DNA from: Paenibacillus sp. 37
GTDB lineage: Bacteria > Bacillota > Bacilli > Paenibacillales > Paenibacillaceae
DNA: 64,000 nt
NCBI RefSeq assembly: GCF_008386395.1
Contig: NZ_CP043761.1
Coordinates: 1,364,001-1,428,000, forward strand
Direction: 5' to 3'
This document shows positions 1 through 64,000 of the stretch, piece by piece. Below the pieces are notes generated by a model. That model was not told the DNA's origin. It saw nothing but the letters and a program-made list of their open reading frames with translations, and ran no database searches. The translations under genes and the position numbers were made by a program. Each line of letters begins with the position of its first letter. The first letter of the stretch is position 1.

Positions 1-1
1 T

Positions 2-208
2 ATTGGACGTCGCTTCGGGTTATGGATGTTGTTACTCGCTGTGTTGACAGGGGTGTCGCGTGTATATGTTGGTGTGCATTATCCAGGAGATATTCTGGGA
101 GGATTCATGCTCGGAAGTCTGTTTAGTGTGGTTCTGATTACAACCCGCAATTATACCAAGTCGATTCCCGACTTCTTCATTAACATACACCGACGTGTTT
201 TTCGTTAG
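2..208 (+). CDS. PAP2-family phosphatase, C-terminal fragment
   Basis: Only the last 68 codons are inside the window; the frame is open to the left edge. The visible part carries the third PAP2 signature, [16 protein letters not shown], where the His and Asp belong to the phosphatase active site, followed by a hydrophobic segment and a short basic tail. Family members are membrane lipid phosphatases such as undecaprenyl-diphosphate phosphatase or phosphatidylglycerophosphatase; which one cannot be told from this fragment. A terminator follows about 50 bases after the stop. Confidence 0.85.
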
Positions 209-257
209 CGATTGAAAGAAATGTCTAGTGAATTGATGGTAGTTATTATTAATGAAA

Positions 258-305
258 GAAGCCTCATATCTCTGGTTCTGCCAAAGATGGGAGGCTTTTT
301 TTTGC
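258..305 (+). terminator. Rho-independent terminator after PAP2 gene
   Basis: Short stem GCCTC/GAGGC with a long loop, followed by a run of eight T. It separates the PAP2 gene from the chemotaxis receptor gene. Confidence 0.7.
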
Positions 306-428
306 TTTATTTTCGAAGTTACATGAAATTTCTAGAAATTGAATTCTAACATCTACAATTCATGACTAGAGGTGACGATATATTATTCATATGCATTAGT
401 TTATGCGCTAAGTTGAGGAGTGGGACAC

Positions 429-2165
429 ATGGAAGACACGCGGGGGAATAAGTTGGGGATATTCAAGTTAACGATTCGAGGCAAGTTACTGACTGGTTTT
501 TTAATCGTGGTGGCTCTGCTGGTTGTTGTAAGCGTCTATGCGTTAGTCCAGATCCATCAAATGTCAAACAAAGCTAATGATGTGGATCAGACCTGGATGC
601 CGAGTGTAAGCCTCTTGGGCTTGATGAATGGTGACGTATCAGACGTAGAACGATTGGCGCTGGCGATTATCGTTGAACAAAACGAAGAAGAAAACGTCAA
701 GGTGAATGAAGCGTTAAAGTTGCTCCTCACGAAGATTGAAGATGAGCGTAAACAGTTGCTAACGTTCATTGAGAGCAATGATGAAGCGATGAAGCTCTAC
801 AATGATTTCAGTACGAATTATGATGCTTATGTGGAGAAAATGCCAGCATTCATAGAATTCGGTATTGCAAATAACTATGAAGAAGCAAGTAGACTGCACA
901 CTGAAGCCTATCCAATGTGGTACACAGCAAACGACTCTATCACCAAGTTAATCACTTTAGGTAATGAAGGATCGCAAGCCGCAACGGGTGAGTCTGTCGT
1001 GATGGCGGAGAATACATTTAATGTGATTTTGGCAGTGACGATTTTTGCCTTCCTGGTCGCGATATTCATTGCATTCTTCATTGCAAGCATCATCTCACGT
1101 CCAATCAAAAAGATGAATGAAGCGGCCATGGCTATTGCCAATGGTGATCTCACGGGTGAGACGATTGTGCTCAAGAACAAAGACGAATTGGGAATGCTGG
1201 CGGCTTCCTTCAATACCATGAGTGGCAATTTGCGCTCCATGATTGAATCAGTATCAATGACTTCGGAACAGGTAGCGGCTTCATCGGAGGAGCTTCTTGC
1301 AAGTGCAGAGCAAAATACTCAAGCCTCGGAACAGATTTCCCAAACGGTTGAGGAACTGGCTGTAGGCACGTCGGATCAGGTGGATATTGTGAAGCGCTCT
1401 TCACAGGCAATGAATGAGATGGCTCTCGGATCAGAGCAGATTGCCGAGCTTGCTCAGAGTGTATCCGTATCTGCTGTAGATGCGGCGAATCAATCTTCCG
1501 AAGGAAATATGATTATTCAGCAAGCGGTTGAACAGATGGGTTCTGTTCGAAATTCCATTGCTTCGCTTACAGAATTGGTTACAGGGCTGGGGGAACGTTC
1601 AGCAGAGATTGGTACCATCACCGAGGTAATCAACAACATTGCCCGGCAGACCAATCTGCTTGCACTGAATGCAGCCATTGAAGCCGCACGAGCAGGAGAG
1701 CATGGACGTGGTTTCGCCGTAGTTGCGGGAGAAGTGCGGAAGCTCGCTGAGGAATCTTCTACATCTGCGCAACGAATTACGGATCTGGTTCAATTGATTC
1801 AGAAAGATACGGATCATGCTGTTCAGGCAGTCAAAGTGAACAGCAGTGAGACAGAAGCAGGAATCGAGATGGTTACTGCGGCAGGACAAGCGTTTGAGCA
1901 GATCTCGGATGCGGTCAACAAAGTTGCGGGTGAAATCCAGGAAGTGTCTGCAGGTTCAGAGGAAATGTCGGCGAGTACAACTGAGGTTGTAGGATATGTA
2001 AGTCAAATTTCCAACATTGCTGGAGAGGCAGCGGGCGGGGTTCATAATGTATCTGCCGCAACTCAGCAGCAGTTGGCTTCGATGGAAGAGATTGCTTCAT
2101 CCGCAGGTTCATTATCCAAAATGGCCGAAGAACTGCAGGAGCAGATTAACAAGTTCAAAGTGTAA
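429..2165 (+). CDS. Methyl-accepting chemotaxis protein
   Basis: A transmembrane chemoreceptor of about 578 residues. Domains in order: N-terminal TM helix (about 12-34), an extracytoplasmic helical sensor of the 4HB_MCP kind (about 35-185), a second TM helix (about 190-215), a HAMP linker, and a long cytoplasmic coiled-coil signalling domain. The highly conserved hairpin tip is visible ([19 protein letters not shown], then [16 protein letters not shown]), which contacts CheA and CheW. No C-terminal CheR-binding pentapeptide is seen. The start at 429 is chosen because GAGGAG at 415-420 lies 8 bases upstream; the in-frame ATG at 420 overlaps that ribosome binding site. It is a single-gene unit between two terminators. 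The ligand is unknown, although the next genes are cellulases. Confidence 0.95.
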
Positions 2166-2262
2166 CCAATAAGATGTTCTGACACCTAAGGTGTACAGAA
2201 ACATACTGATGAGATGGTCAGAATACCACTCGATCTGTGGTTTCGATTACAGCAAGGGCGAG

Positions 2263-2309
2263 AAGCTGTTTCTCTAACGCGCATATGCGTTAGAGAAACA
2301 GCTTTTTTT
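2263..2309 (+). terminator. Strong terminator after MCP gene
   Basis: Perfect 18-bp stem (2263-2280 with 2287-2304), 6-base loop GCATAT, and a T-run on the + strand. The left arm begins with only two A's, so it works best for the MCP gene. Confidence 0.9.
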
Positions 2310-2500
2310 GTCGCATGACGCAGAGCAGGTCACAACAATGTTATTTCAGAAGTCACCAACGCTTATATAGCTGGTGAAACAAACGGCTATAATGGTAATT
2401 AATGGTGGAACTTACACTCAAATACACCATGGGGAGGAGAGATATAAACTTGCAGTCCAGAGTAATGCATACGGAATATTGATGAAGAGGAGATGAATAG

Positions 2501-5500
2501 TTGAACATGAAGGGGAGCTGGTGGAGACGAGTCGCTATGATCGCGTTATCGGCAGGACTACTGGCAGGAAGTTTATCGATGGGCACAGGAATTCGTAAGG
2601 CGGATGCGGCCGCCGGAAATCAGAACTATGCTGAAGCACTGCAAAAGGCCATTTATTTCTATGAGGCACAGCGTTCGGGTCCGTTGCCAGCCAGTAATCG
2701 GGTCGAATGGCGCGGTGATTCGGGCATGCAGGATGGAGCTGATGTAGGCGTTGATCTGACCGGAGGATGGTATGATGCCGGAGATCATGTGAAGTTTGGT
2801 TTTCCGATGGCTGCTTCCGCAACGATGCTCGCCTGGTCTGTCGTGGAATACAGTGACGGATATGATCAGGCCGGACAACTGGAGGAGATCAAGGATAATA
2901 TCCGATGGGCGACCGACTATTTTATGAAAGCGCATACGAAACCAAATGAATTATGGGGACAAGTGGGGGCAGGCAATACCGACCATGCCTGGTGGGGACC
3001 CGCAGAAGTTATGCAGATGAACCGTCCTTCGTTCAAGATTGATGCTTCATGCCCGGGCAGTGATCTGGCGGCAGAAACAGCTGCAGCGCTGGCAGCGTCA
3101 TCGATTGTATTTGCAGATGATGATCCGGCATATTCGGCCAGACTGCTTCAACATGCCAAAGAGCTGTACAACTTTGCAGATACGTATCGTGGGGAATACA
3201 CCGATTGTATCACGGATGCCGCAGCGTTCTATAACTCGTGGACAGGATACGAAGACGAGCTGGCATGGGGTGGCGCATGGCTTTATTTAGCTACTAATGA
3301 TAGCGCTTACTTGTCCAAAGCCATTGCAGCTACGGACCGTTGGTCTTCTAGCGGAGGCTCAGCCAATTGGCCGTATACCTGGACACAAGGTTGGGACAGT
3401 AAACATTATGGTGCCCAGATCCTGCTTGCCCGAATTACATCCAGTTTGAACATGCCGGAGGCGACGAGATTTATTCAGTCGACTGAGCGTAATCTGGATT
3501 ATTGGACGGTTGGAGTCAATGGGACACGAGTCAAGTATACGCCAGGAGGTCTGGCGTGGCTGGATCAGTGGGGCTCGCTCCGATATGCAGCGAATGCATC
3601 CTTTATTTCTTTTGTATACTCCGACTGGGTCAGTGATCCTGTGAAAAAGTCAAGATATCAGGATTTTGCTGTCTCACAGATGAATTATATTCTGGGCGAT
3701 AATCCGCGTCAGAGCAGTTATGTGGTCGGATATGGGCAAAATGCACCTCAACATCCGCATCATCGGACCGCTCACGGTTCATGGCTGAATAACGAAGATA
3801 TCCCGGCTAACCATCGCCACATTCTGTATGGTGCCATGGTCGGTGGCCCGGATGCATCGGATGGATATACCGATGATATCGGGGATTACGTGAGTAATGA
3901 GGTCGCAACCGATTACAATGCTGGTTTTACCGGCGCACTGGCAAAGATGAATTTGCTATTTGGTCAGAATCATCAGCCCCTTGCGAACTTCCCTGCACCT
4001 GAGGTGAAGGGAGATGAGTTCTTTGTGGAGGCTGCGATCAAATCATCAGGTGCCAATTATACGGAAATCAGAGCACAGCTTAATAATCGTTCCGCTTGGC
4101 CTGCCCGAATGGGAGATCAACTGTCTTTTAAGTATTTCCTGGATTTGAGTGAAGTGTATGCTGCCGGACGTACGGTATCGGACGTGCAAGTGACAACCTC
4201 CTATACGGAGGGAGCGACGGTATCCCAACCCGTTGTGGTGAATGCAGCCCAGCATATCTATGCGATTACGGCGAACTTCGGTAATACGAAGATCTATCCA
4301 GGTGGGGAAGGGAATTATCGTAAAGAAGTACAGTTCCGCATTACAGGCCCACAGGGTGCATGGAATGCCAGCAATGATCATTCGTTCCAGACGCTGACCA
4401 CAGGCACTCCTGTGAAGAGCACATACCTTCCAGTCTATGATGCAGGGGTGAAGGTGTATGGACAAGAACCTGGTGTTACACCAGTCACGGTTCCAGGCGC
4501 ACCTGCTGGCGTGCAGGCTGTAGGGGGAAGCAGTCAGGTTAACCTGACTTGGGCCGCTGTATCCGGGGCCGAATCGTATACGGTGAAACGTTCCGAGGTG
4601 AGTGGAGGACCATATACAACTGTTGCGACAGGGGTTAATGGATTGACCTACACAAACACGGGACTGACCAACGGGACGACTTATTATTATGTAGTGACTG
4701 CTGTGAATTCAGCAGGGGAATCATCGGGTTCTGTGCAGGTGTCGGCTACCCCGCAAGCAGCTTCGACGGTGCCGGGAGCACTGACTTTAAGTGGGATAGC
4801 TGGTAATGCGCAGTCGGTCCTGACTTGGACAGCAGCCTCGGGCGCTACTAGCTATAAGGTACAACGTTCGGTGGCAGGTGGGACGTATGCAGATGTGGCA
4901 ACCGGATTGTCCGTGTTGACTTACACCGATACAACAGCGCTGAATGGCACCACGTACAATTACCGGATTGCAGCCATGAATGCGAACGGACAGACACTGT
5001 CCAATGTCCTGGCACTGACGCCTTCTGCACCTCCGGTGACGAACGGTACACTCGAAGTGCAGTACCGCAGCGGAGGGTCCGGGAATTCAAGTAATGCGGT
5101 GACTCCGCAGTTCAACGTTAAGAATACCGGATCACAGGCGATTGATCTCAGTACCGTGAAGATCCGATATTATTTCACCAAGGATGGTGCGGATCAAATG
5201 ACCTTCTGGTGTGATTATGCCGAGATGGGCACGGCCAATGTTGAAGGTACATTTGTCGCAGTGAATCCGGCGAAGGGTACCGCAGATACGTATCTGGAGA
5301 TTAGCTTCAAGTCGGGAGCAGGCAGTTTGGCCGCTGGAGCAGAGACCGGCGTGATTCAGGCACGCTTTTCCAAAAATAACTGGAGCAATTTCGATCTAAG
5401 TAATGATTATTCCTATGATGCTTCCAAGACGGCTTTTGCCGCATGGAACAAGGTAACCGGGTATCAGGGAAACACCAAAGTATGGGGCTTGGAGCCGTAA
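2501..5500 (+). CDS. GH9 cellulase (GH9-CBM3c-Fn3-Fn3-CBM3), secreted
   Basis: Secreted processive endo-beta-1,4-glucanase of 999 residues. A signal peptide ends near residue 37 (ADAAA). The GH9 catalytic domain (about 40-485) has the DAGDH motif (D92, D95), HPHHR at 418-422, and the acid Glu467 in the context DYVSNEVATDY. A CBM3c-like module (about 495-650) follows directly, as in 'theme B' GH9 enzymes where it feeds a single cellulose chain to the active site. Then come two Fn3 modules (about 664-755 and 757-843) and a C-terminal CBM3 (848-999) for binding crystalline cellulose. There is no dockerin or SLH module, so the enzyme is probably free. The TTG start has AAGAGGAG 8 bases upstream; an ATG two codons later would be too far. 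The GH48 gene follows after 86 bases, so the two are probably co-transcribed. Confidence 0.96.
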   Translation: MNMKGSWWRRVAMIALSAGLLAGSLSMGTGIRKADAAAGNQNYAEALQKAIYFYEAQRSGPLPASNRVEWRGDSGMQDGADVGVDLTGGWYDAGDHVKFGFPMAASATMLAWSVVEYSDGYDQAGQLEEIKDNIRWATDYFMKAHTKPNELWGQVGAGNTDHAWWGPAEVMQMNRPSFKIDASCPGSDLAAETAAALAASSIVFADDDPAYSARLLQHAKELYNFADTYRGEYTDCITDAAAFYNSWTGYEDELAWGGAWLYLATNDSAYLSKAIAATDRWSSSGGSANWPYTWTQGWDSKHYGAQILLARITSSLNMPEATRFIQSTERNLDYWTVGVNGTRVKYTPGGLAWLDQWGSLRYAANASFISFVYSDWVSDPVKKSRYQDFAVSQMNYILGDNPRQSSYVVGYGQNAPQHPHHRTAHGSWLNNEDIPANHRHILYGAMVGGPDASDGYTDDIGDYVSNEVATDYNAGFTGALAKMNLLFGQNHQPLANFPAPEVKGDEFFVEAAIKSSGANYTEIRAQLNNRSAWPARMGDQLSFKYFLDLSEVYAAGRTVSDVQVTTSYTEGATVSQPVVVNAAQHIYAITANFGNTKIYPGGEGNYRKEVQFRITGPQGAWNASNDHSFQTLTTGTPVKSTYLPVYDAGVKVYGQEPGVTPVTVPGAPAGVQAVGGSSQVNLTWAAVSGAESYTVKRSEVSGGPYTTVATGVNGLTYTNTGLTNGTTYYYVVTAVNSAGESSGSVQVSATPQAASTVPGALTLSGIAGNAQSVLTWTAASGATSYKVQRSVAGGTYADVATGLSVLTYTDTTALNGTTYNYRIAAMNANGQTLSNVLALTPSAPPVTNGTLEVQYRSGGSGNSSNAVTPQFNVKNTGSQAIDLSTVKIRYYFTKDGADQMTFWCDYAEMGTANVEGTFVAVNPAKGTADTYLEISFKSGAGSLAAGAETGVIQARFSKNNWSNFDLSNDYSYDASKTAFAAWNKVTGYQGNTKVWGLEP

Positions 5501-5586
5501 CTGGCTGAATCATCAGCCAAAGAGCAGCATGGGCAGACCAACAGCACTTATATTCAATTTCCATTATTCCAGGGAGGTATATATTC

Positions 5587-8500
5587 ATGTTGAAATCAGC
5601 TGCGAAAAAAAGTTTAACAGCCATGCTGGCGGGAACCGTCATGTTGACCGGATACACCGGACTCTGGGCAGGGCCGCAAACAGCACATGCCGCAGATCAG
5701 GCCATTGAGATTCAGGCAGACAGCATTAATGAAGTTCGGTTTTTGCAATTATATGATCAGTTGAAAGATCCGGCGAACGGATATTTTTCGCCAGAGGGTC
5801 TACCGTATCATTCCATTGAGACACTGTTGAGTGAGGCCCCAGATTATGGTCATATGACGACGTCCGAGGCATACAGTTACTGGCTGTGGTTGGAAACCAT
5901 GTATGGCCACTACACGGGAGATTGGTCCCAATTGGAAGCAGCTTGGGACAGTATGGAGAAATACATTATCCCGGTCAACGAAGGTGACGGCAAGGAAGAG
6001 CAGCCTACGATGAGCTCATATAACCCGAACAGTCCTGCTACGTATGCAGCGGAAAAACCTTTCCCTGATCAATATCCATCGCAACTTAATGGTCAGTATG
6101 CAGCGGGTAAAGACCCAATTGATGCTGAACTGAAGGCGACCTATGGTAACAATCAGACCTATCTCATGCACTGGCTGGTCGATGTGGATGACTGGTATGG
6201 GTATGGCAACCTGTTGAATCCATCACATACGGCTACCTATGTGAACACGTTCCAGCGTGGGGAGCAGGAGTCTGTGTGGGAAGCCATTCCGCATCCATCC
6301 CAGGATGATAAATCTTTTGGTAAGGCAAACGAAGGTTTCATGAGCTTGTTCACCAAGGAAACGCAGGTACCGTCAGCACAATGGCGTTACACTAACGCAA
6401 CGGATGCCGATGCCCGTGCTGTACAGGTACTATATTGGGCGAAGGAGATGGGATACAACAATCCGGAATATCTGGATAAAGCGAAGAAGATGGGGGACTA
6501 TCTGCGCTATGGCATGTATGATAAATACTTCCAGAAAATTGGAAGTGCAAAGAGCGGTACACCAACTCCGGGTACAGGAAAGGATTCCAACATGTATCTC
6601 ATGGCTTGGTATACGTCTTGGGGCGGTGGATTGGGTCAAGGTGGGGATTGGGCTTGGCGCATTGGAGCGAGCCATACCCATCAGGCTTATCAAAACCCGG
6701 TTGCAGCGTATGCTTTGTCTGATCCGGCAGGCGGCCTGATTCCGAAATCAGCAACAGCGAAGGCAGATTGGAATGCTACGCTGAAACGTCAGTTGGAATT
6801 CTACACTTGGCTACAATCTCATGAAGGAGCTATCGGCGGGGGAGCAACGAACAGTCTGGATGGTTCCTACAAAGCCTATCCGGCAGGCGTAAGTACATTC
6901 TACGACATGGCTTATCAGGAGGCACCTGTATATCGTGATCCGGATTCCAACACCTGGTTTGGATTCCAGGCATGGCCGCTGGAGCGTGTAGCCGAGATGT
7001 ACTATATTCTTGCGGAGAGCGGTGATTTGACCTCTGAGAACTTCCAGATGGCCAAGAAGGTAATCACGAAGTGGATCGACTGGAGTAAGGATTATGTATT
7101 TGTAGGTGAGCGTCCGGTGACGGATGCGCAAGGTTATTATCTGAATGCGGCTGGACAGCGCATTGTAGGTGGAACTAATGTTCAGGTAGCAACAACGCCG
7201 GCGCCGGGAGAGTTCTGGATTCCGGGTGGTCAGGAATGGCAGGGTCAACCGGACAAATGGAATGGATTCAGTTCGTTCACGGAAAATCCGAACTTCCGTG
7301 TAACGACCAAAGATCCAGTGCAGGACACAGGAGTTCTGGGAAGTTACGTTAAAGCTCTGACCTTCTTCGCAGCGGGAACACAGGCAGAGAACGGCACACT
7401 TAGCGCGGAAGGCCAAGAAGCCAAGGATTTGGCCGAGGCTCTGCTGGATACAGCTTGGGATTACAATGATGGTGTGGGGATTGTTACGGAAGAAGAGCGT
7501 AAAGACTACTTCCGCTTCTTTGCCAAAGAGATCTATATCCCGGCGAACTGGTCTGGAACCTTTGGTCAAGGCAATACGATTCCAGGTACAGCAGGTGTAC
7601 CTTCCGATCCGGCGAAAGGTGGCAATGGCGTATACATTGGATACTCCGATCTGCGTCCGGCCATCAAGCAAGATCCGGCATGGGCTTACCTGGATAATCT
7701 GTACAAAACGTCATACAACACAACCACGAAACAGTGGGAAAACGGTGCACCTACCTTTACGTATCACCGGTTCTGGTCACAGGTGGATATGGCTACAGCG
7801 TACGGTGAGTATGATCGTCTCCTCGGAGATTCGGATAGTCCGGAAGTGGAAGTACCCGCTGCTCCTGCTGGCGTAACAGCAACTGGAGGAAGTGAGCAAG
7901 TGGTTCTGAATTGGAACGCAGCCGCTGGTGCAGCCTCGTATACCGTGAAACGTGCAGAGGTTAATGGTGGTCCTTATACGTCTGTAGCGACAGGGGTCAC
8001 AGGATCAACATTCACGGATACAGGCTTGACCAACGGCACAACGTATTATTATGTCATCACTGCGGTGAATGCCGTAGGTGAGTCTGCACCGTCGACACAG
8101 GCATCTGCAACACCACTCGCAGGTATCGTTGTGCCAGGCGTATTCAACCTTACTGGAACGGCTGGCGATGCCCAGGCGGTACTGACATGGACTGCATCAA
8201 CTGGAGCATCAAGTTATAAGGTACAACGTTCGGTAGGTACCGGGGCATATGCTGATCTGGCGACAGGTTTGACCGCACTAACGTATACCGATGCTACAGC
8301 GGTGAATGGTACGGCTTATAATTATAGAGTCGTAGCCGTTAATACGAGTGGTCAGACGAATTCAAATGTATTGGTGTTGACACCATTAGCACCTCCAATC
8401 ACAACGGGAACGCTTGAAGTACAGTACCGTAATGGTAGTTCAGGAACTTCGGTCAATGCGATTACCCCACAATTTAATGTGAAGAATACAGGTACAACTG

Positions 8501-8862
8501 CTGTGGACTTGAGCAAAGTGAAGGTCCGGTATTATTTCACCAAGGATAGTGCCGCTGATCTGAGTTTCTGGTGTGATTATGCACAGATTGGCAGTGGTAA
8601 TGTAGAAGGACATTTTGTTTCGATAGATCCGGCCAAGGGCACGGCAGATACGTATCTGGAGATTGAATTCAAAGCAGGTGCCGGCAGTTTGGCCGCAGGT
8701 GCCGAAACCGGAATCATCCAGGGACGTTTCTCGAAAAACAACTGGACGAATTTTGATCAAACGAATGATTATTCCTTTGATTCCACCCAAACGGCCTTCA
8801 GTGCCTGGACAAAAGTGACAGCTTATCAGGATGGCGCAAAGGTATGGGGAATTGAACCTTAA
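5587..8862 (+). CDS. GH48 reducing-end cellobiohydrolase (GH48-Fn3-Fn3-CBM3)
   Basis: Secreted exo-cellulase of 1091 residues. It has a signal peptide (cleavage near AHAADQ, about residue 36), a GH48 catalytic domain (about 40-745), two Fn3 modules (about 754-935) and a CBM3 (939-1091). The conserved TTSEAYSYW segment is present; its Glu94 corresponds to the catalytic acid of GH48. GH48 enzymes attack crystalline cellulose processively from reducing ends and act in synergy with GH9 endoglucanases, matching its position just downstream of the GH9 gene. The Fn3-Fn3-CBM3 tail is very similar to that of the GH9 protein, which points to module duplication or gene conversion. The start has AGGGAGG about 9 bases upstream. 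A terminator follows. Confidence 0.96.
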   Translation: MLKSAAKKSLTAMLAGTVMLTGYTGLWAGPQTAHAADQAIEIQADSINEVRFLQLYDQLKDPANGYFSPEGLPYHSIETLLSEAPDYGHMTTSEAYSYWLWLETMYGHYTGDWSQLEAAWDSMEKYIIPVNEGDGKEEQPTMSSYNPNSPATYAAEKPFPDQYPSQLNGQYAAGKDPIDAELKATYGNNQTYLMHWLVDVDDWYGYGNLLNPSHTATYVNTFQRGEQESVWEAIPHPSQDDKSFGKANEGFMSLFTKETQVPSAQWRYTNATDADARAVQVLYWAKEMGYNNPEYLDKAKKMGDYLRYGMYDKYFQKIGSAKSGTPTPGTGKDSNMYLMAWYTSWGGGLGQGGDWAWRIGASHTHQAYQNPVAAYALSDPAGGLIPKSATAKADWNATLKRQLEFYTWLQSHEGAIGGGATNSLDGSYKAYPAGVSTFYDMAYQEAPVYRDPDSNTWFGFQAWPLERVAEMYYILAESGDLTSENFQMAKKVITKWIDWSKDYVFVGERPVTDAQGYYLNAAGQRIVGGTNVQVATTPAPGEFWIPGGQEWQGQPDKWNGFSSFTENPNFRVTTKDPVQDTGVLGSYVKALTFFAAGTQAENGTLSAEGQEAKDLAEALLDTAWDYNDGVGIVTEEERKDYFRFFAKEIYIPANWSGTFGQGNTIPGTAGVPSDPAKGGNGVYIGYSDLRPAIKQDPAWAYLDNLYKTSYNTTTKQWENGAPTFTYHRFWSQVDMATAYGEYDRLLGDSDSPEVEVPAAPAGVTATGGSEQVVLNWNAAAGAASYTVKRAEVNGGPYTSVATGVTGSTFTDTGLTNGTTYYYVITAVNAVGESAPSTQASATPLAGIVVPGVFNLTGTAGDAQAVLTWTASTGASSYKVQRSVGTGAYADLATGLTALTYTDATAVNGTAYNYRVVAVNTSGQTNSNVLVLTPLAPPITTGTLEVQYRNGSSGTSVNAITPQFNVKNTGTTAVDLSKVKVRYYFTKDSAADLSFWCDYAQIGSGNVEGHFVSIDPAKGTADTYLEIEFKAGAGSLAAGAETGIIQGRFSKNNWTNFDQTNDYSFDSTQTAFSAWTKVTAYQDGAKVWGIEP

Positions 8863-8909
8863 ATGAGTTGATCGACCAGCTGTAGAGTGATGTTACTCAT
8901 CATACAGGT

Positions 8910-8945
8910 TAAGCCGGGGAGAAATCCCTGGCTTTTCTTTTTTTT
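8910..8945 (+). terminator. Terminator of cellulase operon
   Basis: Stem AAGCCGGGGA / TCCCTGGCTT with one wobble pair and a GAAA-type loop, followed by a T-rich tract. Confidence 0.85.
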
Positions 8946-9390
8946 ATGGAAAAGTAAAAATGAAATACGAAATAATCAAACGGACACTGCTGATAAATCG
9001 ATCCGTATCGAGGCTGGAGGCCAAAATGTGAATTTGGGGAACGGTAATCGGCAAATGAATCATAGTAATGTTTACCATATTTGATATTTTAAACATTAAA
9101 ATCTAGGCCATATGGCATATACCCTGAATGAGAAACGACCTAACTCTTTTATCACGGTAAAATGAAGCATATCAAATAGTTACAATAATTTAACCTTTCA
9201 AAAAGAAGGGATCAGCAGTGAATTTTTCCAGCAGGTTATGGACACACCCTAATACTTAGTGCTCAAGTTCGCCTATATCAATACAGGACTTTCGACTGAT
9301 GAACGTTATGGATAGCCCGTTTACAATGGGGCAAGCCCGGGAGAACCAAGCCAGGTTAAAATTCTGTAACATCAGGGGGAACTCGACATC
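8946..9390 (+). other. 445-bp non-coding stretch, possible long leader of wall hydrolase gene
   Basis: No convincing protein gene. The first half is AT-rich. The second half (about 9200-9380) is more balanced in composition and ends in the ribosome binding site CAGGGGGAAC of the NlpC/P60 gene, so it could be a long 5' untranslated leader. NlpC/P60 genes of Firmicutes sometimes carry c-di-AMP (ydaO) riboswitches, but I could not align this sequence to that consensus. I leave its function open. Confidence 0.4.
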
Positions 9391-10185
9391 ATGAACTGGA
9401 AAAAAACGATTATTACGGCAAGTGTCACAGCATCGATGCTGATGGGAAGTCTGACAACAGGAGCACTAACGGCACAGGTATCGGCAGCTGCTGTTAACAA
9501 TTCACAAGTAAAAGTAATTTGGGGCGTAAACCTACGCACAACACCTTCTTCTTCTGCAAAGATTGTTCGCATGGTCGCTAAAGGGGAAACGGTAACGGTG
9601 CTTCAGCAATCCGGTTCGGATTGGTATAAGATTAAGGATTCTGCTAACCGGACAGGCTACATATCTTCTTCATCCAAATACACACAAGCGATTAGTGGCG
9701 GCACAAGCGGATCGGGTTCGAATAGTGGTACATCGGTGACCGGCAATGCATCTGTAGAAAAAGTGATTGCAGCGGGAATGAAATATTTGGGAACACCTTA
9801 TGAGTTCGGAGCCAGTCGTAACAGCACAGCTACTTTTGACTGTTCCAGCTTTGTACGTCAAGCCTTCATTGATGCACTTGGCATCAAGCTTCCAGCGGAT
9901 TCCCGCAAACAGGGAGACTATGTAAAAGCCAAGGGTACAGTTCAGACGAACTGGAAAAACCTGAAACGCGGCGATCTGATGTATTTCATGTCATATAAAG
10001 GCAGCTCTGCATCATCGTATTCGGGTGTGAATAAATCTACTGCAACGATTACTCATACAGGGATTTACCTGGGCGACGGCAAGGTATTACATACGTATTC
10101 CAACGCTGGCGGTGGTGTAACAACTAGTGATATCTCCGGCAAACACTGGGAGTATCGCTTCCTGTTTGGTGGCAGTGCGCTGTAG
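9391..10185 (+). CDS. Secreted SH3-NlpC/P60 peptidoglycan endopeptidase
   Basis: A 264-residue exported wall hydrolase. A signal peptide (about 1-33, ending VSAAA) is followed by a bacterial SH3 domain (about 38-100; NLRTTPSSSAKIV), a Gly/Ser linker (about 105-123) and an NlpC/P60 domain (about 124-264). The nucleophile is Cys151 in FDCSSFVRQAF and the catalytic His is H222 in THTGIYLG. NlpC/P60 enzymes cut the D-Glu to diaminopimelate bond in peptidoglycan stem peptides; the SH3 domain usually binds the wall. It is a single-gene unit with a long untranslated stretch upstream and a shared bidirectional terminator downstream. Confidence 0.94.
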   Translation: MNWKKTIITASVTASMLMGSLTTGALTAQVSAAAVNNSQVKVIWGVNLRTTPSSSAKIVRMVAKGETVTVLQQSGSDWYKIKDSANRTGYISSSSKYTQAISGGTSGSGSNSGTSVTGNASVEKVIAAGMKYLGTPYEFGASRNSTATFDCSSFVRQAFIDALGIKLPADSRKQGDYVKAKGTVQTNWKNLKRGDLMYFMSYKGSSASSYSGVNKSTATITHTGIYLGDGKVLHTYSNAGGGVTTSDISGKHWEYRFLFGGSAL

Positions 10186-10233
10186 GTTAGAACAAGAATC
10201 TTCTTAAATAATCCACGCATGTTCATATGCATA

Positions 10234-10281
10234 CAAAACACCTCCCATTCTGCCTTTGACAGGCGAGTAGGAGGTGTTTTG
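10234..10281. terminator. Bidirectional terminator
   Basis: Stem CAAAACACCTCC / GGAGGTGTTTTG with T-runs on both strands, placed between the convergent NlpC/P60 and ArsR-type genes. Confidence 0.88.
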
Positions 10282-10305
10282 GTGTTATTTATTATTTTGA
10301 AGAAC

Positions 10306-11214
10306 TCAATCGTGATAGTACAGTCGGAACAGGATATCCTGATTGTAGTTGCCGAATCCCTCGCCATATAAGGTAAGCCCGCCTACATGTTGAGCATCTT
10401 CCTCCACCGAAAGACGAAGAGTCCATTGGTTGCGTTCGACCGGGATATCTGCGAGTGTAATGTCGGATAGATGTTGTCCATCAATAAACGTACCCTCATG
10501 GGTAATTCGCAGTACCTTGAGCATGCCGTACTGATTGACACTGTCACTCCACCATTCCGGGGTGAACATGCCACGTCCGTTGCCTGAATCTCCAGGGCTT
10601 GTCCATTCCCCTAATCGGATGCCATTCAGCATGAATGTAATATCCGAGGGCCAATTTGGATTCACCGAAGGTGCTTCTGATCCGATCTCAAGGGACAATT
10701 CAATGGCATTGATCTGCTGTCCGGATAAGATATAGTTTGGAATTTTGTACTCCACAAACCCACGTCCAAACCATAAAATATGGGCATGCATCCGCTCAGG
10801 GTCGAGGAAATAACGAGGGTCATCATACTGACCGATAACATGATTGGACGTAGCCAGACCACATGTCGGATAGACGTCAAAGTGAGTATAGTGTCCCACA
10901 GGGACGGAAACCTCGTGCAGCTTGCGGGCAGTCCCGCTTTCCTGCGGCATGGAGATGCCAATCCAGTCTACAGCAAGGCTGTTCATTTTATGTGTACCGC
11001 CGTCTTTACGTATCATTTTGGACTGAATAATGCCCACATCCTGAAGTTTGCGGACATGCATGGTCACGATGGCACTACTCAGACCCAGTGAAGCAGCAAG
11101 GTCCTTCACATTCATCGGAGTCTCTGCAACAAGGCGGATGATCTGTAGACGGACTTCACTGGCAAGTGCTTCATATAGGGGTAGCCATTCGGCATCGGTA
11201 TTTGCTCTGATCAC
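10306..11214 (-). CDS. ArsR-type winged-helix regulator with unrecognised C-terminal domain (copy 1)
   Basis: A 302-residue regulator. Residues about 10-85 form an ArsR-type winged helix (LASEVRLQIIRL, then a recognition helix in LGLSSAIVTMHVRKL). This is much longer than usual ArsR proteins (about 100 residues): the remaining roughly 200 residues are an unrecognised domain rich in Gly, Trp, Pro and short hydrophobic stretches, with motifs PTCGLAT, DDPRYF, GSEAP, WTSPGD and PEWW. All of these recur in the paralogue at 38068-38985. It starts at GTG with GGAGG 7 bases upstream. It is divergent from the GH51 arabinofuranosidase gene, and the paralogue is divergent from an arabinanase gene, so I infer that both control arabinan genes and that the C-terminal domain senses a sugar. 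The usual metal-binding Cys cluster is not visible. Confidence 0.8.
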   Translation of the reverse strand: MIRANTDAEWLPLYEALASEVRLQIIRLVAETPMNVKDLAASLGLSSAIVTMHVRKLQDVGIIQSKMIRKDGGTHKMNSLAVDWIGISMPQESGTARKLHEVSVPVGHYTHFDVYPTCGLATSNHVIGQYDDPRYFLDPERMHAHILWFGRGFVEYKIPNYILSGQQINAIELSLEIGSEAPSVNPNWPSDITFMLNGIRLGEWTSPGDSGNGRGMFTPEWWSDSVNQYGMLKVLRITHEGTFIDGQHLSDITLADIPVERNQWTLRLSVEEDAQHVGGLTLYGEGFGNYNQDILFRLYYHD

Positions 11215-11307
11215 AGTTGTTCCTCCATTTTATCTGTATAGAATTAAGTTAAACATAAATTCAGTAAAAAGAATAACATTTTGCAAAATTCAGGTTGAAA
11301 TTAAGGC

Positions 11308-12899
<1,592 letters not shown>

Positions 12900-12921
12900 T
12901 GGTCAGAGTGTTTCTTGAATC

Positions 12922-12962
12922 AAAAAAAGCTGAGTGCGAGTTCATCGCATCCAGCTTTTTTT
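12922..12962 (+). terminator. Terminator after GH51 gene
   Basis: AAAAGCTG...CAGCTTTTTTT stem-loop with flanking A and T tracts; it may serve both this gene and the convergent MBL gene. Confidence 0.8.
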
Positions 12963-13014
12963 CGTTGTATTTATAGGGAAAGGAATGCATCGGAGGTGCG
13001 TACGCGCTTTCGCT

Positions 13015-13767
13015 TTAAAACTCAAAACTTTCGCCATCACGCGGAATGAGCACCTGACCATCCATCTGCTCGGATGCCAGATAAGTCGCAAGATCCGTAC
13101 GAGACATCATACAATGATTAATCGCATCCATGTGCACGGCGATGACATGAGCAGACGGCGCATGGCGCTTCACGGCTACAACGTCAGGCCCGTCCATTGT
13201 AATGGGATCACCCTCCAGGAAGCGTGCGCCTCCGGCATTCACAACAATGACATCAGGCGTATATTGACGAATGGCCTCAGCAGGTTCTTCACACCAGATG
13301 GTATCCCCAGCGATATAGGTGACGGGTTCCCCGTCTGCTTCAAGTACGAAACCGGACACGTTGCCCATACGTTCTCCGATTTCACCTGTACCATGATGCC
13401 CGGATGTACGGGCGAATCGGACAGAGTGATGCTCATGTTTTTCATCTACAGCTGTTACATTTGTGAATCCGGCACCCAAAAATACATTTTCATCCCCGGG
13501 CTGGCAGAACAGAGGAATGTCTTTATCAAGTTGTTTCGCTGCTGCTTCATCCCAGTGATCCGGATGGGTGTGTGTCACAATCAACAGATCCGGATTCAGG
13601 TAATCCGTTTCGGTTTCAGGCAGAGCTACTCTTGGATTACGTAACTCATTGGGTGTATTGGGGATTGCGGGGATGACTTCGGCGTCCATCAGCATTGGAT
13701 CAACGAGAATGTTAAGCCCTCCGTATTCCAGCCACAGTGTTGCATTGCGAATCAATTGAATTTTCAT
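13015..13767 (-). CDS. Metallo-beta-lactamase-fold hydrolase
   Basis: A 250-residue MBL-fold metal hydrolase. The HxHxDH motif is in VTHTHPDHWD; further metal ligands lie in SGHHG, in AGDT and in the late VHMDAINHC segment. The short N-terminus without a signal peptide and the overall pattern match UlaG/YtkL-like cytoplasmic hydrolases. The substrate cannot be read from the sequence. It is divergently transcribed from an Lrp/AsnC-type regulator 131 bases away, which may control it. AAGGAG lies upstream of the ATG. Confidence 0.85.
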   Translation of the reverse strand: MKIQLIRNATLWLEYGGLNILVDPMLMDAEVIPAIPNTPNELRNPRVALPETETDYLNPDLLIVTHTHPDHWDEAAAKQLDKDIPLFCQPGDENVFLGAGFTNVTAVDEKHEHHSVRFARTSGHHGTGEIGERMGNVSGFVLEADGEPVTYIAGDTIWCEEPAEAIRQYTPDVIVVNAGGARFLEGDPITMDGPDVVAVKRHAPSAHVIAVHMDAINHCMMSRTDLATYLASEQMDGQVLIPRDGESFEF

Positions 13768-13898
13768 TATATTTGCACTCCTTCGGGTTGTTTAATAGTA
13801 TTACCCTATATGGTATACAACCCGTTTAACGTAGTACATAACATGATGAATGGAATTAGGCTATGCTAATTTCACCGTGAAAGGATTGCTGAAGCAAG

Positions 13899-14330
13899 AT
13901 GAATGAAATGATAGATGACACGGATATCCGTATTTTGCAGATCCTGATTCAGGATGCCAAACGTTCTCACAAAGAGATCGGTGAACAGGTTCATCTCACG
14001 GGACAGGCCGTCGGTGCAAGAGTGCGGAAGCTGCAAGATCTGGGTGTGATTGAAGGGTATACGGTAAAATGGAACCCGGAACGCCTGGGCCTCGGCCTAC
14101 AGGCATTTGTCACGGTTTTCTTGAACTCCGGTGACAGACATGCTGCCTTTCGTACATTCATTGCTGATCGTAAGGACATCGTTGAAGTCCATCGCGTCAG
14201 CGGGGAAGGCTGTTATCTGATGAGAGTGCAGACCGGCACCACAGAGCAGCTTGGCCAACTGCTTGAAGCATTGCTACCTTACGGCAATTACAAAGTCAGC
14301 CTGTCCATAGGTGTAGAGAAATCACAGTGA
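13899..14330 (+). CDS. Lrp/AsnC-family transcriptional regulator
   Basis: A 143-residue regulator, the usual size for the family. An N-terminal helix-turn-helix (about 8-60: DIRILQILIQDAKRSHKEIG, then recognition helix LTGQAVGARVRKL) is followed by a RAM/AsnC ligand-binding domain (about 68-140) with the beta-alpha-beta pattern. Such proteins form octamers and respond to amino acids or related metabolites. It is divergent from the MBL hydrolase gene, so autoregulation and control of that gene are plausible. AAAGGA lies about 13 bases before the first ATG; the ATG three codons later is an alternative start. Confidence 0.88.
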   Translation: MNEMIDDTDIRILQILIQDAKRSHKEIGEQVHLTGQAVGARVRKLQDLGVIEGYTVKWNPERLGLGLQAFVTVFLNSGDRHAAFRTFIADRKDIVEVHRVSGEGCYLMRVQTGTTEQLGQLLEALLPYGNYKVSLSIGVEKSQ

Positions 14331-14364
14331 TATGTGGGGAGCTTGTCCTCATCCATCCCGGTAC

Positions 14365-14865
14365 TCAACGATCCTGCTTCTGTTCTTGCAAAGTCTCCTG
14401 AAGAAAAGTCACAGCCTGGTTCAGCTCTTTTTTGCTCAGCAGATGATCTGTCTGAATATGAGAACGTGTGCCGTCCTTCAGGAACAGAACGATCATGGGA
14501 GAAGCAGACAGGAGCCACTTGCTGCGGGCAGGTGAGGCGAGTTCAACTTTGCGAATCTGGCTCCAAGAAATCTTCCGTTTGCCCATGCTCAACACATCAT
14601 CATTCCAGGATAACAACACGGCAGGGGTTCTGGTTAGTCGTGACACAAACATGAAGAATAGTGGTCCAATCAACCACATACCCAGTACGGCTGCGATGAA
14701 ATAGTATATCGTCTCAAGTCTTTCGGCTTGTCCGTCCACGATGATCCATAATAAGCTCACGCACAAGAGAAGGAACAGGAAGCATAAACTTCCTTTCCAT
14801 AGAGCTGTGCTGCGTCGGTAACGAATCTGCTGATGGTCACGCTTGGGTGTTTCGGGTTGATGCAT
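14365..14865 (-). CDS. Membrane protein with two TM helices and PH-like tail
   Basis: A 166-residue protein I cannot name. Two adjacent TM helices (about 24-46 and 52-76) are followed by a soluble part of about 90 residues (LLSWNDDVLSMGKRKISWSQ, IRKVEL, IVLFLKDG). Its alternating strand pattern resembles the PH-like domains of small Firmicute membrane proteins (YdbS-like or STM3941-like). It has a strong AGGAGG ribosome binding site. It lies downstream of the ABC exporter pair on the same strand, with a gap of about 160 bases. Its function is unknown. Confidence 0.7.
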   Translation of the reverse strand: MHQPETPKRDHQQIRYRRSTALWKGSLCFLFLLLCVSLLWIIVDGQAERLETIYYFIAAVLGMWLIGPLFFMFVSRLTRTPAVLLSWNDDVLSMGKRKISWSQIRKVELASPARSKWLLSASPMIVLFLKDGTRSHIQTDHLLSKKELNQAVTFLQETLQEQKQDR

Positions 14866-15024
14866 AGATGTTCCTCCTAATTAACAATGCTGATCGATAT
14901 GCCAAACGTGCCGCCTGCATAAGCAGAGCGGCATGTTCAACGTTATTGGCTATAACACAGAAGACAGACTCAGATGAATTCATTAGCCCGATCTATAGTT
15001 TAACACGAACTTAATTCAGGTCCA

Positions 15025-16842
15025 TTACCCTGATATAGCTGAATTTTTACCTGCATCACGCGCATGCGTGTACAGATCGGCATATACGCCTTGAGCTTCA
15101 ATCAGCTCCTGGTGTGGCCCTTCCTCCACAATCTCACCATTCTCCATCACCAGAATTCGATCGGCATGCATCACCGTGGACAGACGATGGGCAATGACAA
15201 TGGTGGTGCGTCCCTGGGATACCGATTCCAGCGCCTGCTGCACAAGCTGTTCCGTGTGTGAGTCCAGATTGGCGGTTGCCTCATCCAAGATGAGCACTCG
15301 GGGCTGGAACACAACGATCCGGGCAAACGATATCAACTGCCGCTCCCCGGCGGACAGCCCGCTTCCGCGTTCAGACAGATGTGTATCATATCCTTGTGAC
15401 AAACGCGAAATCATGGCATGTGCTCCGACAAAACGGCAGGCTTCAATTGCCTGCTCTCGCGTAATATCCTCACGAAACATTCTCACATTATCAATAATGG
15501 AACCGGAGAACAGGAATGGTTCCTGTTGAATTAGACCCACAATCCGATGAAGTTTGGCCTGCGGCAGATGCCTAATATCGGTACCATCAATTTCGATACT
15601 GCCCTTGTCTACATCGTAGAAGCGATTGAGCAGGGAGATCAGGGTGCTTTTGCCAGCGCCCGTTGTGCCCACAATACCTACCATTTCACCCGGATAGAGG
15701 TGCAGATTCATATGCTGGATCAGGGGCCGATCTGCCCGATAACCAAAAGACACATCATTAAAATCAATCTGGCCCATCACGTTCCGAGGTTCAAGCGAAG
15801 AGGCCATCATAGGCTCAGGATCGGCAACTTCAGGCCGCGTATTCAGAATGTTCCAGATGCGATCCATGGATACGGTGGTGGACTGGAATGTATTCCACTG
15901 CATCGTAATCTGGTTAATGGGTTGGAAGAACTGACGAATATAGCTGATAAACGCATACAATACCCCGACTTGCAGAGACTCACCCAGTACGGCGCGACCT
16001 CCAAGCCAGACCATCATGACCAGTGCCGCATTGCCAAGGATATCAAAGGTCCGGTTGAATATGACATTGGAGCGGGCTTGAGCAATGTTGGCTTTCAGAT
16101 GGAGCGCATTTTGTTCCGAGAAACGTTTCTTCTGTTCTTCTTCCTGGTGAAAAGCCTGAATCAGGAACATGCCGGACAAGTTTTCCGCCGTAAATGCGAT
16201 CAAACGGGAAAGACGGGTACGGGCATTCTGATAGGCTTTCCGCAGTCGGCTACGAAATAATACCGCAACCACAGCAATGACAGGCAGGACGATGAGGGAG
16301 TAACCCGCCAGCACAGGATCAAGTTGGAACATAAAGACGATAATGAGCACCAGCATCATACCATCTCGAATCAGACTGAGTAGGACTTGGGTGAAAAAGC
16401 TGCTGATGGTCTCCGTATCACTGGATACGTTCGTAACCAGACTCCCGATATGGAAACGGTCAAAGAAGGACATGGACATCTTGGAGATATGTTTGAACAG
16501 GTCCTTTCTAATCCGGGATACAATGTTCTGTCCCACATGCTGCAACAGATTATTCTGGATATAGGTAAAAATAAAACTGATGACAGCCAGCCCAAGAAAG
16601 ATGGCTGCGAGCTGAACGAGAAAGCCCACGCTGGTCTGGCCTACGGCCAGATGATCATCGATGGCGATCTTCACCAGATAGGGTTGCAGCAGATCTGCCG
16701 ATATGCCAAGCAGTGAGCAGAAGAAGATACCGGCAAAAGCCCATTTATGCGGTTTGGCGTATGCCATCATCGCTTTAAACGAAGTTCGTTTACTTTGATC
16801 GGCCTCTGCATCTGGGTGAAGTTCAGCGTTAGCGTTAGACAT
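15025..16842 (-). CDS. ABC exporter half-transporter, catalytically complete subunit
   Basis: A 605-residue TMD-NBD half-transporter of the multidrug/lipid type (BmrD/YheH-like). Six TM helices occupy about 40-330 and the nucleotide-binding domain about 360-600: Walker A GTTGAGKST, signature LSAGERQL, Walker B VLILDEATANLD with the catalytic Glu, and H-loop IAHRLST. The start at 16842 has a strong AGGAGG and overlaps the end of the upstream half-transporter by 8 bases, so translation is probably coupled. Together the two would form a heterodimeric exporter; the substrate is unknown. Confidence 0.93.
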   Translation of the reverse strand: MSNANAELHPDAEADQSKRTSFKAMMAYAKPHKWAFAGIFFCSLLGISADLLQPYLVKIAIDDHLAVGQTSVGFLVQLAAIFLGLAVISFIFTYIQNNLLQHVGQNIVSRIRKDLFKHISKMSMSFFDRFHIGSLVTNVSSDTETISSFFTQVLLSLIRDGMMLVLIIVFMFQLDPVLAGYSLIVLPVIAVVAVLFRSRLRKAYQNARTRLSRLIAFTAENLSGMFLIQAFHQEEEQKKRFSEQNALHLKANIAQARSNVIFNRTFDILGNAALVMMVWLGGRAVLGESLQVGVLYAFISYIRQFFQPINQITMQWNTFQSTTVSMDRIWNILNTRPEVADPEPMMASSLEPRNVMGQIDFNDVSFGYRADRPLIQHMNLHLYPGEMVGIVGTTGAGKSTLISLLNRFYDVDKGSIEIDGTDIRHLPQAKLHRIVGLIQQEPFLFSGSIIDNVRMFREDITREQAIEACRFVGAHAMISRLSQGYDTHLSERGSGLSAGERQLISFARIVVFQPRVLILDEATANLDSHTEQLVQQALESVSQGRTTIVIAHRLSTVMHADRILVMENGEIVEEGPHQELIEAQGVYADLYTHARDAGKNSAISG

Positions 16843-18577
16843 GATGTAATCCCTCCTCCTGCAAACGGTAGGTGGCCGCATATAACCCCTTGGCAGCCAT
16901 CAACTGCGCATGTGTTCCCTGCTCAGCGACTCGCCCTTCATCCAGAACGATGATATCGTCTGCATGACGGACCGCGCTGATGCGATGAGAGATGATCAAT
17001 GTGGTTTTGCCCTTGCCGATCTCGCGCAAACTGCGCAGAATACCACTCTCGGTGACAGCATCAACTGCGCTCATACTGTCATCCAGAATAAGTAACTGTG
17101 CTTGTTTGATCAGTCCTCTTGCAAGGCTGGTTCGCTGACGTTGTCCACCAGACAGGGTGAGTCCGCGTTCGCCAAGCCGTGTATCGAAGCGATCAGGAAA
17201 ACGGACAATATTGTCATAGATCATGGCTTGACGTGCACTATGTTCCACCGTATCCAACGATACTTCCCGGTCGCTGAATGCGATGTTATCCCGGATGGTG
17301 GTGCTAAACAGGAAGCCATCCTGAGGGACATAGGCGATGCGCGATCTCAGACTTTCCAGCGACAGCTGCCGAATATCGGTGCCATTGATGCGGATTGTTC
17401 CTTCAGGTGGTTCATATGTACGCAGCAATAGCTTAACGAGGGTACTTTTACCTGAGCCGGTCTTGCCTACAATACCCACCGTTCGCCCGGCACGAATATG
17501 GAGTTGAATGTTTTTGAGAGCAGGAGATGAACTGCCAGGATAGGAGAAGGTTAGATTCTCCATGGTGATATCTTGTACGGTATGGAGCGCTGTGGCTTCG
17601 GGAAGTTCACGCACATCCGCTACTTCGCTGAGCAGGTCATTCACCCGCTCCAGTGATGCGCCTGAGCGCTGAACGGTATTAATAACATTGCCGATCTGTT
17701 GAAGCGGTCCCATGATCATGCGCAGATATAAGGTTAAGGCGACAAAACTCCCGAGTGTAATAGAATTCTGCATGGTCATAATACCTCCGACAAGCAGAGA
17801 AACGACCAATGAGATAGCTCCCAGCAGCGGGAGCAAAGCCTGAAACAACGAAGACAGACGAACCAGACGAAGCTGTTTGCTCTTAATTGCATCGACGGTG
17901 GTTCCAAAGCGTGCACGAGCACTGTCTTCGATGGCAAACGTCTTGGTTACGCGAATGCCACCCAGCTGCTCTTCTGCCGATTCCGTCATGGTAGCAAGAG
18001 CTTCCTGCACGTCGCGAGAGCGCTTGCGAATCCGTGGACCAAAAAACACGACCAGAAATGGAATCGCCAGCAAAGGAACAACACTGATTAGAATGAGCGT
18101 CAACGGAATCCCGCTAAGCAGCATCATGACAATGCAGGACAACAGCAGGAAGGTGGCATTGGTCATGAGCGTCACACCATTGGATATCGCTTCACGTACG
18201 GAAGTAACGTCATTCATGACATAACTCAGCAGTTTTCCGTTTCCTTGTTTGGAGAAATAATGTTCGCTAAGTTCGGAAAACTTACTGAATATACGCTCAC
18301 GCGTCATGAATTCGAAGCGTCGACCGAGCTTCATAATCATGAATTGCCCGGTACCGAACAGCAGATTATACCCGATGGCAATAGCCAGAAGGGACAGGCT
18401 GTACTTTACGACTGTCTGCATCTGAAGTGTGTTCTGCATCAACTGATCCGTGAAGCTGCCGAGTATGCGGGGCAAGGATGCTTGCCCGACATTGGAGGCG
18501 ATGATCAGAAGAACAGCAACCAGATAAACAGGCCAGTTCGACACAACATAACCGCGAAGTAATCCTTTCTTGGACAT
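16835..18577 (-). CDS. ABC exporter half-transporter with degenerate ATPase site
   Basis: A 580-residue TMD-NBD half-transporter (BmrC/YheI-like). It has six TM helices, Walker A GKTGSGKST, signature LSGGQRQR and Walker B LLILDDSMSAVD, where the catalytic Glu is replaced by Asp. That change marks the degenerate-site subunit in heterodimeric exporters such as BmrC/BmrD and TM287/288, while the downstream partner keeps DEAT. AAAGGAG stands 8-9 bases before the ATG. It is the first gene of the two-gene operon, transcribed from the promoter at 18728-18756. Confidence 0.93.
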   Translation of the reverse strand: MSKKGLLRGYVVSNWPVYLVAVLLIIASNVGQASLPRILGSFTDQLMQNTLQMQTVVKYSLSLLAIAIGYNLLFGTGQFMIMKLGRRFEFMTRERIFSKFSELSEHYFSKQGNGKLLSYVMNDVTSVREAISNGVTLMTNATFLLLSCIVMMLLSGIPLTLILISVVPLLAIPFLVVFFGPRIRKRSRDVQEALATMTESAEEQLGGIRVTKTFAIEDSARARFGTTVDAIKSKQLRLVRLSSLFQALLPLLGAISLVVSLLVGGIMTMQNSITLGSFVALTLYLRMIMGPLQQIGNVINTVQRSGASLERVNDLLSEVADVRELPEATALHTVQDITMENLTFSYPGSSSPALKNIQLHIRAGRTVGIVGKTGSGKSTLVKLLLRTYEPPEGTIRINGTDIRQLSLESLRSRIAYVPQDGFLFSTTIRDNIAFSDREVSLDTVEHSARQAMIYDNIVRFPDRFDTRLGERGLTLSGGQRQRTSLARGLIKQAQLLILDDSMSAVDAVTESGILRSLREIGKGKTTLIISHRISAVRHADDIIVLDEGRVAEQGTHAQLMAAKGLYAATYRLQEEGLHHV

Positions 18578-18727
18578 AAGCTTTGTTCTCCTTTTGTTAT
18601 AGGTGAAGTCAGTTCAGCAGGTGGAGTCAAGAAAAGGGCCGACACCTGTTATTAGCGCGTCGTGCCCTCTTACTGTATGCGATCTAGTTCGTTGTTTATC
18701 CGTCATCCGATAGATTTCTCTATTCTT

Positions 18728-18794
18728 ATTTTTGCGCTAATCCGATGGGATGTCAACGAAGCCAGTTAGCAAACCGTAGGTGAATCGGATTAGC
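18728..18794 (-). promoter_or_regulatory. Promoter of ABC exporter operon inside an inverted repeat
   Basis: On the minus strand TTGACA (18751-18756), a 17-base spacer and AAAAAT (18728-18733) make a good SigA promoter about 150 bases upstream of the exporter start. An 11-bp perfect inverted repeat, GCTAATCCGAT (18736-18746) and ATCGGATTAGC (18784-18794), has one arm in the promoter spacer and the other upstream of the -35. Its position suits an operator, possibly bound by a drug- or stress-responsive regulator. The rest of the 360-base gap to the SLH gene shows nothing else clear. Confidence 0.6.
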
Positions 18795-18938
18795 TACGAC
18801 GGAGAAGAGTTCTATGCCGTGTTCCCGTGTTGTATTCACCACATGTCGAAATTACTGAAACATTTTCTGAGGGTATCCCGTCTGTAGGAATGAAGAGGTA
18901 AAAAATAGGCTTTACTAATCATATGGAGGTGCCAGGAA

Positions 18939-19862
18939 ATGAAACATAAAAAAGGATTGGCTGCAACGCTTGCACTCTGCGTTTCTTTGACAGCAGGAGG
19001 TGCATCGGTATTTGCTTTTACAGATGTGAAGGATGAAGGTCAGAAGTCGGTTGTGGATTCATTGAAATCAAAAGGCATTGTTAACGGAGTAACAGCGGAT
19101 CTGTTCCGTCCAGATCTTGCATTGTCCGAGCCTCAGGGTGTTCAACTGATTGTGAACGCATTTGGTCTAAAAAATGAATTTGCGGAAGCATCCGCTCAGA
19201 ATAAAATCAGTCCGGATACGTGGTATGCCGATGCGGTGCAGGCCGCTACTCAGAATGGACTGTCCATTCCGGTTGAAGTGAACCCACAGGGCAAGATGAC
19301 GCGTGAACTGTTTGTCATTTTGCTACATGAAGGGATTAACACAACCGGGAATTATCCGGTCATCATGAAGTATAATCTTGTTAAGGACGAAAATAAAATC
19401 GGTAAGGACGCCATATCTGCAGTCCAGAACCTGCTGAACATGAACATCATTGAACTGGATAAGGACGGGAATTTCCGTCCAGATCAGTCGCTTACCCGTA
19501 TGGAGGCTGCAAGCATGATCTTTAATGCACTCGAATTTGTGGATAAACACGGCAATGGCGGCTCAGCAGAGCCAACTCCAACCAATCCAGGTGAAGGCCA
19601 ACAAGCGATTGTACCTGAAGTAACAACGACCAAGGTTGATGACAAAACAACCAAAGTTAAACTTAGTGCTGAAATGCCGCACCCTGGTTATGGATTGAAG
19701 ATTGATGATGTGAAATTGGAGAAGGATGGACGCGCCATCGTGCTCTATTCCATTATTCAACCTGATCCAGACATGATGTATCCGATGGTTATCACAAATG
19801 TGACTGCAGAAACGGATATTCCAACAGGCTATACAGCAGAAGCTCAACCTTCTGGTAAGTAA
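18939..19862 (+). CDS. SLH-domain surface protein with PrcB-like C-terminus
   Basis: A 307-residue exported protein. A signal peptide (about 1-26, ending SVFAF) is followed by three SLH-like repeats (about 27-80, 90-145 and 155-207; see FTDVKDEG and NFRPDQSLTRMEAASMIFNA), a short Thr/Pro/Gly linker, and a C-terminal beta-rich domain (about 225-300; PGYGLKIDDVKLEKDGRAIV) resembling the PrcB C-terminal domain of Treponema protease complexes. SLH repeats usually bind pyruvylated wall polymers. The canonical TRAE motif is degenerate (TRME, TREL, SEPQ), so wall binding may be weak. GGAGGTG precedes the ATG. It is a single-gene unit with its own terminator. Confidence 0.85.
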   Translation: MKHKKGLAATLALCVSLTAGGASVFAFTDVKDEGQKSVVDSLKSKGIVNGVTADLFRPDLALSEPQGVQLIVNAFGLKNEFAEASAQNKISPDTWYADAVQAATQNGLSIPVEVNPQGKMTRELFVILLHEGINTTGNYPVIMKYNLVKDENKIGKDAISAVQNLLNMNIIELDKDGNFRPDQSLTRMEAASMIFNALEFVDKHGNGGSAEPTPTNPGEGQQAIVPEVTTTKVDDKTTKVKLSAEMPHPGYGLKIDDVKLEKDGRAIVLYSIIQPDPDMMYPMVITNVTAETDIPTGYTAEAQPSGK

Positions 19863-19913
19863 ATTCACTGCAAACCCTACAACTGAACATGGTTAAAACG
19901 GATGTGTATCTTC

Positions 19914-19951
19914 AAAACGACTCTCCATACATGTATGGAGAGTCGTTTTTT
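19914..19951 (+). terminator. Terminator after SLH gene
   Basis: Perfect stem AACGACTCTCCATAC / GTATGGAGAGTCGTT with a very short loop, followed by six T. Confidence 0.9.
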
Positions 19952-20686
19952 ATTTGAATTGAAACTGTATCCAGGTTTTCATATGATCATTTATATTACA
20001 TTTAGTGTGATTAATTCTGTCATTTTTTATGAATGAAATGGATATCTGCTTAGGATATAAAGCCAGTTCGTGTTAGCGGAATGGCTTTTTTTAATGGTCT
20101 TTTCCGAAATATCTACTGTTTTCAGATTCCAGACATTGTGCAAAATCTACATATATGATTCCATATTTCCAGTGTTTATAAGCGTTTATGTATCCTAAAG
20201 CCAAAGATAAAAACAACATATATACGAAAGAGGGAGGAGAAATATAGAATAAAGGCAAGCCATTACAGGCTTGTAATGTGCAAGAGGTTTATGATAGATA
20301 ATATTACATTGTATCACGTCGGTAAAACCTTGAAACCTGCAAACCTTAGAATTCAGTATGAAGGCTGTAGACATCAATACCGTGTCCCATGCGTATATGT
20401 GGGTTTTGACTTTAAGGTCTGTTTTCTAACCTAAGTTCGGATCTGACATCTTTCAAGTTCATGTGATGAAACTTTCAATGACAACTACAGGAGGGAAATA
20501 GGTCAAATTCTACATGTTTTACAACCCTGAAATGACAATGACAAGCTGGCAACAAAAGTGTAAACCCCCGTTGTAACAGCATATTCCGTGATTTTAGAAG
20601 TGAAGATTGAAATGGCATATTTACGGATTAGGCAATGAACCATAAACTCGGTATGTAAGCGTTACCAAAAAAGGAGGAAACAACTG
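19952..20686 (+). other. Long non-coding region upstream of sugar importer
   Basis: About 735 bases with no credible gene. A weak terminator-like hairpin sits at 20059-20092 (AAAGCCA/TGGCTTT, then seven T). CAAGCC/GGCTTG forms a small hairpin at 20256-20273. Two purine-rich ribosome-binding-like tracts (near 20231 and 20489) are not followed by an open frame. A CcpA site is at 20654-20667. The region probably holds the promoter and leader of the importer operon, but I cannot place the promoter with confidence. Confidence 0.45.
20654..20667 (+). promoter_or_regulatory. cre site (CcpA) of importer operon
   Basis: TGTAAGCGTTACCA fits the cre consensus TGWAARCGYTWNCW at every position. It ends 4 bases before the AAGGAGG of the first permease gene and 20 bases before its ATG, so CcpA bound here would act as a roadblock to elongating polymerase. 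This is consistent with carbon catabolite repression of the operon. Confidence 0.8.
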
Positions 20687-21658
20687 ATGCAACCAGATGG
20701 GAAGTCCGCCTTATCGCAAAACTTATCGGTATACACCAATCCGAGCAGTAAGAAAAATAAATTATGGAGAAGGACGATTCGGAACTGGGAGTTGTATCTG
20801 TTTATCGCGCCAGCCTTTTTATACTTTCTGATATTCCATTATGGTCCGATGTACGGCATACAAATTGCATTTAAAAACTTTATCCCAACGCTTGGTGTCA
20901 CAGGAAGCCCATGGGTCGGATTCGATCATTTCATCCGTTTCTTCAATTCGTATTATTTCTGGGATTTATTATGGAATACCCTTAGCATCAGCTTGTATGA
21001 GCTGGCTATAGGTTTTCCACTGCCGATTATTCTGGCGTTAGCGTTCAATGAAGTGAAGGATTCCTTCTTCAAGCGTACTGTGCAGACCGTCACGTATGCA
21101 CCGCATTTCATTTCGGTCGTGGTGATGTCGGGCATGATCATTACCTTTTTATCACCCTCGTCAGGCATGATTGTCAATTTGGTACAGGCCCTTGGATTCC
21201 AGGCACCTCAATTCCTGACGGACCCTGCGTGGTTCAAGACAGTGTATGTACTGTCGGGAGTCTGGCAAAGTGCAGGCTGGGGCACCATTATATACCTTGC
21301 CGCTCTATCGGGTGTGGACCCGCAACTGCATGAAGCGGCTGTGGTGGATGGTGCGAGCCGGTTTAAACGAATTTTGCATATTAACATTCCAGCGATCATC
21401 CCTACGATCACGATCTTGTTAATTCTGAATATGGGCAGTATTCTGGGCGTCGGATTTGAGAAAATCCTGCTGCTGCAAAATCCGCTGAACATGGGCTCGT
21501 CCGATGTCATCTCAACTTTTGTCTATCGGTCCGGTCTGGTCGATGCACAGTACAGTTTCTCTACGGCGGTGGGATTGTTCAACTCCGTAGTTAATGCGAT
21601 TCTGCTTATTACCGTGAATCAGATTGCACGCCGTACCAGTGAAAACAGCCTATGGTAA
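20687..21658 (+). CDS. Sugar ABC importer permease, LplB type
   Basis: A 323-residue inner-membrane permease with six predicted TM helices after a roughly 35-residue cytoplasmic N-terminus. The EAA loop that contacts the ATPase is visible (EAAVVDGASRFKRILHINIP). This subfamily (B. subtilis LplB/YteP) imports complex oligosaccharides. AAGGAGG lies 9 bases before the ATG. It is the first gene of the operon permease-permease-lipoprotein; the second permease follows after 15 bases. No ATPase is encoded here, as usual for systems sharing an MsmX-type ATPase. Confidence 0.93.
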   Translation: MQPDGKSALSQNLSVYTNPSSKKNKLWRRTIRNWELYLFIAPAFLYFLIFHYGPMYGIQIAFKNFIPTLGVTGSPWVGFDHFIRFFNSYYFWDLLWNTLSISLYELAIGFPLPIILALAFNEVKDSFFKRTVQTVTYAPHFISVVVMSGMIITFLSPSSGMIVNLVQALGFQAPQFLTDPAWFKTVYVLSGVWQSAGWGTIIYLAALSGVDPQLHEAAVVDGASRFKRILHINIPAIIPTITILLILNMGSILGVGFEKILLLQNPLNMGSSDVISTFVYRSGLVDAQYSFSTAVGLFNSVVNAILLITVNQIARRTSENSLW

Positions 21659-21673
21659 AAGGAGGGAATACAC

Positions 21674-22582
21674 ATGTCATCCGCAGTGAAAGAAAGCAGA
21701 AGCGATAAGGTGTTCTTAGTGTGCAACTACATCTATCTGACGGTAGCGCTCGTGATTGTGTTGTATCCGCTGCTATATATCATCAGTGCCTCAATTAGTG
21801 ATCCCAAATACGTAAGCTCCGGGGAGATGTGGTTACTTCCGAAAGGAATTACATTTGAGGGCTATGCCCGGGTGTTTGAGAACACCAACATCTGGATCGG
21901 GTACAAAAATACAATTATCTATACGGTCGTAGGTACCATCGTTAACCTGATTGTCACGTTACCAGCAGCCTATGCGCTCAGCCGCTCGGATTTTGTGGGA
22001 CGCGGATTCTTCATGGCGATGTTTATGGTAACGATGTTCTTCGGCGGAGGGCTTGTCCCAAGTTACCTGCTGGTCAAGGATCTTGGTATGGTGAATAGCA
22101 TGTGGGCACTTATTCTGCCTGGAGCTGCATCCATCTGGAATATTATCGTATGCCGTACATTCTTCCAATCGACCATCCCCAAGGAGTTGCAGGAAGCGGC
22201 GCATATAGATGGCTGTACCAACACCCGGTTGTTCATCAAGATTGTGCTTCCGCTCTCCATGCCAATCATTGCAGTGATGGCACTCTTTTACGGAGTTGGA
22301 CACTGGAACAGCTATTTTAGTGCGATGATCTATCTGAATGATTCCTCCAAGTACCCGTTGCAGCTCTTTCTGCGCCAGATTCTGGTGCTTCAGGAAATGG
22401 CGGCGCAGGGGGGAGGCGCTATCGATACATCTTCAGCAACGGCGATGAATACCAAAGCGGAGATTGCTGCACTGGTCAAATATGCTGTCATTATTGTTGC
22501 GACCCTACCGGTCATTGCAGTGTATCCATTCCTCCAGCGTTACTTTGTACAGGGTGTTATGATCGGTTCCGTTAAGGGCTGA
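21674..22582 (+). CDS. Sugar ABC importer permease, LplC/YtcP type
   Basis: A 302-residue permease with six TM helices and the EAA motif EAAHIDGCTNTRLFIKIVLP. It is the partner of the preceding LplB-type permease in a heterodimeric channel. An AGGAGGG-like ribosome binding site lies in the 15-base gap. The substrate-binding lipoprotein gene follows after 41 bases. Confidence 0.93.
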   Translation: MSSAVKESRSDKVFLVCNYIYLTVALVIVLYPLLYIISASISDPKYVSSGEMWLLPKGITFEGYARVFENTNIWIGYKNTIIYTVVGTIVNLIVTLPAAYALSRSDFVGRGFFMAMFMVTMFFGGGLVPSYLLVKDLGMVNSMWALILPGAASIWNIIVCRTFFQSTIPKELQEAAHIDGCTNTRLFIKIVLPLSMPIIAVMALFYGVGHWNSYFSAMIYLNDSSKYPLQLFLRQILVLQEMAAQGGGAIDTSSATAMNTKAEIAALVKYAVIIVATLPVIAVYPFLQRYFVQGVMIGSVKG

Positions 22583-22623
22583 TCTTAATCCATATACCAC
22601 ATTAAACAAGGGGAGTTGTTGTC

Positions 22624-24219
22624 ATGAAAAAGCTTCGCAAGGCTTCATCCATTACACTCTGTCTCACCTTATTCGCAACATTGCTTGCAGCTTGTGGTTC
22701 AACCAATGAAGACGGAAGCACGACCTCCAAAGTTGAGGGAGTCAAAAAAGAAGGCTTTCCTATTGTAGACAAAACGTTAACCTTGAAGGTCATGTCCCAG
22801 GATGCCGGCGTAGCCGACTGGAGCACAATGCCTGTGCTGCAAGAGATGGAGAAATTGTCGGGCATCAAGCTGGAATACCAGCTATCACCGATCGACAGCT
22901 TTGAAACGAAAAAAAATCTGGTATTTGCCAGCGGAGACTTGCCGGATATGTTCTATGCTGCGGACCTCAAGCCAGCCGAGCAGGTGACATATGGCAGCCA
23001 GGGCATCCTGATCCCGTTGGAGAAATACATTGACGAAGGTTACGCCCCGAATATCAAAAAGATTCTCGATGAGAACCCGGATGTCCGCAAATCATTCACA
23101 ACACCTGATGGGCATATGTATGCCCTCCCATTCATTGATAAAGCGGCTGTGTGGTATAGAGGCCCAATGTGGTACAACGGGGAATTCCTAAAGGCGCTTA
23201 ACGTAGAAGAGCCCAAGACCACGGAAGAATTGTATACGTATCTCAAGCGTGTCAAAGAAGAAGATCCGAATGGCAATGGCCAGCAAGATGAAATTCCGCT
23301 GACTTCTGTAAAACTGGATGATCTTCGCATGTTCTTCTTCGGCTTCTGGGGAATGTACAACGAAGGCATCTATTCTGATAAGGACGGAAAAGTTCACTAC
23401 CCTTATCAAGAAGAAGGTTATAAAGGGTATCTGACATTCATGAATCGCTTGTGGAAGGAAGATTTGCTGGATCATGAGACCTTCTCTCAAACAGGCGATC
23501 AGAAAAAAGCTAAAGGTGAAAGCAACAAACTTGCACTGTTCAACGATTACCATCCATACTTCACGCTCGGTGGTGAACCTAGCACGGATCATCCGCTGAT
23601 GACACCCGTGAAGAGTGAGGTAGCAGACTCTCCGGTATACGGCAAACACCCGGGTATGTCGGCTCGCGGTACCTTTGCTATTACGAGCAGTAACCCGTCA
23701 CCTGAGGCGACGATGCGATGGATCGATTACTTGTACAGCTATGAAGGTGCGACTCTGTTCAATCAAGGTCCGGAAGGTGTGTTATGGCAATTCAAAGACA
23801 AGGAAAATCACGTAAAAGAGTGGCTTCCCGTTCCTGGGGGTGGGGATCGTGAGGAATACCGCGGTAAAATCACGCCGAACTTTGGTATCTTGACACCTGG
23901 CATTAATGATCCCGAAGTAGCGAAGGGTCTTCGCACCGAATTTGATGAGTGGATTGACCAGCAGAATCAAGAGAAGTTGGTACCTATCGGAAAAGCACCA
24001 TTTCCTAACGTTTATTTGACGAATGAAGAGCAAAGCGAAGCAACCGCTCTATTGTCTGACCTGGATACGTACGTTAAACAGATGGAAGCGAAGTTTGTGA
24101 CCGGCCAGGAACCACTTGAGAACTGGGATAAGTACATTGCACAGATGAAGAAAATGGGCAGTGACCGTATCATCGAACTGTATCAGGGGGCATATGACCG
24201 CTGGAATTCGGGGCAATAA
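22624..24219 (+). CDS. Oligosaccharide-binding lipoprotein, LplA type
   Basis: A 531-residue extracellular solute-binding protein. Its signal peptide ends in the lipobox LLAAC, with Cys24 as the lipid attachment site, followed by a Ser/Thr/Glu-rich tether. The length and the pattern GIKLEYQL..., FASGDLPDMFYA match the large LplA/YtcQ family that feeds LplBC permeases. No ligand can be assigned from sequence; the downstream fucosidase and GH18 genes suggest a fucosylated GlcNAc-containing oligosaccharide or glycopeptide. The gap to the fucosidase gene is about 105 bases with no clear terminator, so read-through is likely. Confidence 0.92.
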   Translation: MKKLRKASSITLCLTLFATLLAACGSTNEDGSTTSKVEGVKKEGFPIVDKTLTLKVMSQDAGVADWSTMPVLQEMEKLSGIKLEYQLSPIDSFETKKNLVFASGDLPDMFYAADLKPAEQVTYGSQGILIPLEKYIDEGYAPNIKKILDENPDVRKSFTTPDGHMYALPFIDKAAVWYRGPMWYNGEFLKALNVEEPKTTEELYTYLKRVKEEDPNGNGQQDEIPLTSVKLDDLRMFFFGFWGMYNEGIYSDKDGKVHYPYQEEGYKGYLTFMNRLWKEDLLDHETFSQTGDQKKAKGESNKLALFNDYHPYFTLGGEPSTDHPLMTPVKSEVADSPVYGKHPGMSARGTFAITSSNPSPEATMRWIDYLYSYEGATLFNQGPEGVLWQFKDKENHVKEWLPVPGGGDREEYRGKITPNFGILTPGINDPEVAKGLRTEFDEWIDQQNQEKLVPIGKAPFPNVYLTNEEQSEATALLSDLDTYVKQMEAKFVTGQEPLENWDKYIAQMKKMGSDRIIELYQGAYDRWNSGQ

Positions 24220-24324
24220 AGCCCATCAAGGTACATCCCATGCAGAAAGACAGCAGTTAGCTTCAATAATGTTAGCTGCCTTAAATTTTTCGCATATAAG
24301 AATTCTCGGGGGAGGTGGACCGTT

Positions 24325-25611
24325 ATGCAAAAATGGTTTGAAGAAGCCAAGCTGGGGATATTCATCCACTATGGCATCTATGCGGTAGACGGGGTTGCGG
24401 AGTCTTGGTCCTTCTATAATGGCAGGATGTCCCATGAAGAATATATGAAACAACTGGATGGGTTTACGGCTTCGGAATTCAACGCGGAGAAGTGGGCGGA
24501 CCTGATTGAAAAGTCTGGAGCCCGGTATGCGGTGCTGACAACGAAGCATCATGATGGCGTTGCGTTATGGGATACGCAATATAGCGATCTCAATGTTGTC
24601 AAACAGACACCAGCGAATCGTGACATTGTGAAGGAATATGCGGAAGCGATTCGGGAAAAGGGCATTCATCTGGGGATGTATTTCTCGCTGATTGATTGGT
24701 CACACCCGGATTATCCTAGCGTGTATGAAGGTGGAAAAGTACCGGAGGATCTCAGTAGTGTCAACCGGCATTCAAGTCCTGTGGACGGCGTTCAGGATCA
24801 GGCAAAGTGGCAGGAGTTCCTGCAATTTAATAACCATCAACTGGGAGAGATTTTAACAAATTACGGAAAGGTGGATCTGCTGTGGTTTGATGGGGACTGG
24901 GAACGGAGCGCCCAACAGTGGAATCTGCCGGAGTTCAAGCATTATCTTCAATCTTTTAACCCGGATATCATCATCAACTCCCGCCTTCAAGGTTATGGGG
25001 ATTACAAAACGCCTGAGCAGGGCATTCCGATTACAAGACCGGAGGGACCCTGGGAATTCTGCACCACAATCAATACATCTTGGGGTTATGTGCCAACAGA
25101 TCATAAATACAAGTCGTTAAATCAGATCATTCGAATGTTCTGTGACTGCATTTCCATGGGCGGTAATATGTTGCTGGATATCGGTCCGCGTGAAGATGGC
25201 ACCATCGATCAGAGGCAGGAGGATATTCTGCTTGGACTGGGAGCTTGGATCCGAACCCATGAAGAGGCCGTCTTCGGCACGGGTGAAGGCATTATGCCTC
25301 GCTATTATCTGGGGGGAAGCACCGTATCCGAGGATCGAAAGACGCTGTACCTGCTTGTGTATGACGATCCAAAAGAGAATGTGTGCATCAAAGGTCTCTG
25401 CAATCAGATCAAGAAAATTACCGTGCTGCATTCGGGCAAAGAACTCCATCATGAGATTCATGGAGGCGTGCCATGGTTCAATATTCCGGGAACAACGTGG
25501 ATTAAGATGACCCCGGAGGACACACATGAACAGGTGACCGTTCTTAAGCTCGAATTCGATGAGGAGCTGGAAATGTACGGCGGCGCTGGAGCCGTTGTCA
25601 CCCATAACTAA
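24325..25611 (+). CDS. GH29 alpha-L-fucosidase, intracellular
   Basis: A 428-residue GH29 enzyme that hydrolyses alpha-linked L-fucose with retention. The N-terminal catalytic barrel is clear: FIHYGIYAV, the TTKHHDGVALWD motif, and the nucleophile Asp189 in DLLWFDGDW. A shorter beta-rich C-terminal domain begins near residue 340. There is no signal peptide, so it acts in the cytoplasm on imported sugars. The acid/base residue of GH29 is poorly conserved and I do not assign it. GGGGGAGGTGG precedes the ATG. It is the first of four genes (24.3-30.4 kb) on one strand after the importer. Confidence 0.93.
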   Translation: MQKWFEEAKLGIFIHYGIYAVDGVAESWSFYNGRMSHEEYMKQLDGFTASEFNAEKWADLIEKSGARYAVLTTKHHDGVALWDTQYSDLNVVKQTPANRDIVKEYAEAIREKGIHLGMYFSLIDWSHPDYPSVYEGGKVPEDLSSVNRHSSPVDGVQDQAKWQEFLQFNNHQLGEILTNYGKVDLLWFDGDWERSAQQWNLPEFKHYLQSFNPDIIINSRLQGYGDYKTPEQGIPITRPEGPWEFCTTINTSWGYVPTDHKYKSLNQIIRMFCDCISMGGNMLLDIGPREDGTIDQRQEDILLGLGAWIRTHEEAVFGTGEGIMPRYYLGGSTVSEDRKTLYLLVYDDPKENVCIKGLCNQIKKITVLHSGKELHHEIHGGVPWFNIPGTTWIKMTPEDTHEQVTVLKLEFDEELEMYGGAGAVVTHN

Positions 25612-25619
25612 CTATTAGG

Positions 25620-25653
25620 GGGAGGGCGTGTGCCGATAGATGCATGCCCTCCC
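25620..25653 (+). other. Intergenic mRNA stem-loop between fucosidase and CBM9-like genes
   Basis: GGGAGGGCGTG (25620-25630) pairs with CATGCCCTCCC (25643-25653), an 11-bp stem with one wobble and a 12-base loop, without a following T-run. It is probably an mRNA processing or stabilising hairpin rather than a terminator. It also covers a possible upstream GTG start, supporting the ATG at 25675 for the next gene. Confidence 0.6.
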
Positions 25654-25674
25654 TTACGAATTGGAGAGAGTGAC

Positions 25675-26697
25675 ATGAACAGAAGTGGAGTGCCAGAGCC
25701 CAAGATTGAGTATGCTCCCAAACATTATATATGCAATCGTGCGCAGGAACCGTTGGTATTAGACGGCCGTGTGGATAAGGCATTTTGGGATACGGCCCAT
25801 TGGACAGATGATTTCGTTGATATCGAAGGTGATATTCGTCCAAAGCCAGAGAAACAGACGCAGGTAAAAATGCTGTGGGATGACGACTATTTCTACTTTG
25901 CTGCCGAGCTGATGGAAGATCAGATATGGGCTACCCTGACTGAGCGTGATTCCGTTATTTTTTATGATAATGACTTCGAGATTTTTATCGATCCCGACGG
26001 GGATTCCCATCAATATTATGAGTTTGAGATCAATGCGCTCAATACCGTATGGGACCTGTTATTAGTGAAGCCTTATCGGGATGGTGGGCCTCCGGTTAAC
26101 GGTTGGGATATCAGCGGTCTCAAGACGGCCGTATATATCGATGGGGAACTGAACAATCCTGGTGCGGATAACCGAAAATGGAGCTTGGAAGTTGCGATTC
26201 CCTGGAACAGTCTAAAGGAATGCGCCGAAGAAAACCGTCCACCTGCACCAGGTGAGTTCTGGCGTGTCAACTTCTCACGTGTGGAGTGGCAGACCGAGGT
26301 ACAGGGCGGTGAGTACCGCAAGGTGCTGAATCCGGAGACGGGCAAACCTTATCCAGAGGACAACTGGGTGTGGTCACCTATGGGTATTATCAACATGCAT
26401 TACCCGGAGTTATGGGGTTATGTTGTATTCTCGGATGACGGAACGGATCAGTCGTTTGAGTTGCCGGAAGACGAACGAATCAAATGGGAGCTTCGCAAGC
26501 TCTACTACCGTGAACGCAATTATTATGAAACCCATGGTGAATTTACACAGGATGTGAAGCTGCTTATGGGTGAGGAATCATGGAGTTGTGAGCCTGTTAT
26601 TGAAACGACTCGCAGCCTGTTCCAGATTACTGCGCCGTCTTCGGACGGAACGGCCTTGATCTGTATTCGGGAAGACGGAAAGCTGTGGAAGGAGTGA
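25675..26697 (+). CDS. CBM9-like carbohydrate-binding protein, cytoplasmic
   Basis: A 340-residue protein dominated by a CBM9-like beta-sandwich (about 20-250): LDGRVDKAFWDTA near the start, VKMLWDDDYFYFAAEL, then NDFEIFIDPDGDSHQYYEFE. These are hallmarks of the 'carbohydrate-binding family 9-like' domain usually found in secreted proteins. Here there is no signal peptide and no catalytic partner domain; a charged tail of about 80 residues follows. I chose ATG 25675 because GGAGAG stands 7 bases upstream. The gene lies between the fucosidase and transglutaminase-fold genes. The role is unknown; it may bind imported glycan inside the cell. Confidence 0.8.
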   Translation: MNRSGVPEPKIEYAPKHYICNRAQEPLVLDGRVDKAFWDTAHWTDDFVDIEGDIRPKPEKQTQVKMLWDDDYFYFAAELMEDQIWATLTERDSVIFYDNDFEIFIDPDGDSHQYYEFEINALNTVWDLLLVKPYRDGGPPVNGWDISGLKTAVYIDGELNNPGADNRKWSLEVAIPWNSLKECAEENRPPAPGEFWRVNFSRVEWQTEVQGGEYRKVLNPETGKPYPEDNWVWSPMGIINMHYPELWGYVVFSDDGTDQSFELPEDERIKWELRKLYYRERNYYETHGEFTQDVKLLMGEESWSCEPVIETTRSLFQITAPSSDGTALICIREDGKLWKE

Positions 26698-26704
26698 GAA
26701 TGCA

Positions 26705-29338
26705 ATGACCAGCCAAACCTTGGTATTTTCCCTTGATGCACAGTCATTGGAGAGAATCGAGCAGAAGTTCCAGGAGAAGGTACGTTTTGCAGAGGCCCGC
26801 AAATCGGAATTGTTTCATGTTTTTCAGCAGGAGCTAACGCATGAAGAGGCATGGGCGTTGAAGGTTGTCTATGCCTATATGCCGGTAAACGACATGGCTG
26901 ATTATAACGGGGACTTGTTCTTAAGTCATGTGCGACGGGCTTTGGACACTCGCAAACGTGTGCCTTGGGGAGAACGAGTTCCTGATCATTTGTTCCTTCA
27001 TTTTGTATTGCCTTATCGCATAAATACGGAAAATATTGAAGATTTCCGCGGTTTGATCTATGACGAATTAGCCGAGCGGACAGCGAAGTTATCCATGGCT
27101 GATGCCATTCTGGAGACCAATTACTGGTGTCATGAGAAAGCGACCTATATTGGTAGCGATCTGCGCACGATATCACCGCTGACGATGATCCGGAATGCTC
27201 GTGGTCGATGTGGCGAAGAATCCACGCTGGCGGTGGCCGCTCTTCGCAGCATCGGTATACCTGCCCGTCAGGTCTATACGCCGCGCTGGGCTCACTGCGA
27301 CAGCAATCATGCTTGGGTAGAAGCCTGGGCAGATGGTCAATGGTATTACATCGGGGCATGTGAGCCGGAAGCCCGTCTGAACCAAGGATGGTTCAGCCCG
27401 CCAGCCCGCAGGGCCATGCTGATTAATACAAGGATCTATGCCGACTATCCCGGACCAGAGGATATTACGCTCTCGGAAAAGGGATTTACGGAAATTAATT
27501 TGCTTGAGAACTATGCGCCCACACGCAACATCTATGTGAAGGTGAAAAATGAACAGGGAGAGCCCGTACCCGGCGCGAGTGTTCGTTTTGAGCTGTACAA
27601 TACGGCTGAATTCTATCCGATTGCCGAAATTAGGACGGATGCACAAGGGGAAGCGACCTTTAAGACTGGCTGTGGTGACCTTTTGATTCGTGCAGTTAGC
27701 GGCGGCAAGTGGAGTGAGATCCTATTCAAGGCTCAGGAAAACAAGGTTATCGAACTGGTGTTAGACTCGGCAGAGCAGCCTACAGGGAGTGCAGATTTCG
27801 ATATGGTCCCTCCGCCTGAAGGGAAAGGAGAGGTCGGGACTGCGTTACCCGAAGAGAAGATGCAGGAACACAACCGTCGTCTGGAGGAAGGAGCGCAGAT
27901 CCGTGGCAGGTACGAAGACACTTTCCTGAGTGAGGAGGAAGCTGTCTCGTTATCTAAAGGGGTTGGACTTCCCTCCGTACGTGTATGGGATATTCTCCGC
28001 AAGGCACGGGGGAACAGCCGGGTAATTGCAGCTTTCCTGGAGGAACGTTCCAATCCATACGGTGAGTGGCCGCTCCGGTTGCTGGAGTCGATGAATGAAA
28101 AAGATTTAATTGATACTTTTCGCCAGACGCTGGATGATCATCTGATTGGTGCACTCTCGCAGCAAGGATCATGGGCGGAAGATACGTTTGTGAGATACAT
28201 CCTGTGTCCGCGGATTTCCTATGAGATGCTGGTCCCTTATCGAGGTGTATTCCACAATGCCTTTTCGGCAGATGAGGCGGCAGCGTTCAGGGAGAATCCC
28301 TCGACACTTGCCCGAATGCTGGAACAGCAATATGAATACTATGAAGATCTTCCTAATCTAAAAGGCAAAGGGAATCCAATAGGGACGTTTAGTCTAATGA
28401 AGGGAGACTCTCAGTCGCTGGATATTTTGTTTGTGGCTGTATGTCGCAGTTTGGGTATTCCAGCCCGATTACATCCGAGCGCACAGAAACCACAGTATCT
28501 AAGTGACAAAGGCTGGGAGGATGCAGTGTTTAGTCTCACCTCACCTCAAACTCAAAAGAGCACAAGCTGGGGAATGCTCCATCTTCATAGGGATATAAAA
28601 GTTCCGCAGGATACACCTGAAGCATCTTATTTCGAAAATTTCTCGTTTGCCCTTCTGGAAGATGGCGTCTACAAGACGTTGATTTATCCTTATGGCAGTA
28701 CGGATGTCTATAGTGAGCCATATGAGGTTGAGGCAGGAGCTTATCGCTTAACGACAGGCATTCGGATGAAAGATGGAACGGCAAAAGTACGATTCGTTTA
28801 CTTTACCGTGAACGCTGGAGATACCACTGAGGTTGTCTTGTCTTATCGCGAGACTGAGGTTGATATTCCTGTACTGGGTAAACTGGCACCAGGAAGTATA
28901 CTGACCCGTCTGAATGGTACAGAGGTAGAACTGGAGGAACTTCTGGGATCGGAGGGTGCCATTGCTGCCTGGATTGAACCGGAGCGGGAACCGACCAAAC
29001 ATCTGATTCGTGAACTGTGCGAGCTGGCAGAGCCGCTGGATAAGTTGGGTATTCCAATCGTACTCATGATCGGAGATATGGAATGGAACGCTTCTTTTGA
29101 CCCTGTTGGTTATCCAAAGCTGCCTGTACGTACGGTTTTTGTACAAGATTCCAGTTATGCTTCCTTGTCTGGCTTCATTTCGAAGCCTGCGGCTTATGAA
29201 GCGGGTTATCCACATCTGTTTGTGCTGGATACTCTGCATCAAGTTCGTTATTCGGCTTCCGGGTACAAGATTGGTACCGGGAAGGAAGCCTTGCAGATTG
29301 CTGCTGCGATATCTCAATCATCGATTGGATCGGAGTGA
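26705..29338 (+). CDS. Duplicated transglutaminase-fold protein, cytoplasmic
   Basis: An 877-residue protein without signal peptide. Residues about 1-270 form a transglutaminase/PNGase-like thiol domain with Cys169 in GRCGEES and His202 in NHAWVEAW. At the third triad position the sequence reads YYIGACEPE, with Gly where Png1-type enzymes have Asp (Glu220 is close by). A CarboxypepD_reg/Ig-like domain (about 272-350) follows. A second, degenerate transglutaminase-like unit lies at about 430-680: KGDSQSLDILFVAVCRSLGI aligns with the first active site but has Ser569 in place of Cys. The C-terminus (about 740-870) looks like a thioredoxin fold without CxxC. Related proteins occur in gut Bacteroidetes, as I recall. 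A role in cutting glycopeptides or amide bonds is inference from the neighbours (GH29, GH18). The GH18 gene begins 9 bases after the stop. Confidence 0.78.
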   Translation: MTSQTLVFSLDAQSLERIEQKFQEKVRFAEARKSELFHVFQQELTHEEAWALKVVYAYMPVNDMADYNGDLFLSHVRRALDTRKRVPWGERVPDHLFLHFVLPYRINTENIEDFRGLIYDELAERTAKLSMADAILETNYWCHEKATYIGSDLRTISPLTMIRNARGRCGEESTLAVAALRSIGIPARQVYTPRWAHCDSNHAWVEAWADGQWYYIGACEPEARLNQGWFSPPARRAMLINTRIYADYPGPEDITLSEKGFTEINLLENYAPTRNIYVKVKNEQGEPVPGASVRFELYNTAEFYPIAEIRTDAQGEATFKTGCGDLLIRAVSGGKWSEILFKAQENKVIELVLDSAEQPTGSADFDMVPPPEGKGEVGTALPEEKMQEHNRRLEEGAQIRGRYEDTFLSEEEAVSLSKGVGLPSVRVWDILRKARGNSRVIAAFLEERSNPYGEWPLRLLESMNEKDLIDTFRQTLDDHLIGALSQQGSWAEDTFVRYILCPRISYEMLVPYRGVFHNAFSADEAAAFRENPSTLARMLEQQYEYYEDLPNLKGKGNPIGTFSLMKGDSQSLDILFVAVCRSLGIPARLHPSAQKPQYLSDKGWEDAVFSLTSPQTQKSTSWGMLHLHRDIKVPQDTPEASYFENFSFALLEDGVYKTLIYPYGSTDVYSEPYEVEAGAYRLTTGIRMKDGTAKVRFVYFTVNAGDTTEVVLSYRETEVDIPVLGKLAPGSILTRLNGTEVELEELLGSEGAIAAWIEPEREPTKHLIRELCELAEPLDKLGIPIVLMIGDMEWNASFDPVGYPKLPVRTVFVQDSSYASLSGFISKPAAYEAGYPHLFVLDTLHQVRYSASGYKIGTGKEALQIAAAISQSSIGSE

Positions 29339-29346
29339 AGAGAGTG

Positions 29347-30390
29347 ATGAAATATATTGCTGCGGGTTATGCCGTTGATTCAGTTCTTCCTGACATGACA
29401 CATGAGGATCTGTCGAAGTTAACACATCTGAACATAGCCTTCGGACATGTCAAGAATGATGCAATCACTACCGAGCATTTAAAAAATGGCCATGTGATCC
29501 AGAACATCAAGCGGGAGCATCCAAATCTTAAAGTGCTGTTGTCTGTAGGCGGATGGAGCGCTGGCGGTTTTTCCGAAGCCGCCTCAACCCAGGCGGGGAG
29601 GGACAGCATGGCTGCATCGGCGTTTAGGGCGCTGGAGGAATATCCTTTTGACGGGATCGATCTGGACTGGGAATATCCTTGTTACGGTGAAGCTGGTATC
29701 GCATCCAGTCCTGATGATAAACGGAATTTTACCTTACTTCTCAAGACGATGCGGGAGGCACTGAGTGCCAAGGGAGAAGCGGATGGCCGTCATTATCTGC
29801 TCACCATTGCAGCAGGGGCTGATCAATACTACGTTGATGGCACAGAGATGGCCGAGGTGCAGCAGTACCTGGATTACGTGCAGTTGATGACCTATGATAT
29901 GCGCGGCGGTTTTCAGGTTCTGACCGGACACCATACGAATCTGTACACGCCAACAGGAGATCTGTTTCGAATTAGTACGGATGCTTCCGTGGCCCTGTTT
30001 GTTCGAGCTGGTGTCCCGAAGGAGAAGATTGTGATCGGAGCTGCGTTCTATTCCCGGATCTGGAATGAGGTTCCTGACCGAAACCACGGGCTCCATCAAA
30101 TGGCTGGTAGCACAGGCGGCTATGGTCCGTCATTTGCCGAGCTGGAAGCGAAGTACATTAACAAGAATGGCTTCACTCGTTATTGGGATGAAGAAGCCTG
30201 TGCACCGTTTCTGTTTAATGGGTCCAGCCTCATATCTTATGATGATGAAGAATCGATCCAATGCAAATGTGATTACGTAAAGGAGCAAGGTCTGGCCGGC
30301 ATCATGTTCTGGGAGTACGGCTGTGATCCGACTCACCGTTTGCTGGATGCAGTGCATCAAGGACTTCAACATTTCCCGGCTGAGAAATAG
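29347..30390 (+). CDS. GH18 chitinase/ENGase-like glycosidase, cytoplasmic
   Basis: A 347-residue single-domain GH18 protein. The substrate-assisted catalytic motif DGIDLDWEYP is intact (the last Glu is the acid), preceded by the SVGGWS strand and followed by MTYDMRGG; a chitinase insertion domain seems present. GH18 enzymes cleave beta-1,4 bonds after GlcNAc in chitin or in the chitobiose core of N-glycans. No signal peptide is present, so it acts on imported material. I prefer ATG 29347 to the GTG at 29335 that overlaps the upstream stop, because the ATG gives the standard family N-terminus; translational coupling with the transglutaminase gene is likely either way. It is the last gene before a bidirectional terminator. 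Confidence 0.9.
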   Translation: MKYIAAGYAVDSVLPDMTHEDLSKLTHLNIAFGHVKNDAITTEHLKNGHVIQNIKREHPNLKVLLSVGGWSAGGFSEAASTQAGRDSMAASAFRALEEYPFDGIDLDWEYPCYGEAGIASSPDDKRNFTLLLKTMREALSAKGEADGRHYLLTIAAGADQYYVDGTEMAEVQQYLDYVQLMTYDMRGGFQVLTGHHTNLYTPTGDLFRISTDASVALFVRAGVPKEKIVIGAAFYSRIWNEVPDRNHGLHQMAGSTGGYGPSFAELEAKYINKNGFTRYWDEEACAPFLFNGSSLISYDDEESIQCKCDYVKEQGLAGIMFWEYGCDPTHRLLDAVHQGLQHFPAEK

Positions 30391-30446
30391 GATCATTACA
30401 CCGGTCGCCACGGATCGATATACGTATACGAACTGATCCCAATACC

Positions 30447-30480
30447 AAACCTCCCCTAACCATGTGGTCAGGGGAGGTTT
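30447..30480. terminator. Bidirectional terminator
   Basis: AAACCTCCCCT / AGGGGAGGTTT perfect 11-bp stem with a 12-base loop between the convergent GH18 and AraC-sensor genes. Confidence 0.88.
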
Positions 30481-30500
30481 CTATTTATTCAATAAGCCTT

Positions 30501-32801
30501 TTATCCAGTACATTCCTCGTCATCATCATCCGGGGAATCGGCGGAGCCGTTGGGACGGTGCAATTTACGGTATTGCCCTGGGGTATAACCCGTCTCTTTT
30601 TTGAATTTGCGGATGAAGTTTGGTGTATCCAGGTAACCGACACGCGTGATGATATCTTTTAACGGATCGGTAGTATGCAGCAGTAGTCGAATGACCTCAT
30701 CCATCCGTTTCTGCCAGATATATTGGGTAAAGTTCATGCCGATCTTTTCTTTGAAAGAACGACTGAAATAGGATGAAGAGATCGTGAATTTCGATGAAAT
30801 CGTACCTAAACTGAGATCATAATCAGAGAAATTGGCATCGATATAAGCAACGATTTCATCCATAAGAGAGCTTTCTTCCGTCTCACTCTTCGCCTCGACA
30901 TGGGCGCAGATTTCGGCGGCGAGGCCTGTCAGTTTTTTCTCCAAATCCTCCAACGAGTCGTAGGAAGTGATCCTTGGAAGTTGATCAACCACATGATGGA
31001 TTCCAAGCTCCGAAGCGGTTTTGAGCATGGTATTCAGAATATCAAAGCAGATGCAACGCAGCAGCGGTACAGACGGCATTTCGGATTTCAGGGTATTCAA
31101 CGCAGTTGACACCATCTGAACCGCCACATCATAGCTGCCTTGTTTTAAGCTCTGAACCAGCTTTAATAACACATCCTTAGGGACCCAGAAGGAAGAATCC
31201 TGTACATCGGAACCGGAAAGGTTGTTAAAATATGTACTGGTGCCCTGTCCATGCAGCATCGATGCTTCCAGAGCGGTCGAGGCCTCAATGTAGGACTGAT
31301 TCAGCTGTTTCGGATAAGTGTACCGATTGCCTATCCCGATTGCGGGCGCGACCCCGGTGTGTTCTGTCACCATCCATTGCAGTTTTTCAACGATAGGCTC
31401 CATACGGGTATTCAGGCTACCTTCATGCCCAATTTCGGCATCGAATCCCACGATAAGGGCCAATTGGTCTGCCTGTGGCAGCTCTACGCCGTAAGCATAA
31501 GCAGACAACTCGGGCAGCTCCACATCGTTCATCAGCTGCATGACAGTAGGTTGCTCGGGGTTATCACCGATAGGAAAAGCATGCATTTCCCAGCCCATGA
31601 TCATGACAAAATAATGGGATCGGTTAAAGCGTATGCCAAGCTTATCCGTAAACTCAGAGGGAAAATCTCCGGTGTGACCGTGCTTCAGCAACATGAGCAA
31701 AATATGATTGCGAGCATAGGGCTCCTGAAGATCTACGCGCTGACTATAATCATGCAGTGTTTTTTTTATCCATTCCAGCTCGTTGGTGGTGGAGGATGGA
31801 TCAGGATCATTCTTCAACCGAATGAACTCCATTAAGTCTGAAATCGGATGGTACTGTCTTCGGGCCAACATAATGGCGAGGAACGTGCCCATCACCACCA
31901 TGAAGGAGAAAACAAGAACAACAAAGGTGCGAATATGAACGATTCGGCTAAAAAATTGGTTGCTGGGCATAGCGGTTACATAAGTCCAACCCGCATCCGA
32001 TTTAACGGATACAACCGAATGTGGTTCTTGATTTAAGGAGATGCTGTGCGTTCCGGGTTCAAGAACAAACAGAGCGTTAACTTCCTGTTCGGATATGATT
32101 TCTCCCTTGTAATTGGCTGCCAGTACTTGCCCGAAATTATCGAAAATATAAGTCATCCCGTGATAGTCGCTGAGGATGGAATCAATTAGGCCCGTCAGAT
32201 TGGACTCGTGAATCAGGTACATGACGGTTCCATGGGCGGGCGTATTGTTAGGTGCAATCGGTACAAGGTAGGCCAGCATGGAATTGGGTATTCTGGTTCC
32301 TTGGACGACCTGCTCCGCTGGACGTATCGTGGGGGACTGTACGCTATTCAAATCCCGGATCATGTCTGTTTTGTTCCACGTAGTAAATTTGTAGCGACCA
32401 GTGAATACATCCAGGTTCTCAGAACCTTGAGAAGAATAGATGTTATCATCTCCACGGAAGAACAGGAATAACTCATCGATAATGGAACTGGTGGCTTTGT
32501 ATTTGACCAATGCGCCGATTGATTCCCGACTATAGTACGGATGGTGGGTCCAATATCGCGTTAACTGCTCATCGTAGGCGATGCGAAAAGCAATGTCTTG
32601 GAGTTCCTTCATGCGATCATCAATGACCGTTTTGGCTTGAGTGAGCTGATTGACATTGGTCTGTTCAATCTCTGAACGGAGCGTGTCCACAGCGTTGTGA
32701 TAAATAATGATGGTTAAAATAACAAGAGGGATCAGGAAAATGGAGATATAGGATAGTGTGTACTTAAACAGAAGCTTGGACTTGAAGTGATTCCATTTCA
32801 T
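30501..32801 (-). CDS. Membrane-anchored AraC-family sensor-regulator
   Basis: A 766-residue one-component regulator. TM1 (about 14-34), an extracytoplasmic sensor of about 260 residues with Cache-like pattern, TM2 (about 295-317), a cytoplasmic linker region, and a C-terminal AraC DNA-binding domain (about 655-757) with two helix-turn-helix units (LGTISSKFTISSSYFSRSFK and the second ending FIRKFKKETGYTPGQYRKLH). Such proteins in Paenibacillus usually control neighbouring sugar transport or glycosidase genes by sensing an external ligand. Candidate targets are the GH29-GH18 locus, which converges on it, or the upstream xylosidase gene on the same strand. Confidence 0.9.
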   Translation of the reverse strand: MKWNHFKSKLLFKYTLSYISIFLIPLVILTIIIYHNAVDTLRSEIEQTNVNQLTQAKTVIDDRMKELQDIAFRIAYDEQLTRYWTHHPYYSRESIGALVKYKATSSIIDELFLFFRGDDNIYSSQGSENLDVFTGRYKFTTWNKTDMIRDLNSVQSPTIRPAEQVVQGTRIPNSMLAYLVPIAPNNTPAHGTVMYLIHESNLTGLIDSILSDYHGMTYIFDNFGQVLAANYKGEIISEQEVNALFVLEPGTHSISLNQEPHSVVSVKSDAGWTYVTAMPSNQFFSRIVHIRTFVVLVFSFMVVMGTFLAIMLARRQYHPISDLMEFIRLKNDPDPSSTTNELEWIKKTLHDYSQRVDLQEPYARNHILLMLLKHGHTGDFPSEFTDKLGIRFNRSHYFVMIMGWEMHAFPIGDNPEQPTVMQLMNDVELPELSAYAYGVELPQADQLALIVGFDAEIGHEGSLNTRMEPIVEKLQWMVTEHTGVAPAIGIGNRYTYPKQLNQSYIEASTALEASMLHGQGTSTYFNNLSGSDVQDSSFWVPKDVLLKLVQSLKQGSYDVAVQMVSTALNTLKSEMPSVPLLRCICFDILNTMLKTASELGIHHVVDQLPRITSYDSLEDLEKKLTGLAAEICAHVEAKSETEESSLMDEIVAYIDANFSDYDLSLGTISSKFTISSSYFSRSFKEKIGMNFTQYIWQKRMDEVIRLLLHTTDPLKDIITRVGYLDTPNFIRKFKKETGYTPGQYRKLHRPNGSADSPDDDDEECTG

Positions 32802-32835
32802 ATCTGCAACCTCCCGTTTTTCTTTCGTGCTGCAG

Positions 32836-32849
32836 CGATAGCGCTATCA
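32836..32849 (-). promoter_or_regulatory. cre-like palindrome upstream of AraC sensor gene
   Basis: GATAGCGCTATC (32837-32848) is a perfect 12-bp palindrome, and the surrounding 14-mer on the minus strand, TGATAGCGCTATCG, fits the cre consensus with two deviations. It lies about 35 bases upstream of the regulator start. The rest of the 315-base gap to the xylosidase gene is AT-rich and shows no gene. Confidence 0.5.
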
Positions 32850-33116
32850 TATGGGCAGTGAAGGTATTGCCAAGATGGTAGCTGCTGGGGTGTTCCTTCT
32901 AAAAATACTAGGAGAACTTCTCTAATAAAGCAATGGTTCTTTTATAAATTCCAGTGCAATCCGTAAGAAAGATATAGTTATAGCAAAATCCCCTCAAAGT
33001 TCACTCATTTCCTTATGCTACCACACAAGGCTTTTCAAAGAGTATCTACTTTAAGGGGATAATTTTAGCTGATCATATATTATATTTTCTATTACTGAAT
33101 ATAGGAGTTAAAACGA

Positions 33117-34634
33117 TTATTCGTTCAGAGGTTCATAGTCAAACCAATCGAAACTTGCAGGTGTAGACTCCTCCGATGGAGCATAAGCGTACATGGCGAT
33201 CATCACACCAGTGAAACCACTCGCCACTTCGGTAGATAACAGATGTGTTTCTCCTGAACCCACTTCAATGGCATCGGATGAACCTTGCTGGTAGAGGAAC
33301 GTGAAGTGATTACGGTCAGCCTTGATTTGTATTACAACAGGCCCCTTGTCACAGTCAAGCACCTGTTCGGTTCGCATAGAGCCGACGGTTCGTCGCAATA
33401 CGATTTTCTTCTGCCCATCGACCTGTGTTACAGCCAAATCGTAATGATATTTATCATTCATAAATAAGGTTAATCCAGCTTCCTCACCGCTCGCATTTGG
33501 CTCATAATACAGCTCGGTGGCCGTATTGCATAAGAAATGGCTCAATCGACGCCCAACAAAGGCTGGATTTCTACCCTCATCGAGCGATACCGAATTCCCC
33601 CGCAGGATGAGTTGTCCGGGATTTTCTGTGAGTGTCCAACTATTCGGAGCCGGGTTCCGCAAGAAGATCCAGTTCATGTCCAAGGTTGGTTCGTCAAAAT
33701 GATCCCGGGCAGCCTGAGGTGACCAAGGGTGCTGAGGCAATGAAGGTCCAGTCATCACCGGTTCAATATGTCCATCAACACCAATTGTCGGCCAATCGTT
33801 ATCCGTCCATGTGACAGGTGCCAGGAACGTTTCACGTCCCAGATGGTGCCGCATGGGGTAACCTGCTGGACGGATGCCAAGACATACGGCCCACCAGCTT
33901 CCATCCTGGATCTGGATAAGGTCTGCATGTCCAGTTGCATGGATACTGGTTTTCATGCTTCGATTGGACAGAATTGGATTATGAGGACACGGATCAAATG
34001 GTCCGTATGGCTCTGTGCTTCGAGCAATGGTCTCCATATGACCATACTCGGTTCCACCTTCGGCGATCATCAGATAGTAGAGGTTATTTATTTTATACAT
34101 GTGGGGAGCTTCGGGGGCTGCGCCTCCGGTTCCGGTCCAGATTAATCGGCTATCCGTTAGTCTGGCTCCGGTCATGATGTCTATCTCGCATTGATAGATG
34201 CCCTCGCCTTCATCGCCGTTACAGGCCGTTTGAAAATACACATGTCCATCTTCATCAAAGAGAAAAGAGGGATCAATGCCGCCCTGATCAACAAAAATCG
34301 GAGCAGACCATGGTCCCTCGGGCTGGGCACTACGTACATAAAAATTCCCGCCGCCGCTGACATTGGTTGTTGTCATATAGAACCAGCCATCATGGTACCG
34401 GAGAGTAGGGGCATAAATGCCGCCAGAGTTGCCCGCGTTTGCTAGAGGGAGTTGCTCCGTTGTTGTGAGGACATGGCCGATCTGTCGCCAGTTCACAAGG
34501 TCTTTGCTGTGGAAGATGGGCACACCAGGGAAATATTCAAAGGTACTGGTTACCAGATAATAGTCTTCATCTACACGGCAGATACTTGGATCTGGATAAA
34601 ACCCCGGAATGACCGGATTGGTATATTTCATCAT
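33117..34634 (-). CDS. GH43 beta-xylosidase / alpha-L-arabinofuranosidase
   Basis: A 505-residue cytoplasmic GH43 enzyme. The five-bladed propeller (about 1-310) opens with YTNPVIPGFYPDPSIC, where Asp15 is the general base, and contains GGIDPSFLFDEDG and the acid Glu in PEAPHMYK. A beta-sandwich C-terminal domain (about 320-505) is typical of XynB-like GH43 xylosidases. No signal peptide is present, so it would split imported xylo- or arabinoxylo-oligosaccharides. AGGAG stands 6 bases before ATG 34634, with a second in-frame ATG right after it. It is divergent from a cupin-AraC regulator and upstream of the AraC sensor gene on the same strand. Confidence 0.93.
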   Translation of the reverse strand: MMKYTNPVIPGFYPDPSICRVDEDYYLVTSTFEYFPGVPIFHSKDLVNWRQIGHVLTTTEQLPLANAGNSGGIYAPTLRYHDGWFYMTTTNVSGGGNFYVRSAQPEGPWSAPIFVDQGGIDPSFLFDEDGHVYFQTACNGDEGEGIYQCEIDIMTGARLTDSRLIWTGTGGAAPEAPHMYKINNLYYLMIAEGGTEYGHMETIARSTEPYGPFDPCPHNPILSNRSMKTSIHATGHADLIQIQDGSWWAVCLGIRPAGYPMRHHLGRETFLAPVTWTDNDWPTIGVDGHIEPVMTGPSLPQHPWSPQAARDHFDEPTLDMNWIFLRNPAPNSWTLTENPGQLILRGNSVSLDEGRNPAFVGRRLSHFLCNTATELYYEPNASGEEAGLTLFMNDKYHYDLAVTQVDGQKKIVLRRTVGSMRTEQVLDCDKGPVVIQIKADRNHFTFLYQQGSSDAIEVGSGETHLLSTEVASGFTGVMIAMYAYAPSEESTPASFDWFDYEPLNE

Positions 34635-34804
34635 GTTATGCTCCTATTCATGTCGAAAGTGTAATATGGACCTGGACGTATGAGAGATATCCTTGCTACA
34701 AGGGGCATTATATCGTCTTCAATCATTTCCAACCTTGATTTTTCGGTCCTCGAATAGCATGATATAGACATTCAACCCAACATGGTTTGCGGAGGGGAAT
34801 GCTT

Positions 34805-35671
34805 TTGAGTAATGCATATTTGAGATGGTTTACCTCGGATCATCAACAATTTCCGTTTTTTATTCAGTACGGTGGACATGTTGAGGACATGGAGCTTCAT
34901 AATCATATGGATTTTACGGAACTTGTGATTGTTCTGAATGGTCATGCAACCCATGTGGTGAACACCGAAGAATTTTTTATTAAAAAAGGGAACGCATTTG
35001 TGATTAATGGTGACACCCATCATGCGTATAAAGACCCTCATGATTTTAGGATCTGTAATATTATGTTCAGTCCCGAGATGCTTGCTTCGGCCGGTCCCGA
35101 TCTGAGAAAATCTAACGGCTTTCAGGCGTTGTTTGTTTTGGAACCGTTGTATCGTAATATTCACTCATTTCCGAGTAAACTTTCGTTATCCATTTCCAGT
35201 CTGGAGTATGTGGAATCACTGATATCGTTCATGATTGAGGAGTATCAGAGTAAACAGCAAGGGTATCAGACGATGTTGATCTCACGTCTTACGGAGATGG
35301 TTGTTTATTTATCGAGACAATATGATACGCAGGAGAAAGGGATTGAAGGTAATAATCTGATGCATCTGGCCAATGCCATTTCATTTATTGAAGATCATTA
35401 TCTGGAGCCACTGTCGCTAGAGGATATTGCGGGGAAGTCGAATATCTCCATAAGGCATCTGAACCGGATTTTTCGATCCTATTATCAGATGACCCCGATC
35501 TCTTATCTGCAAAAGTTGCGTCTGGAGAAGGCTTGTCATTTGTTGAAAAACGGGAATCTGTCCATCACGGAAATTTCGTATGAATGTGGATTTAACGACA
35601 GTAATTATTTCACCCGCCAGTTCAAGAAAGCCTTTGGTAAGTCTCCCAAAACATACAGGCAGAATCATTAA
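34805..35671 (+). CDS. AraC-family regulator with cupin sensor
   Basis: A 288-residue regulator: N-terminal cupin-like ligand domain (about 20-95; MELHNHMDFTELVIVLNG) and C-terminal AraC double helix-turn-helix (about 185-285; LSLEDIAGKSNISIRHLNRI and NDSNYFTRQFKKAFGKSPKT). I choose TTG 34805 because GGAGGGG ends 7 bases upstream; ATG 34799 is too close to it and TTG 34787 precedes it. It is divergent from the GH43 xylosidase gene with a 170-base gap and is its likely regulator. Confidence 0.9.
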   Translation: MSNAYLRWFTSDHQQFPFFIQYGGHVEDMELHNHMDFTELVIVLNGHATHVVNTEEFFIKKGNAFVINGDTHHAYKDPHDFRICNIMFSPEMLASAGPDLRKSNGFQALFVLEPLYRNIHSFPSKLSLSISSLEYVESLISFMIEEYQSKQQGYQTMLISRLTEMVVYLSRQYDTQEKGIEGNNLMHLANAISFIEDHYLEPLSLEDIAGKSNISIRHLNRIFRSYYQMTPISYLQKLRLEKACHLLKNGNLSITEISYECGFNDSNYFTRQFKKAFGKSPKTYRQNH

Positions 35672-35756
35672 CACCCGAATGAATATGATGTGTGAGCCGG
35701 GAGAGGTGAACAGAAATTCTGGGCCGAGATTCGCCAACGTATAAATCCAAAAAAAT

Positions 35757-35790
35757 AAGCAGGACCATCTTACGAGGAGGTCCTGCTTTC
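35757..35790. terminator. Terminator between AraC regulator and YdeI-like gene
   Basis: AAGCAGGACC / GGTCCTGCTT perfect 10-bp stem between convergent genes, with an A-rich stretch on the left. Confidence 0.8.
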
Positions 35791-35806
35791 GTATTTTCAA
35801 GGGTTT

Positions 35807-36376
35807 TTAATAATCCAGAAGCCGTCCGTGATCATGCCACTGACCGTACATTTTATTTTCCTTTGTGTTGGTTATGAACTTATCTAATCTGCTCTGGAAT
35901 AATGCTGGCTGATTCTTAACACTTTGGATCGTATCGATCCGAACGTTTTGATACAGGTTAGGGAAGGCCATGAAATTTGCATAAACCTGATGGTCTTCTT
36001 TCAGCCTTTGTTCGATCACACCATCAATTATGAAAGCATTTGGCTCCATAACAGGAAGAACCTCTCTACCCTCGTCATGCATGAAGCCCAACTTTTCAAG
36101 TCGACGGACACGTTCCTTGTTCAATTCTGTCCATGAGCTACGTTTGCTTCGGGGAGATAATCTCTGTGCCAATCGAGTCTCGGATATTTTCTTTTTGACC
36201 CCATCGATCCAGCCAAAGCATAGCGACTCCTCAACCACATCCAAATACAGTAGAGTATCCGGAGTGGGTTTCAAGCTAACCATGACCCAGCAAGATTTCT
36301 GGACTTTTCCATGCTCCTGCAACCAACTTCTCAATTCTTCCCTCGATGTCACGGGGATACAATGTACATTCTCCAT
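35807..36376 (-). CDS. YdeI/OmpD-associated family protein
   Basis: A 189-residue cytoplasmic protein with the conserved ESLCFGWIDGVKK segment (about 50-65), RLSPRSKRSSWTELNKERV (about 73-91) and the alpha-helical C-terminus typical of the YdeI/OmpD-associated (bacteriocin-protection-like) family. Its biochemical role is not known. It starts 11 bases after the DinB-family gene on the same strand, so the two are probably one operon. Confidence 0.88.
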   Translation of the reverse strand: MENVHCIPVTSREELRSWLQEHGKVQKSCWVMVSLKPTPDTLLYLDVVEESLCFGWIDGVKKKISETRLAQRLSPRSKRSSWTELNKERVRRLEKLGFMHDEGREVLPVMEPNAFIIDGVIEQRLKEDHQVYANFMAFPNLYQNVRIDTIQSVKNQPALFQSRLDKFITNTKENKMYGQWHDHGRLLDY

Positions 36377-36387
36377 CGCATCGTTGT

Positions 36388-36897
36388 CTATACTTGAGCC
36401 GGTTCTTGATACCAGAAGAGAGAATAGTCGTTCATGACGGAGGCATGCCCCAACTGACGCAGCATGGTAGACACATTGCCTCGGTGGTAGGTCCCGTGAT
36501 TGACCAGATGGAATACCATTTCCGATAAGCTGGTTTCGCGGACGCCGGCAAATGGATTATCGAGCAGCACGGTTTGTTCAAGATTAGTTTGGCCTTGGAG
36601 CCATTCGCTGTATTGTGCCGACAGATCGGCAAACATTTGCATGTACTCATCTATTGAACCGTGAATTTCACCATTGAGAGGCATGCATGCCTGGAGTGCC
36701 TCGGGCATACCGGTGCCCGTTAACACCAGATACCACATCTTATCCACTGCGTAGATATGGCTGAGGGCATGGGCGATGGTTGGAAATGAACTGTTCACTT
36801 CCTGACTCAGCACAGAAGAGGGGAGTTCTTTGATTCTGTTCAGGATGGTTTGATTAGCCCATGCGTTGTAGTTATACATTTGTTCCGGATGATTCAT
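36388..36897 (-). CDS. DinB-family putative metalloenzyme
   Basis: A 169-residue four-helix-bundle protein of the DinB/YfiT superfamily. Three His positions typical of metal binding are seen: LSHIYAVDKMW in helix 2 and NHGTYHRGN in helix 4. Members include bacillithiol-dependent transferases; the substrate here is unknown. GGAG-type ribosome binding sites lie just before the ATG. Followed by the YdeI-like gene and preceded by a WYL-type regulator gene on the same strand. Confidence 0.88.
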   Translation of the reverse strand: MNHPEQMYNYNAWANQTILNRIKELPSSVLSQEVNSSFPTIAHALSHIYAVDKMWYLVLTGTGMPEALQACMPLNGEIHGSIDEYMQMFADLSAQYSEWLQGQTNLEQTVLLDNPFAGVRETSLSEMVFHLVNHGTYHRGNVSTMLRQLGHASVMNDYSLFWYQEPAQV

Positions 36898-36979
36898 GAA
36901 TGATCGTCTCCTTTAATTTGGCGAGGGATGTGGTTACTTACTAAAATGATTATAAAAAAAGAAGTATGACAACAGCGTG

Positions 36980-37930
36980 TCATACTTCTTCATAGAATTT
37001 AAGTGCGTCTCGAAGCTGTTCTTTCAGAATACCTCGTAATTCAATCGGTTCAAGCACCTCAGCGCCACTTCCCAAACTAAGCAGAAACGACCATAACCAC
37101 TTGGCTTGTAACGGTTGATAAACCGAGATGCGCATCGTCATACTTCCATCCTCGTGAAATTGCTTATCTGCCTGTTGAAAATGATCCATGGCTTCCGCTA
37201 GCGCTTCCGGGTTCACCCGAAATACAACATCACTTACCTGATCTTGCCATGATGGATCTGACACAACATTCTCTTGGGGAAGCTCAAGGTGGGGTTGGAA
37301 GTGTTCCGATGTCAGTTGCACGTTCATCATCCGGGACAGTCGGAACTCGCGATAATCCTGCCGTGTCTGGCAAAATCCGTATACATACCAATTACGATAT
37401 TTAAAATGAAGTCTTAAAGGTTCCAGATGGCGGGGTGTATGTTCATTCTTTGTATTGATGTAGTCAAAACGGACAACCTGATGATCCGTAATCCCTTTAC
37501 GCAGATGAGGAAGGGCGTCAGGTTCTGTTCGGCGAGTCTCCAGATCCACCGACAGACTTGAGGTTTGATGCTCCGGTCCAATCGTTTGCAGACGTTCAAT
37601 CGTGCCTTGTGCACGTGCATCTTCGAATACTGTGGATAGACTGCTCAGGACCGTGATCAGGGAATCCACATCATAAGAACCGAGCAAGCTTTTATCCATC
37701 TTGTATCCGTCCATCATGCCGTAGCCGCCTTTGAGTCCCTGATGGGAGACGACCGGGAAGCCGGCGGCACAGATTACATCAATATCCCGATAGATCGTTC
37801 TTGGGGACACCTGAAACTCTTCCGCCAAGGTGGAAGCAGACAATACTTCGTGGTTCAGCAGTTTGTATATGATTGAGATTAATCGCTCCAATTTCAAAAG
37901 GTATCCCCGCCCGTTATTCCATTTTGTCAT
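36980..37930 (-). CDS. HTH-WYL transcriptional regulator (YafY type)
   Basis: A 316-residue regulator with an N-terminal HTH_11 domain (about 12-65; STLAEEFQVSPRTIYRDID), a WYL domain (about 140-220) and a WCX C-terminal extension (about 240-315). WYL domains bind nucleic acid or small ligands. There is no clear ribosome binding site before ATG 37930; a TTG at 37897 preceded by GGGCGGGG could be the true start and would give the usual family N-terminus. It lies upstream of the DinB and YdeI genes on the same strand. Confidence 0.87.
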   Translation of the reverse strand: MTKWNNGRGYLLKLERLISIIYKLLNHEVLSASTLAEEFQVSPRTIYRDIDVICAAGFPVVSHQGLKGGYGMMDGYKMDKSLLGSYDVDSLITVLSSLSTVFEDARAQGTIERLQTIGPEHQTSSLSVDLETRRTEPDALPHLRKGITDHQVVRFDYINTKNEHTPRHLEPLRLHFKYRNWYVYGFCQTRQDYREFRLSRMMNVQLTSEHFQPHLELPQENVVSDPSWQDQVSDVVFRVNPEALAEAMDHFQQADKQFHEDGSMTMRISVYQPLQAKWLWSFLLSLGSGAEVLEPIELRGILKEQLRDALKFYEEV

Positions 37931-38067
37931 TACAGGCCATTATTATATCACAACAAAAAAAGAGTGCTGGATAGCACCCTTTCGAAGACACATGATTGTT
38001 GTTGTGTTGAACAGTTACGTTAGCAGATCGGTCGAACTTCATATCGAGTGAATAGTCAGAGATGACT

Positions 38068-38985
38068 CTACTCTTCTTGCACGTTATAGAGAACCCGAGC
38101 GAGCAGATTCTGTCCATAGTTTCCGAAGTTTTTGCCAAAGATCGTTAAGCCCCGTTTGTTCAAAGATCCGTCGGTAACCGCAATGCGGAAGTGAATATCG
38201 CTTTTGTAATCCAGCCCAATCTGGTCCAGCGTTACATCCGAGATACGACATCCGTCGATATAGCTGCCCTCTTGCGTAATCCGAATCAGCTTCAGCATAC
38301 CGTACTGATTCAAGTGGGGAGGCCACCATTCCGGGTTGAAGGTCCCGCGTGTATTACCGAAATCCCCTGGGCTCGTCCAGCAACCAATCTCAATACCGTT
38401 GACATAGAAGTAAATATCCGAAGGGTAATTGTCACAAAAGCCAGGGGCCTCCGAACCCAGTTCCATCGACAACTGAATTTCGCTAAAGGACTGATTAGGT
38501 TTGAGATAGTTTGGAATCCGATACTCGAGATAACCCTCGGCCAGCCAGATCATCTCCGCATCAATTCGCAGTGGATCAGCAAAGTACCGCGGATCATCGA
38601 ACTCTCCAACAATGCTGTCCCGGGTAGCGAGACCACATGTAGGTGCGGCCTGATAATCGCTGTAATGACCGACCTGAATTTCTACCTCATAACGATTGTT
38701 AATCTCTTGTGAACGCAGATCAACCATCAATTTTTCCTCATTGAGATAACATATCTTCTGGATTCCATGTTTGCCAACAGCGGTGTTGATCTCGATCAAT
38801 CCGCTCTCTTCAAGCTTCTTGATGTGCATTGTGATGGCACCATTGCTCAGTCCCAGTTTGGTTGCGAGATCATTGAGATTAAGGCTTTGGTTCTTGGCCA
38901 GCAGCTCGATAATCTGAATCCGGATTTCCGAACTGAGCGCTTTGAAGATATTCACACCCGACATCAGATCTTTAATATAAATCAT
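38068..38985 (-). CDS. ArsR-type winged-helix regulator with unrecognised C-terminal domain (copy 2)
   Basis: A 305-residue paralogue of the protein at 10306-11214, with the same architecture: winged helix (about 12-85; LSSEIRIQIIELL, LGLSNGAITMHIKKL) and a roughly 200-residue C-terminal domain with PTCGLAT, DDPRYF, GSEAPG, WTSPGD, PEWW and QYGMLK. The ATG at 38985 has AAAGGA 9-10 bases upstream and gives the same N-terminus as copy 1; the frame extends upstream but without a ribosome binding site. It is divergent from the secreted arabinanase gene and, with it, sits beside the arabinan importer operon. I infer control of that locus. Confidence 0.8.
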   Translation of the reverse strand: MIYIKDLMSGVNIFKALSSEIRIQIIELLAKNQSLNLNDLATKLGLSNGAITMHIKKLEESGLIEINTAVGKHGIQKICYLNEEKLMVDLRSQEINNRYEVEIQVGHYSDYQAAPTCGLATRDSIVGEFDDPRYFADPLRIDAEMIWLAEGYLEYRIPNYLKPNQSFSEIQLSMELGSEAPGFCDNYPSDIYFYVNGIEIGCWTSPGDFGNTRGTFNPEWWPPHLNQYGMLKLIRITQEGSYIDGCRISDVTLDQIGLDYKSDIHFRIAVTDGSLNKRGLTIFGKNFGNYGQNLLARVLYNVQEE

Positions 38986-39316
38986 AGGTGGATTTCCTTT
39001 CCCCGTTCTGAACAAAGTCTTCGACACAGACATTTGCACATTTATATGTTTTATTTCAGATAATTATAAATCATTCCCTCATGGAAGGGAAGGGTGGAGA
39101 AATAGAAGCCAAAACCCTTGTGTATAGCGCAAATACGAATATATAATCTATATTTAGTTCACTATTCCGGTTAAAATAAGTGTTAATCAGTTCACATATA
39201 TTTGAAATATACCATTGAAATGTCATGTAACCGCTTTTATAATCCTATTATACCTAAATTGATTCATTACTTCATGAACCTAATTAACCATTTGATCAGG
39301 AAAGGTGGAGTTTGGT
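38986..39316. promoter_or_regulatory. Divergent regulatory region between ArsR copy 2 and arabinanase
   Basis: 331 bases, very AT-rich. It contains a perfect odd palindrome TATATTTGAAATATA at 39197-39211, the imperfect repeat AATATA/TATATT near 39140-39156, two copies of AGTTCAC (about 39159 and 39189) and a degenerate cre-like site near 39222. These are candidate operators; none is proven. No gene is present. Confidence 0.45.
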
Positions 39317-40294
39317 TTGGAAAAGTTAAGCAATGTGAAGAGGGTTATGTGGAAACGGTTGGCGTTACCGGCATTACTTGTGATGGTATTACTGCTGGCA
39401 GGTCAGTCAAAGGCTTTGGCGGCGTTCTGGAATCTGACCGGAGATACCGCTGTTCATGATCCGTCGATTATCAAAGAGGGCAGTTCCTGGTACACCTTTT
39501 CAACCGGCCCGGGTATTCAAGTATTGAAATCCGATAATGGATCGTCCTGGTATCGTGTTCCACAAATCTTCTTAAGTAAGCCATCCTGGTGGGCTTCTGC
39601 CGTTCCGGGACAAAGCGGATTGGATGTATGGGCACCGGACGTAGAGCAGTATAACGGAAAAGTGTGGCTCTATTATTCGATCTCGACCTTTGGTTCTAAT
39701 CGGTCTGCGATTGGTCTTGCCTCAGCCAATAGTATCGGTGCAGGGCAATGGAAGGACGAAGGATTGGTGCTTCAAACCACGACCGCCAATAATTATAATG
39801 CCATTGATCCGAATCTGGTCATTGATGCTTCAGGCAATCCATGGCTGGCTTTTGGTTCGTTTTGGAGCGGTCTGAAGATTGTCAAACTGGACAAAAATAC
39901 GATGAAACCGACAGGAAACATAACTTCCATTGCGGCGCGCCCGAATAACGGAGGTGCTATTGAAGGACCAAGTATTGTATATCGTGGCGGCTATTATTAC
40001 CTGTTTGCTTCCATCGATTCTTGCTGCCAAGGGGTGAACAGTACTTACAAAATGGTCTATGGGCGTTCAACCAGTATAACAGGCCCTTATGTGGACAAAA
40101 ACGGAGTCAATATGCTGAATGGTGGCGGGACGGTACTGGATACAGGCAATGTGAAATGGAAAGGTCCAGGTGGTCAGGACGTGTACAACGGCAATGTCAT
40201 TGCACGACACGCCTATGATGCAGAGGATAATGGCAATCCGAAATTGCTGATTAATGACTTGCTTTGGGACTCGAATGGCTGGCCGAAATATTGA
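39317..40294 (+). CDS. Secreted GH43 endo-1,5-alpha-L-arabinanase
   Basis: A 325-residue exported enzyme with a signal peptide (about 1-36, ending SKALAA) and a single GH43 five-bladed propeller. Active-site segments: HDPSII with the general base Asp, IDPNLVID with the middle Asp, and the acid Glu in EGPSIVYRGGYYYL. It resembles B. subtilis AbnA and would cut the linear backbone of pectic arabinan outside the cell. It starts at TTG with GGTGGAG 6 bases upstream; the ATG at 39347 would be too close to AAGAGGG. The binding-protein gene follows after 132 bases. Confidence 0.92.
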   Translation: MEKLSNVKRVMWKRLALPALLVMVLLLAGQSKALAAFWNLTGDTAVHDPSIIKEGSSWYTFSTGPGIQVLKSDNGSSWYRVPQIFLSKPSWWASAVPGQSGLDVWAPDVEQYNGKVWLYYSISTFGSNRSAIGLASANSIGAGQWKDEGLVLQTTTANNYNAIDPNLVIDASGNPWLAFGSFWSGLKIVKLDKNTMKPTGNITSIAARPNNGGAIEGPSIVYRGGYYYLFASIDSCCQGVNSTYKMVYGRSTSITGPYVDKNGVNMLNGGGTVLDTGNVKWKGPGGQDVYNGNVIARHAYDAEDNGNPKLLINDLLWDSNGWPKY

Positions 40295-40389
40295 TTTATT
40301 TTAGATAAATATAAAATGTTTTATAAAAGTATTGACTAAAGTGATCTGGATTTGATAAATTTAACAACAGAAATCTTATTTCATCCAAT

Positions 40390-40403
40390 TGAATACGGTT
40401 ACA
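40390..40403 (-). promoter_or_regulatory. Candidate cre site before arabino-oligosaccharide importer
   Basis: On the minus strand TGTAACCGTATTCA keeps the TG..A.CG....CA core of cre sites, with two deviations from the strict consensus. It lies about 24 bases upstream of the binding-protein start, in a position similar to the perfect cre of the other importer. Confidence 0.45.
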
Positions 40404-40426
40404 AGTCCAGATCAGGAGGGGTTCAG

Positions 40427-41770
40427 ATGGTAAAGAAAAAGAGTTGGGTCACATTTATGCTTCTTATGCTGGTAAGTGCACTGGTACTTGCGGGCTGTGG
40501 AGGAGGCAGCAGCGGTGCAAATGGGGACAAGGAGTTAACGTTTATGTTCCGCGGTGGGACAGATGAGCAGAAAGCATACCAAGCGGTGGTCAAGAAATTC
40601 GAAGAAGATCATCCGGGTGTGAAAGTCAAAATTATCGTAACGGCTGCGGATCAATATGCAACCAAGCTGAGAGCGGCAATTACCGGCAACAGCTTGCCTG
40701 ACGTATTTTATATCAATCCGGGCGACGTGAAGGCGTATGTGAACAGCAATGTGCTGATGAACCTCACTTCGTATATTGAAAACAATCCGGATGTGGATCT
40801 CGATAATATCTGGAAATACGGCGTGGACCTGTATCGTTCTGACGGCCAAATGGCAGGTCAAGGTGACATCTATGGTATGCCGAAGGATCTGGGGCCATTT
40901 GCACTGGGTTACAACAAAACGTTGTTTGAAAAAGAGGGCATCCCACTCCCTGACAAGGATAAACCATACACATGGGAAGAGTTCATCAAGGTGAACCAGC
41001 AAGCGACCAAGGATACCAATGGAGATGGTAAACCGGATGTATACGGTACTGGATTCAACGTACAGTGGGCCCTGCAATCCTTTGTATGGAGCAACGGTGG
41101 GGATTGGTTGGATGAGACCAAAACAAAGGTAACAATTGATGATCCAAAATTCGCTGAAGCCTTGCAATTCTTCGCGGATATGCAGAACGTATACAAAATT
41201 ACACCTTCCATTGAGGAAGCGCAAACATTGGATACGTATCAACGCTGGATGAAAGGTGAAATGGCTTTCTTCCCAGTAGGCCCATGGGATATGAGTACAT
41301 TTGAGAAATTACCTTTCGATTATGATTTGCTGCCGTTCCCTGCGGGATCTACTGGTAAATCGGCAACGTGGATCGGATCTCTGGGAATTGGAGTATCCGC
41401 GAAAACGAAACATCCGGAAGAGGCAGCAGCATTGGTGAACTACCTTACGGCTTCGAAGGAAGGCATGCAGCAACTGGTAGATGCCAAGGTACAGATTCCG
41501 AACTTGCTTGATATGGCAGACGAGTGGGCCAAAGATACATCCACGAAACCAGCCAACAAACAGGAATTCATTGATATCGTTGAGGATTACGGCCGGGCAC
41601 TGCCAGGTAACTACACGTACAATGCGGAATGGTATGACCTGTTCTTTACGGACATCCAGCCGGTATTGGATGGCAAGATTACAGCCGCAGACTATGTGAA
41701 GCAGCAACAACCAAAAATGCAAAAACTGCTCGACAAAGCGGTTGAACAAGAAAAGAAATCTCAGAAATAG
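40427..41770 (+). CDS. Sugar-binding lipoprotein, AraN-like
   Basis: A 447-residue extracellular solute-binding protein of family 1. Lipobox LVLAGC with lipid-modified Cys24 and a Gly/Ser tether; the fold signature [12 protein letters not shown] and [12 protein letters not shown] is visible. AGGAGGGG stands before ATG 40427; the upstream extension of the frame lacks one. By position (arabinanases on both sides) it most likely binds arabino-oligosaccharides, as B. subtilis AraN does. Two stem-loops separate it from the permease genes. Confidence 0.92.
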
Positions 41771-41785
41771 TAGATAGGAAAGGGT

Positions 41786-41901
41786 GATGCCGGCAGCCTG
41801 CAATCATGCTGCTGGCATCATTCGTATTGGAACTTATTGGATTCCATACGGGCATGTGGCATTCGTTGATCGGCAAGGTTCAATCGAAGAATGCCACATG
41901 C
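41786..41901 (+). other. Two consecutive stem-loops between binding-protein and permease genes
   Basis: First: GATGCCGGCAGC (41786-41797) with GCTGCTGGCATC (41808-41819), 12 bp with one wobble. Second: GCATGTGGCATTC (41852-41864) with GAATGCCACATGC (41889-41901), a perfect 13 bp. Neither is followed by a T-run. They probably stabilise the upstream mRNA or lower permease expression, a known arrangement in importer operons. Confidence 0.7.
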
Positions 41902-41927
41902 TGATACTAGAAACAGGGGTGAACGCC

Positions 41928-42818
41928 GTGATTACGAAATCGAGTTTGTATCGCAAAGAGATGCTGTACGGATATCTGTTTATTTTACCTCCGATTCTTG
42001 GATTGCTGATCTTTGTCATGTTCCCGTTCCTCTACTCCCTTTATGGTTCCTTTACGGATTGGGACGGACTGGGACAGATGAACTTTATCGGTTTGGCCAA
42101 CTTCAAGGATTTGCTGACGGATGACCTCTTCTACAAAGCGATGTTTAATACATTCTTCCTGATGCTCGGTATTCCGATTGGATTGTTGCTCGCATTGTTG
42201 CTGGCAATGGGTCTGAATCGTAAAATTCCCGGCACCACGACATTCCGAGTAATCTATTACATCCCGGTCATTTCTTCCCTCGCTGCCGTGTCCATTATGT
42301 GGAACTGGGCTTATAACGGGGATTACGGTCTGGTGAACCAGTTCCTTGACCTGTTTGGGATTAAAGGGCCTAACTGGCTTGCGAACAAAGACACGGTCAA
42401 ACCAGCTCTGATTATTATGACAGTGTGGAAGGGTCTGGGATACACGATGTTATTGTACTTGGCGGCACTGCAAAGTGTATCACGTACATACTACGAGGCG
42501 GCTGAGCTGGATGGAGCCAATGGGTTCCAAATCTTCCGCAATATCACCTGGCCTATGGTGAAGCCAGTTACCTTTTTCCTCATTGTTACAAATATTATTG
42601 GGGGTTCCCAGATCTTCACCGAGATGAACATTATGACACCTACGGGTGGTCCCGAATATTCTTCGGCATCGATCGTTTTCTACATCTGGCAGAAAGCCTT
42701 CAGTAACTTGCAGATGGGTTATGCCTCAGCGATGGCCATGATTCTTGGTATTTTCATTTTTGTCATTACCTTGGTGCAATTCAAAATGAACGAAAAATCA
42801 GCCTATGATGGGGATTGA
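41928..42818 (+). CDS. Sugar ABC importer permease, AraP-like
   Basis: A 296-residue MalF-type permease with six TM helices and the EAA loop EAAELDGANGFQIFRNITWP. GTG 41928 is chosen: AGGGGTG lies 6 bases upstream and the resulting N-terminus (ITKSSLYRKEMLYGYLF) fits the family, while the open frame upstream runs through two stem-loops. Partner of the next gene; the ATPase is not encoded here. Confidence 0.92.
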   Translation: MITKSSLYRKEMLYGYLFILPPILGLLIFVMFPFLYSLYGSFTDWDGLGQMNFIGLANFKDLLTDDLFYKAMFNTFFLMLGIPIGLLLALLLAMGLNRKIPGTTTFRVIYYIPVISSLAAVSIMWNWAYNGDYGLVNQFLDLFGIKGPNWLANKDTVKPALIIMTVWKGLGYTMLLYLAALQSVSRTYYEAAELDGANGFQIFRNITWPMVKPVTFFLIVTNIIGGSQIFTEMNIMTPTGGPEYSSASIVFYIWQKAFSNLQMGYASAMAMILGIFIFVITLVQFKMNEKSAYDGD

Positions 42819-42844
42819 TTGTCAAGGAAAGGAGTGAACCGGAG

Positions 42845-43687
42845 ATGTCTTACAGTCAAAAGAGGAAATTAACAAACTCGATCATTTTTATCGTACTCGC
42901 GATTGGTGCGATTGCGATGATTGCACCACTGATCTGGATGTTGTCCACGTCATTGAAGGAGAAGCAGGATGTGTTCGCGCTTCCGCCTGTATGGATACCT
43001 GAAGTATTCCAATTTGGAAAGTATAAAGAAATCTGGGAAGCAGGCCCGCTGCTCAGCGGGATCAAAAACAGCCTCATCGTTGCGGTGAGTGTAACTGTGG
43101 TGGGTACGTTTACGTCCAGTATCGCTGCCTTTGCTTTTGCCAAGTTAAGATTCCCGCACAAAAACAAACTGTTTCTCGCATTGCTGGCATCCATGATGAT
43201 TCCTTATCCGACAGTCATGATCCCACAATTCATCATGTTTGCAAAGCTGGGCTGGGTGGATACGCTGTTACCACTGATTGTTCCTGGCCTGTTCGGTAAC
43301 GTCATCATGATCTTTTTCCTGCGTCAATATCTGCTTAGTGTGCCTGATGCGATTATTGAAGCAGCCAAAATCGATGGAAGTTCCTACTTCCGGCTGTACT
43401 CCAGTATTACGTTTCCACTCATCAAACCGGCGATTGCTGCACAGCTGATTCTCTGGTTCATGGGCATCTGGAATGATTATCTGGCACCAATTATCTATCT
43501 GAATTCACCGGAGAAGCAGACGTTACAGCTCGTTATCGCGAACTTCAATGCCACGTATGCGATTCAAACCGATTACCCACTTATTATGGCGGCGTCGATT
43601 GTAGCCCTGTTACCGGTATTAATCATCTTCCTGATCTTCCAGAAACAGATTATTGAATCGGTTGCCATTTCGGGAGTCAAGGGATGA
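42845..43687 (+). CDS. Sugar ABC importer permease, AraQ-like
   Basis: A 280-residue MalG-type permease with six TM helices and the EAA motif EAAKIDGSSYFRLYSSITFP, ending in the family-typical SVAISGVKG. ATG 42845 follows AAAGGAG by 10 bases. Its last codons overlap the start of the GH43 lipoprotein gene by 4 bases (ATGA), tying the importer to arabinan degradation. Confidence 0.92.
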   Translation: MSYSQKRKLTNSIIFIVLAIGAIAMIAPLIWMLSTSLKEKQDVFALPPVWIPEVFQFGKYKEIWEAGPLLSGIKNSLIVAVSVTVVGTFTSSIAAFAFAKLRFPHKNKLFLALLASMMIPYPTVMIPQFIMFAKLGWVDTLLPLIVPGLFGNVIMIFFLRQYLLSVPDAIIEAAKIDGSSYFRLYSSITFPLIKPAIAAQLILWFMGIWNDYLAPIIYLNSPEKQTLQLVIANFNATYAIQTDYPLIMAASIVALLPVLIIFLIFQKQIIESVAISGVKG

Positions 43688-45153
43688 ACCAGCGGAAGAA
43701 ATTCCGGCGGTGGTCGAATTCAGGAAAAGGAGTGGTTGCTTCCATGTTGTTATTGATGGTTGTTGGAGCTACGGGTTGTTCAGGAGAAACGGTGTCCCGT
43801 CCGGTCTTTCCTAAAGCTCCTCAAGATACTCAGTTGTATGACACCTCCATTTTGGACGATGAATCACGCTGGACGGTGAACAATGCGCATGATCCGGCCA
43901 TTATCAAAACAGACCAGGGATACTACGTCTATTCCACAGACGTTCGTGTAGCAGGAGAAGCGAAACCCGGCGTCATGGTACGCAAATCAGATGATCTGAT
44001 CCACTGGAAGTGGGTAGGTCAGGCTCTGCCGGGTATTCCGCAAGAAGCGCTGGACTGGACAGGTGCAGTCAATCTGTGGGCACCCGATGTGATCCAAGTT
44101 GGCGATACCTATCGGATGTATTATTCGGCTTCTTCTTTTGGCAGTACCCAGTCGGCCATTGGTCTTCAGACATCCTTATCTCCCGAAGGTCCATGGACAG
44201 ATGAAGGACTGGTTGTAAAAACTTCTGCGAATGAACAGGACAAATTAAATGCCATTGATGCCAATCCCATCGTAGATGCCGAGGGCAATTCGTGGATGGT
44301 ATATGGTTCATTCTTTGACGGCATTTATATTGCGCCACTCGACCCCGACACCGGGAAATTCAAGGACGAGGGTTATGGTACTCGCATTGCTGCTCGGGAT
44401 CGTGCAACTGAAGAGGGCGCAGTGGAAGGTCCCTACATTGTGTATAACCCGGAGTTCAAAAAGTATTATCTGTTCGTCTCCTATGATTCCTTATTCGAGG
44501 ACTATAACGTGCGGGTTGCGCGTGCCGATTCAATCACAGGACCGTATACGGACATAAACGGCAATAACATGCTGGATACGGAGTATCTGCCGCAATATGA
44601 GATCGGCACCAAAATTCTCGGCGGTTATCGCTTCACAGAAGGTGAAGGCTGGGTTGCGCCTGGACATAACTCCGTGTTGAAGGACGGAGACGATTATTAC
44701 ATCGTGCATCATGCACGGGGTGAGACGGATAAAAACTGGCCATATCTGCATGTACGCAAAATGTTATGGACGAAGGACGGCTGGCCTGTCGTTTCACCTG
44801 AACGGTACGCAGGTGAGACCACACAGGATATTCCGAAGTCCATGATTGCCGGGGCGTGGGAAGGAATGGCACTTGATCCGTCCGTGGACGGGCAGATTCA
44901 AGCCGTGCCTTATACCCTAACAAGCAACGGTAAAATTAAAAGCGAAAAAGGTTCAGGAACCTGGACCCTTGATGACAAACAAACACTGACACTGAAGTGG
45001 AAAGAAAGCCCATGGGGCGGAGCCTCCACAGAAGAGCTGAAGCTGCTGCCGTCTTGGGACTGGGAGCGAAGCCAGCCGGCAATCGTAGTGACAGGCCTCA
45101 ATGACCACGGCGTGGCAGTCTGGGGCAAGCAGATCAGCGCAGCTGAGGAGTAA
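43684..45153 (+). CDS. Lipoprotein GH43 arabinanase with C-terminal beta-domain
   Basis: A 489-residue surface enzyme. Lipobox VGATGC gives lipid-modified Cys32. The GH43 propeller (about 60-375) has NNAHDPAIIK with the base Asp, NAIDANPIVD with the middle Asp, and the acid Glu in EGPYIVYNPEF. A C-terminal beta-barrel-like domain (about 385-485; GAWEGMALDP, ...VWGKQ) matches that of B. subtilis AbnB-type arabinanases. It would generate arabino-oligosaccharides at the membrane next to the binding protein. Translation is coupled to the upstream permease by an ATGA overlap. A repeat array begins 8 bases after its stop. Confidence 0.92.
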   Translation: MNQRKKFRRWSNSGKGVVASMLLLMVVGATGCSGETVSRPVFPKAPQDTQLYDTSILDDESRWTVNNAHDPAIIKTDQGYYVYSTDVRVAGEAKPGVMVRKSDDLIHWKWVGQALPGIPQEALDWTGAVNLWAPDVIQVGDTYRMYYSASSFGSTQSAIGLQTSLSPEGPWTDEGLVVKTSANEQDKLNAIDANPIVDAEGNSWMVYGSFFDGIYIAPLDPDTGKFKDEGYGTRIAARDRATEEGAVEGPYIVYNPEFKKYYLFVSYDSLFEDYNVRVARADSITGPYTDINGNNMLDTEYLPQYEIGTKILGGYRFTEGEGWVAPGHNSVLKDGDDYYIVHHARGETDKNWPYLHVRKMLWTKDGWPVVSPERYAGETTQDIPKSMIAGAWEGMALDPSVDGQIQAVPYTLTSNGKIKSEKGSGTWTLDDKQTLTLKWKESPWGGASTEELKLLPSWDWERSQPAIVVTGLNDHGVAVWGKQISAAEE

Positions 45154-45336
45154 GGGGACGCCCAGCGAGCGCGGAAAGAGCGAGCTACTGCTCTATGGGT
45201 GCACAAGCAGTGAGGGGGAGGAAGGAGCCGCAGGAGCGAGTTTGGCATCCGATTTCAACCGCCAGGAGCGGTGGGAAAAGAAATTGGAGGACAAGAGAGC
45301 TCCAAGGCCCTGCCACCCCCGAACGTCCGCTGTGCA
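45154..45336 (+). repeat. Structured GC-rich repeat, copy 1 (5'-truncated)
   Basis: The conserved core starts at 45161 with CCCAGCGAGCGCGG and ends at TGTGCA (45336), 176 bp. It lacks the 5' segment with two hairpins that copies 2 and 3 have. Internal pairings: TGCACA/TGTGCA, GGGGGAGG/CCACCCCC, CCGATTTC/GAAATTGG and ACCGC/GCGGT. Spacer to the next copy is 46 bp and includes TTGGCCT/AGGCCAA. Confidence 0.9.
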
Positions 45337-45382
45337 TGACAAAGTTGGCCTATGTCTGAGGCCAATAATGCACTAAATATGG

Positions 45383-45631
45383 GGAGAGTTGACCCTGCGA
45401 AGCGGTCAACCCCATAAGACCGAGCCAACAAAAAGGCTCGAAGTGAGGTTGTAACCCAGCGAGCGCGGTAAGAGCGAGCTGCCGCTCCGAGGGTGCACAA
45501 GCAGTGAGGGGGAGGAAGGAGCCGCAGGAGCGAGTTTGGCATCCGATTTCAACCGCCAAGAGCGGTGATAAAAAGAAATCGGAGGACAAGAGAGCACCAA
45601 GGCCCTGCCACCCCCGAACGCCCGCTGTGCA
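45383..45631 (+). repeat. Structured GC-rich repeat, copy 2
   Basis: 249 bp. The 5' segment has hairpins GTTGACC/GGTCAAC and GAGCC/GGCTC; the core (45455-45631) repeats copy 1 at a distance of exactly 294 bp. Pairings are as in copy 1, with GAAATCGG now fully complementary to CCGATTTC. Open frames exist on both strands but show no ribosome binding sites or codon bias, so I treat the unit as non-coding. Confidence 0.92.
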
Positions 45632-45676
45632 TGCAAAGCTAGTCTATAGCTCTGCGGCTTGCCTTGCATTACATGC

Positions 45677-45926
45677 GGAGAGTTGACCCTGCGAAGCGGT
45701 CAACCCCATAAGACCGAGCCAACAAAAAGGCTCGAAGTGAGGTTGTAACCCAGCGAGCGCGGTAAGAGCCGAGCGGCCGCTCCGAGGGTGCACAAGCAGT
45801 GAGGGGGAGGAAGGAGCCGCAGGAGCGAGTTTGGCATCCGATTTCAACCGCCAGGAGCGGTGATAAAAAGAAATCGGAGGACAAGAGAGCACCAAGGCCC
45901 TGCCACCCCCGAACGTCCGCTGTGCA
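45677..45926 (+). repeat. Structured GC-rich repeat, copy 3
   Basis: 250 bp, nearly identical to copy 2; the core (45749-45926) is again offset by 294 bp. A one-base insertion near 45769 turns the small hairpin GAGCG/CGCTC into the palindrome GAGCGGCCGCTC, keeping it pairable. It ends about 85 bases before the next GH43 gene. Confidence 0.92.
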
Positions 45927-46012
45927 CCACCCAAAAAGGTTTTCGCTTTTTTCGCAATTGGGTTACATTCCCCAACTTCGAGCCAAACAACATTTGAAAG
46001 GGGAGCATTCCC

Positions 46013-46993
46013 ATGACTGATTCTATTACATTTACTAATCCCATCCTGGAGCAGCGCGCAGATCCGTGGGTGTACCGTCATACAGACGGTTACTATTATT
46101 TCTCCGCTTCCGTACCAGCCTTTGACCGGATCGAGATCCGGCGAGCAGAGACGTTGGAAGAGTTAAGAGATGCTGAGCCGGTAACGGCTTGGACCAAGCG
46201 TGACACGGGGCCGATGAGTGCCAACATCTGGGCACCGGAGATTCATTTTATCGATGGCAAATGGTACATACACTACGCTGCGGCTCACACCAGTGAGACC
46301 AACGAAGGACTGTTCGATCACCGGATGTATGTTCTGGAGAACGATTCCGCGAATCCACTCGAAGGAGATTGGGTAGAAAAGGGACAGATTTACACACGGT
46401 GGGAATCATTCGCACTGGATGCAACAACCTTTGAACATAAGGGGATTCGCTATCTGGTCTGGGCGCAGAAAGATCCTGATATTGTGGGCAACTCCAACCT
46501 GTACATTGCCGAAATGGAGAACCCATGGACGCTACGCGGCGAGCAGGTTATGATCTCTACGCCTGAGTACGATTGGGAAATCATCGGCTTTAAAGTGAAT
46601 GAAGGAGCAGCCGTGATGCATCGGAATGGGCGGTTGTTTATCGGCTACTCGGCAAGCGCGACCGATTACAATTATTGTATGGGTCTGCTCACCGCAGATG
46701 AAAATGCCGACTTGCTTGATCCGGCTAGCTGGGTGAAATCACCCGAGCCTGTATTCCAGACTTGTGAAGGGAACGGCCAATACGGTCCGGGGCATAACAG
46801 CTTTACGGTGTCACCGGATGGCAAGACCGATATTCTGATTTATCATGCGCGTAATTACAAAGACATCGAGGGTGATCCCTTGTATGATCCGAACCGTCAC
46901 GCCCGTGCTCAAGTGATTCATTGGCGTGAAGATGGCACACCTGATTTCGGTGTTCCGGTTCCAGATGGCAGCGCAGTAGCTGAAGCAAAATAA
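46013..46993 (+). CDS. GH43 exo-alpha-L-arabinofuranosidase, intracellular
   Basis: A 326-residue single-domain GH43 enzyme without signal peptide. The propeller begins ILEQRADPWV, Asp17 being the likely base; SFALDATTFEH carries the middle Asp and FKVNEGAAVMH the acid Glu. The pattern resembles exo-1,5-alpha-L-arabinofuranosidases of the GH43_26 type that release arabinose from the ends of arabinan oligosaccharides. AAAGGGGAG precedes the ATG. It closes the arabinan locus; whether it is transcribed through the repeat array from the upstream operon is uncertain. Confidence 0.88.
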   Translation: MTDSITFTNPILEQRADPWVYRHTDGYYYFSASVPAFDRIEIRRAETLEELRDAEPVTAWTKRDTGPMSANIWAPEIHFIDGKWYIHYAAAHTSETNEGLFDHRMYVLENDSANPLEGDWVEKGQIYTRWESFALDATTFEHKGIRYLVWAQKDPDIVGNSNLYIAEMENPWTLRGEQVMISTPEYDWEIIGFKVNEGAAVMHRNGRLFIGYSASATDYNYCMGLLTADENADLLDPASWVKSPEPVFQTCEGNGQYGPGHNSFTVSPDGKTDILIYHARNYKDIEGDPLYDPNRHARAQVIHWREDGTPDFGVPVPDGSAVAEAK

Positions 46994-47015
46994 GAGGTAA
47001 TGAAACCTTGAATAC

Positions 47016-47058
47016 GAGAGCCCTTAGTTAGCGAGTGATGCTGATTAAGGGCTCTTTT
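47016..47058 (+). terminator. Terminator after GH43 arabinofuranosidase
   Basis: AGAGCCCTTA...TAAGGGCTCTTTT stem-loop with a short T-run; end of the arabinan locus. Confidence 0.8.
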
Positions 47059-47187
47059 GTATGTGAACGATAAGATGGAGTGCCTGAACATATGTATCCT
47101 GGACACAAAACAAAGCAACCACAACGATGATTTCTGCGTATGAGAAAGATACAGATTACGATGCAGAACCTATTAGGAGGATCACAT

Positions 47188-48033
47188 ATGGATTCACGCG
47201 AGACGTTGGACTTGGAGCTTGAACAGATTTTGAAATGGGAGAAACAACAGAAAGACTTGTTTATTTGGGATAAAATCGGGCGTTTGCCCTTTGCGATGTT
47301 GGATAAAGTGATGCCTAAAGCGCTGAAACAGAAGATCGGCGATTCCCTGAATGACGTGGGTCAGTATGTGCAGAATGGGGGCAAGTTCCTCGTACAGAAG
47401 AAAAAAGTAGCCAAGCTGCTGCAAGAGGAAGCCGAGAAGTCCGGTTATTCCATGATAGATACGTCCTATCGTCTGGAGCAGGAAGCTGAAGCGGAGGGGA
47501 CAGCGAAGATTCATAGTGTGGAGAATCTGCCACTTAAAGTGCTGGACCAGGTGGCTGATAACATTACCGAGAGCCGAACCAAATTTGCTGCGGCGCAGGG
47601 AGCAGCTACAGGGTTTGGTGGCATTGTAACTATTGCAGCAGATATTCCGATGGTGATGGGGCTTTCTCTGAAGGTACTGCAGGAGATGGCTCTATGTTAT
47701 GGTTATGATCCGGATGAACCGCTGGAGCGTATCTTTATCGTCAAATGTCTGCAATTCTCTTCCGCCGATATTGTAGGCAAGAAGGCGATCATTGAAGAAC
47801 TGGCCGCCTACGACGATCCGGACAAGCCAATTGAAGTGGTATCGCAGATGCAGGGCTGGCGGGAAGTGTTTAACTCCTACAGTGAATCCTTTGGTTGGAA
47901 GAAGCTGTTCCAACTCGTGCCTATTGCCGGCATGGTATTTGGTTCAGTGAGCAACAAAAATACGATCCGTGATGTAGCCGAAGCAGGTAAAATGTTGTAC
48001 AAAAAACGGCTGATCCTTCAGCGTTTGAAGTAA
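47188..48033 (+). CDS. EcsC-family protein
   Basis: A 281-residue protein with the EcsC domain over most of its length: amphipathic helical N-terminus, then GAATGFGGIVTIAADIPMVM and an AALCYGYD-like segment (here EMALCYGYDPDEP). The family is named after the B. subtilis ecs operon, where EcsC has no settled function. One or two hydrophobic stretches suggest membrane association. TTAGGAGG stands 7 bases before ATG 47188; the frame extends upstream without a ribosome binding site. Confidence 0.87.
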   Translation: MDSRETLDLELEQILKWEKQQKDLFIWDKIGRLPFAMLDKVMPKALKQKIGDSLNDVGQYVQNGGKFLVQKKKVAKLLQEEAEKSGYSMIDTSYRLEQEAEAEGTAKIHSVENLPLKVLDQVADNITESRTKFAAAQGAATGFGGIVTIAADIPMVMGLSLKVLQEMALCYGYDPDEPLERIFIVKCLQFSSADIVGKKAIIEELAAYDDPDKPIEVVSQMQGWREVFNSYSESFGWKKLFQLVPIAGMVFGSVSNKNTIRDVAEAGKMLYKKRLILQRLK

Positions 48034-48091
48034 CATTACAGAAGAAGTTATATTACAGAAGAATATTTATATTGAAAGAGTTGAATTTGAT

Positions 48092-48580
48092 ATGTTAAAC
48101 AAACAGGGTTTCTATGATCTTTTGGATCGCAATAATATCGTTTACGAAAGTATTGAACATCCCGCAGTATACACGATGGAGGAAATATTCTCTTATCAAA
48201 TTCCACATACAGAACGTATCGTTAAAAATCTGTTTCTGCGTGATGACAAGAAACGCAACTATTATCTGGTGACGATTGCTGGAACGAAGTCCGTTGATTT
48301 GAGAAGTTTAAGCGAAAAGATACCTAGCCGCAAATTAAGTTTTGCCAGTGAAAAGGATTTGTTGGAATTCCTCGGATTGGAAAAAGGGCACGTCAACCCT
48401 ATGGGGGTTTTTAATAATATTCAGAAAAACGTGACCGTAGTTTTTGACAAGGATCTAGTTGGTCAGAAAATCGGAATTCATCCGATGGAGAATACGGCGA
48501 CGGTATTCCTTGAATTTGAAGATGTGAAGGAACTAATTACAGCTCAAGGCAGCAACGTTGTCATGTGTGACGTGGAATAA
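48092..48580 (+). CDS. YbaK/ProX-type aminoacyl-tRNA deacylase
   Basis: A 162-residue stand-alone editing domain of the PrdX/ProXp group, which hydrolyses mischarged tRNA (for example Ala-tRNA-Pro). Family features: AVYTMEEI near the N-terminus, the LVTIAGTKSVDLRSL strand with the conserved Lys, and GLEKGHVNPMGV. ProRS itself is encoded 13 kb downstream. It starts 58 bases after the EcsC-like gene and is followed by a terminator. Confidence 0.88.
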   Translation: MLNKQGFYDLLDRNNIVYESIEHPAVYTMEEIFSYQIPHTERIVKNLFLRDDKKRNYYLVTIAGTKSVDLRSLSEKIPSRKLSFASEKDLLEFLGLEKGHVNPMGVFNNIQKNVTVVFDKDLVGQKIGIHPMENTATVFLEFEDVKELITAQGSNVVMCDVE

Positions 48581-48613
48581 ACGGTTGAACTAAATACGAG
48601 AACAACAAATATA

Positions 48614-48664
48614 AAAAGGGGTTCCTGCCAGTCTGTGAATACAGAGTTGGCAAGAACCCTTTTG
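48614..48664 (+). terminator. Terminator after deacylase gene
   Basis: AAAAGGGGTTCCTGCCA pairs with TTGGCAAGAACCCTTTT over a long imperfect stem, followed by a short T-run. Confidence 0.85.
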
Positions 48665-49000
48665 TTATGGTTCAAGCATTTTATTCATACTGCAAATGTA
48701 AATGACTAATGTGAAACCTAAAGAACTCAGCAGACGTTATTCGACGATATTTTACTAATTCCAATTGCTAAAGAATCTCAGACACGTTATTTCTGCATTT
48801 CACACGCACATTCCAAGGTTTTCGGCCTTTTTCTCTGGAATAGCGTTGCTTAGATTCTTTAGATTGCGAAACCAGCAGTAATCGTTCAAATAAGTGCTGT
48901 CAGGTTCGTTAGCGCAAGATAACGTCTTATAAGGACGATGCTGCCACGTAAGGATTGGATCTAGTATAGAATAAAAAGTGGACACCTGTTGATGTATTTT
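48665..49000. repeat. Intergenic region with inverted-repeat element
   Basis: 336 bases without a gene. CTAAAGAATCT (48768-48778) and AGATTCTTTAG (48852-48862) form a perfect 11-bp inverted repeat around a 73-base core, with an inner ATTCCA/TGGAAT. AAGAACTCAGCAGACGTTAT (from 48721) and a diverged copy (from 48771) make a degenerate direct repeat. It looks like a small non-autonomous repeat, but only one copy is in the window. Confidence 0.5.
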
Positions 49001-50275
49001 TTACTCTTCACTACCGTTTTCTTTCGCCCAGATATTGAGTAATTTATCGGATGGAAGCAAGAACGTGAAGATCCCGAGCAGGGGCAGGAAGCTGCACATC
49101 TGCATTACGGGTGATACACCGAAAACGTCAATCCAGTTGCCCAGCACGAGTGCGCCCAGGCCTCCCATACCAAATGCCAGACCTGTGATCAGACCGGAGA
49201 CCGTTCCGATTTTGCCCGGAATCAGCATCTGTGCGTACACAACCGTAACCGAGAAGCTGGATAACATGATAAAACCAATAATGGTTAGTAGTACGCCTGT
49301 CCAGAACAGATTCGCATAGGGCAGCAACAGAGCCAGCGGAGCAGCTCCAGCCATGGACAGGAAGATCAGGTTACGTTTGCCGAATCGATCTGCCAGTGGG
49401 CCTCCGAAGAATGTACCAAGTGCTCCAGCAGCGAGGAACAAGAAGATATAGATCTGCGCGTCCTCTGTGGATAATCCAAAGGTATCTTTCAGATTAAACG
49501 CGTAGAAGCTGCCAATGGAAGCGATATACCAGGAACGAACAAAGACGAGCAAAATCAATAGCGTAATGGCGGCAGTAATCTTTTTGCGTAAAGCAGGATT
49601 GGGTGCACGACGAGCAGCAGCCTGTCTACGCAGATATCCTCCCGATTGCAGCATGCGTCCATACCAACGGGCTATGTAGATTTGGACTGCAATCCCCATG
49701 GCAGCAATGCCTGTAAATCCAATGGCACCGAACAGTCCAAACGGGATAAAGATCCAGCGTGTAAGCAATGGGGCAAGGGACTGCCCGGCGTTACCACCAA
49801 CCTGGAAGATGGACTGTGCCAGCCCACGGCGCTGACCAGCAGCCATATGGGATACCCGTGAACCTTCCGGATGGAAAGCAGCAGAGCCTAGACCGACAAA
49901 AATAACGGAGATTAGGACAGCCATATAACTGTCAGCGAAGGCCAACAGCAACATGCCAGTAAATGTAAAACCCATGCCAATGGGCAGGATAGATGGCGTC
50001 GGTTTTTTATCTGCAAACCAGCCTACGACAGGCTGCATAATGGAAGCGGTAAAGTTGATAGCAAATGATATCCATCCGATTTGAGTATACGTGAGATGCA
50101 TAGAGTCTTTCAAAATCGGAAAAATGGCTGGAATAACCGACTGGATCGAATCATTGAAGAGATGAACCAAACTGATGGCAATGAGTATCCGGTAAACGGT
50201 GCTTTGGGCATCCGATCCGGGTGGGGCTTTCGAACGCGCTGTGGCGTCCTTGGTTAAAGTGGATTGAGTAGACAT
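49001..50275 (-). CDS. MFS transporter, fosmidomycin-resistance (Fsr) type
   Basis: A 424-residue major-facilitator protein with 12 TM helices. The family signature SLVHLFNDSIQSVIPAIFP in TM1, FHPEGSRVSHMAAGQRRG between TM4 and TM5, and FGGPLADRFGKRN after TM8 match the Fsr group of efflux proteins. ATG 50275 has AAAGGAG 8 bases upstream. It would export a toxic compound or metabolite; the substrate is not predictable. It appears to be a single-gene unit. Confidence 0.9.
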   Translation of the reverse strand: MSTQSTLTKDATARSKAPPGSDAQSTVYRILIAISLVHLFNDSIQSVIPAIFPILKDSMHLTYTQIGWISFAINFTASIMQPVVGWFADKKPTPSILPIGMGFTFTGMLLLAFADSYMAVLISVIFVGLGSAAFHPEGSRVSHMAAGQRRGLAQSIFQVGGNAGQSLAPLLTRWIFIPFGLFGAIGFTGIAAMGIAVQIYIARWYGRMLQSGGYLRRQAAARRAPNPALRKKITAAITLLILLVFVRSWYIASIGSFYAFNLKDTFGLSTEDAQIYIFLFLAAGALGTFFGGPLADRFGKRNLIFLSMAGAAPLALLLPYANLFWTGVLLTIIGFIMLSSFSVTVVYAQMLIPGKIGTVSGLITGLAFGMGGLGALVLGNWIDVFGVSPVMQMCSFLPLLGIFTFLLPSDKLLNIWAKENGSEE

Positions 50276-50528
50276 GTACAATTCTCCTTTGGTCGCGGTC
50301 ACGAGGGATCAGCGCCTGATGTTGTAATATATGCGTGTAAGCATATTGTTACATAATAGGATAGATTGATTGGACCGACAAGGGGAACAAGGGAAAACGT
50401 TGATGAATTCAACTCTATTTCCAAGGTGTTTATTAATAGCATTGCATTTACAAAATAAACGTATTACTTTAGCATCTACTGTAAGAAGACCCATATTTAT
50501 GTGTAAGAAGGATAGAGGAGGGATGTAT

Positions 50529-50741
50529 ATGAAATCCTTATCACCTTATGAATCCGCCAAACGTGAGTTGGTGATGACTATTTTGTATATGGCTGTAATA
50601 ACGTTTCAGGTTATCTATGTAGCACCGAAATCTCTATCTGCTGCTATCGTCATATTTATCATTTTTCAGTCAATTGGTGTGCTGATGTTGAGACATTACA
50701 TCAAAAAAGTCAAAGAACTAAAGAAAGATCGATCTACTTGA
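50529..50741 (+). CDS. Small two-helix membrane protein
   Basis: A 70-residue protein with a short polar N-terminus (MKSLSPYESAKRELVM), two hydrophobic helices (about 16-33 and 37-55) and a Lys-rich C-terminus. AGAGGAGG stands 6 bases before ATG 50529; the in-frame ATG at 50523 is too close to it. No family is recognised. A repeat element follows within 50 bases. Confidence 0.65.
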   Translation: MKSLSPYESAKRELVMTILYMAVITFQVIYVAPKSLSAAIVIFIIFQSIGVLMLRHYIKKVKELKKDRST

Positions 50742-50791
50742 AAGTGACTCCAAGCTTAGGGTAGAGACGGAGGTTCTGCAGGATTAAACTA

Positions 50792-51058
50792 AAAAGCCGA
50801 ACTTCTTGAGCTATATAAGCTGAATTAATCATTTACAAGGTAACGGAGAGGACAGAAAAAACCTGAAAAAGCGAAGCGTACGCCTAAAAGCTTTCTGAAA
50901 GAAAGCTGCATCGGAAGCGTACGCCATCCCCGGATTTTCCCCTTTTAGAAAAGGGAATGTAAAAAATCTGGGGATAACAGCGATTGGAAGGTTGTTCTGT
51001 CATCGTAGTGTCAGTGTAAATAATCTTTAGTTCAAGTTATATAGCAGAGTTCGGCTTT
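50792..51058. repeat. MITE-like element with terminal inverted repeats
   Basis: The left end AAAAGCCGAACT...GCTATATAA (50792-50818) and the right end TTATATAGC...AGTTCGGCTTTT (51037-51058) are imperfect terminal inverted repeats of about 22-27 bp. Inside are a 7-bp hairpin AGCTTTC/GAAAGCT, two copies of GAAGCGTACGCC flanking it, and CCCCGGATTTT...AAAATCTGGGG. There is no open frame. It resembles a non-autonomous miniature transposon or a folded RNA repeat; an obvious target-site duplication is not seen. Confidence 0.65.
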
Positions 51059-51105
51059 TGGCATTCTATGATTCTATTTTATACAGAATGGATGAAACTG
51101 ACGAA

Positions 51106-51597
51106 TTAACGATTATCAATCGTCTCCGGATACATATCATGATTCATCATGCGATGGTCGGCCATCTGCTCGTACTTCGTTCCCGGTTTACCGTAGTTTG
51201 TATACGGGTCAATGGAAATACCGCCGCGCGGTGTGAATTTGCCCCATACTTCGATGTAGCGTGGGTCCATCAGCTTGATCAGGTCGTTCATGATGATGTT
51301 CACACAGTCCTCGTGGAAATCACCATGGTTACGGAAGCTGAACAGGTACAGCTTGAGTGATTTACTCTCGACCATTTTCACATCCGGAATGTAGCTGATA
51401 TAGATCGTTGCAAAGTCCGGCTGACCCGTAATCGGGCACAGGCTGGTGAACTCCGGGCAGTTGAATTTTACAAAATAATCACGGTACGGATGTTTGTTAT
51501 CAAAGCTCTCCAGAATGTCCGGATCATATTCAAACGTATATTTTACATTCTGGTTGCCCAGCAACGTCACATCTTGCATCTCATCAGGTTGTCTCAT
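51106..51597 (-). CDS. queF: NADPH-dependent 7-cyano-7-deazaguanine reductase QueF
   Basis: A 163-residue unimodular QueF that reduces preQ0 to preQ1 in queuosine synthesis. The active-site Cys is in [13 protein letters not shown], the NADPH-binding ESKSLKLYL motif follows, and FHEDCVN is conserved. Unimodular QueF enzymes form decamers. It lies 149 bases after queE on the same strand, so it may be the last gene of the queCDE operon or have its own promoter. AGGAG stands about 13 bases before the ATG. Confidence 0.96.
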
Positions 51598-51746
51598 CGG
51601 TTATTAAACGCTCCTTGTTTCCGTCAAAGCCCAAAGCTTCGCGGGTTATATGAATAGGCCGTTTTGCCTGTTGAATTCTCTTCATTGTCTGAAGACATTT
51701 CGTTCTCATCCTTACATCATGCCGCCCATTTCACCCATACTGCCCA

Positions 51747-52520
51747 TTAGACGCCGCGTTTGTTGCCCCATACCAACGTATGTAGCTGCGGAAGAACACG
51801 AACATCATTCAGGTCATCGGAGGCACTAACTTGGTCGATCAGCCACTCATAACGAGTAAGCAGCGAGGACGCCAGATCTGGCGTATCGGAGGAAGTCACA
51901 TCCGGGTTCCCGGTTTGTAAAAATAAATCTGTGCCCGGATACCGCGCATGCACACTGCGTGCATAGTCCAGGTCTGTCTCATCGAAGATCACGATCTTCA
52001 GACTGTGACTTCGTTCTACCGGGCCAGATGCCAGCCTTCCGATCAGATCATCCAGCACGGACCAATCGGTGTCCATGGCGGAGCTGGGTGGCTTAGGCGA
52101 GACGGTGACTTCGTCAATGTCCGCCAGCCAAGGCTGCCAGCGAGAGCCCTGCGTCTCCACCGCGGTGCGGATGCCGTTCTCCCGCAGCAGGGCAACCAAC
52201 CCGCCCAGCGAAGCAAGCAGGGCGGGATTACCGCCAGAGATGGTGACATGGGAGAAGCGGGTGCCGCCAAGGCGGCGCAATTCTTCCCATACATCCTCTG
52301 GCGTAATCATTCGAATCTGGTCCTTGCCACTGCCGTCCCAGGTAAAGGCCGAGTCGCACCAGGAGCAGCGATAATCGCAGCCCGCGGTGCGAACAAACAT
52401 CGTTTTTTGCCCGATGACCATGCCTTCGCCTTGAACCGTCGGACCAAAAATCTCCATCACGGGAATACGAGCCTCTTTGCGAGATCCCGTCTCATTCACC
52501 TGCTGTGTCACACTACTCAT
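51747..52520 (-). CDS. queE: 7-carboxy-7-deazaguanine synthase QueE
   Basis: A 257-residue radical-SAM enzyme that contracts 6-carboxytetrahydropterin to 7-carboxy-7-deazaguanine. The cluster motif CDYRCSWC (CxxxCxxC) is near residue 33, preceded by EIFGPTVQGEGMVIG. The following TISGGNPAL resembles the family's TGGEP strand. It overlaps queD by 8 bases, so translation is coupled. Standard length for Bacillales. Confidence 0.95.
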   Translation of the reverse strand: MSSVTQQVNETGSRKEARIPVMEIFGPTVQGEGMVIGQKTMFVRTAGCDYRCSWCDSAFTWDGSGKDQIRMITPEDVWEELRRLGGTRFSHVTISGGNPALLASLGGLVALLRENGIRTAVETQGSRWQPWLADIDEVTVSPKPPSSAMDTDWSVLDDLIGRLASGPVERSHSLKIVIFDETDLDYARSVHARYPGTDLFLQTGNPDVTSSDTPDLASSLLTRYEWLIDQVSASDDLNDVRVLPQLHTLVWGNKRGV

Positions 52521-53004
52521 GGATCATCCACTCCCGTCTCGCCTCCGCGTAACTGGTTGGTGTCTCGAAGAGTCGGACAAACTCCGTCCGCCCACCATCG
52601 GTCAGCCCGGCATAGGGCTCCGTCTGGAGCGCATGTTCCATCTGTTCGAACAGCCAAACGACCATATTTTCAGCCGTTGTATTCATTAAAGGAAGTGTCT
52701 CGTTGAGGTACTGATGATCCAGATATCCCTCAATTTGAGTTTTCCATATATCTTTGATATGTCCAAAATCAACCGTCAGCCCGGTCTCACCCGGATAACC
52801 GCTAATGCCAAAAATAACTTTATACGTATGACCGTGCAGGTTTTTACACTTGCCTTCATAACAATGCAGGTGATGTGCTGCGTCAAAGGTGAATTCTTTG
52901 CTTACAAGCACACGTTTGCGGTGATAGCGCAGCTGGGTGGGTAGAATATCTTCTCCGATGCGTTGCAGATGCTCTACAATACGGAATGTTCCCGGCTCTC
53001 TCAT
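52513..53004 (-). CDS. queD: 6-carboxy-5,6,7,8-tetrahydropterin synthase QueD
   Basis: A 163-residue PTPS-family enzyme converting dihydroneopterin triphosphate to 6-carboxytetrahydropterin. Zinc ligands are visible in [22 protein letters not shown] (shortened here as AAHHL and NLHGHTY), and the catalytic Cys lies between them. ATG 53004 overlaps the queC stop (ATGA); the frame continues upstream only inside queC. Confidence 0.95.
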
Positions 53005-53681
53005 CGTACATCCACTCCCGTAGATCCGGTAGCACGTTGCTGTACATAACGATCCAATCCGGCTTTGCGCAGTTTGCAAGCAGGGCACTCTCCGCATCCA
53101 TCGCCGATCACGCCGTTATAACAGGTCAGGGTACGCTCGCGTACATAATCAAAAGCACCGAGATCATCGGCCATCTTCCACGTTTGGGCTTTGTCCAGCC
53201 ACATGAGCGGGGTGTGAATGACAAATGGATAGTCCATGGACAGGTTAAGCGTCACATTCATTGATTTCACAAATGAATCCCGGCAATCTGGGTATCCGCT
53301 GAAATCCGTCTCGCATACACCTGTAACCAGGTGACGTGCTCCTTTTTGCTTTGCCATAATGGCTGCAAAACTGAGGAACAGCAGATTTCGTCCATCTACA
53401 AATGTACTCGGCAGTTCGCCTTCTTCATGCGTAATCTCCACATCTGTGCGAGTGAGCGCATTGGGGGCAAGCTGATTTAACAGACTCATATCGAGTACCG
53501 TTTGCTGTACGCCCAGATCACGAGCGATCTCGGCTGCGCATTCAATCTCCAGCTTGTGGCGCTGACCGTAATCAAACGTAACAACCTCGACATCGGCAAA
53601 CTGTTGTTTGGCCCAGAACAGACACGTGGTACTATCCTGACCGCCGCTGAATACAACGACTGCTTTTTCTTCGTTCAACAT
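53001..53681 (-). CDS. queC: 7-cyano-7-deazaguanine synthase QueC
   Basis: A 226-residue ATP-dependent enzyme converting 7-carboxy-7-deazaguanine to preQ0. The PP-loop SGGQDST is at 12-18 and the C-terminal zinc site is [13 protein letters not shown] with a further Cys upstream (TCYNG). First gene of queC-queD-queE(-queF). The AGAGAGG ribosome binding site sits 8 bases before the ATG. It is preceded by a leader of about 290 bases that may be regulatory. Confidence 0.96.
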
Positions 53682-53970
53682 AAAAAAACCTCTCTATCTT
53701 CTTGAGATCAAACCATGCCCGTAGGCATAGAGTGTCGGAAGAACAGAGAAGTTCATGAACTGGCATCCATCAAAAAACACACCTTCTCGATAACCGCTTC
53801 AAAAAAGCAGGCAAGAGTAAGTGTCCTTAGTTTTTTACGTACATGATTGCATGGTGACCGCAACGTGTACGCAAGACGTATACTGACCATCACATGGTCA
53901 AGTCTAGTCTTATAGAGGGAGTTCGCGAACCTCTCCCATGCCACAGGCATGGATTTTCTTCTTCAATTGT
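53682..53970 (-). promoter_or_regulatory. queC leader with preQ1-I-like element
   Basis: The minus strand at 53901-53935 reads AGAGGTTC, a short loop, CTCCCTCTATAAGACTAGA, like stem P1, loop and A-rich tail of preQ1-I riboswitches. A second segment GTAAAAAACTAAGG (about 53824-53837), identical to the canonical preQ1-I tail, lies 65-75 bases downstream. Between them are hairpins TGACCAT/ATGGTCA and CGTACA/TGTACG. The loop lacks the UAG that should pair with the CUA tail, so the pseudoknot is not evident and the call is tentative. Two further hairpins, CCATGCC/GGCATGG (upstream) and ATGCC/GGCAT (near the start codon), are present. Confidence 0.35.
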
Positions 53971-53977
53971 CTGAACT

Positions 53978-54005
53978 ATTATAACATGAAACCGCGCGGT
54001 GACCA
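53978..54005 (-). promoter_or_regulatory. Promoter of queC operon
   Basis: On the minus strand TATAAT (53978-53983) is perfect; a weak -35 TGGTCA (54000-54005) lies 16 bases upstream. The expected transcript start is about 290 bases before the queC ATG. Confidence 0.55.
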
Positions 54006-54056
54006 CCCCACTGGAGCATAGTGGCAGCTAATCGGTCGGCTCCATCAACTAACAGC

Positions 54057-54761
54057 TTATTTGATCAATACATTGCCGAAAGGGATAACTTCTTTCAGAA
54101 TTCGTTTGAACAGTCCCTCATCGTTAAGATCCTGTTCCAAGCGGCGATTCTCACGTCCAGCCTGAAAGAGTACAGATCCATGTCCTGTCATCTTCCAATG
54201 ATAATTCATATGCTGACTGGCAAGGTTGTTACCATATACGGTGAGTTCAAGATGTGCATTTTCGGGATAGGCAATAATGCTGCCAGCATCCACATAGAGC
54301 GGCGCTGTTGGATGAAGTTCCTGTTGGCAGACTTGGCCTTGGGTGAGCAATCCGATTTTGCCTTTGCCGGAAAATTTCATTTTCACTGCATCACGGGTGA
54401 TCAGCATGTTTTTGATTTTCTGGATTTTGGTATGCATGGTTACACCATCCGAGTAGAAGAACAGGTGGCGGAAGTCGTAGAGCAGATCACTGTCCTCCGT
54501 GAGCTCCACTTCCTTCATCGTGAATCCGGGAGGCAGGGCAGCCACAAATTGGCAGGGTCCGGTGATTTCGGATTTAATCAGCTTTTTTTTGCGATATATG
54601 CCCGTGATATTCATGAATTTGTCATTGCGACTCCCACTTGGACCGCGGAAGGCCACAATTTGCTGCGGATGCAAAATATGAAGGCGGTCATCTTTAATCA
54701 GTGAAAATGTAACGACTTGTCCTGCTCCGCTTGCTTCAGCATTGTTCAGGTGTATGTTCAT
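54057..54761 (-). CDS. AIM24-family protein
   Basis: A 234-residue protein with the all-beta AIM24 fold (TRAP-like beta-roll): FRGPSGSRNDKF, GPCQFVAALPPGF, LYVDAGSIIAYPENAHLEL. Bacterial members are of unknown function; the yeast namesake is mitochondrial. It lies 18 bases downstream of a coiled-coil membrane protein gene on the same strand, so the two are likely one operon. Confidence 0.85.
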   Translation of the reverse strand: MNIHLNNAEASGAGQVVTFSLIKDDRLHILHPQQIVAFRGPSGSRNDKFMNITGIYRKKKLIKSEITGPCQFVAALPPGFTMKEVELTEDSDLLYDFRHLFFYSDGVTMHTKIQKIKNMLITRDAVKMKFSGKGKIGLLTQGQVCQQELHPTAPLYVDAGSIIAYPENAHLELTVYGNNLASQHMNYHWKMTGHGSVLFQAGRENRRLEQDLNDEGLFKRILKEVIPFGNVLIK

Positions 54762-54779
54762 GCAGTTGCTCCTGTTCTT

Positions 54780-55235
54780 TTATACTCGGCCGGAACGGCG
54801 ACGCATTCCCCAGCGCATCACACGAATCAGAACAAAGTAACCCAATATGAGCGAAACGACAGTGATGATCGTCGTCTGAATTCGTTTGGTAGTAGCTGCT
54901 TTGGCATCCTGGTCGTCCTGTAATTTACTTACCATTTCAGTGAGTTTCTGGTTCTGAGCCAGCAGTTGTTCGTTCTGGGTCTTAAATGCTTCGACATTGG
55001 CCTGGGCTTGTCCCAACTGAGCAGACGTTTGATTTAATTGCTCCATTGTTTGCTTATAACTTTCCTGCAGAGCGTTCACTTCTCCGGGCAATTCGGAGAC
55101 TCGTTCCCATCCACTGTATATATCCGTAAAAATATTGGCACTGGCAGCACTTACTGTCGAAGCGATCGAAACGGTAAATAGAATGCATGTGGTGAATAAC
55201 ACCCGAATGAAATAACCCTGAATGGATTTTGGCAT
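54780..55235 (-). CDS. Exported coiled-coil protein with C-terminal TM helix
   Basis: A 151-residue protein: N-terminal signal peptide or TM helix (about 8-33), a Gln/Glu-rich coiled coil (about 48-112), a second TM helix (about 120-138) and an Arg-rich tail (MRRRSGRV). The predicted topology puts the coiled coil outside the membrane. No family is recognised. ATG 55235 has AGAGGTG upstream; a GTG three codons earlier overlaps that site. Likely co-transcribed with the AIM24 gene. Confidence 0.75.
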   Translation of the reverse strand: MPKSIQGYFIRVLFTTCILFTVSIASTVSAASANIFTDIYSGWERVSELPGEVNALQESYKQTMEQLNQTSAQLGQAQANVEAFKTQNEQLLAQNQKLTEMVSKLQDDQDAKAATTKRIQTTIITVVSLILGYFVLIRVMRWGMRRRSGRV

Positions 55236-55565
55236 CGTTAACACCTCTTTCTTCGGTTAGATAGATCAAGCGCCGAATTCGTCGTCTATTGTTGAAATAC
55301 GGCTCTTACATTATACGTCAAAACCGGGACGATGGGTTCAAGATGATATCGTTTTATTACCCGAAATATTTAAAATGATTTAGGAACAAGGCTGTTTAAC
55401 TTACAAATCTGCCGGGTAATAGAACGATAGGCAAGCACACCGGACCGTTTAACAGATCTTTTACTTCAGTTCCGGGTGCATGCTATTCACAAATGCGCAA
55501 TTTAATGAACGATACCAATATATCCGATTGAATATAAGATCGTGAACATGAAGGAGTAGAAACAT

Positions 55566-55733
55566 ATGTATACTGCAGATCAGAACACATCAACCAAAAC
55601 GATTATGATCACTGTGAATGGAGAGCCAGTAGGGCGTAAGCTGGTCATTGACAGTGTCACCTATGCACCGGTAAACGAAGTAGATGGTGTACAATATTTA
55701 CACAAAATGGGAAACGATCATCCTACTGTTTAA
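55566..55733 (+). CDS. Small 55-residue stalk-domain-like protein
   Basis: A short gene, MYTADQNT to NDHPTV, with AAGGAG 12 bases before the ATG. The core ITVNGEPVGRKLVIDSVTYA resembles the first strands of copper-amine-oxidase N-terminal ('stalk') domains common in Paenibacillus, but there is no signal peptide and only half a domain. It is alone, about 330 bases after a divergent gene. Function unknown; the codon pattern and ribosome binding site support it being real. Confidence 0.6.
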   Translation: MYTADQNTSTKTIMITVNGEPVGRKLVIDSVTYAPVNEVDGVQYLHKMGNDHPTV

Positions 55734-55940
55734 TTTGGGACTTGTCATAGATAAGTGATTGATAAGCTTGGCCTAGTGCCAGGTTTTTTCGTCGTTTATT
55801 GTCGTATTGAGACGGATTTAGGGATATAAAACTAATATATTGGAAAAATTTAATGAGAACATGTGTTCCGTGACAATATAGTGTCCATTCACCCTGATAA
55901 CTTAGAAGATAATACATATAAATCGGGGGAGAGACTACCA

Positions 55941-56645
55941 GTGAACTCAGTCTTTGAAGTATCTTATTCGTGGAATAAAGAGGCCATACCGACAGGGGGA
56001 GCCGACCCCGTATATATGATGGTAGAGTGGCGTAACGGTGCCCCTGCCAAAAGACTTAGGAAAATAGCACCCAAAATTGTATCAAGAGATTTGGAACTTT
56101 TGCTCAAACCGGAATATGGAGTACAGCTAAAAGGCATCTATGGATGTCGTTCCAAAGAAACGGATATTGGCTGGTTATTGAGGCTTGGGGATATGTACAA
56201 GGGAGAAAGTAAACAAATTTTGCTTGAATTCGTCATGGGACCCCGTGTATCAGGAAAAGCTGCCGTATGTTCAGCCTACTGGAGCACAAGGAAGTTGAAG
56301 CAAAGTCAACGTGTGTTGTTACGAAGAGAACAGTTGTATATTCAGTACACCAGTCATCTGGGCATGTTGCGACAGCCGGAAGATCCCAAGGTGGAGAAGA
56401 CGATCAAATTAAGTGAAACCGTGCCCCTGATCAAACAAGCCCTGCGCGCCTACGAAAGAGGCCGGGTTCAGGAGGGAAGTAATATGTTACGTCGTCATGC
56501 TGATGCGTTGTTAATTGAAGCGGCGCGGAAGCAAGATTTGGACTATTACGCGGAAGCCGAGATCGTTGAAAAACTACGTTATCACTATGAGATAACGTTT
56601 ACAACGGGATATCATGATCGTGAAAAAAAGATATTAGGAGAATAG
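55941..56645 (+). CDS. Protein resembling the C-terminal region of VWA proteins
   Basis: A 234-residue soluble protein I do not recognise fully. Residues about 60-160 show the beta-sandwich pattern that follows VWA domains in Ca-activated-chloride-channel-like proteins (ELLLKPEYGVQLKGIYG, LGDMYKGESKQILLEFVM), and the helical C-terminus (IKQALRAYERGRVQEGSNML) also fits such proteins. The VWA domain itself is missing. GTG 55941 has GGGGGAGAG 7 bases upstream; the frame extends to 55863 without a ribosome binding site. It could be a trimmed descendant of a VWA protein or a small adaptor. Confidence 0.65.
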   Translation: MNSVFEVSYSWNKEAIPTGGADPVYMMVEWRNGAPAKRLRKIAPKIVSRDLELLLKPEYGVQLKGIYGCRSKETDIGWLLRLGDMYKGESKQILLEFVMGPRVSGKAAVCSAYWSTRKLKQSQRVLLRREQLYIQYTSHLGMLRQPEDPKVEKTIKLSETVPLIKQALRAYERGRVQEGSNMLRRHADALLIEAARKQDLDYYAEAEIVEKLRYHYEITFTTGYHDREKKILGE

Positions 56646-56796
56646 GGTTGATTTCAGATGGTGACGGTATAGAGAGAGTCTACATATTTGAAGGTGAAGT
56701 TTAGGAGAAGGTCGAATGTATGTATCAATATCATATTAAACAATGGATGGAGTTGTATCAAATTTATTGAAACAACATCGTGGAGGGTCCGGCAAA

Positions 56797-57768
56797 ATGA
56801 CAGACCGACTAATCCGATTAATGCGCATTATCACACTGGTGCAGGCCAAGCCGGGTATACTGGCACGTGAGCTCGCCCAGCGATGCGAGACGACGGAAAG
56901 GACGATATACCGCGACATGGAGGCCCTCAGTGCAATGCATATCCCGATCGCCAATATGGGACACGGACAAGGGTACATGTTTATCAGCCAATTTGCCATG
57001 TATCCGCTAAATTGGTCTGATGAAGAAGCCCAAGCTTTCATGCATCTTGCTGAAGTTATGGAGAATATTCGTCCTTTGCTAAAACCTGCTTTTGAGAGCG
57101 CTTATGAGAAAGTGGTTGCTGCGAGTCAGAAAAACAAAACAGAACGAGTGGAATGGTCGGAGCAAATTAGTGGATTGTTCAAAGCGGGATTGCCAGCATG
57201 GCAAAATGAAAACAACGATTCGCAGAATCAATCCCTGATTACCCTGCTTCAGTCTGGCATTTCACAGAACACCATTGAAGGGGAGTATCTGTCTCAAGGT
57301 AAAAAAGGGATCGTACGTATAGATCCTTACTGTCTTATCCCTCGTGAATACAGATTTGAGCTGTTAGGGTATTGTCACCTGTCGGAGAAACTTCGAATAT
57401 TTCAGGTGAGCCGGCTGCAAAGGATACGGATATTGCCACGCACGTTTCGCAAAGAGGATTATCTGATGCAATCGCACTTCCGCATTCCTTGGGCATACGA
57501 GGGAAGTGCGGAGTGGACTGCGTTCAAAATTCGATTTGCACCCCATGCTGTGGAGCGTGTGATGCAGGAGCAATTTTTTATGCGACCCATCCTAACCATT
57601 GAACCGGAAGGTAGCCTGTTATTTGAAGCCATATTAAGTGATGTTGACGAATTTCTTGTATGGATATCTAAATATGGACCTGATGCGGAAATTCTCGAAC
57701 CTGAGATTTGCCGCATCAAGATGAAAGAACGCCTAAACTATTGGCAACAAATGTACAATAAAAGTTGA
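56797..57768 (+). CDS. HTH-WYL transcriptional regulator
   Basis: A 323-residue YafY-type regulator: HTH_11 domain (about 5-58; AQRCETTERTIYRDMEAL), a linker, a WYL domain (about 165-235) and a C-terminal WCX extension (about 240-320). ATG 56797 has TGGAGGG 9 bases upstream. It has the same architecture as the gene at 36980-37930 but is clearly diverged from it. Convergent with the exonuclease gene; its target is not evident. Confidence 0.88.
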   Translation: MTDRLIRLMRIITLVQAKPGILARELAQRCETTERTIYRDMEALSAMHIPIANMGHGQGYMFISQFAMYPLNWSDEEAQAFMHLAEVMENIRPLLKPAFESAYEKVVAASQKNKTERVEWSEQISGLFKAGLPAWQNENNDSQNQSLITLLQSGISQNTIEGEYLSQGKKGIVRIDPYCLIPREYRFELLGYCHLSEKLRIFQVSRLQRIRILPRTFRKEDYLMQSHFRIPWAYEGSAEWTAFKIRFAPHAVERVMQEQFFMRPILTIEPEGSLLFEAILSDVDEFLVWISKYGPDAEILEPEICRIKMKERLNYWQQMYNKS

Positions 57769-57825
57769 GATTAGAATGCCACCTATCCTAAGGCAAAACA
57801 CGATTAAGTACTGTGCTGTGGACGG

Positions 57826-58497
57826 TTACTCTTTGGTTTTGAAAAGGCTTGCCAGATTGCCAAAAGGGGATTCTTTCTCTTCATCTTCTGTGGAGCTGGA
57901 ATAGACAACCTTGGATGTAATGCCCTCATCATCGGCTGCACAGTTGTTTTCGAGAGTGAATCGGTCAAATTGATGCATAAACACCTTGGCTGTATTAATG
58001 GCATCATCCAAAGCACGGTGCTGGGTACCATCAAATTCAATTCCGCAGATTTCAAGAGCCTGAGCGAGACCGAGTTGACGGAACTTGCCTTCTTTGCGAA
58101 CGGTACGGGACCATTGCTGCTGAAGATCGTTATGATTGGTGATCCAGGCCACATCAAGTTGATGGGTGCGACAATGAGAGATCAGTTTGCTGCGGTCATC
58201 GGGTCCCCAGGAACACATGTAATAGGGGTCACTTCCCATCCAGGCGATGAATTGATTCAGTGCTGCCGGAAAAAGGGGGGCTGCATCAATATCTTTCTGT
58301 GTGATACCTGTAAATTGAATTGTGTCAGTGGACAGAACAGACTTATTGGAAGGACGAACATACGTATGGAACGTATCCGTTACAACCAATCCATCCGCAC
58401 TTTCCGTAACTTTGACGGCACCGATATCAATAATTTCAGAAGAATAGCGAGTATTGCGGCTTACCGTGAATTCAAGATCATATATGATATATGGCAT
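57826..58497 (-). CDS. DEDDh 3'-5' exonuclease (KapD-like)
   Basis: A 223-residue exonuclease of the RNase T/DnaQ type. Exo I motif YDLEFT (Asp and Glu metal ligands at 7 and 9), Exo II in SWGPDDRSKL, and Exo III HRALDDA with the catalytic His. It resembles B. subtilis KapD, an RNA exonuclease-like protein from the sporulation field. An acidic tail of about 45 residues follows the domain. Single gene, convergent with the WYL regulator. Confidence 0.88.
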   Translation of the reverse strand: MPYIIYDLEFTVSRNTRYSSEIIDIGAVKVTESADGLVVTDTFHTYVRPSNKSVLSTDTIQFTGITQKDIDAAPLFPAALNQFIAWMGSDPYYMCSWGPDDRSKLISHCRTHQLDVAWITNHNDLQQQWSRTVRKEGKFRQLGLAQALEICGIEFDGTQHRALDDAINTAKVFMHQFDRFTLENNCAADDEGITSKVVYSSSTEDEEKESPFGNLASLFKTKE

Positions 58498-58665
58498 AGG
58501 ACAAGCTCCTTTATCGATTAATACCTGTGATAGATTTCTATTTCTCTATATTACAGGGAACGTGCTGCCATGTCAGCCATCGCCAGAGAATTCATTGTAG
58601 TCAGGATGAACGAACAGTCTGAGTGTTTAATGATCTTTCTGATGCATTTCCGGTTTTGGTAAGTC

Positions 58666-58694
58666 TTTACTTCGCAAAAAGTGGTCGTTATAAT
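58666..58694 (+). promoter_or_regulatory. Promoter of attenuator-like leader
   Basis: TTTACT (58666-58671), a 17-base spacer and a perfect TATAAT (58689-58694). Transcription would begin near 58701 and run through a terminator at 58773-58811 towards the FAD oxidoreductase gene. Confidence 0.7.
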
Positions 58695-58700
58695 GAGGAA

Positions 58701-58811
58701 AGTTAGGGACTTTCCTATATTTTGTTTGTATGTATGGCAACATAAAAGTAGAATTTTCCGTCTTATTATCAAAACTTCCTAACACCGTTTGAAGTGTTGG
58801 GGAGTTTTTTT
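58701..58811 (+). ncRNA. Short leader RNA or attenuator upstream of FAD oxidoreductase
   Basis: A transcript of about 110 bases from the promoter at 58666-58694 would end at a terminator: AACTTCCTAACAC (58773-58785) with GTGTTGGGGAGTT (58794-58806), two wobbles, then T-run to 58811. GTTAGG (58702-58707) can pair with CCTAAC of the terminator's left arm, an antiterminator-like alternative. GGAAAGT/ACTTTCC (58697-58715) is a 7-bp inverted repeat at the start site and could be an operator or a 5' hairpin. It may be a riboswitch-type leader or an independent small RNA. Confidence 0.5.
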
Positions 58812-58932
58812 ATTGTTTATAGCATACTCGTGTAGGAAAGGAGAAAAAGTTAGTCGGTTGTTGCTATAACATAGGAAAACTACTCACGAGTTAGTATTAT
58901 TGAATTTAAAGTACATATGGAGGTTTGTGTCT

Positions 58933-60879
58933 TTGATTAGTAGAAAATTGAAAATAACAGCAATTACAGCTAGTGTGTTTATTGTTTTAATGAGCGCTGC
59001 ATATGGTGCATTTTATATTTGGAACAAGAATTATAAATTTAATAATAATTATGTATGGCAGCCTTTGGAGGACGTGCAATCTACACTAAACCTGAAAGAT
59101 TCCTATAACGTTATTGTAGCTGGAACGGATCCGGAAGGTATTACTGCAGCCTTATCAGCTGCTCGTAATGGGATGCGTGTATTGCTGGTGGAAGCAAGAG
59201 ATCGCAACATGTTGGGAGGATTGTTGACCGAGGGAGGCCTTAATACGCTGGATCTAAATTATTCCCCTGAACAACCGCAGTTATTGAGTAGTTTGCGGCA
59301 GCCTGACTTTTTGAACAAAGGCATTTTCCAGGAATGGTTCGACCAGATCGAGGGAAGTTCATTTGATACCCATACAGCGGCTAACATATTCTATCGGATG
59401 GTTCGTTCTGAACCTAATATTGACCTGTTGATGAATGCGAAGGAATTAATTCCCCTTACTGAACAATCTACAGGAGATCACACGACAATAACGGGTATGA
59501 GCATTACTAAAGAAGATGGAACAACTGTTCAGATCTCAACCCGCTCCATCATTGATGCAACAGAAGATGCGGATATTGCAGCCGCTGCAGGAGTTCCATA
59601 TTCCATAGGTAGACAAGATATTGGAGACGGTAAATCCAAAATGGTCTCTACGCTTGTATTCAAGCTAAGCGGTGTTACTGATGAAGTATGGCAAAAGTTT
59701 AGGGAAAGAGAGGGAACCGGGGTTGATAAGATGAGTGCTTGGGGGTACGGTGATGCTAGAAAATATGAATCCTCCAATCCACAACATATTAAGATTCGAA
59801 GTCTGAATATCGGAAGACAAAATGATGATACAATCTTGATTAATACGATGCAGATCTTTGGGGTAGATCCGTTAGATCCGATATCTGTGAAAAAAGGTCT
59901 GGAAATCGGGCGTAAAGAAGCCCCACTAATTGTTGATTTTCTGAAGAAAAATTATGATGAATTTGCAGGGCTGCAATATGCTGGAACAGCAGACGAGCTT
60001 TACGTGAGGGAGTCACGTCATATCTATGGCGAGTACCGATTAACATTAGCTGATGTCATGGAAAATCGTGATCATTGGGATGCCATTGGATACGGCTCAT
60101 ACGATATTGATATTCAGAGCACGAGTGTTGGAAATCCCGGCACGATTATGTTGAGTCCGATTCAATATGGTGTACCCTTTCGCTCGCTTGTACCGCTAAA
60201 GGTTGATGGTTTACTCGTCGTTGGACGTGCAGCAAGTTTTGATACAATCCCACACGGTAGTGCAAGAGTTGTCCCACTGGGAATGGCAGAGGGAGAAGCA
60301 GCAGGAGCGGCGGTCAAGCTGGCATATATCCATAAGGAGTCCTTCCGCGAACTCTCAGCTTCTGAAGAGCGAGCATCTGAACTACGTAAGATGCTGGAGA
60401 ATCAGGGTATGGATCTGAAAGTTCATCGTTTCGAGCAGCCTGATTATATGGAACATAAGGATTACAAGGGATTGCTGGCTGCAGCGAGTATGTACATGAC
60501 TTCAGGCAATTATAATAACGATGGTTGGGAACTGGATAAAGGAATGAATCCAGAACGATTTTTAAGTAAATTGAAGAGAATGCAAGCGATGTTTCCAGAA
60601 GCCTACACAGGCAGTGCCGACCAAGCTCTAGCAAATATGGAGAATGCCGTAACCCTACCTTTAACGTTGGATCAGGCTGCGTATATGTTATGTCTGGCAA
60701 TGGGATCTTCAGAAACGGAAACTTCACTTGAACAGGCACTTGCTCAATTACAAACGCAAAACTTTATAAGTGCCGACACGCTTGCTGGCATTGCTGACAA
60801 GAACAATCTTACAAATGGGGATGCGTTTATGCTCATTCGTGATGTAGTGGAGTATTATTCTGGAGTTGTATTCGACTAA
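58933..60879 (+). CDS. Membrane-anchored FAD-dependent oxidoreductase
   Basis: A 648-residue protein with an N-terminal TM/signal anchor (about 8-30) followed by an FAD_oxidored-type domain: YNVIVAGTDPEGITAALSAA is the Rossmann dinucleotide loop with a GxDxEG variant, RDRNMLGGLLTEGGLN follows, ATEDADIAAAAGVPY and LLVVGRAASFDTIPHGSARV are later FAD contacts. Residues about 560-640 are a helical tail with SLH-like helix spacing. Proteins of this type are found near polysaccharide utilisation genes but have no defined substrate. TTG 58933 has GGAGG 9 bases upstream and places the start directly before the anchor. Confidence 0.85.
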   Translation: MISRKLKITAITASVFIVLMSAAYGAFYIWNKNYKFNNNYVWQPLEDVQSTLNLKDSYNVIVAGTDPEGITAALSAARNGMRVLLVEARDRNMLGGLLTEGGLNTLDLNYSPEQPQLLSSLRQPDFLNKGIFQEWFDQIEGSSFDTHTAANIFYRMVRSEPNIDLLMNAKELIPLTEQSTGDHTTITGMSITKEDGTTVQISTRSIIDATEDADIAAAAGVPYSIGRQDIGDGKSKMVSTLVFKLSGVTDEVWQKFREREGTGVDKMSAWGYGDARKYESSNPQHIKIRSLNIGRQNDDTILINTMQIFGVDPLDPISVKKGLEIGRKEAPLIVDFLKKNYDEFAGLQYAGTADELYVRESRHIYGEYRLTLADVMENRDHWDAIGYGSYDIDIQSTSVGNPGTIMLSPIQYGVPFRSLVPLKVDGLLVVGRAASFDTIPHGSARVVPLGMAEGEAAGAAVKLAYIHKESFRELSASEERASELRKMLENQGMDLKVHRFEQPDYMEHKDYKGLLAAASMYMTSGNYNNDGWELDKGMNPERFLSKLKRMQAMFPEAYTGSADQALANMENAVTLPLTLDQAAYMLCLAMGSSETETSLEQALAQLQTQNFISADTLAGIADKNNLTNGDAFMLIRDVVEYYSGVVFD

Positions 60880-60883
60880 TTGG

Positions 60884-60912
60884 TTGACAATTACTTGTAA
60901 ATGAACTAATGT
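60884..60912 (+). promoter_or_regulatory. Promoter of proS T-box transcript
   Basis: TTGACA (60884-60889), 17-base spacer, TAATGT (60907-60912). It starts 5 bases after the stop of the FAD oxidoreductase gene and lies about 40 bases upstream of the T-box leader. Confidence 0.7.
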
Positions 60913-60949
60913 GGTCAAAAATGATAACAGCGTTATAACGAGGACATGA

Positions 60950-61200
60950 TTGTGCAAGCCAGCTTCAACAGAGAGGGAACAGTGTGGTGCAAGGTTCCTG
61001 TAGCTGCTTCATAGATTCCTACCTCGCGAGCTGCGGAAGGAATGCCCATACAGGGTTGCAACCTCCGCCGGCAGGGCCCGTTATGCCCCGTAGGACTGCA
61101 TGTTACAGATCGCATAGGTTGCGAACGGATTAATTTGCAGTTAAATAAGGGTGGTACCACGACACATTCGTCCCTTGACGGATGTGTCTTTTTGCTGTTT
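60950..61200 (+). ncRNA. T-box leader of proS
   Basis: A tRNA-sensing leader. The AGAGAG K-turn segment of stem I lies near 60970; the T-box AGGGTGGTACCACG is at 61148-61161; the terminator GACACATTCG/CGGATGTGTC with T-run follows at 61161-61197. Proline triplets overlapping at 61045-61048 (CCCA) in the expected specifier region agree with tRNA-Pro. Uncharged tRNA-Pro would stabilise the antiterminator and allow proS expression. Confidence 0.93.
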
Positions 61201-61243
61201 ATGCGCCGTATTTGATAACAAAAAGGAAGATTAGGAGTGTGTT

Positions 61244-63031
61244 ATGATGCGTCAAAGTGAAATGCTTGTCCCAACATTACGTGAAGCGCCAGCGGAGGCA
61301 GATGCAGCGGGACATCGTTGGTTACTGCGTTCCGGTATGATTCGCCAACTGGCTGCGGGAATTTACAGTTATCTGCCCCTCGGACGGCGTATATTGTTAA
61401 ATGTTGAACGCATTGTTCGAGAAGAGATGGATCGTGCCGGGTGTCAGGAGGTGTTGCTGCCGATTATGCAGCCTGCGGAGTTGTGGGAAGAATCCGGAAG
61501 ATACACACAGTATGGTCCCGAATTGATGCGTCTGAAGGATCGTCATGCACGGGAATTTGCTCTTGGACCAACACATGAAGAAGTTGTAACTGCGTTAGCG
61601 CGGGATGAGGTGAACTCGTATCGTAAGCTGCCATTCACGCTGTACCAGATCGGAACCAAATTCCGGGATGAACGCCGTCCACGATTTGGATTGCTGCGCG
61701 GCCGTGAATTTATCATGAAAGATGCGTACTCTTTTGCTTCCGATTGGGAAGAACTTGATCGTACCTATCAGGCGATGAATACAGCTTACAGTCGCATTTT
61801 GGAACGTTGTGGTCTGGACTATATCCGGGTCGAGGCGGACGCAGGAACGATTGGCGGTCAAGGGGAAACACACGAGTTCATGGCTCTTGCTGATGTGGGT
61901 GAGGATACGATTGTCACCTGCAAACATTGCGGATATGCTGCGAATCTGGAGAAAGCTGACTATCAGACCTCAGGAGATAGTGGTGAACTAAAATGGAAAT
62001 CGGAAGTTCCTGATGTCTCTTCGAAAGCAGACTCCGCAGTTCAAACGGATGAGCAATCTGGGGTAGAAAGCGTAGTACGCATCTCTACACCAGGCGTTCG
62101 TACGATCGCAGAGTTAAGCGCCTTTGTGGGCGAAGCTGCTAATCATATGATCAAAACACTGCTTTATCTGGCAGACGGTCAGCTCGTTGTTGCCCTTGTA
62201 CGTGGAGATCATGAATTGAATGACATCGCATTGAAGCAGGTGTTGGGGGCAGAGGAACTGATCCTTGCAGACGATGCAACCATTGCGGCACATCCAAATC
62301 TGAAGGTAGGATTCCTGGGTCCGATTGGACTAAATCTGCCGATGGTGGTGGACGCTGACGTGGCAGTGATGAAGAGTGCAATTACAGGAGCCAATGAAGT
62401 GGATGTGCATGTTTCCGGTGTACGCCCAGGCATTGATTTTGCATTGGAGCGAGTAGAACGAATCCGCTTTGCTGCGGAAGGGGATGCTTGTCCAACATGT
62501 GGATCACCACTTGTGTTTACCAAAGGCATCGAGGTTGGCCATATTTTCAAGTTGGGGACGAAATATAGTGATGCCATGGGCGCTTCATTCCTGGATCGTA
62601 ATGGTCGCCAGTGTGCGCCCGTCATGGGGTGTTACGGCATTGGTGTATCCCGTCTGATGGCCGCTATAGCTGAGCAGTATGCAGGAGATGATGGCATAAA
62701 ATGGCCTGCCGCTGTTGCACCTTATGATGTGCATCTGATTACAGTAAGTTGGAAGGATGAGCAGCAGCGTCATCTCACCCTCGAACTGGAAAAACAATTG
62801 ATCGATGGCGGATTCACTGTATTGGTTGATGATCGGGATGAACGTCCAGGTGTGAAATTCAAGGATGCGGAGCTGATCGGATTGCCTGTGCAGATCGTTA
62901 TTGGCCGAGGAGCAGCAGAAGGACAGGTCGAACTGGGATCACATGCACTTGCAGCATCAGGTGAATCGAAACGAATCGGGTTGACTGCACAGGAAGCTGT
63001 GCTTTATGTGAAGGAACAGCTCACTTTCTAA
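61244..63031 (+). CDS. proS: Prolyl-tRNA synthetase (bacterial type with editing domain)
   Basis: A 595-residue class II synthetase. Motif 2 region FRDERRPRFGLLRGREFIMKD is visible (given here in part), motif 3 is GIGVSRLMAAIAEQ, the INS editing domain occupies about 225-400 (ISTPGVRTIAELSAFVG onward), and the anticodon-binding domain is C-terminal (about 490-590). Slightly longer than the usual 565-570 residues, mainly through extra Ser/Asp/Glu-rich sequence around residues 245-275 before the editing domain. Preceded by a T-box leader; AGGAG lies before the double ATG at 61244 and 61247. Confidence 0.97.
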   Translation: MMRQSEMLVPTLREAPAEADAAGHRWLLRSGMIRQLAAGIYSYLPLGRRILLNVERIVREEMDRAGCQEVLLPIMQPAELWEESGRYTQYGPELMRLKDRHAREFALGPTHEEVVTALARDEVNSYRKLPFTLYQIGTKFRDERRPRFGLLRGREFIMKDAYSFASDWEELDRTYQAMNTAYSRILERCGLDYIRVEADAGTIGGQGETHEFMALADVGEDTIVTCKHCGYAANLEKADYQTSGDSGELKWKSEVPDVSSKADSAVQTDEQSGVESVVRISTPGVRTIAELSAFVGEAANHMIKTLLYLADGQLVVALVRGDHELNDIALKQVLGAEELILADDATIAAHPNLKVGFLGPIGLNLPMVVDADVAVMKSAITGANEVDVHVSGVRPGIDFALERVERIRFAAEGDACPTCGSPLVFTKGIEVGHIFKLGTKYSDAMGASFLDRNGRQCAPVMGCYGIGVSRLMAAIAEQYAGDDGIKWPAAVAPYDVHLITVSWKDEQQRHLTLELEKQLIDGGFTVLVDDRDERPGVKFKDAELIGLPVQIVIGRGAAEGQVELGSHALAASGESKRIGLTAQEAVLYVKEQLTF

Positions 63032-63506
63032 ATTCAGGGGATTCGTTAATTATATGAGTTCATATAATAGTACCGAATATGATGCGGTAGCTGATTTTGA
63101 TTGCTGAAATTCCAATATGAGCATGAAAAAGAGGGCTATAGGCATGCAATTTGGTAGGATTTTATGAGTGATATCATACGAAATAACTATATTTGGACAT
63201 ATGTCTTCAGTATACAAGTGATTTTATGATTAAGGATTTGAAGATGATCATACGCAGGTGGATCTATGTGCAAGTATGCAATGTTGAGAAGATAGAGATG
63301 TCGAAATAAAAGTACAATAACCGCATGAACACGGTCATTCCGGAGAGTTTTTATATAGTTCGGTGTGGAAGGCACATGATGAAGTTGGTCCGTAAAGGCC
63401 TGGCTGGGGTTTATTTTTGCCTCAGATGATTGTCAGGATCAGCAGGATATGTCCACAGGAAATGTTCAATTATCTGATGTGGATTGATGTTAAAGAACGG
63501 AGATAC
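63032..63506. other. Intergenic region without recognised features
   Basis: About 475 AT-rich bases after proS. I see no credible gene, no clear terminator for proS and no repeat. The strong hairpin at 63507-63554 may end proS transcripts. Confidence 0.5.
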
Positions 63507-63554
63507 AAAAGGGTGTCCCCTTAACCAGTAATCTGGCTTTGGGGACACCCTTTT
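63507..63554. terminator. Bidirectional terminator
   Basis: Perfect 14-bp stem AAAAGGGTGTCCCC (63507-63520) / GGGGACACCCTTTT (63541-63554) between proS and the convergent LysM gene. Confidence 0.9.
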
Positions 63555-63631
63555 GGTTATGACAAGATTAATCCGTTATGTTGTTGCGCCTTATAAGTGA
63601 TCATGCCTATATGCACTTTGCTTTGCTGAGC

Positions 63632-64000
63632 TTAAGAAGCTGCAGGCAATTTCAATTGTTGACCTGGATAAATCCAGTGTGGATTTTTAATATTGTTCAG
63701 CTTTTGCAATGCCTGCCAAGTTGTGCCGTATTGTTTGGAGATGGAGTACAGGGAATCTCCGGATTTCACAACATGCAGTTTGGCTGGAGCTGGTTTACTT
63801 GGTGTTGGTTTAGAAGGTTTTTCCGGTTTAGGCGTTTCTGGTTTTGGCTTGGTTGGAACTGGTGTTTCTGTTGCCGGAGTTTCCGGCTCTACTGCAGGTT
63901 TTACCGCTTCACTGATCCGACCATCTGTTTTGATGTCTACAGCGCCAAGCTTCTGCATGTAATTAATCAATGCTTCGTCCAGCGCGCCATACATACCCGT
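63632..64000 (-). CDS. LysM-domain protein, C-terminal part
   Basis: The frame is open through the right edge of the window, so only the last 123 codons are seen and the visible ATG at 63994 is probably internal. From the N side: a helical segment ([20 protein letters not shown]), a Pro/Lys/Thr/Glu-rich linker of about 50 residues, and one complete LysM domain ([19 protein letters not shown] ... [10 protein letters not shown]) at the C-terminus. LysM binds GlcNAc in peptidoglycan. The catalytic or other N-terminal domain is outside the window. Confidence 0.85.

What the first reader, a model, noticed from the sequence alone, without database searches (positions are those of the whole stretch)
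24325..30390. Four-gene cytoplasmic module: GH29 + CBM9-like + transglutaminase-fold + GH18 behind an oligosaccharide importer
None of the four proteins shows a signal peptide, although CBM9-like, GH18 and GH29 proteins of soil Firmicutes are often secreted. They follow an LplABC-type importer on the same strand with short gaps. GH29 removes fucose, GH18 cuts next to GlcNAc, and the transglutaminase fold is that of peptide:N-glycanases. Together they suggest import of a fucosylated glycan or glycopeptide and dismantling inside the cell. I know of no described pathway with this set; the function is inference from family roles and gene order.
Basis: partly seen in the sequence, partly recalled or inferred. 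Interest (0 to 1): 0.8.

Follow-up and report, generated by a model that had tools for sequence, protein, structure and literature searches.

The report
Imported N-glycan dismantling cassette in Paenibacillus
A soil bacterium carries a block of genes that appears to import small sugar-decorated protein fragments and take them apart inside the cell, using a transglutaminase-fold protein with no assigned job as the candidate cutter of the sugar-protein bond.

Summary
Observation confirmed: GH29, a CBM9-like protein, an 877-aa transglutaminase-fold protein (TG) and GH18 lie head to tail behind an SBP plus two-permease importer, without export signals by a crude hydropathy test. They are inherited as one unit: in 75 same-genus genomes TG, CBM9 and GH18 orthologues occur in the same 35, GH29 in 34 of these; 40 have none at the thresholds used. 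Relatives show its likely purpose: GH125, GH38 or GH92 alpha-mannosidases join some cassettes, one reading importer-CBM9-TG-GH125-GH38-GH92; another holds asparaginase II and an aminopeptidase. Orthologues of these GH125 and GH38 enzymes stand beside a GH85 endoglycosidase elsewhere in the own genome. This supports an N-glycan/glycopeptide role. Corrections: the GH18 is nearest an exo-N-acetylglucosaminidase (6inx); TG is only weakly PNGase-like, with Gly at the catalytic Asp position in 52 of 52 homologues; related pathways are in print (L. casei alf-2, S. pneumoniae). The open question is whether this TG family, without export signal in Firmicutes and exported in Bacteroidetes, is a new glycan-asparagine amidase. 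No activity is shown.

The parts
20687..21658 (+). ABC sugar permease 1 (LplB-like)
   Evidence: PF00528 E 5.9e-16; syntenic in most of the 18 loci
21674..22582 (+). ABC sugar permease 2 (LplC-like)
   Evidence: PF00528 E 1.3e-11
22624..24219 (+). Solute-binding lipoprotein of the importer; nearest solved chains are 5g5y, AlgQ1/2 and the 5xs8/5gub group
   Evidence: PF01547; PDB sequence search; N-terminal hydrophobic segment and lipobox-like LLAAC
24325..25611 (+). GH29 alpha-L-fucosidase, no export signal seen; candidate for removing core fucose
   Evidence: PF01120 E 1.7e-94; best PDB hit 6gn6 E 5.8e-72; D189 of the WFDG motif in all 56 aligned rows
25675..26697 (+). CBM9-like protein, about 340 aa (ORF open from GTG 25630); role unknown, the gene most often found next to TG in Firmicutes
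   Evidence: PF06452 E 9.7e-11; model of pLDDT 57 finds CBM9 structures first; within 5 kb of TG in 30 of 38 Firmicutes loci
26705..29338 (+). 877-aa transglutaminase-fold protein: TG core about 124-220 with Cys169 and His202, beta-sandwich 274-355 (3e8v-like), helical middle part, second degenerate TG-like stretch about 555-600 (place judged by eye), thioredoxin-like C-terminus 722-871
   Evidence: PF01841 with 2 stretches; AlphaFold model pLDDT 87.9; structure matches; conservation
29335..30390 (+). GH18, exo-beta-N-acetylglucosaminidase-like, no export signal seen; DGIDLDWE motif at residues 106-113
   Evidence: PF00704 E 2e-72; 6inx 'N-acetylglucosaminidase' E 3.4e-177, gapless over 340 residues; D109, D111 and E113 in all 46 aligned rows
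30447..30480 (.). Hairpin between the convergent GH18 and AraC genes, likely shared terminator
   Evidence: read from sequence; not reported by the scan because of its loop size
30501..32801 (-). AraC-type regulator with N-terminal sensor region; its relatives flank or sit inside the cassette in other genomes
   Evidence: PF12833 E 1.9e-21; synteny

Best explanation
The unit 20687-30390 is an uptake-and-digest cassette for small N-glycan-core compounds that still carry asparagine or a short peptide, for example (Fuc)GlcNAc-Asn-peptide or (Man)nGlcNAc2(Fuc)-Asn-peptide left by extracellular proteases and endoglycosidases. The SBP and two permeases (using a shared ATPase encoded elsewhere; inferred) bring the compound into the cytoplasm. 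GH29 removes the core fucose, GH18 removes GlcNAc from the chitobiose part, and the TG protein, through Cys169 and His202, hydrolyses an amide bond, most likely the GlcNAc-Asn bond; the CBM9-like protein binds sugar. Shown here: gene content, linkage, all-or-none inheritance, recurring company of N-glycan mannosidases and (in few loci) asparaginase or peptidases, absence of export signals by a crude test, conserved GH29 and GH18 catalytic motifs. Inferred: the substrate, the order of steps, the amidase role of TG and the role of CBM9.
For: Unit inheritance: TG (E <= 1e-3), CBM9 (E < 1e-150) and GH18 (E <= 1e-100) in the identical 35 of 75 genus genomes, GH29 (E <= 1e-100) in 34 of them, none of the four at these thresholds in the other 40 (sets compared by eye). 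N-glycan mannosidases in the same locus: GH125 in L032/L056 (one contig fetched twice), L034, L044, L116 (partial), L132, L134, L135; GH38 in L035 (opposite strand), L046 (8 kb away, partial), L065, L074, L133, L135 (partial, at the edge); GH92 in L078, L116, L133. G085 reads importer-(AraC)-CBM9-TG-GH125-GH38-GH92. The own genome's GH125 (75% to L032), 1059-aa GH42-like protein (64% to L044) and GH38 (57% to L035) lie in a locus with a GH85 that has an N-terminal hydrophobic stretch. Among carriers GH125 lies inside the cassette in 5 of the 8 that lack GH85 and in 0 of the 27 that have it (positions compared by eye). Peptide side: asparaginase II and M17 aminopeptidase between AraC and CBM9-TG in L071, M3 peptidase downstream of GH18 in L062, L064, L066 and L077. 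The glycosylasparaginase family PF01112 is in 0 of 75 genus genomes, so the known type of enzyme for GlcNAc-Asn was not found. Bacteroidetes homologues have export segments, and exported GH29 stands near TG in 10 of 42 loci.
Against: No activity data for any protein here. The TG lacks the catalytic Asp in 52 of 52 homologues (G217) and has no pair of CxxC motifs (one CxxC in 1 of 52, at residue 19); PNGases are matched only at E 0.06-0.58, and in the profile search another TG (3isr) scores better, E 0.0039 (in the single-sequence search 3isr is worse, E 0.13). GH85 and GH125 are also common without the cassette (18 of 40 and 22 of 40 non-carriers), and the associations are confounded by shared ancestry: four of the five GH125-in-cassette genomes share one arrangement. 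Only a minority of loci carry a mannosidase near TG, and the window's own operon has none. In Bacteroidetes 32 of 42 loci show no GH29 of this cluster near TG and none shows CBM9 or GH18 of these clusters; 9 of 10 Bacteroidetes neighbours scanned are not glycosidases. The SBP is nearest 5g5y/AlgQ-type chains; the NgtS entries 5SWA/5SWB are not among the 14 rows at E up to 1e-3.
Confidence: 0.62

Rival explanations
1. It is an N-glycan/glycopeptide cassette as above, but TG does not cut the sugar-asparagine bond: it is a peptidase or other amidase acting on the peptide part, or a binding/scaffold protein whose triad has decayed, and the GlcNAc-Asn bond is cut by something else (for example an asparaginase-like enzyme).
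For: Catalytic Asp replaced by Gly in 52 of 52; a generic TG chain (3isr, named 'transglutaminase-like enzymes, putative cysteine protease') is the better profile match; asparaginase II and peptidases appear near TG in some loci; TG carries a thioredoxin-like region and a second, degenerate TG-like stretch.
Against: Cys169, His202, E206 and the GACE stretch are invariant in 26 Firmicutes and 26 Bacteroidetes sequences, which speaks against decay; PF01112 was found in 0 of 75 genus genomes; the asparaginase was seen in one locus only.
Confidence: 0.22
2. A chito-oligosaccharide or fucosylated lipochitooligosaccharide (Nod/Myc-factor-like) salvage cassette: GH18 and GH29 trim GlcNAc chains with reducing-end fucose, and TG removes an acyl group.
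For: GH18 is closest to 6inx, which I recall as PbNag39, an enzyme studied for chitin conversion (cited in PMC8471714, passages seen); GH29 with a GlcNAc-releasing enzyme could serve fucosylated chito-oligomers (inference).
Against: Mannosidases GH125, GH38 and GH92, asparaginase and peptidases in some of the loci do not fit chitin; Bacteroidetes loci have TG without this GH18.
Confidence: 0.09
3. A plant cell-wall cassette: GH29 acts on fucosylated xyloglucan or pectin fragments, and the GH43/AraC genes downstream belong with it.
For: GH43 and a second AraC gene lie about 3-4 kb downstream; the nearest solved CBM9 chains come from xylanases.
Against: The GH43 cluster was found in 10 of 98 loci, those of the close relatives; no xyloglucan or pectin enzyme was seen among the neighbours that were identified, though many neighbours were not identified.
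Confidence: 0.07

Closest known systems
Lactobacillus casei alf-2 pathway for Fuc-alpha-1,6-GlcNAc-Asn (PMC6960285; outline, abstract and passages seen)
   Same: Import of a core-fucosylated glyco-amino acid, cytoplasmic GH29 defucosylation, cytoplasmic cleavage of GlcNAc-Asn.
   Different: Uses an MFS permease and the glycosylasparaginase AsnA2; 'transglutaminase' and 'GH18' occur 0 times in its main text. PF01112 was found in 0 of 75 genomes examined here.
Streptococcus pneumoniae carbohydrate-processing locus with EndoD and NgtS-P1P2 (PMC5215778; passages seen)
   Same: ABC import of N-glycan fragments; GH38, GH125, GH92 and GH29 genes together. GH125, GH38 and GH92 also stand behind CBM9-TG in G085.
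   Different: Acts on glycans freed from protein by the GH85 EndoD before import; the passage's gene table, as far as seen, lists GH20 and ROK, and no TG, CBM9 or GH18.
Cytosolic PNGase (NGLY1/Png1) of eukaryotes (PMC9102325; passages seen)
   Same: Transglutaminase fold; similar GRCGE...H-W-E...W...CE pattern in the alignment.
   Different: Catalytic Asp replaced by Gly, no CxxC zinc site, extra sandwich, helical and thioredoxin-like parts, no significant sequence match.
PNGase F-type and GH85/GH18 endoglycosidases of bacteria (PMC10154615, PMC9522356; passages seen)
   Same: Same overall purpose, N-glycoprotein foraging.
   Different: The review places these enzymes commonly outside the cell, and the two Bacteroides PNGases studied are predicted periplasmic; PNGase F has a fold of two eight-stranded subdomains.
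PbNag39 beta-N-acetylglucosaminidase of Paenibacillus barengoltzii (that 6inx is PbNag39 is recalled; cited in PMC8471714, passages seen)
   Same: 6inx matches the cassette's GH18 without gaps over 340 residues.
   Different: Studied for chitin conversion; its genomic neighbours were not examined here.

Membership tests
Cytosolic PNGase (NGLY1/Png1) | Transglutaminase core fold | tested here: met
Cytosolic PNGase (NGLY1/Png1) | Cys-His-Asp catalytic triad | tested here: not met
   Cys169 and His202 in 52 of 52, but the position aligned with the PNGase Asp is Gly in 52 of 52; so it is not filed as a PNGase
Cytosolic PNGase (NGLY1/Png1) | Zinc site of two CxxC motifs | tested here: not met
   A CxxC occurs in 1 of 52, at residue 19, outside the domain
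Cytosolic PNGase (NGLY1/Png1) | Significant sequence relation | tested here: inconclusive
   1x3w and 3esw E 0.06-0.07 by single sequence, 0.53-0.58 by profile
Cytosolic PNGase (NGLY1/Png1) | Release of N-glycan from Asn, leaving Asp | not testable with these tools
   needs an enzyme assay
GH29 alpha-L-fucosidase | Family profile and catalytic Asp in WFDG (its role recalled) | tested here: met
GH18 | Family profile and DxxDxDxE motif | tested here: met
L. casei alf-2 type pathway | Glycosylasparaginase (Asparaginase_2) gene | tested here: not met
   PF01112 in 0 of 75 genus genomes; that AsnA2 belongs to PF01112 is recalled
S. pneumoniae type N-glycan locus | GH38, GH125 and GH92 together at the locus | tested here: not met
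   Not in the window's own cassette; present in the related cassette of G085 and, as GH38 and GH125, in a second locus of the own genome
CBM9 | Family profile and fold | tested here: met
   PF06452 over its cut-off; Foldseek first hits are CBM9 chains, but the model has pLDDT 57

The most novel reading that the evidence does not exclude
The roughly 870-900-aa TG family, without export signal in Bacilli and exported in Bacteroidetes, is a further, undescribed class of glycan-asparagine amidase built on the transglutaminase fold with a Cys-His pair and no Asp. It lets bacteria cut the N-glycan from peptides after import, so that N-glycopeptides rather than released glycans are the imported food.
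Probability: 0.35. Interest if true: 0.82.

Novelty: new variant of a known kind. Interest (0 to 1): 0.6.

Why it matters
If right, Paenibacillus and relatives would feed on the sugar-bearing peptide stump, or whole small glycopeptide, of N-glycoproteins, and a protein family shared by soil Bacilli and gut Bacteroidetes would get a function. A bacterial relative in fold of NGLY1 would also be a useful comparison for that enzyme and a possible tool for removing core-fucosylated GlcNAc from peptides.

Tried and rejected
Rejected: 'GH18 is an ENGase'. NCBIfam's Endo H model scores 33.5 bits against a cut-off of 300, and the nearest structure is named N-acetylglucosaminidase. Rejected as stated: 'TG is a PNGase', because two defining features fail. 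No PNGase chain is among the 50 rows shown, which excludes nothing. The CBM9 protein's AlphaFold model is poor (pLDDT 57, six sequences), so its C-terminal part remains undefined. A promoter and terminator scan gave counts no higher than shuffles (23 vs 22.0; 12 vs 11.2). Rfam (gathering threshold) and tRNA scans of the window were empty. Of 48 neighbour proteins selected, 30 were scanned by Pfam and one more; 17 were not scanned. Of the 10 Bacteroidetes neighbours only one (GH92) is a clear glycosidase. PF01112 was chosen for the last genome search, so PNGase F families were not searched in these genomes. The neighbour clusters use BLASTP E < 1e-15 and half coverage, so distant family members are missed; the loci are partly redundant (for example L026/L070 and L032/L056).

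I saw no listed title or passage that joins a transglutaminase-fold protein with GH29 or GH18 in bacteria; searches show 0 occurrences of the transglutaminase term in every listed paper (7 of 7 listed; 12 listed of 91), and (transglutaminase, CutC, fucosidase, Bacteroides, glycopeptide; at least four) returned 0 papers. Other lists were cut (for example 15 of 155), and only open-licence papers are held, so absence from print is not shown.
Full report
WHAT IS THERE. The window lies in a 7.6-Mb genome (G000); the nearest named holders of the TG gene are Paenibacillus species (up to 92% identity, which may leave out very near records). From 20687 to 30390 on the + strand run two ABC permeases, an SBP, GH29, a CBM9-like protein, an 877-aa transglutaminase-fold protein (TG) and GH18. 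The unit is tight, with a 4-bp TG/GH18 overlap, and ends in a hairpin facing a convergent AraC-type regulator.

IT IS ONE INHERITED UNIT. In the same 75 genus genomes TG was found in 35, the CBM9 orthologue at E < 1e-150 in 35 (the 36th genome tallied had only a weak, different match), GH18 at E <= 1e-100 in 35 and GH29 at E <= 1e-100 in 34. The 35 are the same genomes; only G085 lacks GH29 at that threshold. In the other 34 all four lie within 8 kb. Of 18 neighbourhoods read, 15 have GH29-CBM9-TG-GH18 in order (two with an extra gene, GH125); the other three keep CBM9-TG (two) or TG alone of the four (one). In the 38 Firmicutes loci, genes of these clusters lie within 5 kb of TG as follows: CBM9 in 30, GH18 in 26, GH29 in 20 (loci on short contigs count as misses). 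In the 42 Bacteroidetes loci GH29 is near in 10, CutC in 14, CBM9 and GH18 in none.

WHAT THE NEIGHBOURS SAY. In several variants of the cassette the additions are enzymes known from N-glycan breakdown. GH125 stands between GH29 and CBM9 in G009, G029, G075 and G086 and behind TG in G085; also in L044 with a 1115-aa GH42-like protein. GH38 stands beside TG in L035 (opposite strand) and L074, 2.6 kb away in L065, 8 kb away in L046, and behind GH125 in G085. GH92 is in G085, L078 and L116. G085 reads importer-(AraC)-CBM9-TG-GH125-GH38-GH92; that genome has no GH85 match above the cut-off, so TG stands where a glycan-protein cut would be needed (inference; other endoglycosidases were not searched). 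In L071 an L-asparaginase II and an M17 aminopeptidase lie between AraC and CBM9-TG; M3 peptidases lie downstream of GH18 in four Saccharibacillus loci. Most loci show no such additions.

LINK WITHIN THE OWN GENOME. G000 has six GH38, three GH125 and one GH85 match. A second locus at 5.78-5.80 Mb holds a GH85 with an N-terminal hydrophobic stretch (maximum 2.11), a probable regulator pair, a probable SBP with two permeases, part of a GH3, two GH38, GH125 and a 1059-aa GH42-like protein. Its GH125, GH42-like and shorter GH38 proteins are 75%, 64% and 57% identical to those near TG in L032, L044 and L035. GH85 would leave (Fuc)GlcNAc-Asn on peptide; the window's cassette has the content expected for that stump (inference).

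CO-OCCURRENCE, WITH CAVEATS. GH85 above cut-off is in 27 of 35 carriers and 18 of 40 non-carriers (Fisher p 0.005); GH125 in 35 of 35 and 22 of 40 (p 1.2e-6); GH125 inside the cassette in 5 of the 8 carriers without GH85 and 0 of the 27 with it (p 1.7e-4). These p-values ignore relatedness; four of the five share one arrangement and may be a single event. Glycosylasparaginase (PF01112) is in 0 of 75, while 5 of 14 control genomes ring.

GH29, GH18 AND SBP. GH29 is nearest 6gn6; its linkage preference cannot be told from sequence. GH18 matches 6inx without gaps, which points to exo release of GlcNAc, so the chitobiose bond rather than an endo cut in a polymer. The SBP is in the group of 5g5y, AlgQ and 5xs8, consistent with an oligosaccharide or larger ligand, not diagnostic.

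VERDICT. An intracellular N-glycan/N-glycopeptide cassette is the best reading (0.62). The L. casei alf-2 pathway and the S. pneumoniae locus are the closest known systems found; this one differs by TG, CBM9 and GH18. The TG as glycan-Asn amidase is a testable proposal, not a result.

Noticed in passing
L085, L087, L088, L092, L100, L104, L108, L112, L114, L115, L118 and others (14 of 42 Bacteroidetes loci): A gene of the CutC cluster (PF03932 tested in L085; family named for copper homeostasis, recalled) lies near TG and in several loci next to GH29, suggesting a role of some CutC proteins in glycan or glycopeptide breakdown.
   Followed up: partly
L129:10731-13910 (own genome, about C1:5.78 Mb) and L044:5606-8953: A 1059-1115-aa protein with only weak GH42 similarity stands next to GH125 in both places (64% identity between the two); possibly an undescribed glycosidase of the N-glycan core.
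   Followed up: partly
G000:C1:5772000-5811800 (L129, L130): Second N-glycan-type locus of the own genome: GH85, probable regulator pair and importer, GH3, two GH38, GH125.
   Followed up: yes
L059:6701-9034: A peptidase M60 gene sits between SBP and TG in Paenibacillus terrigena; M60 is otherwise known for glycoprotein cleavage (recalled).
   Followed up: no
G061 and G067, L063: TG is broken into several frames in these genomes; the cassette may be decaying there, or the assemblies carry errors.
   Followed up: no
window 33117-35671: GH43 and a second AraC regulator next to the cassette; the GH43 cluster was found in 10 of 98 loci, all close relatives.
   Followed up: no
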